Origin: a virus
Length of the DNA: 36,597 bases
Virus record (IMG/VR): IMGVR_UViG_3300027747_000716
Span: 1-36,597 of that record
Direction: 5' to 3' (one strand)
Under the pieces are notes generated by a model. That model had not been told where the DNA came from, ran no database searches, and saw only the letters and a program-made list of their open reading frames with translations. Shown here one piece after another: positions 1 to 36,597 of the stretch. Position numbers and translations under genes: made by a program. Position 1 is the stretch's first letter. Each line of letters opens with the position of its first letter.

Positions 1-2
1 CT

Positions 3-41
3 CACGTGCGCGCGGCGAGGAAATCCGACGCTGTTTTTTAG
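3..41 (+). CDS. Possible C-terminal end of an upstream gene (partial)
   Basis: One frame stays open from the window edge and stops at TAG 39-41, eleven bases before the small terminase gene. It would encode a tail ending in ARKSDAVF. In many phages an HNH nuclease or another small gene precedes the small terminase, but twelve codons are too few to identify anything. The main reason to list it is the tight spacing, typical of the rest of this genome. Confidence 0.2.
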   Translation, partial: HVRAARKSDAVF

Positions 42-51
42 GGGGCGTGAC

Positions 52-513
52 ATGGGGCGAAAATCCAAACCCACGGCGATCAAGATTCTGGAAGGCACCC
101 AACGCGGCACGCCGAAGCGCGAGCCGACGGCACCGCCGGGCGCTCCACCAATGCCCGAGCGTCTGGCCGTTGAGCCGTTGGCCGTGGCCAAGTGGATCGA
201 ACTCGTTGACATCCTGTGCAAGATGAACGTCCTGACCACTGGCGACGGCGAGGCACTTGCGACGCTGTGTGAAGTTCACGCGGCAGCGCAGGCGTGTTTG
301 CTTGAGCTGCGTGCCAGCGGTCCAACGATCAAAACAGATCTGGGCGGCGTGAAGCCGAACCCGGCCGGCAGTCTGTATCGGGGGCTCGTCGTGTTGCAGG
401 CCAGCCTGATGGGCGAGTTTGGTCTGACGCCGAGTAGCAGGGTGAAACTTGGCACGAAAGCCGAAGCCCCGAAAGACGACCTTGAAGCGTTCTTCGCTTC
501 CGAAGGTGCCTAG
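52..513 (+). CDS. terS: Terminase small subunit, P27 family
   Basis: This is the DNA-recognition subunit of the packaging motor, which binds the phage DNA and hands it to the large subunit. The 153-residue product opens with the MGRKSKPTAIKILEG stretch typical of P27-family small terminases and continues with a proline-rich linker and a helical body. The length is normal for the family. The ATG at 52 follows a purine-rich AGGGGG ribosome-binding sequence. The 3' end overlaps the proposed start of the large terminase by 65 bases, which suggests coupled translation. The assignment rests on the N-terminal motif and the position next to terL and portal. Confidence 0.88.
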   Translation: MGRKSKPTAIKILEGTQRGTPKREPTAPPGAPPMPERLAVEPLAVAKWIELVDILCKMNVLTTGDGEALATLCEVHAAAQACLLELRASGPTIKTDLGGVKPNPAGSLYRGLVVLQASLMGEFGLTPSSRVKLGTKAEAPKDDLEAFFASEGA

Positions 514-2068
514 GCTCACGCCAGAAGGTGAAGCCAAATACCTCCGGGTTGCCCGGTTCTTTGAAGGCGTGCTTCGCCATTCAAAAGGGCAACACGCCGG
601 AGACAATTTCAAGCTGCTCCCGTGGCAGCATGACATCTTCCGCGAGTTATTCGGGCGGCTGAAACCGGACGGAACTAGGCAGCACCGCGTGGCCTACATC
701 GAAGTTCCGAAGAAAAACGGCAAGAGCACGCTCCTGGCTGGCATCGCCATCTACATGCTGGTGGCCGATGGCGAAGCGGGCAGCGAAGTCTACGGTGCGT
801 GTACGGATCGTGAGTCCGCCGGCATCATCTACCGCGAGGCGGCCGCGATGGTGCGGGCATCCCCTGCCCTGTCCAAGGTGCTCGAGGTGGTGGACAGTCG
901 GAAGACGATCATTCACCGGGCCAGCAACTCGTTCTACCGAGTACTCTCGGCCGATGCGTTCCGTGCCGAGGGGCTGAACATTCACGCCCTGCTTTTCGAT
1001 GAACTGCACGCTCAGCGTGACCGGCGTCTGTGGGATGCGCTGCGGTACGGCGGCGCGGCCCGCCGGCAGCCGCTGCTGCTGTCGATCACAACGGCCGGAG
1101 AACTGGATCGGAATTCGCTTTGGTGGGAGCAGCGAACATACGCCGAGCGGTGCAAGGCTGACCCGACGCTCGACCCGTCGTTCTACGGGTGCGTCTACAA
1201 GGCCGACGAGGCGGACGACCCGTTTGACGAGGCCACCTGGCGAAAGGCGAACCCGTCGCTCGGGCATACCATCACGCTGGAGTCATTCGCGGCCGACGCC
1301 TTGGAGGCCAAAAACAGCCCCAGTAAACTCAATTCGTTCCTGCGGTATCGGCTGGACGTTGCCACGGCCTCAGACGTGCGGTGGATTCTGCCCGACAAGT
1401 GGGCCGCCTGCGGCGGGGCTCTGCGTCCGCTTGAAGGACGCCAGGCTTTCGTCGGCCTGGACTTAGCAAGCACGACCGACTTGACGTGTGCCGTGTACCT
1501 CTTTCCGGACGACGACGGCACGTTTGACGTGCTGCCGTTCTTCTGGGCGGCGGCCGAGAACGCACAGGCTAGGGCGAGGAAGGACCGGGTGCCCTACCTC
1601 GACTGGGCCAAGCAGCAGACCGAGTACGGCCCCCTGCTGCGGCTGACCGAGGGCAATGCCACCGACTATGACACGGTGCGGCGGGACATCAACGAGATCA
1701 GCAAGCGGTTCGTAATACGGCAGATGGGGGCAGACCCGTGGAACGCCCAGCACATCTGCCAGCAACTGCAAGGCGATGGCTATGACATCGTAGAGTTCAG
1801 GCAGGGCGTCGGATCAATGTCGAGCCCTTCCAAGTTTCTGGAGACGCTGGTTCTGTCGAGGAAGTTGCGGCACGCCAATCACCCGATGCTGTCGTGGATG
1901 GCCAACAACGTGTCGATTGAGATGAACCACCAGGGCGACATCAAGCCGAGCAAAGTCAAAAGCACCGAACGAATTGACGGCATCGTCGGGCTGATTGAGG
2001 CGGTCGGGCTCTGGCAAAAGGCGACCGCACCGCCTGCACCTCAAAGCTGGGAAATCCACGCCATATGA
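449..2068 (+). CDS. terL: Terminase large subunit (packaging ATPase and nuclease)
   Basis: The motor that pumps DNA into the prohead and cuts the concatemer. The N-terminal ATPase domain shows a Walker A-type PKKNGKS at residues 87-93, Walker B LLFDE at 181-185 and a coupling motif SITTAG at 212-217. The C-terminal nuclease shows GLDLA (D338), a GADPW segment (D429) and RIDG (D510), consistent with the RNase H-like acidic triad. At 539 residues it has the expected length. The start is uncertain: TTG 449 gives the longest product and sits behind a weak GGGTGA, but TTG 482 or GTG 506 are possible. The stop codon overlaps the portal ATG. Confidence 0.93.
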   Translation: MARKPKPRKTTLKRSSLPKVPRLTPEGEAKYLRVARFFEGVLRHSKGQHAGDNFKLLPWQHDIFRELFGRLKPDGTRQHRVAYIEVPKKNGKSTLLAGIAIYMLVADGEAGSEVYGACTDRESAGIIYREAAAMVRASPALSKVLEVVDSRKTIIHRASNSFYRVLSADAFRAEGLNIHALLFDELHAQRDRRLWDALRYGGAARRQPLLLSITTAGELDRNSLWWEQRTYAERCKADPTLDPSFYGCVYKADEADDPFDEATWRKANPSLGHTITLESFAADALEAKNSPSKLNSFLRYRLDVATASDVRWILPDKWAACGGALRPLEGRQAFVGLDLASTTDLTCAVYLFPDDDGTFDVLPFFWAAAENAQARARKDRVPYLDWAKQQTEYGPLLRLTEGNATDYDTVRRDINEISKRFVIRQMGADPWNAQHICQQLQGDGYDIVEFRQGVGSMSSPSKFLETLVLSRKLRHANHPMLSWMANNVSIEMNHQGDIKPSKVKSTERIDGIVGLIEAVGLWQKATAPPAPQSWEIHAI

Positions 2069-3420
2069 TTGCCAACGCCGAGACGCCCGAAGACAAGTCG
2101 TACCGCATCATCGACCTGCGTGGCACCTACGGCGACGGCTGGAGCGAGTCGCCTGCCCGAGGCCCGGCCGGCGTCCGAGTGACGCCAGAAACGTCGATGA
2201 ACTGCTCGGCAGTTTTGGCCTGCGTGCGGCTGATCTCCGAGAACGTGGCGACGATTCCGCTGCACCTGTATCGGCGGCTGACTGAGGGCGGCAAGGAACG
2301 CGCCCGCGATCTGCCGCTGTACCGCATTCTCAGCCAGCAGCCCAACGGGTGGCAGACCAGTTTTGAGTTCCGGGAGATGCTGACCGCTCACTGCCTGCTC
2401 TACGGCAACGCCTACGCCGAGATCCGCAGCGGTTCCGCCGGGGCCGTTTCGGAATTGTGGCCATTGCACCCGTCACGGATGAAGGTCACGCAGCTCGAGG
2501 ACGGCACGCTGCGGTACTGCTACCGCGAGCAGAACGGCAGCGAGTCGTACTACCGGCAGGATCAGATTTTCCACCTGCGGTGGCTGTCCAACGACGGCGT
2601 GACCGGAATGCTTCCGATCAACCTCTGCCGCGACGCCATCGCCTTGGCCCAGGCTCTTGAGTCGCACGGCGGAAGCTACTTCGGCAACGCCTGCCGGCTG
2701 TCGGGCCTGATGGAATCCGACAACCCGATCACGGTGGAGACGGCCGAGCGGCTGCGTGAACAGTTTGAACGCATCCACCGTGGTGCCGATCGTGCCCACA
2801 GGACCGCCGTGCTGCCGCAGGGCGTGCATTGGAAGGATGTGCAGTCAAGCAACGAGGCCAGCCAGTTTCTGGAGACCCGGCAATATCAGGTGATTGAGAT
2901 TTGCCGGGCGTACCGAGTCGATCCGTCGTACGTGCAGGACAAGACGAAGGTCGGCTATGCGTCGCAGGAACAGGCCGCCATCGACTTGGTGCAGCAGACG
3001 CTCCTGCCGTGGTTCCGCCGCTGGGAGTCGGCGATCACGCGGGATCTCGTGACGCAGGACGATGTCTACTTCGCCGAGTTTGACACCCGTGGCCTGCTGC
3101 GTGGCGACCTGGCCGCCCAGGGGGCATGGCTGCAGACGATGTTGACCACCGGCATCTACTCCGTCAACGAGTGCCGTGAAGTGCTCAACATGAATCCGAT
3201 CGGCCCCGAGGGCGATCAGCGGTACATGCAGATGAACCTGACCACGATGCAAGGCATCGCGGCCACGGCAGCCGTTGGCAACGGCGGCGAGCCTGCCCCG
3301 GCCGACAACCTGCCGCAGTCGTACACAGACAACCTGCTCGACGGCGAGACGCCGGTTGATGGGTCCGTCAAGCCCGCAGGACCACTGCCACGCTCTCGCA
3401 AGCCCCCCAAGAAAAAGTGA
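2065..3420 (+). CDS. Portal protein, HK97 type
   Basis: Forms the dodecameric ring at one capsid vertex through which DNA passes and on which the tail assembles. The 451-residue product carries typical HK97-type features: an early segment with cysteines and SENVATIPLHLY, a central LHLRWLSNDGVTGMLP block, and a C-terminal half with EICRAYRVDP and NECREVLNMNPI. Its end is a proline- and lysine-rich tail. The ATG at 2065 overlaps the terL stop in the form ATGA, so translation is probably coupled. The following protease start overlaps the portal stop in the same way. Order and motifs agree, so the call is firm. Confidence 0.93.
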   Translation: MIANAETPEDKSYRIIDLRGTYGDGWSESPARGPAGVRVTPETSMNCSAVLACVRLISENVATIPLHLYRRLTEGGKERARDLPLYRILSQQPNGWQTSFEFREMLTAHCLLYGNAYAEIRSGSAGAVSELWPLHPSRMKVTQLEDGTLRYCYREQNGSESYYRQDQIFHLRWLSNDGVTGMLPINLCRDAIALAQALESHGGSYFGNACRLSGLMESDNPITVETAERLREQFERIHRGADRAHRTAVLPQGVHWKDVQSSNEASQFLETRQYQVIEICRAYRVDPSYVQDKTKVGYASQEQAAIDLVQQTLLPWFRRWESAITRDLVTQDDVYFAEFDTRGLLRGDLAAQGAWLQTMLTTGIYSVNECREVLNMNPIGPEGDQRYMQMNLTTMQGIAATAAVGNGGEPAPADNLPQSYTDNLLDGETPVDGSVKPAGPLPRSRKPPKKK

Positions 3421-4052
3421 GCCACATGGACAACCTTGAGCGACGCTGCGTTGCCCTGCCGCTGACGATGGAAACCCGAGAAGCGGGCAAGGCGTACATC
3501 GGCGGTTATGCCGCCAAGTACAACGTCCGCTCGACAATGCTCGGCACGTTCCGCGAGCAGATCCTGCCCGGTGCGTTTACCCGTGCTCTCAATGAGCAGT
3601 CGCACCCGGTTGTGGCCCTGTGGAACCACGACCCGAACTTCGTGCTGGGCAGCACCCGCAGCGGCACGCTGACGGTGAACACCGACGACGAGGGCATGCG
3701 GTACAGCGTTGAGGTGCCTGATACGCAGCTGGGCCGGGATCTCTCCACGCTCATCGCTCGAGGTGACGTGTGGGGGAGTTCCTTCGCCTTCGTCATTGGC
3801 GAGGAATCATGGGACAAGGACGAGGACGGTACGGCACTTCGCAGCGTCGTTTCGGTGAAGGGAATCTACGACGTTTCGCCGGTGCTGACGCCTGCGTATG
3901 AGCAGGCCACCACGGGCGTGGCGGTGCGGTCCTATGAGCGGTTTCTACAATCGCACCGACCGGCGCTGAAGCTGCCAGCACTCAGCCGAAACGCCAAAGC
4001 CGAAAAGTCCATCCGCAGGTTTCTCAGGCAGCATGGCCACAAAATCTGGTGA
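3417..4052 (+). CDS. Prohead protease, HK97 (U35) family
   Basis: Serine protease that cleaves the capsid protein's N-terminal region during maturation. The 211-residue product has the family order: YAAKYN near residue 32, LPGAFTRAL near 50-57, the catalytic histidine in LWNHD (H71), the catalytic serine in WGSSFAF (S121 or S122), and the DVSPVLTPAYEQA block at 152-164. The GTG at 3417 overlaps the portal stop; an ATG at 3426 is the alternative start. The gene lies directly before the capsid gene, whose product has a long charged helical N-terminal region of the kind removed by these proteases. Confidence 0.92.
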   Translation: MSHMDNLERRCVALPLTMETREAGKAYIGGYAAKYNVRSTMLGTFREQILPGAFTRALNEQSHPVVALWNHDPNFVLGSTRSGTLTVNTDDEGMRYSVEVPDTQLGRDLSTLIARGDVWGSSFAFVIGEESWDKDEDGTALRSVVSVKGIYDVSPVLTPAYEQATTGVAVRSYERFLQSHRPALKLPALSRNAKAEKSIRRFLRQHGHKIW

Positions 4053-4209
4053 CGTTTGCCAGCACTGCCGGGCCGCGAGGCTTGGCGTGTACGCATCGGC
4101 AGAGCGTGGCGGCGTATGCACCCGCTATCTGCGGTGCCCATCTTGCAGGCGAACGGCCAAGCACGTCGTGAACTCCTGCGAAATACGACGCAGGTCGTTA
4201 CCTAGTTAG
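4033..4209 (+). CDS. Small zinc-ribbon-like protein
   Basis: A 58-residue open frame starts at ATG 4033, inside the end of the protease gene, and stops at TAG 4207-4209. It contains two CxxC knuckles, CQHC (9-12) and CPSC (35-38), with further cysteines at 29 and 49, and a basic C-terminus. This spacing is typical of a zinc ribbon. The function is unknown; small zinc-ribbon proteins are common in phage genomes, some binding nucleic acid. The overlap with the protease favours coupled translation. The paired knuckles argue against a chance frame, but no family was recognised. Confidence 0.6.
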   Translation: MATKSGDVCQHCRAARLGVYASAERGGVCTRYLRCPSCRRTAKHVVNSCEIRRRSLPS

Positions 4210-4213
4210 GTAA
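4198..4213. promoter_or_regulatory. Palindromic operator-like site before the capsid gene
   Basis: TTACCTAGTTAGGTAA reads as two 7-base arms (TTACCTA and TAGGTAA) with a 2-base centre. A second TTACCTA half-site lies at 4275-4281, in the hairpin just before the capsid ribosome-binding site. A dimeric regulator site is the simplest reading. It overlaps the stop codon of the zinc-ribbon frame. Confidence 0.4.
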
Positions 4214-4230
4214 TAACTGGCAGCCCATTT

Positions 4231-4302
4231 CTGCAAGGGTTGCCATGCGTGGCCATAGGGTGCGGATAGGTCATTTACCTACCGCACACAGGAGCCACAA
4301 AC
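4231..4302 (+). promoter_or_regulatory. Capsid gene leader with shared 14-base motif and hairpin
   Basis: CTGCAAGGGTTGCC at 4231-4244 is repeated exactly at 9076-9089 before the tail-tube gene. Here it is followed by an inverted repeat, 4262-4271 against 4277-4285 with one bulged A, and then an ACAGGAGC ribosome-binding sequence. The two leaders also share a CTACC...ACAGGAGC ending. These are the two genes expected to need the strongest expression, so a late promoter or mRNA-stabilising leader is plausible. No convincing -35/-10 pair was seen. Confidence 0.45.
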
Positions 4303-5697
4303 ATGGCCGCCAGCCGCGTCAAGGAACTGCTCGACGAACTTGCCTCGACCCTCGCCGAACTTGGCATGCTTGATGAGGCTGGTGCTGCCGAAGAGGCCGG
4401 CGAGAACACCGACGGCACCCCGGCCGATCGCTCGGCGGTCGCAGCCGTCGAGGCTCGGCAGGCCAAGTACGACGAGCTGCTTGCCAAGGCCGAGCGGATC
4501 AAGAAGTCGATCGCCGACGAGGAGGCCCGCGAGGCCCGCAAGGCCGAGCTGATGAAGTCCCTGAACCGGGCCGCCCCGGCTGTTGAGGCCGCCGCCCCGG
4601 CAAAGGTCGATATTCGCGCCGTCGGCTTCCGTGGCAAGCTGCGTGCGTTCAACAGCGAGCGTGACGCCTACGTTTCTGGCCAGTGGCTCAAGGCGACCAT
4701 CGGCAAGGACGAGCAGGCCCGCCGGTGGTGCCAGGATCAGGGCATTGAGACCCGCGACATGGGCGGCCAGGTCAACAGCCTCGGCGGCGTGCTCGTTCCC
4801 GAAGAGTTTTCCAACACGCTCATTCGGCTGGTCGAGCAGTACGGCATCGCGTCGGGCATCGCCCAGAACATCACGATGTCGTCTGACACCCTTCTGGTGC
4901 CCCGGCGTCTGACTGGCGTGACGGGCTACTGGATTGGCGAGAACACGACCATCACGACCAGCGACCCGACCGCCACGATGGTGCAGCTGGTGGCCAAAAA
5001 GCTGGCGGCGGCCACCCGCGTCAGCAACGAGCTGCTGCAGGACAACGCGATCAGCGTCGCTGATTGGTTGGCTCAAGAATTTTCGCTTGAGATCAGCAAG
5101 CGAATCGACGAAGCCTTCTTTAACGGAACCGGCGCCGGCACGACTTACGGCGGAATCTGGGGCCTGCTGCCCAAGATCAACGACGGCACCCACACCGCCT
5201 CGATCGTGTCGGCCGCAAGCACGCACACCACGGTGGCCACGCTCGACACGAAGGATTTCAACTCGGCCGTTGCCAAGCTTCCCCGGTACGCGATTGGTTC
5301 GGCCGCGTGGTACATGCATCCGAGCGTCTGGCACAACGGCCCGGCGAACCTCGCCTTGGTCGCCAGCTCGGTCGGCGGCAACAACGCATCGGACCTCCTC
5401 AACTTCAACAGCAAGACGCCGACGACGTTCCTCGGTCTGCCGGTTGTCTGGGCGCTCACCATGCCGACGAGCACCGACCTTTCGGCCGGCAGCATCGCAG
5501 CTGTGGTCGGCGACCTGTCGCTGTCCAGCATCTACGCCACCCGGTCGGCCATGTCGATTGCGGCCAGCGACGACCGCTACTTTGAGTACGACCAGCGTGC
5601 CTACCGCGTCACCATGCGGGCGGACATTAACCACCACTCGCTTGGCGACACCTCGACGGCTGGCCCGGTCGTGGCGCTCAAGTTGGCGGCCTCCTGA
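4303..5697 (+). CDS. Major capsid protein, HK97 fold
   Basis: The shell subunit. The 464-residue product begins with about 90 residues of charged, coiled-coil-forming sequence rich in alanine, glutamate and lysine, matching the delta (scaffold) domain that the upstream protease would remove. The body shows the usual HK97-family landmarks: GGVLVPEEFSNTLIRLV, a TLLVPRRLTG strand, KKLAAATRVSNELLQDN, the helix with LAQEFSLEISKRIDEAFFNG, and GIWGLLP. A strong ACAGGAGC ribosome-binding site lies 8 bases before the ATG. No separate scaffold gene is visible, in line with a fused scaffold domain. The exact cleavage site cannot be read from sequence. Confidence 0.94.
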   Translation: MAASRVKELLDELASTLAELGMLDEAGAAEEAGENTDGTPADRSAVAAVEARQAKYDELLAKAERIKKSIADEEAREARKAELMKSLNRAAPAVEAAAPAKVDIRAVGFRGKLRAFNSERDAYVSGQWLKATIGKDEQARRWCQDQGIETRDMGGQVNSLGGVLVPEEFSNTLIRLVEQYGIASGIAQNITMSSDTLLVPRRLTGVTGYWIGENTTITTSDPTATMVQLVAKKLAAATRVSNELLQDNAISVADWLAQEFSLEISKRIDEAFFNGTGAGTTYGGIWGLLPKINDGTHTASIVSAASTHTTVATLDTKDFNSAVAKLPRYAIGSAAWYMHPSVWHNGPANLALVASSVGGNNASDLLNFNSKTPTTFLGLPVVWALTMPTSTDLSAGSIAAVVGDLSLSSIYATRSAMSIAASDDRYFEYDQRAYRVTMRADINHHSLGDTSTAGPVVALKLAAS

Positions 5698-5724
5698 ACC
5701 ACCTGACATCCCAAGGAGTTTTCA

Positions 5725-6156
5725 ATGAACCATCTTTCCGGTGCTAAGTCGGTGACGAAGGCGGCTGCGAGCGTTGCGGCTTCGGCCACGCACAGCCACG
5801 AGATCGACACGCTGGGCTTCAAGTACGCCAGCATCGACGTGATCTTCAGCCCGTTCACGGCTGCCACCTCGAGCTACGCCAGCGTGCTCAAGGTGCAGGA
5901 ATCCGATTCGTCGGGCTCCAGCCAGGCGGACATCAGCGGCCTTTCGGTGACGGCTGGCGCCGGCAGCACGACCGGCGCGGTTGTCGGTGCGGTGGCCCGG
6001 TTCAACGTCGATCTGCGTGGCCGCAAGCGTTACCTAACGGTTCTTGCCAGCCCAGGCAACACCGTGGCGGTTGTCACGAACGCTCGGCTGTCAAAGGGCG
6101 AGACGCACGCCACCGACGCAACCTCGGCCAACGTCAACGATTACAAGTCGCTCTGA
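5725..6156 (+). CDS. Probable head decoration or minor structural protein
   Basis: A 143-residue protein rich in alanine, serine, threonine and valine with a predicted all-beta character. It lies directly after the major capsid gene, where decoration or cement proteins usually sit. A good AAGGAG ribosome-binding site precedes ATG 5725. No family was recognised from motifs, so the role is inferred from position and composition. A strong hairpin follows the stop, so the capsid and this gene may form one transcription unit. A head-fibre or other minor head protein is the main alternative. Confidence 0.55.
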   Translation: MNHLSGAKSVTKAAASVAASATHSHEIDTLGFKYASIDVIFSPFTAATSSYASVLKVQESDSSGSSQADISGLSVTAGAGSTTGAVVGAVARFNVDLRGRKRYLTVLASPGNTVAVVTNARLSKGETHATDATSANVNDYKSL

Positions 6157-6187
6157 CCGCTGGACAAGCACAGTAGAACGCCCAGAG

Positions 6188-6215
6188 CGGGCGGCTGGGA
6201 TCGCCCGGCCGCCCG
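6188..6215 (+). terminator. Strong hairpin after the capsid-decoration unit
   Basis: The arms CGGGCGGC (6188-6195) and GCCGCCCG (6208-6215) pair perfectly over 8 bases. An inner GGG/CCC pairing after a T-G wobble leaves a 4-base loop. The sequence after it is only weakly T-rich (TTGGCGTTT), so it could be a partial terminator or an RNA-end stabiliser rather than a full intrinsic terminator. Confidence 0.5.
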
Positions 6216-6239
6216 TTGGCGTTTACAGAGGAGCATCCG

Positions 6240-7001
6240 TTGAAAGTCCACGTTGGCAGCGTCGATCACGATCTGCGAGTTGAGGCCGCATTCAGCGTGC
6301 CTCGGCTTGGGTTTCAGGACAACTTCTTCTGCACAATCCAGAGCCTAATGCCGCTCGGCATTCGTCCAACGAAGTTTACCGGCGCGTTTTGGGAACAGTG
6401 TTTGGATCGCGTCCTGCTCGACATGGTGGACCGCACGGACTGGATCTTGGCGTGCGATTTTGACAGCGTCTTTGAAGCCGACACCATCCAGCGGCTGATG
6501 ACGGCGGCGATGGCCAGTGGATACGACGCCGTGGCACCGCTGCAGACCAAGCGGGACGAGGGCGTGCCGATGTTCACGCCCGAGGGTGCCGGCGGCACCA
6601 TCGGCATGGTGAGCCTTGAGAACTCGTGGTTTGAGGCTGTGGTGCAGCCGGTCGAAACGGCTCATTTCGGCTGCACGCTGATCCGGTCTTCGGCGCTGAA
6701 GCGGACGCCAGCCCCGTGGTTCCTCGGGACGCCTAGGCCAGACGGGCACTGGGGAGACGCGCCGGCAGGCGAGGTGACTCGCACAGACCCGGACATCCAC
6801 TTCTGGAAGCAGTTTCGGGCTGCCGGCAACCGCCTCGGCATCGCCCCGCAGGTGGCAATCGGGCACGCCGAGCTGAAGTTCACTTGGCCGGGCCGCGACT
6901 TGAAGCCGGTCTATCAGTCGCCCAGCGACTACTGGGGCAAGGGCGGGCGGCGTCCTTCAGAAGCTTGGGGATCTGTTGAGCACGGGGAGGCAAGCACATG
7001 A
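6240..7001 (+). CDS. Glycosyltransferase-like protein (GT-A fold)
   Basis: Probably transfers a sugar from a nucleotide sugar to an unknown acceptor. The 253-residue product shows ILACDFDSVFE with a DFD metal and nucleotide-binding motif at 73-75, a later FGCTLIRSSALKR acceptor-region segment, and DPDIHFWKQ followed by a histidine-containing GHAEL strand, an order typical of GT-A enzymes. TTG 6240 is preferred because it follows an AGAGGAG site by a normal distance; a longer TTG 6216 start would place that site inside the gene. It lies among the head genes, so a virion protein is a plausible acceptor. DNA or host-surface modification is also possible. Confidence 0.68.
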   Translation: MKVHVGSVDHDLRVEAAFSVPRLGFQDNFFCTIQSLMPLGIRPTKFTGAFWEQCLDRVLLDMVDRTDWILACDFDSVFEADTIQRLMTAAMASGYDAVAPLQTKRDEGVPMFTPEGAGGTIGMVSLENSWFEAVVQPVETAHFGCTLIRSSALKRTPAPWFLGTPRPDGHWGDAPAGEVTRTDPDIHFWKQFRAAGNRLGIAPQVAIGHAELKFTWPGRDLKPVYQSPSDYWGKGGRRPSEAWGSVEHGEAST

Positions 7002-7198
7002 AGGTGCGATTCATTCGGGCATGGAAGGCGTATTGCGTGGGCGACGTGGTGGACTTGCCAGATGGCATGGGAACCGAACTCATCAACATCGGCCGCGTTG
7101 TCCGCGACTCAGACCCGCAGCTGACGCTCGAGACGGCCGCCGTTGAGCCTGCAGAACTCAGGACAGCAGATGTAACGCCACGGAGACGCCGCAAGTGA
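6998..7198 (+). CDS. Small conserved-type phage protein, function unknown
   Basis: A 66-residue protein opening MKVRFIRAWKAYCVGDVVDLP and ending in the basic run RRRRK. The first 40 residues look like a small beta-strand domain with a central GMGTELINIG, a style common to small phage proteins found between portal or capsid and connector genes. It overlaps the glycosyltransferase stop by 4 bases and the connector start by 4 bases, so it belongs to the same coupled series. No enzymatic motif is present. A structural accessory role is possible but cannot be shown. Confidence 0.7.
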   Translation: MKVRFIRAWKAYCVGDVVDLPDGMGTELINIGRVVRDSDPQLTLETAAVEPAELRTADVTPRRRRK

Positions 7199-7875
7199 GA
7201 TACCGCAGCCTGACTCGTGAAACGCAGCCATCGGTTGAGCCGGTGAGTTTGGCCGAAGCAAAACTGCACCTCCGCATCGACAACGAAGACGACGACGCCC
7301 TGATCCAGTCGCTGATCAGTTCTGCGCGTCAGTGGGCCGAGGACTATTGCGACCGCACGTTTGTCCTGACCCGCTGGGCCATGCGAACCGACTCGTTCTA
7401 CGGACAGGTTGGCAGCCCGGCGCAGTTCGGGTTGCGGGCAGACGGCAGCAACATCGAAGGCCGCCAGGGCGTGGTTCCGAACATGGACGTGGAGCTGCCC
7501 CGTCCGCCGATGAGCGTCGTGACTGGGTACACCGCCGTGGACGTGACGTATACGCCAGCCGTGAGCGGCACGACGGCCACGCTGTCGGCCACCGAGTACC
7601 GAGTCGATTATCAGCAGACACCGGGGGCCGTTCGGCCGCTGTACGGCAAGACGTGGCCCAGCCACCTCATGGATCAGAATAGCGTCACAGTCCGGTGGTG
7701 GGCTGGCTACGGGGCCGACGGAAAATCGGTGCCGCCTCAAGTCAAGTCAGCCATCCTGATGATCGTGTCGCACCTCTGGAGCAATCGAGACGCCGCACAA
7801 GAGGCGGCACTCTCCGAAGTGCCATTTGGCGTCAAGGCGATGCTCGACACGGTGCGGTGGGGGAGCTACCGCTAA
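7195..7875 (+). CDS. Head-tail connector, gp6-like
   Basis: Adaptor ring that sits under the portal and starts the neck. The 226-residue product has the gp6-like signature near its N-terminus, with PVSLAEAKLHLRID followed by DALIQSLISSARQWAEDYCDRTF, a helical pair typical of this family. The remainder is beta-rich and ends with a helix near ILMIVSHLWSNRDAA. The GTG at 7195 overlaps the previous stop. It has more residues than the shortest family members, with the extra length in the middle beta-rich part. Position between head genes and the head-closure gene supports the call. Confidence 0.85.
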   Translation: MRYRSLTRETQPSVEPVSLAEAKLHLRIDNEDDDALIQSLISSARQWAEDYCDRTFVLTRWAMRTDSFYGQVGSPAQFGLRADGSNIEGRQGVVPNMDVELPRPPMSVVTGYTAVDVTYTPAVSGTTATLSATEYRVDYQQTPGAVRPLYGKTWPSHLMDQNSVTVRWWAGYGADGKSVPPQVKSAILMIVSHLWSNRDAAQEAALSEVPFGVKAMLDTVRWGSYR

Positions 7876-8204
7876 TGGCACTGCCAGCAGGCGACATGTG
7901 GACGCGGGTGACGATTCAGCAGGCCGCCAAGTCGCAGAACGAGGTCGGCGAAACCGTGCTGGCCTGGTCCGACTTCGCCACGGTCTGGGCGTCAGTGGAT
8001 TCGTTGTCTTCCCGTGAGATGGAGCGGTTTGCCGAAACGGTGGGGTTCATGACGCACCGAGTGAAGATCCGCTATCTGGACGGACTGACGGGTGCCATGC
8101 GAATCATCTATCGGGACCGAACGCTGGAAATTGGCCAGATCATCGAGCGGGATCGTCTGTGGCACCAAGAGATCGTCTGCACGGAAAAGAGGGCTGACGG
8201 ATGA
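7875..8204 (+). CDS. Head-tail joining (head closure) protein, gp16-like
   Basis: A 109-residue protein of the family that closes the neck and holds DNA in the filled head. The features are short beta strands with RVTIQQ, the segment TVWASVDSLSSREMERFAET, then HRVKIRYLDGL and RIIYRDRTLEI, the usual pattern of these adaptor proteins. The ATG at 7875 shares one base with the preceding stop (TAATG). The downstream tail-terminator start overlaps the end by 4 bases. Family assignment rests on this pattern and on order, and the length is normal. Confidence 0.83.
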   Translation: MALPAGDMWTRVTIQQAAKSQNEVGETVLAWSDFATVWASVDSLSSREMERFAETVGFMTHRVKIRYLDGLTGAMRIIYRDRTLEIGQIIERDRLWHQEIVCTEKRADG

Positions 8205-8623
8205 GCCTGCCGGAAGCACCCGAAGCCTTTCTTTTCCAGCGACTGACCAGCCGCACGGCGGTCTCGTCTGTTGTGGCGGCAAGGGTTTTTCCGCTCATCG
8301 CCCCAACCGGCACGCCACTGCCCTTGATCGTCTACCAGCGGACAAACGTGCAGCGAGAACAATCGCTGACCGGGCCGATCGGCAGGCCGATCGTGACGCT
8401 GCAGCTGACGAGCTACGGCACGTCGTACTCGAGCGTGAAGGCGTTGGCCCGCGAGGTTCGCCTGGCGGTGGACGGGTGGACGGGCACGACGGCCGGCGTG
8501 ACGATCCAACGCACGACGATCCAGAGCGAGGCGGACGGCGTGGACATGCCCGCCGATGACCAAATGCTGCCCTATTACAACGTGCAGCAAAGCTTTGATT
8601 TTCGGATTGAAGAGGCAACGTAA
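8201..8623 (+). CDS. Tail terminator-like protein (DUF3168 type)
   Basis: Probably caps the tail tube and joins it to the neck. The 140-residue product fits the DUF3168 pattern: a helical start with AFLFQRLTSRTAVSSVV, then ARVFPLIAPTGTPLPLIVYQRT, GRPIVTLQLTSYGTSYSSVKALAREVR, and a C-terminal strand ending QSFDFRIEE. It overlaps both neighbours by 1-4 bases. Its place is before the HK97 gp10-like gene, a swap of the order most often seen, but both genes are in the neck cluster and no other candidate terminator is present. Confidence 0.8.
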   Translation: MSLPEAPEAFLFQRLTSRTAVSSVVAARVFPLIAPTGTPLPLIVYQRTNVQREQSLTGPIGRPIVTLQLTSYGTSYSSVKALAREVRLAVDGWTGTTAGVTIQRTTIQSEADGVDMPADDQMLPYYNVQQSFDFRIEEAT

Positions 8624-9075
8624 TGGCCCGCGAAGTCACGTTTAAGATCAACACTACGCAGAAAGATGCCCGCTGGCTCAAAAAGAAAGCGCTGGCTGAC
8701 GCCTTTCAGGTTGAGCCATCCGAGGTGGTGGAGGCCGTAGAGCACGCTTTACAGCCTGCCCTGTGGGCTCTTCGCAAGAACGTCTTGGCGGCCAAAGTTC
8801 GCACCGGCAGGCTGCGTTCATCGCCTGGCACTGTGGTGCGGAAATATGGTGGCAAGCGGCGGCTCACTGTTGTGGGGCTTGTTGGCTACAAGTCAGGCGT
8901 GGCCCCGCACAGCCCATACTTGGAACTTGGCACGCCACCTCGCGCCGGCCGTGGGAAAGTCGTTGCTCGCCGTTATGCGTGGCTGGCCTACTTCCGAAAC
9001 AAGGAAGCCATGAAACAGACGTTACAGGCCAACCTTGAAGCCGTCATGCAGAACGCCATAGACGGCGTTGAGTAA
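8623..9075 (+). CDS. Neck/tail-completion protein, HK97 gp10-like
   Basis: A 150-residue neck component. The identifying features are a helical N-terminal half, the segment VRTGRLRSSPGTVVRK, and the block HSPYLELGTPPRAG followed by a basic strand, which recur in HK97 gp10-like proteins. The ATG overlaps the upstream TAA by one base. The C-terminus is helical. The gene closes the neck cluster: a leader of about 70 bases with repeated motif follows, then the tail-tube genes. The exact assembly step served by this family differs between phages. Confidence 0.78.
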   Translation: MAREVTFKINTTQKDARWLKKKALADAFQVEPSEVVEAVEHALQPALWALRKNVLAAKVRTGRLRSSPGTVVRKYGGKRRLTVVGLVGYKSGVAPHSPYLELGTPPRAGRGKVVARRYAWLAYFRNKEAMKQTLQANLEAVMQNAIDGVE

Positions 9076-9147
9076 CTGCAAGGGTTGCCGCCAAACGGCC
9101 TAAAAAAGACGTAGGGCATACCGCCCGCCTACCACAGGAGCACCGAC
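9076..9147 (+). promoter_or_regulatory. Tail-tube leader sharing the capsid 14-base motif
   Basis: CTGCAAGGGTTGCC at 9076-9089 is identical to 4231-4244. The leader ends in CTACCACAGGAGCACC before ATG 9148, resembling the end of the capsid leader. A weak stem GTAGG (9111-9115) and CCTAC (9128-9132) sits where the capsid leader has its hairpin. A late promoter, regulator site or RNA-stability element would each fit. Confidence 0.45.
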
Positions 9148-9477
9148 ATGCCAGGGCCGTCTGATTCGCAAGGTTCCAACTTCGTTTTCTCGGGCTCGAC
9201 CTACACCGTCACCAATGTAAGCGTGAAGTACGGCGGCGATCTGCTGGACACTTCGCACCTCGGGCTGGCCAGCGGTGCAAGCCGCACCTACATCTCGCCC
9301 GCGCTGATCGATAACGAAATCACGGTGGACTACTACGGCACCACGTTGATTTCCATCGGCAACTCGGGCACGCTGTCTTTCGCCAGCACCAACTACACGG
9401 CAACCTGCTCGGCCTCAAGCGTCACCTACGCCGTGGGCGAGCTCGTGAAGGGCAACGCCACCTTCAAGGTGAAGTAA
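9148..9477 (+). CDS. Tail tube-like protein, first copy
   Basis: A 109-residue, almost wholly beta-strand protein with the pattern YTVTNVSVKYGGDLLDTSHL, a strand with ITVDYYG and a final GELVKGNATFKV. Short tail-tube proteins share such features: a strand ending in D-T followed by a loop and a C-terminal strand of the form NATFKV. It has its own strong ribosome-binding site and the leader shared with the capsid gene, suggesting high expression. The next gene encodes a protein of similar size and layout. Which copy forms the tube cannot be decided from sequence. Confidence 0.65.
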   Translation: MPGPSDSQGSNFVFSGSTYTVTNVSVKYGGDLLDTSHLGLASGASRTYISPALIDNEITVDYYGTTLISIGNSGTLSFASTNYTATCSASSVTYAVGELVKGNATFKVK

Positions 9478-9496
9478 TTCTCCCCGAGGTGACGCC

Positions 9497-9850
9497 GTGG
9501 CGAATGTATCGCAGGGGCTGGCTGTCACGTGGGGCGGCGTCACGCTTGGCGAGGTTGTCAGCGTCAGCGTTGACGGCATCACCGCCGAAACCGTTGACGT
9601 GACGCCGCGCAGCCAAGCCGTGCGGTTCAAGAAATACGGCCGCGCCGATGGCGACTACGGCAGCGTCACCATGACGGTGCGCGGCACGGCCGCCATGCAA
9701 ATCAACAACGTCGGCTTGACGGCCAACTTATCAATAAGCGGGCCGGGCGTGTCGTGGACCTTTAACGGCGCGCTGTTTCAGAAGCTTGCCTGGTCTGCCG
9801 GCGTTGGCGAGCTTCAATCGCACAGCGTCACTTTCAAAATTGGAGCATAG
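9497..9850 (+). CDS. Tail tube-like protein, second copy
   Basis: A 117-residue beta-rich protein starting at GTG 9497 behind GAGGTGA. It contains VTLGEVVSVSVDGITAETVD, a strand-loop pattern matching the first copy's strand followed by D-T, a middle SVTMTVRG and a C-terminal GELQSHSVTFKI that parallels GELVKGNATFKV. The two genes look like diverged tandem relatives by pattern, though identity is low. One may form the tube and the other a tail-end or decorated variant. It lies directly before the tail chaperone, the usual place of the tube gene. Confidence 0.65.
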   Translation: MANVSQGLAVTWGGVTLGEVVSVSVDGITAETVDVTPRSQAVRFKKYGRADGDYGSVTMTVRGTAAMQINNVGLTANLSISGPGVSWTFNGALFQKLAWSAGVGELQSHSVTFKIGA

Positions 9851-9852
9851 GC

Positions 9853-10200
9853 ATGGGGATCCTGACGAAAGATCAAATCCTGTCGGCCAACGATTCGGCG
9901 CTGCTGAAGGTGCCGGTGCCCGAGTGGGGCGGTGACGTGTACATCAAAGTGATGACGTGCGGCGAGCGAGACGCCTACGAAAACGAATGGGTTCGCAAGA
10001 AAGAAACAGGCGTCGATGATTTTCGCGCTAAGTTTCTGGCCAAGTGCCTGGTGGATGAGAACGGCCAGCGGCTTTTCGGAAATGGCGACATCGACAAGTT
10101 GGCCGCCAAGAGTTCCAAGATCATCAACCGGCTGTGGCTGGCGGCCATGGAGCACAACAACCTTTCCGACGATGCAATTGAGGAAACAGCAAAAAACTGA
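9853..10200 (+). CDS. Tail assembly chaperone, G part
   Basis: A 115-residue helical protein in the position of lambda gpG. It starts MGILTKDQILSANDSALLKVPVPEWGG and continues with VKVMT-like strands and an acidic helix with DFRAKFLAKCLVDENG. It helps load tail-tube subunits around the tape measure. Its stop TGA at 10198-10200 follows immediately after the heptamer A AAA AAC. A -1 shift there extends it by 97 codons into the following frame, giving a 212-residue GT-type fusion. Confidence 0.85.
   Translation: MGILTKDQILSANDSALLKVPVPEWGGDVYIKVMTCGERDAYENEWVRKKETGVDDFRAKFLAKCLVDENGQRLFGNGDIDKLAAKSSKIINRLWLAAMEHNNLSDDAIEETAKN
10191..10197 (+). promoter_or_regulatory. Programmed -1 frameshift site A AAA AAC
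   Basis: The codons GCA AAA AAC are followed directly by TGA, so the heptamer fits the X XXY YYZ rule. After slipping back one base, reading continues with CTG AAA AAC in the frame that stays open to 10490. A weak stem AACCG (10203-10207) with CGGTT (10230-10234) could act as a stimulator. Confidence 0.85.
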
Positions 10201-10490
10201 AAAACCGGCCAATCCGAATCTCGATGTTGCGGTTAGCCCTAGCAATGGGCATCCGCATCACGGAAGTGGAAGGGTGGCCGGTGAACGAGTTGCGGGAGTG
10301 GATGGCGTTTGATCGGTATCTGGAGCCGTACGGGCGTGAGTGGAAGCAGGCCGGCGTGATTGCGGCGGCTGCTATCGCCCCGCACGTCGGCAAGGGAAGG
10401 CAGCCAAAACCGGAAGACTTCATGCCGATCTGGCAAACGCCACAGACGGCCGAAGAGATTGCGGCAGAGCTTAGCAAATTGCGACGGTGA
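10197..10490 (+). CDS. Tail assembly chaperone, T extension made by frameshifting
   Basis: The frame entered by the -1 shift at A AAA AAC encodes 97 residues, including the helical segment with RITEVEGWPVNELREWMAFDRYLEPYG and a C-terminal helix ending AAELSKLRR. An ATG at 10224 could start it separately, but no good ribosome-binding sequence precedes it. The family rule for long-tailed phages is a G product plus a scarcer GT fusion, with the T part contacting tube subunits and the G part the tape measure. The tape-measure gene begins 3 bases later. Confidence 0.85.
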   Translation: MKNRPIRISMLRLALAMGIRITEVEGWPVNELREWMAFDRYLEPYGREWKQAGVIAAAAIAPHVGKGRQPKPEDFMPIWQTPQTAEEIAAELSKLRR

Positions 10491-10493
10491 CGT

Positions 10494-12662
10494 ATGGCAA
10501 AATTGGATTTGGCATTTCAGCTGAGCGCCAACGCCGATGGCGTGGCCGCTGGCGTTGCCCAAGCCGACCGCGAGTTGTCTAAGGTTGGGGCCAGCGCCAG
10601 GGCCACCTCTGCTGAGTTCCGCCAAGCGGCCAAGATCACGTCCGAACTGCGTACGCCGTCCGAGAGGTACGCCGAGACGATTCAGAAGCTTGACGCCTTC
10701 ATGGCGAAGGGCTTGCTGACGCAAGATGTTTATGGCCGCGCCGTTGCCAAGGCTGAAATGGAATTGAACGGGGCCGAGAAGGCAACCGGCAAATTTCGGC
10801 AAGCCCTTGAGGCCGCAGGCCGAGCCGCCACGGGAACGGCAAGCGTCATCCGCAGCGTGGGTGACGCTGCCAAAAGCGTGGCTGACGCCGGAGTGTCTGT
10901 CATCAAGTTCGGCAAAGACGTTGCATGGACGTACTTGCAATGGAAATTGTTTAACGCCGTCAGGAATCCGGCAGGGTTCAAAGATTTCGCCGTGGGCGCT
11001 CTTAAGGCCGCACTAACGGCACGCACGTTCATCCTGGCCGCCAAGGCGCTGGGCATCGGCTTGGCCATTGGTGGCGGTGCTGCTGGAACTGCTGCCGCTG
11101 CTGTTCTTGGGTTGAGCAATCCGTTAATCGGCGGCGCGCTGCTTACGCTCAATCTGGCAAAGGCATTCATCAACGCCAAAGACCGTGCCTTTGAAATGGC
11201 CACGGCGATAACGGAAGGAAAGGTTTCGCTCGAGCAGCTGAACGCACAACTGGGGCAGATTCAAGCCCAACAGATCGACAACCTCGCGTTTGCCATGGAA
11301 GAGGCAACGGCCGCAGGCGAGCGTTCGGAAGCGGCATTCGCAGGATTAGCCAATGTGTTCGTGACGCCTTTCATCGGTGCCTTTGCGGCGATTCAATCCG
11401 GCACCGCTGGATTCGCGGACGGCATCAGCGGCGTCGTGGAAGGCATCACGTCGATCCTTTCGCCAATCGCACAAGTCATCGCCCCGGTGTTCACGCTCAT
11501 CGGCACGATGGTTGAGGGCGTGCTGAAGTTTATTGGGGTTATTGGCGAAGCCCTCGGCCTAGTGCTGAAGATCGGCGGCGCAGTTGTGCATACGTTCTTG
11601 TCGCCGTTTATCGTTGGCCTGACGAACGTGGTGGAAACCATCCGCAGCGGCATGAATGCGGCGTTCGATTTCATTGGAGAGCGGATTGATTGGGCCAGCC
11701 AGAAGATCAAAGACTTCTATGCTTACATGTCCAAAGTGCCGATCATCGGCAGGGCGTTTGCGTCTGGCGAGAAAGTGCCTGGACCGCAAGCACCGGGCGC
11801 TGCCGGCAATCCTGCACAAGGTGCCGAAGAGGCAAACAAGGCCGCCGCAGAAGCCGCAAGGGAAGAGGCCGACGAGCTTGAGCGGGTGAACCGTGCCATT
11901 GAGCGTCAAGAGTCGTTGCTGTCGGGCGCGATCAATGCTTCTGTCAATCTTGGCCAAGAGGGGATGGACGCCGCCTTCAAGTACCAACAAGGGTTGAGGG
12001 CGCTGGAATCGCAGCTGGAAGCCGGAATCCTCAACGAAACGTCTTTTGCGAACGAAGCCGCCAAGCTCAAGGATGCGTTTGATGCTCAGACGCAAGCCAT
12101 TGAAGATCGCAACCGGGCGATTGCGGAGCAGGCGGCAGAAGATCAAAAGGCAGCCGAATCGCAGCAGCGTGCCATAACCAAGCAAACCGATCAGTTTTTT
12201 CAAGCCACCAAGGCCGCCAAGGATTTTGGTGCGGATGGTGCTGCCGCCGCCGCCCAGTACGAAGGCGGGCTTACAAGCCTCGATCAGCAACTGCGAGACG
12301 GCCGGATCAATGAAGAGACGTATAACCGCGAGGCGGAAAAACTCCGCGACACGTATGACGGCCAAATTGACTCTATAGAGAAACGCGCGGAAGACATTGC
12401 TCGCGCTGAAGAAAAGGTGATCGGGGCCAGCGAGTTTAAGGCCGAGAACGAAAAGGCTTTGAACGGCCCGTCGTCCGAGGCCCTTAAGGCCAACGACCTC
12501 CGCTCAAACGAGGGCATGTCGCAATTCATTGCCCTGGCCACGGGCCGTGAAGATCCCGCAATCGCCGAGTACCGCAAACAAAACGAGAAGCTGCAGCAGA
12601 TCGTGGCGGAACTCCGAGCCTTGCAGCAGCAGCCAGTGGACATGCTGGGGGCCGCCGCATGA
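10494..12662 (+). CDS. Tape measure protein
   Basis: Sets tail length and is ejected ahead of the DNA. The 722-residue product has an alanine-rich, helical N-terminal part, long hydrophobic stretches near residues 175-222 and 290-375 that could cross membranes, and a charged C-terminal coiled-coil part. A repeated unit with the pattern L..QL..G.(I/L)NE...EA.KL(K/R)D appears near 502 and again near 590. By the family's rule of about 0.15 nm per residue, a tail near 100 nm is implied. No lysozyme or peptidase motif was seen in it. Confidence 0.9.
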   Translation: MAKLDLAFQLSANADGVAAGVAQADRELSKVGASARATSAEFRQAAKITSELRTPSERYAETIQKLDAFMAKGLLTQDVYGRAVAKAEMELNGAEKATGKFRQALEAAGRAATGTASVIRSVGDAAKSVADAGVSVIKFGKDVAWTYLQWKLFNAVRNPAGFKDFAVGALKAALTARTFILAAKALGIGLAIGGGAAGTAAAAVLGLSNPLIGGALLTLNLAKAFINAKDRAFEMATAITEGKVSLEQLNAQLGQIQAQQIDNLAFAMEEATAAGERSEAAFAGLANVFVTPFIGAFAAIQSGTAGFADGISGVVEGITSILSPIAQVIAPVFTLIGTMVEGVLKFIGVIGEALGLVLKIGGAVVHTFLSPFIVGLTNVVETIRSGMNAAFDFIGERIDWASQKIKDFYAYMSKVPIIGRAFASGEKVPGPQAPGAAGNPAQGAEEANKAAAEAAREEADELERVNRAIERQESLLSGAINASVNLGQEGMDAAFKYQQGLRALESQLEAGILNETSFANEAAKLKDAFDAQTQAIEDRNRAIAEQAAEDQKAAESQQRAITKQTDQFFQATKAAKDFGADGAAAAAQYEGGLTSLDQQLRDGRINEETYNREAEKLRDTYDGQIDSIEKRAEDIARAEEKVIGASEFKAENEKALNGPSSEALKANDLRSNEGMSQFIALATGREDPAIAEYRKQNEKLQQIVAELRALQQQPVDMLGAAA

Positions 12663-13564
12663 GCGTCGTTCGCACCACGGAACTAGCCGAGGTCTCGGGC
12701 TCGCGGAAGTTTGGCGAGCCGCCAGTCTATAAGCGGCAGTGGGTGGTCGAGGTTGACGACCCGGCGCAGTCTACCACCGACATCAGCAACGGCCCCGGAG
12801 TGACGTTCCTCGACCCGCACCCGGACGCCACCTACTGCCGTGCGTTCAACGTCAGCGTGGCCAACTACAGCGGCAGCCGCTGGCACTACCTTGTCACTTG
12901 GGACTACGAAGTTCCAAAGCTCTCGCAGGAGCAGCTGGACGCAAATCCCTTAAATCGCACCGACATCTGGAAGTTCACCACAACGGGCATGGCGGTGCCG
13001 GCCCTGTACTACTACTACGGCACTGGCAACAGCGACCGCCGTGCCCTGACAAACTCTGCCGGCGACATCCTTGAAGGTGCCATGACCGACCTGTCTGTGC
13101 TTCAGGCGTCGATCAGCGGCAACCGCCAGACGTTCGACTACAACCTAGCGGCCACCGTCACGAACTGCGTCAACGACTCGCCCTATCTCGGCGGTGCGGC
13201 GTACACATGGAAGTGCAGCGGAATCAGCGGGCAGCCTGCCGTTGAGGTGGTAAACGAAGTCGAGATCCGCTACTGGCAAGTCGAAGTCACGCTGGAATAC
13301 AACCCGATTGGGTGGCCACTGCTGCTGCCAAACGTCGGGTGGAACTACGTTTCGGGCGGACAGAAGAAGCGCGTGTGGGTGTATTACGACCCAGGCAGCG
13401 GGCAGCCTTTGGAACAGGTGGCCGCCAGCAACCCGCAGCCGCTGCTCTCAAACGGTGCTCTCGACACGGCGAGCCCCGGCGAATCCAACCCGCCGATGCT
13501 TCTGACTCGGCGCGTTCACAAGGCGATCAACTTCCAACAATATTTCGGCACCCCACCAACGTAG
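12659..13564 (+). CDS. Probable distal tail protein, unrecognised family
   Basis: A 301-residue protein starting ATGA over the tape-measure stop. It is rich in tryptophan, tyrosine and short beta strands, with segments such as RQWVVEVDD, WHYLVTWDYEVP and an RRVHKAINFQQYFG end. Long-tailed phages normally place the distal tail protein here, right after the tape measure, and the size fits. No Dit or baseplate motif was recognised, so the function is inferred from order only. It may instead be a baseplate hub or another tail-tip protein. Confidence 0.55.
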   Translation: MSVVRTTELAEVSGSRKFGEPPVYKRQWVVEVDDPAQSTTDISNGPGVTFLDPHPDATYCRAFNVSVANYSGSRWHYLVTWDYEVPKLSQEQLDANPLNRTDIWKFTTTGMAVPALYYYYGTGNSDRRALTNSAGDILEGAMTDLSVLQASISGNRQTFDYNLAATVTNCVNDSPYLGGAAYTWKCSGISGQPAVEVVNEVEIRYWQVEVTLEYNPIGWPLLLPNVGWNYVSGGQKKRVWVYYDPGSGQPLEQVAASNPQPLLSNGALDTASPGESNPPMLLTRRVHKAINFQQYFGTPPT

Positions 13565-13572
13565 GAAATCAC

Positions 13573-13950
13573 ATGGCAGACATCACCTACTCGATCAATT
13601 CCTCGCTCTCCAGAGGCTCGCTCAACTCCACGTTCGTGGCCTCGGGCGTGACGGCCGACTGCAACGCCAGCGGCGTCAACACGCAGACGCTGACGCCGGG
13701 CACCAACGCCGCCGGCACCGCCGCGATCAGCACGGCCACAATGTCCAGCGTCGGCGTGTTCTTCGCTCGCAACATCTCCACGGTCTCGACCGCGACCGTG
13801 TCGTTCGGCCAGCTCTCGGCCGGTTCACTTGTGCCAACCATCACGCTGCGAGGCGGCGAGGCGGCCGCGGGGCGGTTGGCACCAGGCTCCTATGCCGCGA
13901 TCGCGGCCGCCACAGGCACGCAGCTGATCATCTCTATCGTGGAGGGCTGA
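13573..13950 (+). CDS. Small beta-rich tail protein, function unknown
   Basis: A 125-residue protein that is mostly serine, threonine, alanine and glycine with alternating hydrophobic residues, suggesting a beta sandwich or fibre-like domain. It starts at ATG 13573 after TAGGAAAT; a longer upstream frame exists but would overlap the previous gene by 250 bases. There are no charged catalytic clusters. Position between the tail genes at 12659 and 13952 implies a tail-tip or fibre role. No family was recognised. Confidence 0.6.
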   Translation: MADITYSINSSLSRGSLNSTFVASGVTADCNASGVNTQTLTPGTNAAGTAAISTATMSSVGVFFARNISTVSTATVSFGQLSAGSLVPTITLRGGEAAAGRLAPGSYAAIAAATGTQLIISIVEG

Positions 13951-13951
13951 C

Positions 13952-14503
13952 ATGCCCCAAGGTGCATCGGGAGGTGCCGGCCAAGGGGCTGGGAGCAGCC
14001 GGTTCGTGAAATTCACGCGCCCAGCCGCCCAGCGGATCGCTAACGCCGTCCGCCAGGTCGAGGGCGGCAACCGGGACCAACTGCCGATCGGCTTTGAGCA
14101 TCCGCAGGCGATCGCGTCAAACGCCAAGGTCTTCCGCGTGGCCACCTTCACCGGAGCGTGGGCAAAAAACAGCGCTAAAACGGTGACTTTCAAATACGCC
14201 ACGACCACGCCAAACACTGCCGTGGCCAGCAATTTGTTTTTTCCAGTTACTGGGACTGCTGGCGGAGACTGCGGTATAGCAAAAGACGGTACGGCGTGGT
14301 TTCTGATTGACGTTCCGTTATTTACGGCATCGGCTGTGTTTGTCGTTGCCACAGCCGCAACGACCGTCGTTCGGGACGTGACACTGTCGGCAACGCTAGA
14401 CGCAGACAGCTGCACAATCTCACTCGGGAAGACGCTAACAACCACTTCCGTGGTCGTCGTGCAGTCAACCTACACTTCCACGTTTGTCACTCTGGGCACG
14501 TGA
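13952..14503 (+). CDS. Tail-associated protein with RPAAQRIANAVR segment
   Basis: A 183-residue protein. Residues 18-37 carry a helix with FTRPAAQRIANAVRQVE and an asparagine-arginine-aspartate end, a short module often met near the start of minor tail proteins of large GC-rich phages. The rest is beta-rich with many threonines, valines and alanines. It follows a GGAGGG ribosome-binding site at a normal distance and lies in the distal tail cluster. The role is unproven; a fibre or baseplate-associated protein is the best guess. Confidence 0.6.
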   Translation: MPQGASGGAGQGAGSSRFVKFTRPAAQRIANAVRQVEGGNRDQLPIGFEHPQAIASNAKVFRVATFTGAWAKNSAKTVTFKYATTTPNTAVASNLFFPVTGTAGGDCGIAKDGTAWFLIDVPLFTASAVFVVATAATTVVRDVTLSATLDADSCTISLGKTLTTTSVVVVQSTYTSTFVTLGT

Positions 14504-14504
14504 T

Positions 14505-15266
14505 ATGGCTTGCTGCAAGTGCTGCTGCGAGGCCGGGGACAGTCCGGGGGTCTGTTGTAGCGGCGTGTGCTGCCGCTCTCCAAACGAATGCCTGACCAGC
14601 GGCGACATCACCCGCTGCTGCGAGCCGTATTCGACACTGTGCGGAAACTATTGTTGCCCAGGCGATCGGTCATGCTGCAGCGATATTTGCTGCCCCGCCG
14701 ACAGCTCTTGTTGCGCCGACAGCAACGGCAATCAAATCTGCTGCCCGGCCGGACAGTGCGTCGAGGGAGTCTGTCAGTCGTACTGCCAGAATCTCTACAC
14801 CGGCCTAAAAGTGACGGCGATGGGGCACAGCGTGTGGGCAACTTTGCCAGTCAGCGAATATCCAGACAAGCCGGGCATCGTCACTTGGCGCGGCGCACGC
14901 AACCCAGCGTGCGATGATTTTGTTTCTCCGCCCGCCGACGGACTTGCCGGATATAGCTTGTGTTTTGCGCGGATCGACAACACCGGCGCAAATTGCACAA
15001 CCCCGTCGCTCGGAGGTGGCACCTGCACCGAATCACAGCGTCCAAGCGGCATGGAAGGAGCGTGCTGTGCGAGCGTGAGACTGATCTATCACTGCCCAGA
15101 CAAGGGGTACTGCAACGCATTGTTTGAAGTCCATATCGCTCAAGTGTGGGTCAAGGGCTCGACTATTGTCGTAACGCAACCCGCTACGCCGTCTGGATGC
15201 CCAGATGTGCAGATGACAGCCAGCCTTGAGAACATCGGAACGCCGCCTGGGAACCCGCTCCCATGA
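14505..15266 (+). CDS. Cysteine-rich tail-region protein
   Basis: A 253-residue protein with 35 cysteines, 26 of them in the first 95 residues, arranged mostly as CC pairs: CC, CCC, CC, CC and so on, with PGDRSCCSDICCPADSSCC as the densest part. The pattern of repeated CC pairs with D and P recalls granulin-like or other disulphide-stabilised modules, but the spacing is not a confirmed match. The C-terminal 150 residues are beta-rich with scattered cysteines. ATG 14505 is preferred over a TTG-like start at 14484. A metal-binding or disulphide-locked tail-tip domain is plausible; the function is unknown. Confidence 0.6.
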   Translation: MACCKCCCEAGDSPGVCCSGVCCRSPNECLTSGDITRCCEPYSTLCGNYCCPGDRSCCSDICCPADSSCCADSNGNQICCPAGQCVEGVCQSYCQNLYTGLKVTAMGHSVWATLPVSEYPDKPGIVTWRGARNPACDDFVSPPADGLAGYSLCFARIDNTGANCTTPSLGGGTCTESQRPSGMEGACCASVRLIYHCPDKGYCNALFEVHIAQVWVKGSTIVVTQPATPSGCPDVQMTASLENIGTPPGNPLP

Positions 15267-15721
15267 TCACTTGTGACAAGGCATTTTTTCTGGCCCGCTG
15301 TGAGCAACGAGGAAAACCGATCGCGGACGCCATGCAGTGCGTCGTCGCCCAGGACGGCGACCAGTGGACGATCGACACAGACCATGTTGCCTTCCCAAGG
15401 GCGACGCCGCCTCAGTCGGAACGCGGCCCCGGCACGGAACTTTCTCGCCTGCTGCAGCGATTCGGGATCTCGCCGACGCCGACGTGCAGCTGCCGGGCGA
15501 AGGCGGCCGAGATGGACCGCTGGGGATGCGACGAGGCGGCCAAGCCAGAGCGGATAGACGAGGTGGTTTCTGTCATGCGAGCGGAGGCCGCCGCCCGTGG
15601 CCTGCCATTCCTTGACGCGGTTGGCAGGATGCTGGTGCGTCGCGCCATCGCCAACGCCCGCAGGGAGGAGGCCCGCCATGCCAAAGAAAAAGCCCGAGAA
15701 AGCGGGTCGCCCGCAGTTTGA
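15263..15721 (+). CDS. Small protein with CxC and MDRWGC motif
   Basis: A 152-residue protein overlapping the previous gene by 4 bases. The first 50 residues look like a small folded module with cysteines at 4, 13 and 26. Residues 74-89 read TCSCRAKAAEMDRWGC, a CxC...MDxWGC motif that recurs in small phage proteins and would suit a metal site. The C-terminal part is helical and strongly charged. No enzymatic function is evident. It sits between the cysteine-rich protein and the phosphoesterase, and its genomic neighbours suggest an accessory tail role. Confidence 0.6.
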   Translation: MITCDKAFFLARCEQRGKPIADAMQCVVAQDGDQWTIDTDHVAFPRATPPQSERGPGTELSRLLQRFGISPTPTCSCRAKAAEMDRWGCDEAAKPERIDEVVSVMRAEAAARGLPFLDAVGRMLVRRAIANARREEARHAKEKARESGSPAV

Positions 15722-15851
15722 CGCGGAGCCGCTGGATGACGAGGAGCAGCCGCCGTTCACGCTGGACGATGACGGGTACATGGTGGTGGCGAAGCCCGAG
15801 CCAAAGCCGCCAGAAAAGCAACCAGCCAAGGAGGCTCGACGTGGCAGGTGA
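15678..15851 (+). CDS. Small lysine- and proline-rich protein
   Basis: A 57-residue frame starting at ATG 15678 after a GGGAGGAGG-type site. It is unstructured in composition: a basic N-terminus (MPKKKPEKAGRPQ), an acidic middle (EPLDDEEQPPFTLDDDGYM) and a proline- and lysine-rich end. It overlaps the previous gene's last 44 bases and its stop overlaps the phosphoesterase GTG start. The good ribosome-binding site and tight packing support expression. It could be a short linker or regulatory protein, but nothing more can be said. Confidence 0.5.
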   Translation: MPKKKPEKAGRPQFDAEPLDDEEQPPFTLDDDGYMVVAKPEPKPPEKQPAKEARRGR

Positions 15852-16836
15852 CGTGATCACGGAGATGGCCAAGAGGCTTTGCAAACTGCACCCGGACGCA
15901 CCGGCCAGGACGCTGGCGCGTCGGCTTGTGGAGGAGGCGAACGGTGCTATCACCATCGGCCAAGCAAGGAATCGAATTCAACGCCAATTCGGCGCGTACG
16001 GCAAAAAAAGCCGGACCAAGCCGGTGGCACCTCGAGCGCCACGCCAGGCGGGCGTGATCTACGGGATGCCGCCAAGCGTGGCCACGGAGTGGACGCCGCA
16101 CGTCATGGACGTGATCGGCACTGTCGGGATCATCTCTGACGTTCATGTACCGTATCACTCAGAGACGGCGCTACGGGCCGCCGTGGAGTTTTTGAAAGGG
16201 CAGAACCTGTCGGGGCTACTGCTGAACGGCGACATCGCCGACTTCTATGCGATCAGCAGGTGGATGAAAGACCCCAAGAAACGAGACTTCAAAGGCGAGC
16301 TGAACGCCGTCCGGGAGTTCCTCGGCTGGATTCGCTCGACGTTCCCCGGGATTCCGATCGTCTACAAGGCGGGAAACCATGAAGAGAGGTGGTCCGCTTG
16401 GACTTGGCAGCACGCCGCCGAGATCTCTGACGACCCGAGGATGTCGCTCGTGTCGTGGCTCGACCTGGGCAAGCACGACATTGAGTGGGTGGAAGACCAG
16501 CGGCCCGTGATGCTTGGCAAGTTGCCAGTGCTCCACGGCCACGAGCTGCCGAAGGGAATGGCGGCACCCGTGAACGTGGCTCGAGGTGCGTTCCTGCGGA
16601 CGCTCTCAACGTGCCTGGTAGGACACAGCCACAAGACCAGCAACCACGCGGAGTCGGATATGTGGTTCCGGGAGACGGGCTGCTGGTCTACCGGCTGCCT
16701 CTGCGATTTGCGGCCAGAGTACGCCAGAGTGAACCGATGGAACCACGGCTTCGCTCTGGCGACCGTCCACAAGGGCGGCGAGTTCGACGTTCACAATTAC
16801 AGGGTGATGTCAGATGGCACAGTTAGATCGGCCTAG
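15841..16836 (+). CDS. Calcineurin-like metallophosphoesterase
   Basis: A probable metal-dependent phosphohydrolase or nuclease. The 331-residue product has the complete motif set in order: DVH in ISDVHVPYH (D100, H102), GDIAD (D131), GNHE (178-181), HGHE (232-235) and GHSHK (261-265), which supply the two metal sites. Residues 1-55 form a helical, arginine-rich region resembling a DNA-binding domain. The GTG 15841 start follows AGGAGG. It lies beside tail and replication-adjacent genes, so a role in nucleic-acid processing is as likely as in a nucleotide or signalling pathway. The substrate cannot be read from sequence. Confidence 0.82.
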   Translation: MAGDVITEMAKRLCKLHPDAPARTLARRLVEEANGAITIGQARNRIQRQFGAYGKKSRTKPVAPRAPRQAGVIYGMPPSVATEWTPHVMDVIGTVGIISDVHVPYHSETALRAAVEFLKGQNLSGLLLNGDIADFYAISRWMKDPKKRDFKGELNAVREFLGWIRSTFPGIPIVYKAGNHEERWSAWTWQHAAEISDDPRMSLVSWLDLGKHDIEWVEDQRPVMLGKLPVLHGHELPKGMAAPVNVARGAFLRTLSTCLVGHSHKTSNHAESDMWFRETGCWSTGCLCDLRPEYARVNRWNHGFALATVHKGGEFDVHNYRVMSDGTVRSA

Positions 16837-17119
16837 CACTCAGGCGGAGCAGACTCTCGTGGATGCCCTCGAGGCGGTGCGTGATCGCCACGGGAAGTAC
16901 GGGCCGCCGCAGGAGCACTTCGCCAGGACGGCAGGGCTCGTCAACGCAGCGTTCGGCACGACGTTCACCGCCGAGCAGTGGGCACTCGTGATGGTCATGG
17001 ACAAGATCGCCCGGCTCCTCGGGCCGATGCCCACGCACGACGGAGGCGTGGACATCGCTGGCTACGCCGCCTGCTACGAGGAGTGCCGCAGTGCAAGACC
17101 ACCCGCCACTGACGAGTGA
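16814..17119 (+). CDS. Small phage protein resembling DUF6378
   Basis: A 101-residue protein with the recognisable order DRHGKYGPPQEHFARTAGLVNAAFG, then EQWALVMVMDKIARLLG and ending in a segment about bringing a YAACYEECR helix. This matches the pattern of the DUF6378 family found widely in phages, whose function is unknown. It overlaps the end of the phosphoesterase gene by 23 bases and the next small gene by 29 bases. The family resemblance is from memory of the pattern; a profile search would settle it. Confidence 0.72.
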   Translation: MAQLDRPSTQAEQTLVDALEAVRDRHGKYGPPQEHFARTAGLVNAAFGTTFTAEQWALVMVMDKIARLLGPMPTHDGGVDIAGYAACYEECRSARPPATDE

Positions 17120-17294
17120 CGATCTCGCACAGATGGAGCACCGTGCCAGAAGGTTCTCGGGTGCCTACACCGGCACAGCCGGGACGCTCGCGGCGGACGT
17201 GATCCGCCTGTTGATCGAGCGTCGCCGGCTGCTCGGGGAACTCAGTCGATGTCAAGAGGCGGCAGCAGGTCAATCACAGACTCTTCCTCGATGA
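17091..17294 (+). CDS. Small helical protein
   Basis: A 67-residue frame starting at GTG 17091 inside the previous gene. Its body DLAQMEHRARRFSGAYTG followed by TLAADVIRLLIERRRLLGEL predicts two helices with alternating hydrophobic and arginine residues. The end overlaps the C-terminal coding region of the convergent integrase gene by about 50 bases. No family was recognised. The predicted fold and tight overlap make it more likely real than chance. Confidence 0.5.
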   Translation: MQDHPPLTSDDLAQMEHRARRFSGAYTGTAGTLAADVIRLLIERRRLLGELSRCQEAAAGQSQTLPR

Positions 17295-18129
17295 CCCTCG
17301 GCGACAGGTAGTGGTCTCTGGTCGTCTTGTCGGAGGCGTGCGTCAGGAAATCCGTGGCATCGCCGCCAGCCAGCTTCACGTAACTGCCGGCTGCCTTTCG
17401 AATGCTGTGGAACCCGTGGGGCTGGACGCCAGCCTTGCGGCATATCTTCCGCAATCGCTGGTAGATCGTGTTGATCTTCCTGTGGTCAGTCCAAGGCCAG
17501 ACTAGGTCGTTGGGCTGCCGCCGCCCTGCCTCAAGGTACGCCGACAGCCCCGGCGAGATCGCCCGCGTAATGGTCCGTCCGAGCCCCTTACGATGCTCCG
17601 AGAGGAACGTCAGGGTGTTCCCTTTCGTGTCTGCCTCGGCCCACCGGATCGCCAACAGGCTGCCTACACGCTCGCCCGTGAACCAGGCGGCCATGATCAG
17701 GGACGCCCAGAACCAGGGCGCTGGGCACGGCCCAATGAAGCCCATCCGGTGCTGTGCTGACCGGATCATGGCGGACACCTCGGCCACGGTATAGGCGTGA
17801 GGGACGACGTGGGGCACCTTGACGATGTTGCGTGCCAGATCTGGGAAATGCTCCACCAGACGCTTCTTGGCGGCTGCATTCCACAAACTGACAATATGGG
17901 CCTTGTCCTTGGCGACCGACGCTGGACGCGCGATCTTCCCCCTGTGGGGCGTTACGGCCCGCCAGCGGAGGAATTTGGACACCGTCAAGTCGTTCAGGTC
18001 GGAGAACTCTGGCTCCCGCCCGATACAGTCTCGAAACCTGTCGAGCGACGAGGCGAAAAGCACCACCGTCCGAGCCTTGAGATTGTGGGTGATGGCGTAG
18101 TGCTCGACCAGAAAATCCCGTAGAATCAT
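17242..18129 (-). CDS. int: Tyrosine-type site-specific integrase
   Basis: Inserts and, with a directionality factor, excises the phage genome by recombining attachment sites. The 295-residue product has the active-site set: TGERVGSLLAIRW (R154), K181 in the RKGLGRT loop, HSIR (H241, R244), the LTHAS histidine (H264), and the nucleophile Y274 in RDHYL. The N-terminal half is the SAM-like core-binding domain. ATG 18129 follows GGAGGAAT on the reverse strand and is preferred to an upstream start at 18204 that would add 25 residues. It is the only gene on this strand, and it faces the helix-turn-helix gene across a 214-base region. Confidence 0.95.
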   Translation of the reverse strand: MILRDFLVEHYAITHNLKARTVVLFASSLDRFRDCIGREPEFSDLNDLTVSKFLRWRAVTPHRGKIARPASVAKDKAHIVSLWNAAAKKRLVEHFPDLARNIVKVPHVVPHAYTVAEVSAMIRSAQHRMGFIGPCPAPWFWASLIMAAWFTGERVGSLLAIRWAEADTKGNTLTFLSEHRKGLGRTITRAISPGLSAYLEAGRRQPNDLVWPWTDHRKINTIYQRLRKICRKAGVQPHGFHSIRKAAGSYVKLAGGDATDFLTHASDKTTRDHYLSPRVIEEESVIDLLPPLDID

Positions 18130-18171
18130 GGCTATTCCTCCGCTGCTTGGGTGTTGAGAACCTAGTGTACG

Positions 18172-18221
18172 GATGAACAGCGTGAACGAAAAGGATGGCA
18201 CCATGCCCTCCGCTGTTCATC
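18172..18221. promoter_or_regulatory. Inverted repeats upstream of integrase, arm-type or operator sites
   Basis: GATGAACAGCG (18172-18182) and its exact complement (18211-18221) are separated by 28 bases. Two more TGAAC copies lie just beyond the left arm and right arm (around 18183 and 18223), giving four TGAAC elements in two mirrored pairs. This pattern suits integrase arm-binding or regulator sites. No attachment core could be identified here. Confidence 0.4.
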
Positions 18222-18228
18222 TTGTTCA

Positions 18229-18240
18229 CTACGATCGTAG
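18229..18240. promoter_or_regulatory. Perfect 12-base palindrome CTACGATCGTAG
   Basis: A perfect self-complementary 12-mer in the int-regulator intergenic region, on the regulator side of the TGAAC repeats. A dimeric protein binding site is the likely reading; it could also be part of an attachment site. Its chance occurrence in so short a region is unlikely but not impossible. Confidence 0.3.
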
Positions 18241-18323
18241 GGGTTTGTCGCCAAAACAGGCAAACCGGGAAAACGGCGCAACTTTGCCCGGTCGAGCAGC
18301 GTATTCTTCCAGACGGGATTGCT

Positions 18324-18343
18324 CTCGTCGGTAGAATCCCGAG
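18324..18343 (+). promoter_or_regulatory. Candidate promoter of the regulator gene with operator half-site
   Basis: TCGGTAGAAT at 18328-18337 contains a TAGAAT -10 (five of six consensus). The start codon ATG 18344 lies seven bases beyond its end, as if the transcript began at the start codon (leaderless). The TCGGTA part is the same motif as in the promoter at 18658, and CTCGTCGGTA (18324-18333) is the complement of the site at 18876. No convincing -35 is seen. Confidence 0.45.
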
Positions 18344-18613
18344 ATGCCAGTGAGTCTCAAAGAACCGAATCGCACGCTCTGCTCCTGCCGCGAGGCTGCC
18401 GAGATCCTCGGCTGCACCATGGGCAGAGTTCGCCAGCTGTGCAGGAAACAGCCGGACGGCAGTGCTCCGGTCCTCTGGTCGAAGAAACTCGGGCCTCGAG
18501 CGCTAGTGCTCGATCAGGACGAGGTGAAGAAACTCGCCAAGGCGCGACAGAAGGCCAGGGACGCTGGCATTGTCCCCGGCCCCGGCCCCGGCGGATTCTC
18601 GCCGGACGCCTAG
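18344..18613 (+). CDS. Helix-turn-helix regulator, excisionase- or repressor-like
   Basis: An 89-residue protein divergent from integrase. Residues 15-35 (CREAAEILGCTMGRVRQLCR) form a helix-turn-helix of the MerR/excisionase type, followed by a strand-rich wing with WSKKLGPRALVLDQDEVKKL and a basic helix with a glycine- and proline-rich end. Such small proteins act as excisionase, directionality factor or early repressor. It may bind the TACCGA/TCGGTA sites around it. No ribosome-binding site is obvious, in agreement with a leaderless start behind TAGAAT. Which role it has cannot be separated by sequence. Confidence 0.68.
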   Translation: MPVSLKEPNRTLCSCREAAEILGCTMGRVRQLCRKQPDGSAPVLWSKKLGPRALVLDQDEVKKLAKARQKARDAGIVPGPGPGGFSPDA

Positions 18614-18657
18614 TTTCCTGCGGCGGATAGCTGCCAAGAAAAAAAATGCAAAAGACC

Positions 18658-18687
18658 TTGACGTTGTCTTACCGATGTCGGTAGTAT
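18658..18687 (+). promoter_or_regulatory. Early rightward promoter with dyad operator
   Basis: TTGACG (-35, 18658-18663), an 18-base spacer and TAGTAT (-10, 18682-18687). Within the spacer lies a perfect dyad TACCGATGTCGGTA (18670-18683) that overlaps the -10. A repressor binding here would block the promoter. It lies directly upstream of the small gene at 18724 and would drive the early operon. Confidence 0.62.
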
Positions 18688-18723
18688 CCGCCCCCGTCCG
18701 ACCGACACGCAAGGAACGCCGAT

Positions 18724-18867
18724 ATGACACAGCAGATCAACCGACTGATCGAGTCCCTCGTCTTAGTCCGCCTTGGTCAAGAGCTTGGCACGGACTCCGA
18801 CTTGGCCCAGTCAATCGCCCACTCGCTGGATTTCGCCATTGGCATTGCTGGCAGGCTTTTTTCTTGA
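18724..18867 (+). CDS. Small protein of 47 residues, early region
   Basis: A 47-residue frame from ATG 18724 to TGA 18865-18867, preceded by CAAGGAAC at normal distance. The product has a helical look, with hydrophobic residues every three to four positions (MTQQINRLIESLVLVRLG, then IAHSLDFAIGIAGRL). It lies 36 bases after the early promoter and its stop overlaps the -35 of the next promoter. A small regulatory or anti-repressor-type peptide would suit the position. No family was recognised. Confidence 0.5.
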   Translation: MTQQINRLIESLVLVRLGQELGTDSDLAQSIAHSLDFAIGIAGRLFS

Positions 18868-18893
18868 CTCCAAACTACCGACGAGGATAACGT
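18864..18893 (+). promoter_or_regulatory. Second promoter with the same geometry as at 18658
   Basis: TTGACT (18864-18869) followed six bases later by TACCGA (18876-18881), the same spacing as in the promoter at 18658. A -10-like ATAACG (spacer 17) or TAACGT (spacer 18) ends near 18893. Transcription should start near 18900, just after the 5' arm of the terminator hairpin. Confidence 0.5.
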
Positions 18894-18920
18894 GCTGCCG
18901 ACATGGGCAGCAAATTTTTT
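18893..18920 (+). terminator. Intrinsic terminator after the 47-residue gene
   Basis: TGCTGCC (18893-18899) and GGCAGCA (18906-18912) pair perfectly with a six-base loop. The stem is followed by AATTTTTT (18913-18920), the usual T tract. It would stop transcripts from the early promoter at 18658. Confidence 0.72.
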
Positions 18921-18986
18921 CAGACGATTGACTCCTGAACTATACGTTTGTACACCTACGTCACCACGACAAAAGGAGACCCCCAA

Positions 18987-19229
18987 ATGACCACAGACCC
19001 ACACCACAACGAGTACCTCGCCGCAGTCGCCGGCATCCACGATCAGACGCCACGCAAGGCGATCTACGCCGAGGGCGTGTACGTCACCGGCATCACGGCG
19101 GGACGCCGCTGGGGCGGCCACGTCGAGTGGTGCGAGGCCGGAAGGCTCTGCATCAACGTCGGTGGCAGGTGGATCTACGTGCCGGCCGAGGACGTGCTCG
19201 AGTCGGCGGACTGCACAGAAAGCCAGTAA
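18987..19229 (+). CDS. Small early protein, function unknown
   Basis: An 80-residue protein from ATG 18987, with AAAGGAG placed eight bases before the start. It shows beta-strand-like alternation in the middle, with GVYVTGITAGRRWGG and RWIYVPAEDVLE, suggesting a small SH3-like or barrel domain. Cysteines at positions near 50, 54 and 77 are not in a metal pattern. It is the first gene after the promoter-terminator pair, so its expression may depend on the second promoter. No family was recognised. Confidence 0.6.
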   Translation: MTTDPHHNEYLAAVAGIHDQTPRKAIYAEGVYVTGITAGRRWGGHVEWCEAGRLCINVGGRWIYVPAEDVLESADCTESQ

Positions 19230-19243
19230 TCCCCGGAGTTGGC

Positions 19244-19266
19244 GGGGGGTTATTGCCCCCCCCCCC
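19244..19266 (+). repeat. G6/C11 homopolymer hairpin
   Basis: Six G (19244-19249), a six-base TTATTG spacer and eleven C (19256-19266) can form a hairpin with a clear mismatch excess on the C side. It lies after the gene at 18987, followed by TTATTTT, so a terminator or slippage-prone tract is possible. Such runs are also a common place for sequencing length errors. Confidence 0.35.
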
Positions 19267-19409
19267 AAGTTATTTTCCCCGCCCAAGTTGAATGCAGTTT
19301 TTTGAATTGGAGACGCGGTGGAGCCGCGACAGGCACGGAAGGACAGCACCCGCGAGGCATGGCAGCGGAGCGGGTTTACACAGGAAACCAGAAGCGAAAG
19401 GACACGGAC

Positions 19410-20300
19410 ATGACGGTAGCAATCAGAAAAGCAAAGCGGTCGGCCACGAAACTACGCCTGCTTCTTACAGGCCCGAGCGGCTCGGGCAAGACTTGGGGCG
19501 CTCTGCAAATTGCCAAGGGGCTCGGCGGCAGGACGGTCGTGATCGACACCGAGGAGGGCAGCAGCGATCTCTACGACACGCTGCACGACTTCGACGTGAT
19601 CGACCTTCGTCCGCCGTTCTCCCCGGAGCGGTACATCGAGGCGATCACGGCAGCCGAGGGGGCTGGCTACGACGTGATCGTCGTGGACTCGGTCACGCAC
19701 TGCTGGAGCGGTGCGGGCGGCTGCCTGGAACTGCTCGAGGATGTGGCTAAGGCTCAGTTTCGCGGAAACACATGGTCTGCCTTCTCGGTCATCACGCCAC
19801 GCTGGCGGGCCTTCGTGGACAAGCTGCTGCGGTCGCCGGCTCACGTCATCTGCTCTGGCCGGTCCAAGACCGAGACCGCCCAGGTGGACGACCACGGCAG
19901 GAAGAAGGTGGCGAAACTCGGCATGAAACTGGAAGCCCGCGACGGGCTGGAATTTGAGTTCACATGCGTCCTCGACCTGATCCACGACGGCCACTACGCC
20001 ACAGTGAGCAAGGACCGCACGGGCCTTTTCGCTGGCGATCCAAAGCCGATCACGGAGGACACCGGCCGGCGGCTGGCTGAGTGGCTGGCCGGTGCCACGC
20101 CGGCGGCGGTGCCGGCGAACCCGCTGGTGGCAGCGATGCAGGACGCGATTGACAGCGCCACGACAGTGGCGGCTCTCGGCAAGATCGCCGACCGGATCGA
20201 CCTGCGGCTCTCCGAAGGCAAGGTCACGGCAGACGAAGTGGCGAGTCTCACCAAGCGGATCGACAGACGGGATGCAGAACTCCAGACAGCAACCAACTGA
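19410..20300 (+). CDS. Sak4-like RecA-fold ATPase
   Basis: A recombination ATPase that would promote strand annealing or exchange, a type common in temperate phages. The 296-residue product has Walker A GPSGSGKT at 21-28, DTEEGS at 46-51 (a RecA-like acidic turn), and Walker B DVIVVDS ending at D93, followed by an aromatic residue-rich VTHCW. The C-terminal third is alanine-rich and basic. ATG 19410 follows AAAGGA; an upstream in-frame ATG at 19361 lacks a good site. It lies directly before an SSB-like gene, a pairing typical of Sak4 modules. Confidence 0.82.
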   Translation: MTVAIRKAKRSATKLRLLLTGPSGSGKTWGALQIAKGLGGRTVVIDTEEGSSDLYDTLHDFDVIDLRPPFSPERYIEAITAAEGAGYDVIVVDSVTHCWSGAGGCLELLEDVAKAQFRGNTWSAFSVITPRWRAFVDKLLRSPAHVICSGRSKTETAQVDDHGRKKVAKLGMKLEARDGLEFEFTCVLDLIHDGHYATVSKDRTGLFAGDPKPITEDTGRRLAEWLAGATPAAVPANPLVAAMQDAIDSATTVAALGKIADRIDLRLSEGKVTADEVASLTKRIDRRDAELQTATN

Positions 20301-20311
20301 AAGGACAGACC

Positions 20312-20791
20312 ATGGACTGGGACATGAACGTTGACGAAGACTTCGGCTCGGACCCACGGACAACGCTGCCGCAGGAGCGGGAGATCGCACCGGCCGGTCG
20401 GCACTTGGCCACGATCAAGAAAGCCGAAGAAGGCCCAAACGAGTGGAAGCGAGACGAGAAAACGAATCCTGAAGGCATCTGCCTGAAGCTTCGCCTGGCA
20501 ATCGGCGACTACCGCTTCGTTTTCCACGATCTGCCACGCCACCAGCCGTGGCTGGCCAAGCAGCTCGCCGACGCTCTCGGCATCCAGCCCGAGGGCAACA
20601 CGCTGCGGGTGGTGCCGGCAGAGATCGAGGGCCGCGATGTCGAAGTTGAGATCAGCCACTACACGGCCAAGTCGGGGAAGGTTTCGGCCGTGGTCAAGCG
20701 GTATCTGCCGCCGCTCGAGAAGCCGGCGGCAAAGAAGACCAGCACGCAGAAGATCACGGCGGCCCTACCCAACGACGACATCCCCTTCTAG
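20312..20791 (+). CDS. Single-stranded DNA-binding-like protein with acidic tail
   Basis: A 159-residue protein that begins with an acidic segment, has a strand-rich middle with GICLKLRLAIGDYRFVFHDLP and ends with the acidic tip DDIPF at 155-159. That tip is the hallmark of single-stranded DNA-binding proteins, which use it to recruit partners. Lysines and the K-rich linker before the tip support DNA binding. Its place after the Sak4-like gene (11 bases apart) suggests the two act together. It resembles the DUF669 type; a classical OB fold has not been demonstrated. Confidence 0.72.
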   Translation: MDWDMNVDEDFGSDPRTTLPQEREIAPAGRHLATIKKAEEGPNEWKRDEKTNPEGICLKLRLAIGDYRFVFHDLPRHQPWLAKQLADALGIQPEGNTLRVVPAEIEGRDVEVEISHYTAKSGKVSAVVKRYLPPLEKPAAKKTSTQKITAALPNDDIPF

Positions 20792-20800
20792 GAGCAATTC

Positions 20801-21022
20801 ATGAGCGACAAGGAACCGATCCAGAGTCCGGCTGAGTTGGCGGCCTACCGCAGGTCGCTGGCCAACGATCTTGAGACGCCCGAGCCGACGCCGGAGGCGG
20901 CGACGGCAGAGCCCGAGATCACGATCCGGCCAGGAAGCCACCACGCGGCGGCTGCGTTCAAGGTTGGCAGCGAGGACGAATACATCAATCGAATGTCAAG
21001 CCGCTACGGCGGCGAATGGTGA
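20801..21022 (+). CDS. Small acidic protein, function unknown
   Basis: A 73-residue protein from ATG 20801, preceded by AGGAGC. It begins MSDKEPIQSPAELAAYRR, followed by an alternating proline, glutamate and threonine stretch and a C-terminal region with GSEDEYINRMSSRYGGEW. The composition is largely disordered with a short folded C-terminus. No family was recognised. The site and spacing support expression within the recombination operon. Confidence 0.55.
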   Translation: MSDKEPIQSPAELAAYRRSLANDLETPEPTPEAATAEPEITIRPGSHHAAAAFKVGSEDEYINRMSSRYGGEW

Positions 21023-21053
21023 ACACGCCCCGCCCTGGGCAATAGCGGCTGTG

Positions 21054-21182
21054 ATGCCGCATGGGCCGTTCGGCCGGCGGTGGCGCAAAACACCGGCAGC
21101 TGCGGCTCGGTCCCTCCCTTTTTCCCGAGTGACGCAGACGGACGCCCCACGTCACGGGGCAAATACACGAAAGGATGCGTGA
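21054..21182 (+). CDS. Possible 42-residue basic protein
   Basis: An open frame from ATG 21054 ends with TGA 21180-21182, overlapping the next start as TGATG. The product is rich in arginine, proline and alanine. The stop-start overlap fits translational coupling, but there is no good ribosome-binding site for this frame and the 160-base space may instead be untranslated. Kept at low confidence. Confidence 0.25.
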   Translation: MPHGPFGRRWRKTPAAAARSLPFSRVTQTDAPRHGANTRKDA

Positions 21183-21610
21183 TGGCAGGCAGAATCAGCA
21201 AGGTTGTGTATCTGGCTGGCCCAATCAACGGCAAGTCAGACGATGAGTGCAAAGGATGGCGTGACTCAGCAGCAGAAACGCTGCGACTGTTCGCACATCA
21301 AGTTCTCGACCCGATGTCTCGTGATTATCGCGGCATTGAGAACGACAACGCCGAGAAAATTGTCGAAGGCGACAAGGAAGACATCGCCACTTGCGACGTT
21401 GTGCTTGTCAACGCCAACGGCCCAAGCTGGGGCACGGCGATGGAACTTGTCTACGCCCGGCAATACGGCAAACAAGTCGTGGCTTTTGCGACGCACGCGA
21501 ATGCTCCGCGGGTCAGCCCATGGCTGAGGATGCACACGACGGCGATTTATGAATCGCTAAGCCATGCTCTGGCTGCGATTAACCAAGGCTCTTCAGCGGG
21601 AATGAGGTGA
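21182..21610 (+). CDS. Nucleoside 2-deoxyribosyltransferase-like protein
   Basis: A 142-residue protein of the nucleoside 2-deoxyribosyltransferase fold. Features are YLAGPIN at 10-16, DKEDIATCDVVLVNANG around 64-80, and SWGTAMELVYA containing the presumed catalytic glutamate (E88). Enzymes of this fold swap bases or cleave base-deoxyribose bonds, so nucleotide salvage or modification of phage DNA precursors is a fair guess; some relatives in phages may have other roles. ATG 21182 is preferred; GTG 21179 is the alternative. It follows the recombination genes. Confidence 0.7.
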   Translation: MAGRISKVVYLAGPINGKSDDECKGWRDSAAETLRLFAHQVLDPMSRDYRGIENDNAEKIVEGDKEDIATCDVVLVNANGPSWGTAMELVYARQYGKQVVAFATHANAPRVSPWLRMHTTAIYESLSHALAAINQGSSAGMR

Positions 21611-21613
21611 GCC

Positions 21614-21763
21614 ATGCCATTCCGCCAACCCGTTGATGTCGCCCGAGTGAAGCAGCTGCTCGCCCAGGGGCTGACGCAGACCGTGATTGCGAAGCGGCTT
21701 GGCTTGTCCAAGTCGGTTGTCTACCGCGTGAAAAAGGAGGCTGCACATGGGCACGTTTCTTGA
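21614..21763 (+). CDS. Small helix-turn-helix protein
   Basis: A 49-residue frame from ATG 21614 to TGA 21761-21763, with AGGTGAG just before it. The body VKQLLAQGLTQTVIAKRLGLSKSVVYRVKK is a nearly canonical helix-turn-helix as found in resolvases and small transcription factors. The basic residues are in the second helix and after it. It would bind DNA as a dimer or with a partner. The 3' end overlaps the next start (21747) by 17 bases. The motif is clear; the target is unknown. Confidence 0.65.
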   Translation: MPFRQPVDVARVKQLLAQGLTQTVIAKRLGLSKSVVYRVKKEAAHGHVS

Positions 21764-22082
21764 TCCCGACTGCGATCTCCCGATGTTCGCCGCTGCTCGA
21801 GCACCGGCGCAGCAGCATAGCCGGACATCGATGCAGGCGGCCGACTCGCTTGACGCGAAGGCGCTGAACGCTCTCCAGCGGAAGGTGCTCGCATGGCTGG
21901 CTGAGAACGGGCCGGCGACGGATGAGGAGATGCAGGAAGGGCTCGGGATGAACCCGAGCACGCAGCGGCCACGGCGGATTGAACTGGCGAAGCGGGGATT
22001 GGTGGTGGAGGCCGGCGTGCGGATGACGAAGGCGAAGAGGGCGGCGGTGGTTTGGCAAGCAACGCAAGGAGCACATAAGTGA
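21747..22082 (+). CDS. Winged-helix protein
   Basis: A 111-residue protein with a strong AAGGAGG site 7 bases before ATG 21747. The folded part, about residues 40-92, reads ALNALQRKVLAWLAENGPATDEEMQEGLGM, then RPRRIELAKRGLVVEAG, the layout of a winged-helix DNA-binding domain. The N-terminal 30 residues look like a flexible arm, and the C-terminus is basic and aromatic. It precedes the HNH-helicase gene, and its stop overlaps that gene's GTG start. A role in replication control is plausible but unproven. Confidence 0.62.
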   Translation: MGTFLDPDCDLPMFAAARAPAQQHSRTSMQAADSLDAKALNALQRKVLAWLAENGPATDEEMQEGLGMNPSTQRPRRIELAKRGLVVEAGVRMTKAKRAAVVWQATQGAHK

Positions 22083-23827
22083 GGCTCTTCACAAACAAAC
22101 AAAAACGAGCAGTTGAGTTGGTGACAGGCCAAGCCGGTCAAGGCGATCACATCATTCCCTACAGCAAAGGAGGACAGACGAGCGTGGAAAACTGCCAGTT
22201 GATTTCAGGTGAGACTAACTCCAGGAAAGGCTCTTTCTTCTTTAAGCCTCGCCGCTGGCAGGAGGAGTTCTTTCGTCAGTGGGTTGCGCGGACAATCAAT
22301 ACATTCTTGCTGATTGTCATTCCTGGAGGCGGCAAAACAATGGCCGCCCTTGAGGCTGCGCGTCGATGGATGGCAGCAGGATCAGACCGTCGCGTCATCG
22401 TTGTTGTGCCAACGGACAACCTTCGAGAGCAGTGGCAAGAAGAGGCTGTGAAGTTTGGCATTCAACTCCAGACCAAGGAATTCGGCACGAACTTTAAGCA
22501 CGGCTTTCAAGGCGGCGTTGTTTCTTACAGCCTCGTTGCCAGCCAGCCGTTGGTGTTTCGCAAACTGTGCTCTGTAGCGCCGACGATGGTGATCTTTGAT
22601 GAGATTCACCACTGCGGCGAGGAGGCTAGTTTTGGCCGCGGAGTCGGCCAGGCCTTTGAACTCGCGGCTGAGAGACTGCTGCTATCTGGCACAGCATGGA
22701 GGAGCGACGGGACCGCGATCCCGTGGGTTCAATACGATGGCAACGGATTTGCCGTAGCCGATTACTCGTACGACTACCCGCACGCACTTACCGACGACGT
22801 TGTCCGGTTTCTGGTTTTTGACTACTCGCGCGGAACTATTACGCATGACCTGACTGGAGACAGTCAAACTCTGTCCAGCGAAAGCACAGAGGACGACGCC
22901 GCCCGACTGCTACGAAGGCTGCTTGACGCTCGCGGCGAGTTTGTCCGCGAGCAGATACGACAGGCTCACCAAAGGCTACTGGACGTGCGCGCATCTTTCC
23001 CCGACGCCGGGGCTCTGGCTGCCTGCATTGACCAGACGCACGCTGCCATGGTGGCAAATGTGATCCGAGAGGTAACTGGTTGCGAGCCAAGCGTTATTGT
23101 TAGCGACGACAAAGTTGAGAACGATACTGTCCGGTCGTTTCGTGACAGCAAGAAGGAGTGGATCGTAGCGGTTCGCAAGGTAAGCGAAGGCACAGACATC
23201 AAGCGGCTGCAAGTTCTCTGCTACTTAACGAACACAACTGCGGAGCTGTTTTTTCGGCAACTTGTCGGCCGCGTTTCCCGTTATCGAGGCAATGAGGACC
23301 GCGAAGCGTATGTCTATCTGCCCGCCGATCCTCGCTTAATTGCCTGCGCCCAGAACATCGAAAACGCACAGGTGCAGGCGATAAAGAACCAGCGAGATGC
23401 TGATGAGGTCGAGCGGGCTCCGCTGGATCGCCAGACCGGGTCGCTGTTTGATTCTTTCTCAACGGCCCACGACGGGACCGACCTCGTCATGATCGGAAGC
23501 GAGGCTGTGTCAGAGGATGTAGCAAGGCAAATCGCGCAGATCGCAGAGGCCGAGGCAATCCCGATGCAGAAGGTGCTGGCCGTCATGCAGCGGCTTGGCG
23601 TTGGTCGCCAGCAGGCGAGCCCGCAGCCAGTGGCCGTCCGCAGCAAAGAAGAGGTCATGGATGAACTTCGGAAGAAGTGCAATCAGAAGGCTTTTCATTT
23701 GTCTCGGCTTGCCAAGTGCAAGCCAGAGGAAATCAACGGAAGGTTTAAGCGGCACGACGAGATGACAGAGGATCAATTGCGCAGCAAGTTGAAGGTGCTG
23801 CTCGCGGAGATAGCCAAGTATGCATGA
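22079..23827 (+). CDS. HNH nuclease-SF2 helicase fusion protein
   Basis: A 582-residue protein combining two modules. Residues 20-50 form an HNH-type core, GDHIIPYSKGG (D23, H24), SVENCQL (N38) and GETNSRKG (N47, K50), without the usual preceding cysteine pair. Residues 57-420 form a superfamily 2 helicase: Walker A IPGGGKT (81-87), DEIHH (174-178), LSGTAWRSDG (203-211), VSEGTDIKRL (368-377) and QLVGRVSRYRG (394-404). The C-terminal third is charged and helical. The architecture suggests DNA translocation coupled to cutting, in replication, recombination or defence. The GTG 22079 start overlaps the previous stop. Confidence 0.8.
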   Translation: MRLFTNKQKRAVELVTGQAGQGDHIIPYSKGGQTSVENCQLISGETNSRKGSFFFKPRRWQEEFFRQWVARTINTFLLIVIPGGGKTMAALEAARRWMAAGSDRRVIVVVPTDNLREQWQEEAVKFGIQLQTKEFGTNFKHGFQGGVVSYSLVASQPLVFRKLCSVAPTMVIFDEIHHCGEEASFGRGVGQAFELAAERLLLSGTAWRSDGTAIPWVQYDGNGFAVADYSYDYPHALTDDVVRFLVFDYSRGTITHDLTGDSQTLSSESTEDDAARLLRRLLDARGEFVREQIRQAHQRLLDVRASFPDAGALAACIDQTHAAMVANVIREVTGCEPSVIVSDDKVENDTVRSFRDSKKEWIVAVRKVSEGTDIKRLQVLCYLTNTTAELFFRQLVGRVSRYRGNEDREAYVYLPADPRLIACAQNIENAQVQAIKNQRDADEVERAPLDRQTGSLFDSFSTAHDGTDLVMIGSEAVSEDVARQIAQIAEAEAIPMQKVLAVMQRLGVGRQQASPQPVAVRSKEEVMDELRKKCNQKAFHLSRLAKCKPEEINGRFKRHDEMTEDQLRSKLKVLLAEIAKYA

Positions 23828-24398
23828 CCTCAATGAGATTGAGCGCGGCGAGTTGTGCCAGTCAACGATTGAGTCGCTTTACGAGGCGACCGGAGGACTG
23901 CGGCAGTTTCCCGCTTTACTAAAGAAGGTGATTGCTACGCGGGCGTGGGAGCGACGCACCGTCCATGGAAAGGTCGTTGAGCTCTCTAGCCTCCGAGAAC
24001 TGATAACGGCAAAGCCGGTTGGCGGTTGGGGCGAAGACCCGTCGAAGGTCGAGGCTGTAATCCGCGACGATCCCGAGGCGCTGTCTGCTTTTAGAGAGGC
24101 GATGAAGTGCATCAACCAGCATGATTTGCCCGGTGACAATGTAACCGGGCAGCACATCCCGACCGGCAATTCCCGCGCCTACTCGATCACCCGCGTGCAA
24201 CGCGAGTGCGACCCTGAGACGGTGGCCGCCGTCATGTCTGGCGATCTGTCGCCCAACGCTGCGCTGGTAAAGGCTGGCGTGCGGGAGAACCGCCAGGTCT
24301 ACATTCCGCGCGACCCTGCGGCAGCGGTCGAAAAGCTACGGCGGCAGTTCGGCGACGAGTTTGTGCAAGCCATTAAAGAGGCTATTCGTGGCCGGTAA
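23820..24398 (+). CDS. Phage protein of replication region, unknown family
   Basis: A 192-residue protein whose first 120 residues contain helices with LYEATGGLRQFPALLKKVI and a segment around SLRELITAKPVGGWG, and whose last part carries RAYSITRVQREC, GDLSPNAALVKAGVRE and a basic tail. The SPNAALVKAG block resembles a short module found near the C-terminus of phage proteins often adjacent to helicases. ATG 23820 overlaps the helicase stop by 8 bases. Its function is not known; a DNA-binding or helicase-loader-like partner would suit the context. Confidence 0.6.
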   Translation: MHDLNEIERGELCQSTIESLYEATGGLRQFPALLKKVIATRAWERRTVHGKVVELSSLRELITAKPVGGWGEDPSKVEAVIRDDPEALSAFREAMKCINQHDLPGDNVTGQHIPTGNSRAYSITRVQRECDPETVAAVMSGDLSPNAALVKAGVRENRQVYIPRDPAAAVEKLRRQFGDEFVQAIKEAIRGR

Positions 24399-25245
24399 TT
24401 GGATCAAACTCCGACACGACCTCATCGACGCCCCGGAGATCCGGCGGCTCTCGAAGTCGTGCGGCGTCACCCGTGACGACGTGTACGGGAAACTGTTCCG
24501 GCTGTGGTCGTGGTTCGACCGCCACTCGCACCAGGGCCGCGTGGCCGACGAGACGGTCGATCTGGTGGACGAGATCGTGGGGCATTCCGGGTTCGCTGCG
24601 GCGCTTGTCAGCGTCGGGTGGCTGGCCGAGGACCAGGGCGGGATTGTCATCCCGAACTGGGACCGGCACAACTCGGAGACGGCCAAGGAAAGGGCTCTGG
24701 CGGCGGCCAGACAGGACAAACACCGGGGGAAAGACCCCGGTTCGGGTCTGTCACGCTCCGAGCGTGACACGACCGTGACGGCGTGTCACGGTTCGACCGT
24801 CACCAGATTAGAGGAGATTAGAGGAGATAGTCCTCCTCCTCCTCCGCAAGACGCTGCGCTGCCGGAAGGCAGGAAGGCACTCCGTGACGCTTGGGCTGCT
24901 GCGGCCAAGGCTGGCCACGTCCAGCCCTGGAATGCCTCTGGCGTGCCAGACAAGGCCGACGACCGGCTGGCAGAGCCCGGCTGGCTGGACGAGGCGTTAC
25001 GGGCCATTCAGCGGCTCCACAGGTGCCGGTACTTCAGCGACGGCAAGCCGACGCTGATCCAACTCTGCGGCACCGGGTTCGTCGCTCGGGTGCTCGGCGG
25101 CCAATACGACGATCCGAAGCCGAGCAAGGCGGCCCGGCCGGGCCGAGCCGGCGACGAGAAGTTGCCACCACGTGCCTTTGAAGGCGAAGACGCTGCTGCC
25201 TTTGAACGGACCAGAAAAGCACTTGCCACGAAGGCGACAACCTAG
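24388..25245 (+). CDS. Replication initiator-like protein (replisome organiser)
   Basis: A 285-residue protein with the opening NWIKLRHDLIDAPEIRRLSKSCG followed by VYGKLFRLWSWFDRHSHQG, the winged-helix start of phage replisome organisers. Residues 110-160 are a low-complexity linker containing prolines and acidic residues. Residues 160-285 form a second helical domain with ALRDAWAAAAKAGHVQPW and WLDEALRAIQRL. The GTG 24388 start follows AAAGAGG. In lambda-type phages the origin lies inside this gene; here the linker DNA carries the repeat cluster listed separately. Assignment is by pattern, not by a catalytic motif. Confidence 0.75.
   Translation: MAGNWIKLRHDLIDAPEIRRLSKSCGVTRDDVYGKLFRLWSWFDRHSHQGRVADETVDLVDEIVGHSGFAAALVSVGWLAEDQGGIVIPNWDRHNSETAKERALAAARQDKHRGKDPGSGLSRSERDTTVTACHGSTVTRLEEIRGDSPPPPPQDAALPEGRKALRDAWAAAAKAGHVQPWNASGVPDKADDRLAEPGWLDEALRAIQRLHRCRYFSDGKPTLIQLCGTGFVARVLGGQYDDPKPSKAARPGRAGDEKLPPRAFEGEDAAAFERTRKALATKATT
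24723..24829. other. Candidate replication origin inside the initiator gene
   Basis: GTGAC or GTCAC occurs at 24750, 24764, 24775, 24785 and 24799. The first two lie in a 19-base palindrome (24750-24768) with 9-base arms, and the two GTGAC copies are 11 bases apart. CCGGGG (24723-24728) pairs with CCCCGG (24735-24740). A purine-rich direct repeat GATTAGAGGAG follows at about 24806 and 24817. An iteron cluster next to a melting region inside the initiator gene is the layout of lambda-type origins. Confidence 0.45.
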
Positions 25246-25257
25246 TCAGGAGGACAC

Positions 25258-25497
25258 ATGACCACCCCAGCCGAATGCAAACCCGTCCAGCTCACGCCCC
25301 GCCAGGCCGAAGCCGTGGCGTTCATCAAGGCGAACTCACACCTCTACGGCCCGACTGTCCGCGAGATCGCCGCCGCCATGGGCATCGCGTCGGTCAACGG
25401 CGTCCAGGGCCACCTCGCCGCCTTGGAGAAAAAGGGCGTGGTCCGGCGGACGCCCGGCGTCGCCCGTGGAATCGAACTGACGGAGGCGTACCGATGA
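25258..25497 (+). CDS. LexA N-terminal-like DNA-binding protein
   Basis: A 79-residue protein made of the LexA-type winged-helix domain only: QLTPRQAEAVAFIKANSHLYG, then PTVREIAAAMGIASVNGVQGHLAALEKKG and a wing VVRRTPGVARGIEL. There is no peptidase domain, so it would not self-cleave in the SOS response. AGGAGGACAC precedes ATG 25258. It could regulate the phage or compete with host LexA. The assignment is strong for the domain, weak for the regulatory target. Confidence 0.8.
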   Translation: MTTPAECKPVQLTPRQAEAVAFIKANSHLYGPTVREIAAAMGIASVNGVQGHLAALEKKGVVRRTPGVARGIELTEAYR

Positions 25498-25679
25498 GTT
25501 TCGTCCACCTGCCACAACCGCACACTCTCGCCGAGCGTCTACTCGAGCGTGCGTGGGATCTCGCAGACGACGCCGAGCGAGACGACGACGTGAAGCTGCT
25601 CGAGCAGGCGGCACAGATGATCCTCTCGCTGAACCTACGGCTGGCCCACTCGCGTGAGCAGCAGGAGGCGCGGTCGTGA
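25494..25679 (+). CDS. Small helical protein, 61 residues
   Basis: Starts at ATG 25494 overlapping the previous stop as ATGA. After the first ten residues it is almost one amphipathic helix rich in leucine, arginine and aspartate (TLAERLLERAWDLADDAERD, then LLEQAAQMILSLNLRLAHSR). Such proteins often work as small adaptors. It is part of a run of three coupled small genes. No family was recognised. Confidence 0.6.
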   Translation: MSFVHLPQPHTLAERLLERAWDLADDAERDDDVKLLEQAAQMILSLNLRLAHSREQQEARS

Positions 25680-25786
25680 CGCTCTCCACCCTAGTGTTCA
25701 TTTCCGCCGGCCAGCTGTCGCTGGCGCTGACGTTCGCCCTCGGTGTGGCGGTCGGGATCGCATTGTCGAAGCGAGATCACGAGTGA
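25676..25786 (+). CDS. Small single-span membrane protein
   Basis: A 36-residue frame from GTG 25676 to TGA 25784-25786. Residues 5-31 form one hydrophobic segment (TLVFISAGQLSLALTFALGV and following AVGIAL), ending in a short basic tail SKRDHE. GGAGGCG sits just before the start. It overlaps the preceding gene by 4 bases. Single-span small proteins like this can be membrane regulators or holin-like partners, but no role can be shown. Confidence 0.5.
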   Translation: MTLSTLVFISAGQLSLALTFALGVAVGIALSKRDHE

Positions 25787-25796
25787 GGAGGCAAGG

Positions 25797-25997
25797 ATGC
25801 ACCAGCTCACGCTATTCGACGCGGAAGGCTACGCCGTCGAGGCACTTGACGCACCAACCACAACGGACGAACGGCTCTCGGAGGAGTCGTTGGAGTCGTC
25901 GCCGTGGGTCCGTCGCCGCATCGAGCGGCTGGGATACACGGGCAGACTCGTGAAAGGGTGGACGCCGCCAGTGGTGGAGGTTGTGGCCGGTGAATAG
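25797..25997 (+). CDS. Small protein with QLTLF N-terminal motif
   Basis: A 66-residue protein starting at ATG 25797 behind AGGAGG. Its N-terminus MHQLTLFDAEGYAVEAL contains QLTLF at residues 3-7, which fits the QLxLF pattern used by proteins that bind the bacterial sliding clamp. The rest has charged residues, then SSPWVRRRIERLGYTGRLVKGWTPP. If real, it could bring phage factors to the host replication clamp or inhibit it. The match is short and may be chance. Confidence 0.55.
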   Translation: MHQLTLFDAEGYAVEALDAPTTTDERLSEESLESSPWVRRRIERLGYTGRLVKGWTPPVVEVVAGE

Positions 25998-26298
25998 CAC
26001 GCTCATTCCGATCGATGACACGGAGCTGCGGCAGATGCACGGCCGAAGCGTCAGCATCACCGACATCGCCCGGCACTTTGGCTGCTGCACGCAGACGATC
26101 CGCAAACGGATGGACAAGATCGGGATTCTTCGCCGGCATCACGTTGGCACGCCGAAGCGAAAGGATCCAACGCCAGCGGAGATCGAGAAGTTGAAGGCAG
26201 AGTGTTTGGCAAGGAGGCCGCCGGAAATGCAGAGGCCGGATCGGTGGACGCCGCCGCATTTGTTGTGGGACGGGCACGGCTTTCGGGTGCTGGGGTGA
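25990..26298 (+). CDS. Helix-turn-helix protein with DPTPAEI tail motif
   Basis: A 102-residue protein; GTG 25990 is preferred over the longer TTG 25981 because GGAGG lies 9 bases before it. Residues 21-44 (VSITDIARHFGCCTQTIRKRMD) form a classical helix-turn-helix. Residues 59-66 read DPTPAEIE, followed by a helix with LKAECLARR. The gene at 29825 shares this layout of helix-turn-helix plus DPTPAEI, so the two look like related small DNA-binding proteins. The target DNA is unknown. Confidence 0.65.
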   Translation: MNSTLIPIDDTELRQMHGRSVSITDIARHFGCCTQTIRKRMDKIGILRRHHVGTPKRKDPTPAEIEKLKAECLARRPPEMQRPDRWTPPHLLWDGHGFRVLG

Positions 26299-26552
26299 GG
26301 CAAAAGAAACCCGTGACACTAAAACTGATTCTGGCATTTTCTGTCGCGGCGAACGTGGCAGTCGCATATTGCTGGCTTGCCAGCGATGCTACGCATCCGA
26401 CGGTTCCTCGCGCTGTCATTCAGAAAGGCGTCGGGCAGGCGTATTGCCGTCCAGAGAACTCCAACAAAGAAGCAGACTTCACGCTGATGGCAGCGATCAC
26501 TGAAGAGGTTGAGGTGGAGTCGAACCTGTGGCTAACGAGGTGGTGGAGGTGA
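26295..26552 (+). CDS. Small membrane-anchored protein
   Basis: An 85-residue protein starting GTG 26295 with overlap of the previous stop. After a basic start (RQKKPVTL) residues 9-29 form a hydrophobic segment with LKLILAFSVAANVAVAYCWL, so it is a signal anchor with the rest outside or inside the cell. The remaining region is polar and ends in LWLTRWWR. No enzymatic motif is visible. It ends where the intergenic element region begins. Confidence 0.55.
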   Translation: MRQKKPVTLKLILAFSVAANVAVAYCWLASDATHPTVPRAVIQKGVGQAYCRPENSNKEADFTLMAAITEEVEVESNLWLTRWWR

Positions 26553-26573
26553 CTGCCCCAGCAGTGACTTCAC

Positions 26574-26606
26574 CACGCTCCGCTCGCTGCTGAAACGCAC
26601 GAAATG
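26574..26606 (+). pseudogene. Fragment repeating the end of the gene at 27194
   Basis: CACGCTCCGCTCGCTGCTG at 26574-26592 is identical to 27322-27340, and both stretches end in GAAATGA. In the same frame the fragment would encode TLRSLLKRTK before a stop, against TLRSLLERLK in the gene at 27194. No start codon or body for this frame is present here, so it looks like a recombination remnant rather than a gene. Confidence 0.55.
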
Positions 26607-26609
26607 AAC

Positions 26610-26682
26610 CGCCCCACCGCGCGAGGAATCAGCCCTGACAAGGCTGACGGTCGCCACATTAAGCGGCCCTCGCGGTGGGGTG
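26610..26682 (+). ncRNA. Candidate structured RNA with three-way junction
   Basis: The outer stem pairs 26610-26621 with 26671-26682 (12 pairs including one G-U), and continues after a 2-base bulge as AGG (26624-26626) with CCT (26668-26670). Inside lie TCAGCC (26629-26634) with GGCTGA (26642-26647), loop 7 bases, and GTCGC (26650-26654) with GCGGC (26663-26667), loop 8 bases. The ribosome-binding site of the gene at 26701 starts 6 bases later. No terminator T tract follows. An RNA regulator, a cis element of that gene, or a DNA structure such as a replication site would each fit. Confidence 0.45.
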
Positions 26683-26700
26683 CGGCATGGAGGCCGAATG

Positions 26701-26961
26701 ATGCGGTGGTATGAGTTGGTCGCAATGTCCGTGGTGGCGATCGTCGCACTATCAGTGTCGGCAGTCTTCTATCGAAGTGTGTTCCTAGCGACCGCAAGTC
26801 TTGAAAAGTCAATTCGAGGCGTTGAGCAGGCGATCAGGCTCCAGACCGCTCAGCAGTCGTGGCTCGTAGAGCATTACTCTAGGCCTGCGAGACCGCTCTA
26901 CCATTGGCAGAGGCACCGATGCGAGTGGTGTGGGCAGGAGAAACTTGAGGGCGACAAATGA
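26701..26961 (+). CDS. Small membrane protein with CxxC
   Basis: An 86-residue protein. ATG 26701 has the better 7-base spacing from GGAGG at 26689-26693; ATG 26698 is just before it. Residues 6-30 form a transmembrane segment (LVAMSVVAIVALSVSAVFY). The rest is helical with many charged residues and ends with CEWCGQ (74-79), a possible metal or disulphide pair. It lies immediately after the structured element and its translation could depend on it. No family was recognised. Confidence 0.6.
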   Translation: MRWYELVAMSVVAIVALSVSAVFYRSVFLATASLEKSIRGVEQAIRLQTAQQSWLVEHYSRPARPLYHWQRHRCEWCGQEKLEGDK

Positions 26962-27197
26962 ACGACCGAGACACGTTCGCAATCATCCAGCCCGGCGCAG
27001 ACGTGGAGATTGGGCCTGAGCATGATTCACTCTCAGGAACCGTCCTGTGCGTTTCCATACGCGAGAACCGCACTATTCAATATGAGGTCGTGTGGTGGCT
27101 GTCTGGCCGTAATACTGCATGGCTGTCTGAGCATGAGGTTCGACCAAAGAAAGTGTCGGCGAAACACTACATCGGGTTTCACGGAGGCCAACAATGA
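26958..27197 (+). CDS. Small protein with MNDRDTFA head
   Basis: A 79-residue protein whose first eight residues, MNDRDTFA, are the same as those of the next gene, with 22 of 23 bases identical (26958-26980 against 27194-27216). Past that point the protein differs and becomes a beta-rich domain: VEIGPEHDSLSGTVLCVSIR, then YEVVWWLSGRNTAWLSEHEV. It overlaps the preceding gene by 4 bases. It looks like a hybrid made by exchange of the 5' end with the neighbour. Function unknown. Confidence 0.6.
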   Translation: MNDRDTFAIIQPGADVEIGPEHDSLSGTVLCVSIRENRTIQYEVVWWLSGRNTAWLSEHEVRPKKVSAKHYIGFHGGQQ

Positions 27198-27355
27198 ACG
27201 ACCGCGACACGTTCGCCGCAGCGGCGTTGACGGGGTTGCTGGCAAACGGATCAGGGCTTATCGCCGCCAATGGATTAAACCAGTTCAAGTTCGCGTTACC
27301 AGCGAGACACCCTACAGCCGACACGCTCCGCTCGCTGCTGGAGAGGCTGAAATGA
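27194..27355 (+). CDS. Small phage protein of the MNDRDTFAAAAL type
   Basis: A 53-residue frame starting ATG 27194 within the previous stop and ending at TGA 27353-27355, overlapping the next start as ATGA. It opens MNDRDTFAAAALTGLLANG and closes TADTLRSLLERLK, a short protein type common in phages. Its tail is repeated as a fragment at 26574 and its head is shared with the gene at 26958. Its function is unknown. The coupled overlaps on both sides support expression. Confidence 0.62.
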   Translation: MNDRDTFAAAALTGLLANGSGLIAANGLNQFKFALPARHPTADTLRSLLERLK

Positions 27356-27777
27356 GTGAACCCGTAGAACATACCGCAGGCACAGACATCACCGCCCGCC
27401 TCTCCACATGGTGCCACGCTCCGCAGGCGGAGTCGGCCCAAGACCTGATGGACGAGGCGGCGAAGGAGATCGAGCGGCTGCGAGGCTACCGAGACATGGC
27501 AGAGGCAGACCGCGATGTTGCGATGCTAGCGGCAGAGCGGCTTCGGCGAGAGGCGCCATGCCCGTATGTTGTTGGCAAAACGACGCTGTATTGTTCGCTG
27601 CCGAGTGTTTCGCAACGTCCGCAGGCGGGAGAAAGCAACGCCCCAGCGCTCACCGACGAGGAGCGGCGAGTCCTGCGCGACCTGCGAGACAGTTACGCCG
27701 CAGAGGACGATCAGGAGTGCAACCAGATCGCAAAGGTGCTGGACGGGCTGCTGGAGCGAACACGCCCAGACGCTTGA
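27352..27777 (+). CDS. Small phage protein with helical N-terminal half
   Basis: A 141-residue protein. Residues 25-70 contain QDLMDEAAKEIERLRGYRDMAEADRDVAMLAAERL, a strong amphipathic or coiled-coil helix often seen in small phage proteins of unknown role. The C-terminal 45 residues form another helical segment with LTDEERRVLRDLRDSYAAEDD. The last stop is followed by a 60-base gap. ATG 27352 overlaps the previous stop. No catalytic motif was seen. Confidence 0.62.
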   Translation: MSEPVEHTAGTDITARLSTWCHAPQAESAQDLMDEAAKEIERLRGYRDMAEADRDVAMLAAERLRREAPCPYVVGKTTLYCSLPSVSQRPQAGESNAPALTDEERRVLRDLRDSYAAEDDQECNQIAKVLDGLLERTRPDA

Positions 27778-27837
27778 CTCGCTCGCTAGGTTGCCTTCAC
27801 GGACGCAAGATCGTCCGCACTCGAAGGAGCGTTACCC

Positions 27838-28125
27838 ATGCGATGGATCGTACTGGCAATAGCGTTGATGGCAGGCACCGCCCAGGCTCAGACCGTCACG
27901 GTGACGGTGACGACGGCGCAGCAGGACGCAGAGACGATGGCCCGCACTGGCGTCCTGCGGCACTGCGGACGCAACGGCGGACGGCGAGAGGGCATCGGTG
28001 TGGGCTCGACTCCAGAGCAGGCGCTGCGGAACTGCTGCTACTACGGGCGCTATCGCATCGTGGAAAAGGCCGTGGCGTGGTCGCCGGTGCGGCGGGCGTG
28101 GTTTGCGGTCATCAGGTACGAGTGA
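27838..28125 (+). CDS. Small secreted protein with signal peptide
   Basis: A 95-residue protein that begins with a clear signal peptide: MRWIVLAIALMAGTAQA, with an AQA cleavage site after residue 17. The mature part opens with a valine-threonine strand (QTVTVTVTTAQ) and contains three cysteines around LRHCGRN and NCCYYGRY, ending in basic and aromatic residues. AAGGAG sits about 10 bases before ATG 27838. Export from a phage gene suggests a role at the cell envelope, such as superinfection exclusion or lysis help, but this cannot be shown. Confidence 0.65.
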   Translation: MRWIVLAIALMAGTAQAQTVTVTVTTAQQDAETMARTGVLRHCGRNGGRREGIGVGSTPEQALRNCCYYGRYRIVEKAVAWSPVRRAWFAVIRYE

Positions 28126-28448
28126 TGGGCCGCATGTCTCGCCAGAAGGGGAAGCGCGGCGAGCGTGAGGCCGCCGCTGAACTGGGGCAGCTGCTCGACT
28201 GCGACGCCCGGCGTGGCGTGCAGTATCAGGGCGGCCCGGAATCGCCGGATGTCGTTCTTGAAGGCGTCAACGTCCACGTCGAGTGCAAGCGGACGGAAGC
28301 CATCAACGTCTACAAGGCGCTGGAGCAGGCGACGGCGGACGCCGGCCAGAAGGTGCCGATGGTCTGGCACCGCAGGAACGGCAAGCCAAGCGTGGTGATC
28401 GTGGAGACCGCTCGGCTGATGGACTTAGTCAACGAGATTGCGAAATGA
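28125..28448 (+). CDS. Holliday-junction-resolvase-like PDDEXK nuclease
   Basis: A 107-residue protein with the PDDEXK pattern: an early acidic residue in GEREAAAEL (E14), then SPDVVLEG (D42), and VHVECKRT with E53 and K55. The preceding RRGVQYQGG resembles the DNA-contacting turn of archaeal-type resolvases. Such enzymes cut branched DNA during replication and packaging. The ATG 28125 start overlaps the previous stop; an internal ATG 28134 is possible. It fits a phage needing junction resolution. Other nucleases of this fold cannot be excluded. Confidence 0.72.
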   Translation: MGRMSRQKGKRGEREAAAELGQLLDCDARRGVQYQGGPESPDVVLEGVNVHVECKRTEAINVYKALEQATADAGQKVPMVWHRRNGKPSVVIVETARLMDLVNEIAK

Positions 28449-28960
28449 ACGAATCGCTGTATCGGTTTCTGGCGTCGCATTGCCGCGAACGATCGCCCGA
28501 GCGGTATCTGGAGATCGGCACCCGTGACGGAGGATCGTTGACGGTGGTGCTCGAGAACTCGCCGGCACTGCGTCGGATCGTCTGTGCCGACACATGGGGC
28601 GGGCAGTGGGGCGGCTCCGGCCGGGGGTCGCACGATCACATCGAGCAGCTGCTGGCGCTGCGGCTCTACACCGGCAGCGTGCAGTTTCTCGACGGCGACT
28701 CAATGCAGACGATCCCGACGCTCCGCGAGCAGTTCGACTTGGTGCTGGTGGACGGCGACCACTCAGCCGAGGGCGCTCGGGCCGATCTGGAAAACGTCTG
28801 GCCGCTCGTGGCTGCCGGCGGGTGCCTTGCCTTTCACGACATCACGCACCCCGCTCACCCGTACCTTGCCGAGGTGTTTGACGAGTTCGTTTTGAAGCAC
28901 GACGCCCCGCACCATTTCATTCTTGAGCCCTACGGCGTCGGCGTGGCGGTGAAGCCATGA
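28445..28960 (+). CDS. SAM-dependent methyltransferase (class I)
   Basis: A 171-residue protein with class I methyltransferase landmarks: motif I YLEIGTRDGGS (21-31), an acidic residue in RRIVCADTW (D49) for cofactor ribose, and FDLVLVDGDHSAEGAR near 97-110, followed by GGCLAFHDI. The length is small for a DNA methyltransferase with target domain; the DPPY or similar target motif is missing, so a sugar or small-molecule methyltransferase is likely. It overlaps the following glycosyltransferase gene by 4 bases, suggesting they modify the same substrate. Confidence 0.75.
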   Translation: MNESLYRFLASHCRERSPERYLEIGTRDGGSLTVVLENSPALRRIVCADTWGGQWGGSGRGSHDHIEQLLALRLYTGSVQFLDGDSMQTIPTLREQFDLVLVDGDHSAEGARADLENVWPLVAAGGCLAFHDITHPAHPYLAEVFDEFVLKHDAPHHFILEPYGVGVAVKP

Positions 28961-29856
28961 AGGTTCCCGGCGAACTGATCTACCCGCTGCCGAGATTCGC
29001 CGAGGCTCACGCCCGGTGGCTGAAGATCGGCACCAAGGAAGCGGCGGCAGCGAGCGTCTGCGTCGTCGGGCTGGCCCGCAACTGCGCGGCTCACTTGGCC
29101 GGCAATCTCGCCAGGCTTGAGATGCTGGTCGAGTCGTTTGCGTCGTGGCAATTGCACGTCGAGACAAACGACAACGACGACGACACCGACCAGGTGCTAA
29201 TCGACTTCTGCCGGGAGCATCGTCAAGCGACATTTACGAGCCAGCGTTTGGGCCGTGGCCAGTACGGCAACGAGTTCGCCGGCCGCCGCACGATCGCACT
29301 GGCTGAATACCGCACGGCCTGCCAGCGGTGGGTGCAGCAGAACGCCAAGGGCTCAGACTTGGTCATGGTCATCGACTTCGACGCCTGGGGCGGCTGGATT
29401 CACGACGGTGTGCTGGCGGGCATCGGGTGCCTGCACGACACGCCAGACTCCTACGGCATGGCGAGCGTGTCGCTCATGCAGCATCCGGCCTATCTGGCTA
29501 CCGGCGGCGAGATTGAACTGATGCCGCAGTGGCTGCACTACGACGCTTGGGCGCTCAGGCTCAACAGCGACTGGGACGACTACACCGCTGGCGTCGGCGG
29601 CTGGAAGCAACAGTGGCTGCCGCCGGTCGGCTCGCCTCCGATACCCGTGGCGTCAGCGTTCGGCGGGATGGCGATCTACGACACGCACGCCTACCTCCAC
29701 GGCAAATACGACGGCTCCGACTGCGAGCACGTCACGTTCCATGGCAGCATAACCGGAAGGCTTGGGCAGCGGATGTACCTCTGCCCAAGCATGCGGACGG
29801 TGATGCGGTGGGTGGAGGATTCCGATGCCGAGCACGGTCTCGACGGCGTGCAGTAA
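28957..29856 (+). CDS. Glycosyltransferase-like protein, GT69/CAP59-like
   Basis: A 299-residue protein with VCVVGLARNCAAHLAGNLARL at 34-54, a conserved-looking start also seen in GT69-type enzymes, then WQLHVETNDNDDDTDQVL and the metal-binding MVIDFDAWGG with DFD at 140-142. Later segments include WLHYDAWALRL and a FGGMAIYDT strand. A transfer of sugar to a polysaccharide or protein is implied. It is coupled to the methyltransferase gene, so the pair could build a methylated glycan on phage or host. The donor is unknown. Confidence 0.68.
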   Translation: MKVPGELIYPLPRFAEAHARWLKIGTKEAAAASVCVVGLARNCAAHLAGNLARLEMLVESFASWQLHVETNDNDDDTDQVLIDFCREHRQATFTSQRLGRGQYGNEFAGRRTIALAEYRTACQRWVQQNAKGSDLVMVIDFDAWGGWIHDGVLAGIGCLHDTPDSYGMASVSLMQHPAYLATGGEIELMPQWLHYDAWALRLNSDWDDYTAGVGGWKQQWLPPVGSPPIPVASAFGGMAIYDTHAYLHGKYDGSDCEHVTFHGSITGRLGQRMYLCPSMRTVMRWVEDSDAEHGLDGVQ

Positions 29857-30214
29857 GTTCCAGGCCACGCTGCGGAGCGTGTGGGCCAGCGGCAGCGCGA
29901 TGGCCGACATCACGGCCTATCTCGGCATCACGAAAGACCAGCTGATCCGCCTGCGTGGCGTGCTGGAACTCCCGCTGCGACTGGACCGCAGCAAGCGGTG
30001 CAAGCCCCCAAGGCACCGAGATCCGACGCCGGCCGAGATTGCCGCCGCGTGTGCCGAGATTCGTCGCAAGCACGCCGAGCAGCGCAAGGGCGAAGACCCG
30101 AGCAGGGTCTACCAGCGGGCAGACCGCGACCTGATCCGTTTTCGGCTGGCGATTGAGTCGGCCAGGTCCGACGACGCACTGGAATCGCTCCTCGACAACT
30201 TCAACGACGAATGA
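29825..30214 (+). CDS. Helix-turn-helix protein with DPTPAEI motif
   Basis: A 129-residue protein. ATG 29825 follows GGAGG and overlaps the glycosyltransferase end by 32 bases. Residues 26-46 (AMADITAYLGITKDQLIRLRG) make a helix-turn-helix, and residues 66-72 read DPTPAEI, as in the gene at 25990. The C-terminal 45 residues are acidic and helical (DDALESLLDNFNDE). Repeated use of this module suggests a small family of regulators in this phage. The target is unknown. Confidence 0.65.
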   Translation: MPSTVSTACSKFQATLRSVWASGSAMADITAYLGITKDQLIRLRGVLELPLRLDRSKRCKPPRHRDPTPAEIAAACAEIRRKHAEQRKGEDPSRVYQRADRDLIRFRLAIESARSDDALESLLDNFNDE

Positions 30215-30480
30215 CACGGCAGGACAAGGTCGAGTACCGCATCACGGTCGAGTACGGCCGCGAGTACGTGTACTTGACGCTGCACGACGCCGATGGCCGC
30301 CTCGTGAAAGAGCACGAGGAATCATTCCGGCAGCCGTTTCTTCTTGACCGGAAGGACGCACTTGAGGAGGCGGTGGAATGCTGGCATTCGATCTGGCAGT
30401 CAATCTCTGACACCTGCGTGTTCCCTCTGCCAGACCCGGAGGGTGATAAGTCAGACTCCGAAGAGGAGGACGCTACATGA
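30211..30480 (+). CDS. Small beta-rich acidic protein
   Basis: An 89-residue protein with alternating strands at the start (VEYRITVEYGREYVYLTLHDADG), a helix with DALEEAVECWHSIWQSI and a strongly acidic end (KSDSEEEDAT). It overlaps both neighbours by 4 bases. The pattern of two or three strands followed by one helix and an acidic tail suggests a small folded domain with a flexible tail. No family was recognised. Confidence 0.6.
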   Translation: MTRQDKVEYRITVEYGREYVYLTLHDADGRLVKEHEESFRQPFLLDRKDALEEAVECWHSIWQSISDTCVFPLPDPEGDKSDSEEEDAT

Positions 30481-30785
30481 CAACGCCGAACTATCAGGGC
30501 ACCGCCGACGAGTACGCCAAGTACGGGTCCACGCTCAACATCTGGCAGCAGCTCGCCCTGCTCTCGCAGTGGGCACCCCTGGTCGGGTTCGCCCAGCGAT
30601 TCGTCAACGAGGCCGATCCCTACCGCAAGTCGCTGGTGGTTTCGGACGCTTCCGAGTGGATGGCGTCGAAGACTTCGGCGCAGGTGGACGATCAGTTGGT
30701 GCGTCTTCTGGCCGACATCTTGAAAACGCCGCAGGGCGAAGCCTTGGTCCGTTGGTGCCTCGCTCAGACAGAGGCCGCCAAGTGA
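30477..30785 (+). CDS. Small protein of unknown function
   Basis: A 102-residue protein with helical segments around TLNIWQQLALLSQWAPLVGFAQRFV and DDQLVRLLADILKTPQGEALVRW. ATG 30477 overlaps the previous stop in the form ATGA. The product is soluble-looking with aromatic residues in the first half. It is coupled to the membrane protein gene that follows. Nothing in it identifies a family. Confidence 0.6.
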   Translation: MTTPNYQGTADEYAKYGSTLNIWQQLALLSQWAPLVGFAQRFVNEADPYRKSLVVSDASEWMASKTSAQVDDQLVRLLADILKTPQGEALVRWCLAQTEAAK

Positions 30786-31384
30786 GCCACGATGCCATCC
30801 TTCGCGCCCTCTGTATCACTGCAGCAGCTGCTCTGGCTGCTGGGCCGTACTGGCCGCAGATCCGATCTGCGGCCGAAGGTGCCGCCCAGGCCGTCAGCAA
30901 GCACGCTGGCAGCCTGAGTCGGATGGCGGCCGTGCTGCTGCTGTTGGCGGCGGCCTTCGTGCGGCTTCCGCTGCCGACACTCAGCCTGCCGGCCGTGACC
31001 ATCAACGTGGAGACACCGAGCGTGGAGATGCAGGCGAAGGTGGCGGACGTGGCAAAGGCTCTTGCGTCGGCCGGTGCGGCAGACAGGGCCATATGGGCCA
31101 GCGTCTGGGAAAAGGCCGCCGTAGTGGTGGCTGCCCCAGAAGGGCCAGAGCCAGTCTTCTCAGACACCCGATCGCTGCGTGGCTTCACTGTGCTGTCGCT
31201 CGACATCGCCTGGCGTCGCCTCGGCGGCAACCCGGCCGGCTCGCATCCCGGTCTGCGGGAGGCCGTCGAGCGGGTCATGGGCGAGACCGTGGGCCTCGAC
31301 GTGCGGCCGGTCGATTCCGAACTGCGAAAGCGGTATGCCGAGGCATGCCGTGCGATCGCGTGGGCCGGCATCGGGAGGGGCTGA
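30782..31384 (+). CDS. Membrane protein with two N-terminal segments
   Basis: A 200-residue protein starting at GTG 30782. Hydrophobic segments at about residues 5-24 and 46-64 (MAAVLLLLAAAFVRLPL) predict two transmembrane spans. The remainder is a soluble domain with SVWEKAAVVVAAPEG and RLGGNPAGSHPG, which could face the periplasm or the cytoplasm. It opens the cassette that contains the papain-like enzyme and further membrane proteins. A lysis or envelope role is likely by context, but it does not match a known holin by pattern. Confidence 0.62.
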   Translation: MSHDAILRALCITAAAALAAGPYWPQIRSAAEGAAQAVSKHAGSLSRMAAVLLLLAAAFVRLPLPTLSLPAVTINVETPSVEMQAKVADVAKALASAGAADRAIWASVWEKAAVVVAAPEGPEPVFSDTRSLRGFTVLSLDIAWRRLGGNPAGSHPGLREAVERVMGETVGLDVRPVDSELRKRYAEACRAIAWAGIGRG

Positions 31385-31386
31385 CC

Positions 31387-32298
31387 ATGGCCGACTTCCT
31401 GCCGCTGATGGGCTACGTGCCGAATCGCGCCGGCACCGATGCGTTTCTCTCGTCGCTGCCCAGGCCGACGCTGTCGCAGGCCGGGCCGGATCTTGTGTTG
31501 AACGAAGCCCGAGACGTTTTCCTCGGCGGCCACCTGCTACGGCTGTCGCCCGAATGGAAGCGTGGGGCGCAAAAGATCGGCAGCTGTTGCGGCTGGGGTT
31601 GGGGCCTATCCGTAGACATTCTCGCGGCTTGCGATGTCCTTCTGCGTGGCGAAGCCGAAAGCTACGGCGGTAGGGTTCTTGAAGCGTCAATTTATGCGTT
31701 CAGCCGTTGCGAAATTAGGGGCGGCCGAAATCTTGGAGGGGATGGATCTTACGGCGGCGCTTGTGCAAAAGCGGTGACGCAATACGGCACTCTTCATTAC
31801 GGCATCGACTACGGCGGGCAGCGGTTCACAGACAACAGCGGCACGCGGGAGAAAGAGTGGGGCCGGGACGGCGTGCCGGACTCACTGGAGAAATTCGCGG
31901 CCCAGCACAAGGTCTCCACCGTCGCCCTGACGAAGACGTTTGAGGATGCCGCGAAGGCGATCCAGAACGGGTATCCGGTGGCCGTCTGCTCAATGCGTGG
32001 CTTCAGCATGACTCTGCGTGATGGATACCTGACGCCGATGGGCCAGTGGGCTCACTGCATGATGTTTGCTGGAGTGCGCTGGAAGCCTCGCCCGGCCCTG
32101 CTGTGCGTCAATTCGTGGGGCGACTGCTACGAGGGCAGCGTCGATCCGAACCTGCCGCCGCAGTTCCAAAAGTCGGCTGGTTGGGTCGATGCCAGCGTCT
32201 GCACCGCGATGCTGGCAGGCGAAGACTCGTTTGCACTCAGCGGCTACGCCGGATTCCCGCCTCGACGCCTGCCCGACTGGACCGGAGGCATCCTATGA
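31387..32298 (+). CDS. Papain-like (C1-type) cysteine peptidase
   Basis: A 303-residue protein with the papain-like set: Q62 for the oxyanion hole, cysteines 67 and 68 in GSCCGWGW, H223 in GQWAHCMMFAG and N242 in VNSWGDCY. The NSWG motif is characteristic of C1 peptidases. No pro-domain or signal peptide is obvious. In phages, cysteine peptidase folds act as peptidoglycan-cleaving lysins or virion-associated proteases. The adjacent membrane and lipoprotein genes favour a lysis role here, though protein cleavage during assembly or defence is possible. Confidence 0.72.
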   Translation: MADFLPLMGYVPNRAGTDAFLSSLPRPTLSQAGPDLVLNEARDVFLGGHLLRLSPEWKRGAQKIGSCCGWGWGLSVDILAACDVLLRGEAESYGGRVLEASIYAFSRCEIRGGRNLGGDGSYGGACAKAVTQYGTLHYGIDYGGQRFTDNSGTREKEWGRDGVPDSLEKFAAQHKVSTVALTKTFEDAAKAIQNGYPVAVCSMRGFSMTLRDGYLTPMGQWAHCMMFAGVRWKPRPALLCVNSWGDCYEGSVDPNLPPQFQKSAGWVDASVCTAMLAGEDSFALSGYAGFPPRRLPDWTGGIL

Positions 32299-32558
32299 AG
32301 ACGGCCGCACTGGTGACTGGCGTGTTCCTGCTCGGAATGCCGGGCTGCCCGAAAACGGCAAGGCTGCCTGACCGGCCCGACATCGTCGCCGACCTGGCGT
32401 GCGAGACCGCCGTAATGGCCGTGAGCCTGCAGGGCCAGATCGCACCGACGCCGGCCAGCGACAGGTGCGACAACTGCGACGGCACCGGAAAGATCGGAGA
32501 CGGCCGCATCGTGAAGGAGTGCCCAATCTGTAACGGCACCGGAAAGAAGCCCAAGTGA
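32295..32558 (+). CDS. Lipoprotein-like small protein with two CxxCxGxG motifs
   Basis: An 87-residue protein with a signal-like N-terminus and a cysteine at 18 in FLLGMPGC, a near-lipobox. Residues 58-65 and 76-83 are both CxxCxGxG (CDNCDGTG, CPICNGTG), which fold as the zinc finger of DnaJ proteins. The combination would place a small zinc finger outside the membrane. It follows the peptidase gene directly and overlaps the next gene by 4 bases. A spanin-like or chaperone-like lysis role is speculative. Confidence 0.62.
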   Translation: MKTAALVTGVFLLGMPGCPKTARLPDRPDIVADLACETAVMAVSLQGQIAPTPASDRCDNCDGTGKIGDGRIVKECPICNGTGKKPK

Positions 32559-32896
32559 TAAACGAACTGGACAACTACATCTGGCACAGCCTTCCGGCCA
32601 CGAAGCACATCGCCGGCCGGCGAGTGGTTCGCCGCATTGCAAAGCGTGCCGCCGAGCGGTTCCCGTCCGAGATCATGGCGTCGATCTCAATGCAGGGTCG
32701 GGCTCGGCTGCTCGAGCAGATGGCCGACAACGTCGAGCGCGAAGAACGGCAGCAGTACGGCATGGGGATCATCCTGACGCTGGTGCTGTCGGCGCTGATC
32801 TCAGAGATCGTGAAGGCCCTGTGGGCGTGGTGGACCGCGTCTAAAAGCAACCGCGACCAACTGTTACGGTGGCAGCAGGAGCCGCACGATGACTGA
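32555..32896 (+). CDS. Small membrane protein, holin-like
   Basis: A 113-residue protein with a charged, helical N-terminal half (residues 1-66, ending RLLEQMADNVEREERQQ) and one strong transmembrane segment at about 69-93 (GMGIILTLVLSALISEIVKALWAWW), followed by a basic tail. A single-span protein with a cytoplasmic helix could be a holin or antiholin. GTG 32555 overlaps the previous stop. Two such proteins in a row (see 32889) are usual for a lysis cassette. Confidence 0.58.
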   Translation: MINELDNYIWHSLPATKHIAGRRVVRRIAKRAAERFPSEIMASISMQGRARLLEQMADNVEREERQQYGMGIILTLVLSALISEIVKALWAWWTASKSNRDQLLRWQQEPHDD

Positions 32897-33149
32897 GCAG
32901 GCCAAGGACGCCATTTTCTCAATCATTGAGCGTTGGGGCTTCCCGACTCTCGTGGCCATTGCGTTTGGCTGGGTGCTTCGGCAGGACGTGTTGCTGCCGC
33001 TGGTAGAGTCGCATCAGAAGTTCGTGCAGCAGCTGGGCGAGACGCAGCAGGAAATAAGTTCCGCGATCCGCGAGCAGACTCGCCTGCTCTACGCCCTGCA
33101 GCCTCGCTCGGCTGGCATTGAGCAACCCAATGACGAGCCGAGGAATTAG
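32889..33149 (+). CDS. Small protein with N-terminal span and coiled coil, holin-like
   Basis: An 86-residue protein. Residues 17-31 form a short hydrophobic segment (GFPTLVAIAFGWVLR), and residues 38-70 a coiled-coil helix with QKFVQQLGETQQEISSAIREQTR. This layout recalls small phage proteins of the YvrJ-like type, some of which are holins. The ATG overlaps the previous gene by 8 bases. Together with the preceding gene it could make a two-component holin, but this is inferred from position. Confidence 0.6.
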   Translation: MTEQAKDAIFSIIERWGFPTLVAIAFGWVLRQDVLLPLVESHQKFVQQLGETQQEISSAIREQTRLLYALQPRSAGIEQPNDEPRN

Positions 33150-33151
33150 CC

Positions 33152-33466
33152 ATGCCATCGTTTGACCAAACACCGGGCACGCTGAATCTGTCATTTCGTC
33201 GCGGGGATGACTTTTCCGCCCTGGTCGATTTCTCAATAGCCATGACTGGCTACACGGCTTCCGCGTCAATGACGAGCCTCGTGGACGGTGCCGTTGTCCA
33301 GTCGTTCACGACCACATTCGTCAGTGCCGCAAACGGCCAAGTAAACATCGCACTCAACGACACACAGACGGCCGCACTGGCTCGCGGCACCTACGGGTGG
33401 GAGATGACTTGGACGGTGGACAACGCCACACGTACAGCCCTCACCGGCTTTGCCGAGGTGCTCTGA
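33152..33466 (+). CDS. Small beta-rich protein before the tail fibre
   Basis: A 104-residue protein with alternating beta strands and a helix-poor sequence (TLNLSFRRGDDFSALVDFS, then NIALNDTQTAALARGTYGWEMTWTV). Small domains like this sit just before tail fibres or at the baseplate and attach fibres. The stop overlaps the next ATG as ATGA. No exact family is recognised, so the role is positional. Confidence 0.6.
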   Translation: MPSFDQTPGTLNLSFRRGDDFSALVDFSIAMTGYTASASMTSLVDGAVVQSFTTTFVSAANGQVNIALNDTQTAALARGTYGWEMTWTVDNATRTALTGFAEVL

Positions 33467-34563
33467 TGCCGCCCATCAGCGCCAGCGTCACGAATCAACA
33501 AATCACCGCGAGCGTCGGCGAGACGCAGATCGACGTTTCCGTGAGTGGTGGCGTCGGGCCGACCGGCACGGCGGGCGCTGCGGCGTCTGTCACTGTTGGC
33601 ACTGTCACCACTGCCGCTCCTGGCTCGTCGGCCTCGGTGGTCAACGCAGGCTCAAGCTCTGCGGCTGTTCTCAACTTCGTTATTCCCGCCGGGGCTGCGG
33701 GTGCCGCCGGGGCCACCGGGGCGACTGGAGCGACAGGTCCGGCAGGTCCGACAGGTCCGACAGGACCGGCTGGAGCAACAGGAGCGACCGGCGCGACAGG
33801 GGCAACCGGCCCCGCCGGGACGACGACCTGGGCGGGGATCACCGACAAGCCGTCCACCTTCGCTCCGTCCAGCCACACCCACACCGCCTCCGCGATCAGT
33901 GATTTCGGATCGGCAGTCGATGCAAAACTGACCACGCAGAGTGCCAACGTTTCGTTTGCCGGAATAACGATGTATGACGGCCCAGGCAGCGGCGGCGGAA
34001 TGTCTATCGCGTATCAGCAGATCCTCGGCATTGCATCGCTAAGTTTCAACAGCGGCGGAACCCAAACCACCGCATGGACCGGCTCCGTCGCGATCTCTGG
34101 CGTGACCGGCCTCCAGGCGGCCCTTGACGGCAAGCAGGCGTCCGGCAGCTATGTGAGCTCGTCAGACTCTAGGCTCACCGACTCACGAACGCCGACCGCC
34201 CACACACACTCTGCCGGTGACATCACCAGCGGGACTGTCGCGGTCGCCCGGCTGCCGATCGTCCTTGAGCAGGTGGACGCAGTCGGCAGCTCGGGGGCGA
34301 CCAAGACGCTAACTCTGTCGGCCGGGTCTGTGCAGACAGTGAGCCTGTCTGCGAACTGCACGTTCACGATGCCGACAGCCACGGCAGGAGCTTCGCTGAC
34401 GCTGATCATTACGCAGGGCGGCAGCTACACGGCGACGTTCTCTTCTGTCGTCTGGAGCGGCGGCACCGCGCCGACAATCACGGCGACAAGCAGCAAAAAA
34501 GACATCTTGGTGTTCGTGTCGGACGGAACATACTGGTACGGCTCGGCCCTGCAAAACTTCTGA
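33466..34563 (+). CDS. Collagen-like tail fibre protein
   Basis: A 365-residue protein. Residues 76-118 are about 14 Gly-X-X triplets of the GAT and GPT type, which form a collagen-like triple-helix shaft. Next come two histidine-containing stretches (SSHTHTASAISDF, then TAHTHSAGDITSG), seen often in phage fibres and able to hold metal. The C-terminal half is beta-rich with many serines and threonines, ending YWYGSALQNF. It is probably a trimeric fibre for host contact. Ends overlap both neighbours. Confidence 0.85.
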   Translation: MPPISASVTNQQITASVGETQIDVSVSGGVGPTGTAGAAASVTVGTVTTAAPGSSASVVNAGSSSAAVLNFVIPAGAAGAAGATGATGATGPAGPTGPTGPAGATGATGATGATGPAGTTTWAGITDKPSTFAPSSHTHTASAISDFGSAVDAKLTTQSANVSFAGITMYDGPGSGGGMSIAYQQILGIASLSFNSGGTQTTAWTGSVAISGVTGLQAALDGKQASGSYVSSSDSRLTDSRTPTAHTHSAGDITSGTVAVARLPIVLEQVDAVGSSGATKTLTLSAGSVQTVSLSANCTFTMPTATAGASLTLIITQGGSYTATFSSVVWSGGTAPTITATSSKKDILVFVSDGTYWYGSALQNF

Positions 34564-35399
34564 TGCTCGCCGCAAAGGTCGGTTTCTATCGGGCGGTCGG
34601 CCGCTACGCTTCGTTGCGGGCGGGTCTTGTGGCTTTCTGGCCGCTGAACGAGATCGCCACGAGCGGCAACGTGCCAGCCACCGACGCGACCGGCAGAGGG
34701 AACACGCTGACGGCCAGCGGATCGCCGGTCTACGCCAACGGCAAAATCGGCGCGGCTCGGAATTTCGTTTCTTCGTCGTCGCAATATCTGTCTGCGACGA
34801 GCAGCAGCGACTTACAGTTTGGAGACGGCAACTGGTCGATCAGTCTCTGGGTTGCCAACTCATCGACCTACTCAGGCAGTTCTGCAATCTATCAGCATGT
34901 GATCGGCAAGGATCAATCGTCAGGACGAGAGTTTGGATTGAAGACGCAAATCAGCGGGACAGGGACAACATGCGGCTACACGGCCTACGTTTTTAAAGCG
35001 GACGGATCGGAGTTGGGGGTGCAGTTTCCCGGCTTTACAAACAAGGCAACTTTCACTGGCGTCTGGAATCATCTGGCGGTGGTCCATAACTCCGGAACAG
35101 TCACCGTGTACTTCAACGCTTCGCAGACCGCGACAGGCTCACGCGGTGCGACTGCGTTTGCGACTACCTCGACGCCTTTTTACCTCGGCCGTCGTTCGTA
35201 CTCTGGCTATTTTGAAAACCTCGACGGTCAGATCGACGAACTCGGCAAATGGAGCCGAGCGCTGACCGCCTCGGAAGTGCAAGCCCTCTACAACAGCGGT
35301 CGCGGCCTGGACATCTACGCCGACACTGACGCTGTCATCCCGTCAATGTATCAAAGGGACGAAATCCTTCAGCCGATGTACTCATGGAGTGACTCATGA
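34563..35399 (+). CDS. LamG/concanavalin-like receptor-binding protein
   Basis: A 278-residue protein with a LamG/jelly-roll signature: GLVAFWPLNE at 21-30, a DATGRGNTLTASG segment, FVSSSSQYLSATSS, then WSISLWV, and later WNHLAVVHNSGTVTVYFN followed by DGQIDELGKWSRALTASEVQALYNSG. This fold binds glycans and is common in phage adhesins. It starts ATG 34563 within the fibre stop. Probable receptor-binding tip; the ligand is unknown. Confidence 0.82.
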   Translation: MLAAKVGFYRAVGRYASLRAGLVAFWPLNEIATSGNVPATDATGRGNTLTASGSPVYANGKIGAARNFVSSSSQYLSATSSSDLQFGDGNWSISLWVANSSTYSGSSAIYQHVIGKDQSSGREFGLKTQISGTGTTCGYTAYVFKADGSELGVQFPGFTNKATFTGVWNHLAVVHNSGTVTVYFNASQTATGSRGATAFATTSTPFYLGRRSYSGYFENLDGQIDELGKWSRALTASEVQALYNSGRGLDIYADTDAVIPSMYQRDEILQPMYSWSDS

Positions 35400-35755
35400 C
35401 AGCACCGAATCTCAACAGCCCGACGCGAGTGGTTGGCAAGACCGCCCGCCTCGCCGCCACGACATCGAGCAGCGCGATCCTGTCGAACGGCTCATCGAGC
35501 AATGCATGTTTGCGAGTTGTTTCGCTGGTCGCTGCAAACATCAACGGCAGCAACGCGGCCGACATCACTGTCACGATCTCGGACGGCTCGACATCTTACG
35601 CGATCGCTAACACGATCACGGTGCCTGCCGACGCGACTCTGATCGTGATTGGCCGGGAGAACATCGCTTATCTCCAGGAGGGCTGGTCGATCTCGGGGCT
35701 CGCCTCGGCAAGCTCGTACATCGTGTTTACTGCCCACTATGAGGAGATCACATGA
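35396..35755 (+). CDS. Small beta-rich tail fibre-associated protein
   Basis: A 119-residue protein, rich in serine, alanine, isoleucine and threonine, with strand-loop repeats (NAADITVTISDGSTSYAIA, then ATLIVIGRENIAYLQEG). It overlaps both neighbours by 4 bases in the fibre region. It could be a fibre-tip or adaptor subunit. No family is recognised; the position and composition are the only evidence. Confidence 0.6.
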   Translation: MTAPNLNSPTRVVGKTARLAATTSSSAILSNGSSSNACLRVVSLVAANINGSNAADITVTISDGSTSYAIANTITVPADATLIVIGRENIAYLQEGWSISGLASASSYIVFTAHYEEIT

Positions 35756-36201
35756 CCGTAGGTGATCCATGCTGGCGAGATGCTGCGGGGGTCGCTCACG
35801 ACTCGCTGCCCTGGCGAGTTCGCCTGCCCGACGGCAGCACCCGCACCGATCCGAGCCAGTGGGGCGAAGACTCCGACGTGCTCGCGGCCACCGGCTGGAC
35901 GCGGTCGGTTGTTATCGACGGCGACATCCCGCCGCCACCGACGCCACCGACGCCGGACGTGTTTGCCGCTGGCTACGAAACCTCCTACGGCTGGCGGCTT
36001 GGGTGGCAGGCCGATGATGTGGCACTGCTCACGGGCCTCTATGTCTTGGCCAACAGGGCGGCCGAGCTCGGAGCAGATCAGCCGGTGATCGTGACAGACA
36101 TGGCGGGCGAGCGGCACACGCTGACGCTGGCAGAGTATGAGTCGGTCATGCTGGCCTACGGTGCGGCTCGAGCGGCGGCTTCCGCTGGGGGTGCGGCATG
36201 A
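35752..36201 (+). CDS. Tail fibre-associated protein with DUF4376-like end
   Basis: A 149-residue protein. After a proline-rich linker (PPPPTPPTPD) the last 80 residues hold WQADDVALLTGLYVLANRAAE, then QPVIVTDMAGERHTLTLAEYESVMLAYGAA, an arrangement like that of DUF4376 domains of phage tail fibre assembly proteins. The first 55 residues look like a beta-rich attachment domain. It lies between two adhesin-like genes. Fibre assembly or a fibre adaptor role is the best guess. Confidence 0.65.
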   Translation: MTVGDPCWRDAAGVAHDSLPWRVRLPDGSTRTDPSQWGEDSDVLAATGWTRSVVIDGDIPPPPTPPTPDVFAAGYETSYGWRLGWQADDVALLTGLYVLANRAAELGADQPVIVTDMAGERHTLTLAEYESVMLAYGAARAAASAGGAA

Positions 36202-36597
36202 GAGGTCGAGGCGGATTCATCGGCGTGTACGCGACGCCTGCGGCGTCGGCGATCAACTCTGCGGCAAGCGGTATGTGGACGCTGCGAGAGGCGGAAAGTC
36301 TCAAGGGGGCTGGGACTTGGCCAAGTGCAGTTCCGGTTCTAGACATTGCCGGGTGCCAACTTTGGCTTGACGCTGCCGACGCCAGCACGATCTTTGACGC
36401 CACAACTGGCGGCTCGCTCGTCGCGGCGGATGGCGGCGTAGCGCGCTGGGAGGACAAGAGCGGCAACGCGCGGCACGTCACGCAATCAACCGCTGGCAAT
36501 CGGCCAACAAGAAAAACAAATCAGCAAAACGGGCGAGACACGCTGCTGTTCGATGGCAGCAATGATTCGCTGGTCGGCGGAGACTATCTGGACGGCA
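36198..36597 (+). CDS. Second adhesin-like protein, partial at window end
   Basis: The frame opens at ATG 36198, overlapping the previous stop as ATGA, and runs past the window edge with 133 codons visible. Residues 26-44 form a segment with MWTLREAESLKGAGTWPS. From residue 49 it reads LDIAGCQLWLDAADASTIFDA and continues with WEDKSGNARHVTQ and LFDGSNDSL, the usual start of a concanavalin/LamG-like domain. It is probably another receptor-binding protein. The C-terminal part is missing, so its length and any catalytic domain are unknown. Confidence 0.75.
   Translation, partial: MRGRGGFIGVYATPAASAINSAASGMWTLREAESLKGAGTWPSAVPVLDIAGCQLWLDAADASTIFDATTGGSLVAADGGVARWEDKSGNARHVTQSTAGNRPTRKTNQQNGRDTLLFDGSNDSLVGGDYLDG

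Follow-up and report, generated by a model that had tools for sequence, protein, structure and literature searches.

Bacterial genomes carry several families of small MITE-like palindromes, among them ERIC (RU-1), YPAL (RU-2), NEMIS (Correia) and the Rickettsia palindromic elements (RPE), which are typically about 100-200 bp long, are repeated in the genome, lie between genes or overlap open reading frames, and yield transcripts that fold into long stems (PMC2229807). These mobile palindromes have been reported to be co-transcribed, forming stable stems, and to change how stable the neighbouring mRNAs are or how RNase III processes them (PMC2229807). In phage HK022, put is an RNA that brings about antitermination without the help of a protein (PMC11658703). 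Integron attC sites are imperfect palindromes located beside exchangeable small genes.

Here we analyse an element of about 76 nt in the window, that is, in the whole 36,597-base stretch, which is the record of an environmental phage. Its left end encodes terminase, portal and major head protein, and 22079-23827 encodes a helicase. Like ERIC, YPAL, NEMIS and RPE, the element is a small palindrome, intergenic or ORF-overlapping, whose transcript would fold into a long stem; unlike them, it is a three-way junction and is present not in many copies per genome but once per phage record. Because of this low copy number, and because no target-site duplication is seen, it cannot be filed as ERIC, YPAL or NEMIS. 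It resembles attC in being an imperfect palindrome next to exchangeable small genes, but its aligned copies lack the RYYYAAC/GTTRRRY core ends, form no arrays and have no associated integrase that we could find. The element is a new sequence family among the known small structured or palindromic intergenic elements. Catalogues cover the small structured elements of phages poorly; the present element adds a defined sequence family for which there is a covariance model.

Fold and setting of the element in the window

The first-pass annotation, made from the letters of the window, had described a 12-pair outer stem enclosing two hairpins, and ViennaRNA returned this three-way junction at exactly 26610-26682. 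The features of the locus are as follows.

26536..26607, + strand: end of the upstream gene (..FTTLRSLLKRTK*), without a start codon; resembles the end of gene 27194-27355
26609..26687, + strand: whole palindromic element, the unit of homology with five other phage copies
26610..26621, + strand: 5' arm of the outer stem, CGCCCCACCGCG; 12 pairs with 26671-26682
26624..26626, + strand: AGG, proposed partner of CCT; pairing not kept in L011
26629..26647, + strand: hairpin 1, TCAGCC-CTGACAA-GGCTGA; stem 26629-26634/26642-26647; loop UUCG or UCCG in four other copies
26649..26668, + strand: hairpin 2, GGTCGC-CACATTAA-GCGGCC; stem 26649-26654/26663-26668; loop nearly invariant; U-G to U-A in L017
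26671..26682, + strand: 3' arm of the outer stem, CGCGGTGGGGTG; compensatory A-U to G-C in L035
26689..26693, + strand: Shine-Dalgarno-like GGAGG of the downstream gene, outside the stems; read in the sequence
26701..26961, + strand: downstream small membrane-protein-like gene, 86 aa; start possibly at 26698

The minimum free energy of 26610-26682 is -43.3 kcal/mol on the + strand and -45.2 kcal/mol on the - strand. In the comparison with shuffled controls that the first-pass annotation had suggested, folding is better than in the controls: none of 1000 dinucleotide shuffles was as good (z -4.5 for the + strand and -4.3 for the - strand), and a slightly longer piece around the element gave z -3.3 (+) and -4.6 (-). 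In an 80-nt scan of the GC-rich window, the element ranked fourth on the - strand and below the top 20 on the + strand; its fold is strong, yet not extreme for this genome. It folds about equally well on both strands.

The element ends 6 bases ahead of the GGAGG at 26689-26693, as had been stated. No relatives of the downstream gene were found. The + strand lacks a T run after the element, so that the combination of GC-rich hairpin and T run that marks an intrinsic terminator is absent and the earlier statement that this is not a simple terminator holds. No promoter-like site was seen near the window copy and no tRNA was found. The description of a 73-base stretch without a gene is fair, with the reservation that a 36-codon ORF (26604-26714) crosses the element; tblastn found no relative of this ORF in named phages.

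Rfam covariance models gave no match to the window element at the gathering threshold, and this, together with homologues in five other contigs, upholds the proposal of a structured element outside the described classes. At E<=10, the window copy and the other copies produced chance-level matches only. The best of them, between DUF3800-VI RNA (RF02915) and the - strand of the window copy, scored 12.8 bits at E 3.2, far below the cut-off of 35; the other copies do not match this family, and the hit was treated as chance.

Homologues and the boundaries of the shared unit

A pattern based on the arms of the outer stem, run over 2.9 million viral contigs, hit 23 places, of which four have the full junction beyond the arms; most of the 23 matches are chance stems. 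A second pattern, built from the core, added the copy in L035, and a third, looser one gave no further copies. The core pattern met chance matches only in 84,980 species genomes, blast against named phages and plasmids returned nothing comparable, and 398 genomes of one phylum contained coding matches only. The element has homologues in at least five further contigs of environmental phages, in differing gene contexts, with 87.7-90.8% identity to the window over 73-77 nt (blastn, E down to 2.6e-23); the alignments begin at 26612 and end at 26684-26687. This recurrence extends the single-locus observation beyond the window. The family copies are located at:

window 26612-26680
L011:6097-6166
L017:2629-2694
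L019:5923-5988
L024:5183-5248
L035:4427-4492

There is exactly one copy in each of the six phage records, several of which are fragments; the window contig possibly lacks its right end, where a second copy might lie. Other candidates were discarded. Helicase relatives (L002-L007) have no DNA in common with the window around the element, and a strong fold at L003:13181 lies inside coding sequence. L034, L056, L057 and the genome matches L036-L040 are chance hits in which the stems are absent, L047, L048, L050 and L051 are noise, and L159 and L160 are coding matches. A faecal phage record (L157) matches over 22 nt in a sequence that lacks the junction, and a Streptomyces phage match (L158) shares solely the UUCG hairpin.

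Outside about 26609-26687, the window and the other copies display no similarity. Homology stops at the ends of the palindrome, and therefore the palindrome itself is the unit shared with the window. The contig containing L011 (G001) belongs to the closest well-mapped relative, which is syntenic with the window phage and has 89% identity to it in TerL and 83% in portal. Its element is found at 13288, some 1.5 kb ahead of the terminase genes, not at the position matching 26609 in the window. A further 27 records with related TerL genes do not have the element. (The TerL gene of G001, L052:15252-15600, matches window TerL in two pieces in different frames, and looks frameshifted in the contig.)

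The five non-window copies share a block of about 155 nt, consisting of ACACGCCGCATGAAGCGCAAC..GTATATGA.., the palindrome and then CACTCTTGAAATCAGAGAGGGAC, ahead of the next start codon, with the right side altered in L017 and L024; the conserved part upstream of the palindrome is missing from the window. Common descent of this block in five of the six copies reduces the known independent placements to two. L010 matches L019 exactly in the left 31 nt and keeps the right boundary, with a small gene in between, and L138 has a similar arrangement. Because the same boundaries enclose a small gene in these contigs, the 155-nt block occupies a slot of small-gene exchange. Another small gene fills the slot in L010 and L138, which are accordingly not empty sites, and no target-site duplication is visible; nor was a recognised mobility gene seen with the element. 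The block is 86% identical between L011 and L035 (adjacent gene 72%) and 87% identical between L011 and L017 (neighbouring gene 75%); judged by these identities, the element is more conserved than the neighbouring genes.

A site acting at the level of DNA, such as a signal for recombination, replication or packaging in the form of a palindrome or an extruded single strand (attC-like, origin-like or cos/pac-like), would agree with the equal folding of both strands and with the location in a region where small genes swap in one slot. Most relatives lack the element, however, and hence replication and packaging can proceed without it; in the window, about 10 kb separate it from the terminase end, and a contig start about 555 nt ahead of the TerL domain, common to many relatives, points to a genome end there. 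Arrays and attC-type core ends are missing as well. We regard a DNA-level site as unlikely, and the suggestion of an origin or recombination element in the first-pass annotation found no positive support.

Two side observations concern the other contigs. In L010:3988-4239, L138:299-560 and L019:5890-6060, small genes are swapped between the short boundaries ACACGCCGCA and AATCAGAGAGGGAC, and several of these genes end in LLERx. Just after a 68-aa gene, L035 and L011 have an intergenic hairpin, GGTTTATCG..CGATAAACC, which recurs near a gene start in L070 and is possibly an operator.

RNA, DNA or coding sequence

Across the copies, the stems are paired in 97.7% of cells. In three copies the hairpin-1 loop reads cUUCGg, and in a fourth it reads cUCCGg; in the remaining copies its length differs and the stem persists. 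UUCG and UCCG loops are of the UNCG tetraloop type found in RNA. Their occurrence in four copies suggests that the element is an RNA. Of the compensatory changes that had been sought in homologues, a double change was found in just one of 26 pairs (A-U to G-C in L035), although the stems are intact, and covariation was matched by 106 of 500 shuffles. Covariation this thin, together with equal folding of both strands, keeps the RNA assignment from being firm. The active strand is unsettled: the U-G to U-A change in L017 favours the + strand, whereas pairing would survive the change of GG to AA in L011 on the - strand alone. The AGG/CCT extension of the outer stem, also proposed in the first-pass annotation, is not conserved, L011 having AAA opposite CCT. 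Variable columns differ between paired and unpaired positions with p = 0.04, a value from columns counted by hand to which we give little weight.

The one compensatory pair is weaker evidence than it appears, because it is synonymous in a frame that is open through the window copy and L035. In that frame, L035 has a complete ORF, MKRNSHQSVYEPSPPPPREESASGLTVATLSGPRGGARHS*, and the window shares PPREESA..LTVATLSGPRGG with it, as would be expected if the element were a short protein-coding gene or part of one, with palindromic codons mimicking an RNA fold. However, the longer loop of L011 puts it out of frame, a shift ahead of the palindrome affects L017, L019 and L024, L017 has ATC for ATG, neither Pfam nor PHROG gives a match, and the other frame has no tblastn relative. 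The coding reading is quite improbable, and a conserved protein encoded by the element appears unlikely.

A free-standing small RNA acting in trans would be compatible with the compact, stable fold and with TATGAT, a -10-like sequence located about 11-12 nt upstream in L017, L019 and L024. The TATGAT bases double as codons of the MKRN frame, though; L035 has an altered form of the motif, the window copy lacks it, and no terminator follows the element. A trans-acting RNA is very unlikely. A -10 box at GTATATGAT in the upstream block was likewise rejected, the same bases being codons of MKRNxHSSVY and the motif not being kept in all copies.

As the main rival to a transferable palindrome we consider a dedicated leader RNA, which would form on the 5' side of accessory or late messengers and control their translation or elongation, for example as a put-like antiterminator. 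All six copies are in sense orientation between co-directional small accessory genes, five of the six lie 20-35 nt ahead of a start codon, and the element precedes packaging genes in L011, L017 and L024. The UNCG loops and the conserved hairpin-2 loop are also what a leader RNA might be expected to have. With a single base between its two hairpins, the window copy resembles HK022 put, which has two neighbouring hairpins one base apart in a phage transcript; in the phage element the hairpins are closed by the 12-pair outer stem and no promoter lies just upstream in the window. The likeness is one of shape alone. That phages can use protein-free RNA antitermination is known from HK022 (PMC11658703). 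Against a leader RNA, the next gene downstream is different in every copy, the window copy has no promoter-like site nearby, the upstream conserved block does not occur in the window, and covariation is too thin. We consider it possible but rather doubtful. Regulation of the gene at 26701 in particular is no more than conjecture. With downstream genes that differ and the palindrome as all that is shared with the window, a transferable element fits as well as a riboregulator.

A proposed transferable palindromic cassette

Our tentative preference is for a small, horizontally transferred palindromic cassette that would be folded in the polycistronic messenger and act in cis on mRNA stability or processing. 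Horizontal transfer is suggested by patchy presence, differing map positions and unrelated flanks. In tailed phages, a cassette of about 76 nt would settle between small accessory genes that run in the same direction and presumably be co-transcribed with them. The messenger copy, with + strand RNA as the putative active form, would fold into the three-way junction and serve as a stable barrier or processing site, which may set the stability of the neighbouring cistrons. We propose this effect in cis because of the precedent set by the mobile palindromes of bacteria (PMC2229807). The likeliest route between phages would be recombinational exchange in the gene-swapping region.

A bolder reading, which we hold to be doubtful, is that the three-way junction, UNCG-capped hairpin and conserved second loop define a new class of cis-acting phage RNA, which phages would hand on to one another as a finished regulatory module and insert ahead of varying accessory or late genes. 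The function of the element is inferred. Should it act on the messenger, the accessory regions of phages would be places where regulatory RNA modules are traded as well as genes; should it be selfish, it would be a palindromic element small enough for phage genomes to carry one copy at a time.

Other features of the window are recorded here as observations. The gene end just before the element is of the LLERx type (..TTLRSLLKRTK*) and has no start codon; a direct repeat links 26574-26607 and 27322-27355 (82%). Within 26299-26607, the frame-0 ORF stops at AGG-TGA-C (26547-26553) and the next frame runs on to ..FTTLRSLLKRTK* without a start of its own; here lies either a site of +1 frameshifting or a gene that is broken. 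Downstream of the element, two adjacent small genes both begin with MNDRDTF (26950-26980 and 27186-27216, 87% DNA identity), a partial gene duplication. The N-terminus of the helicase at 22079-23827 (residues about 14-57) matches HNH endonuclease families, which suggests an HNH-helicase fusion. Like the window, many contigs of related phages (L058, L060, L061, L063, L065, L066, L067 and others) start some 540-610 nt ahead of the TerL domain, and positions 1-52 of the window look like a physical genome end (cos site) just ahead of the small terminase gene.
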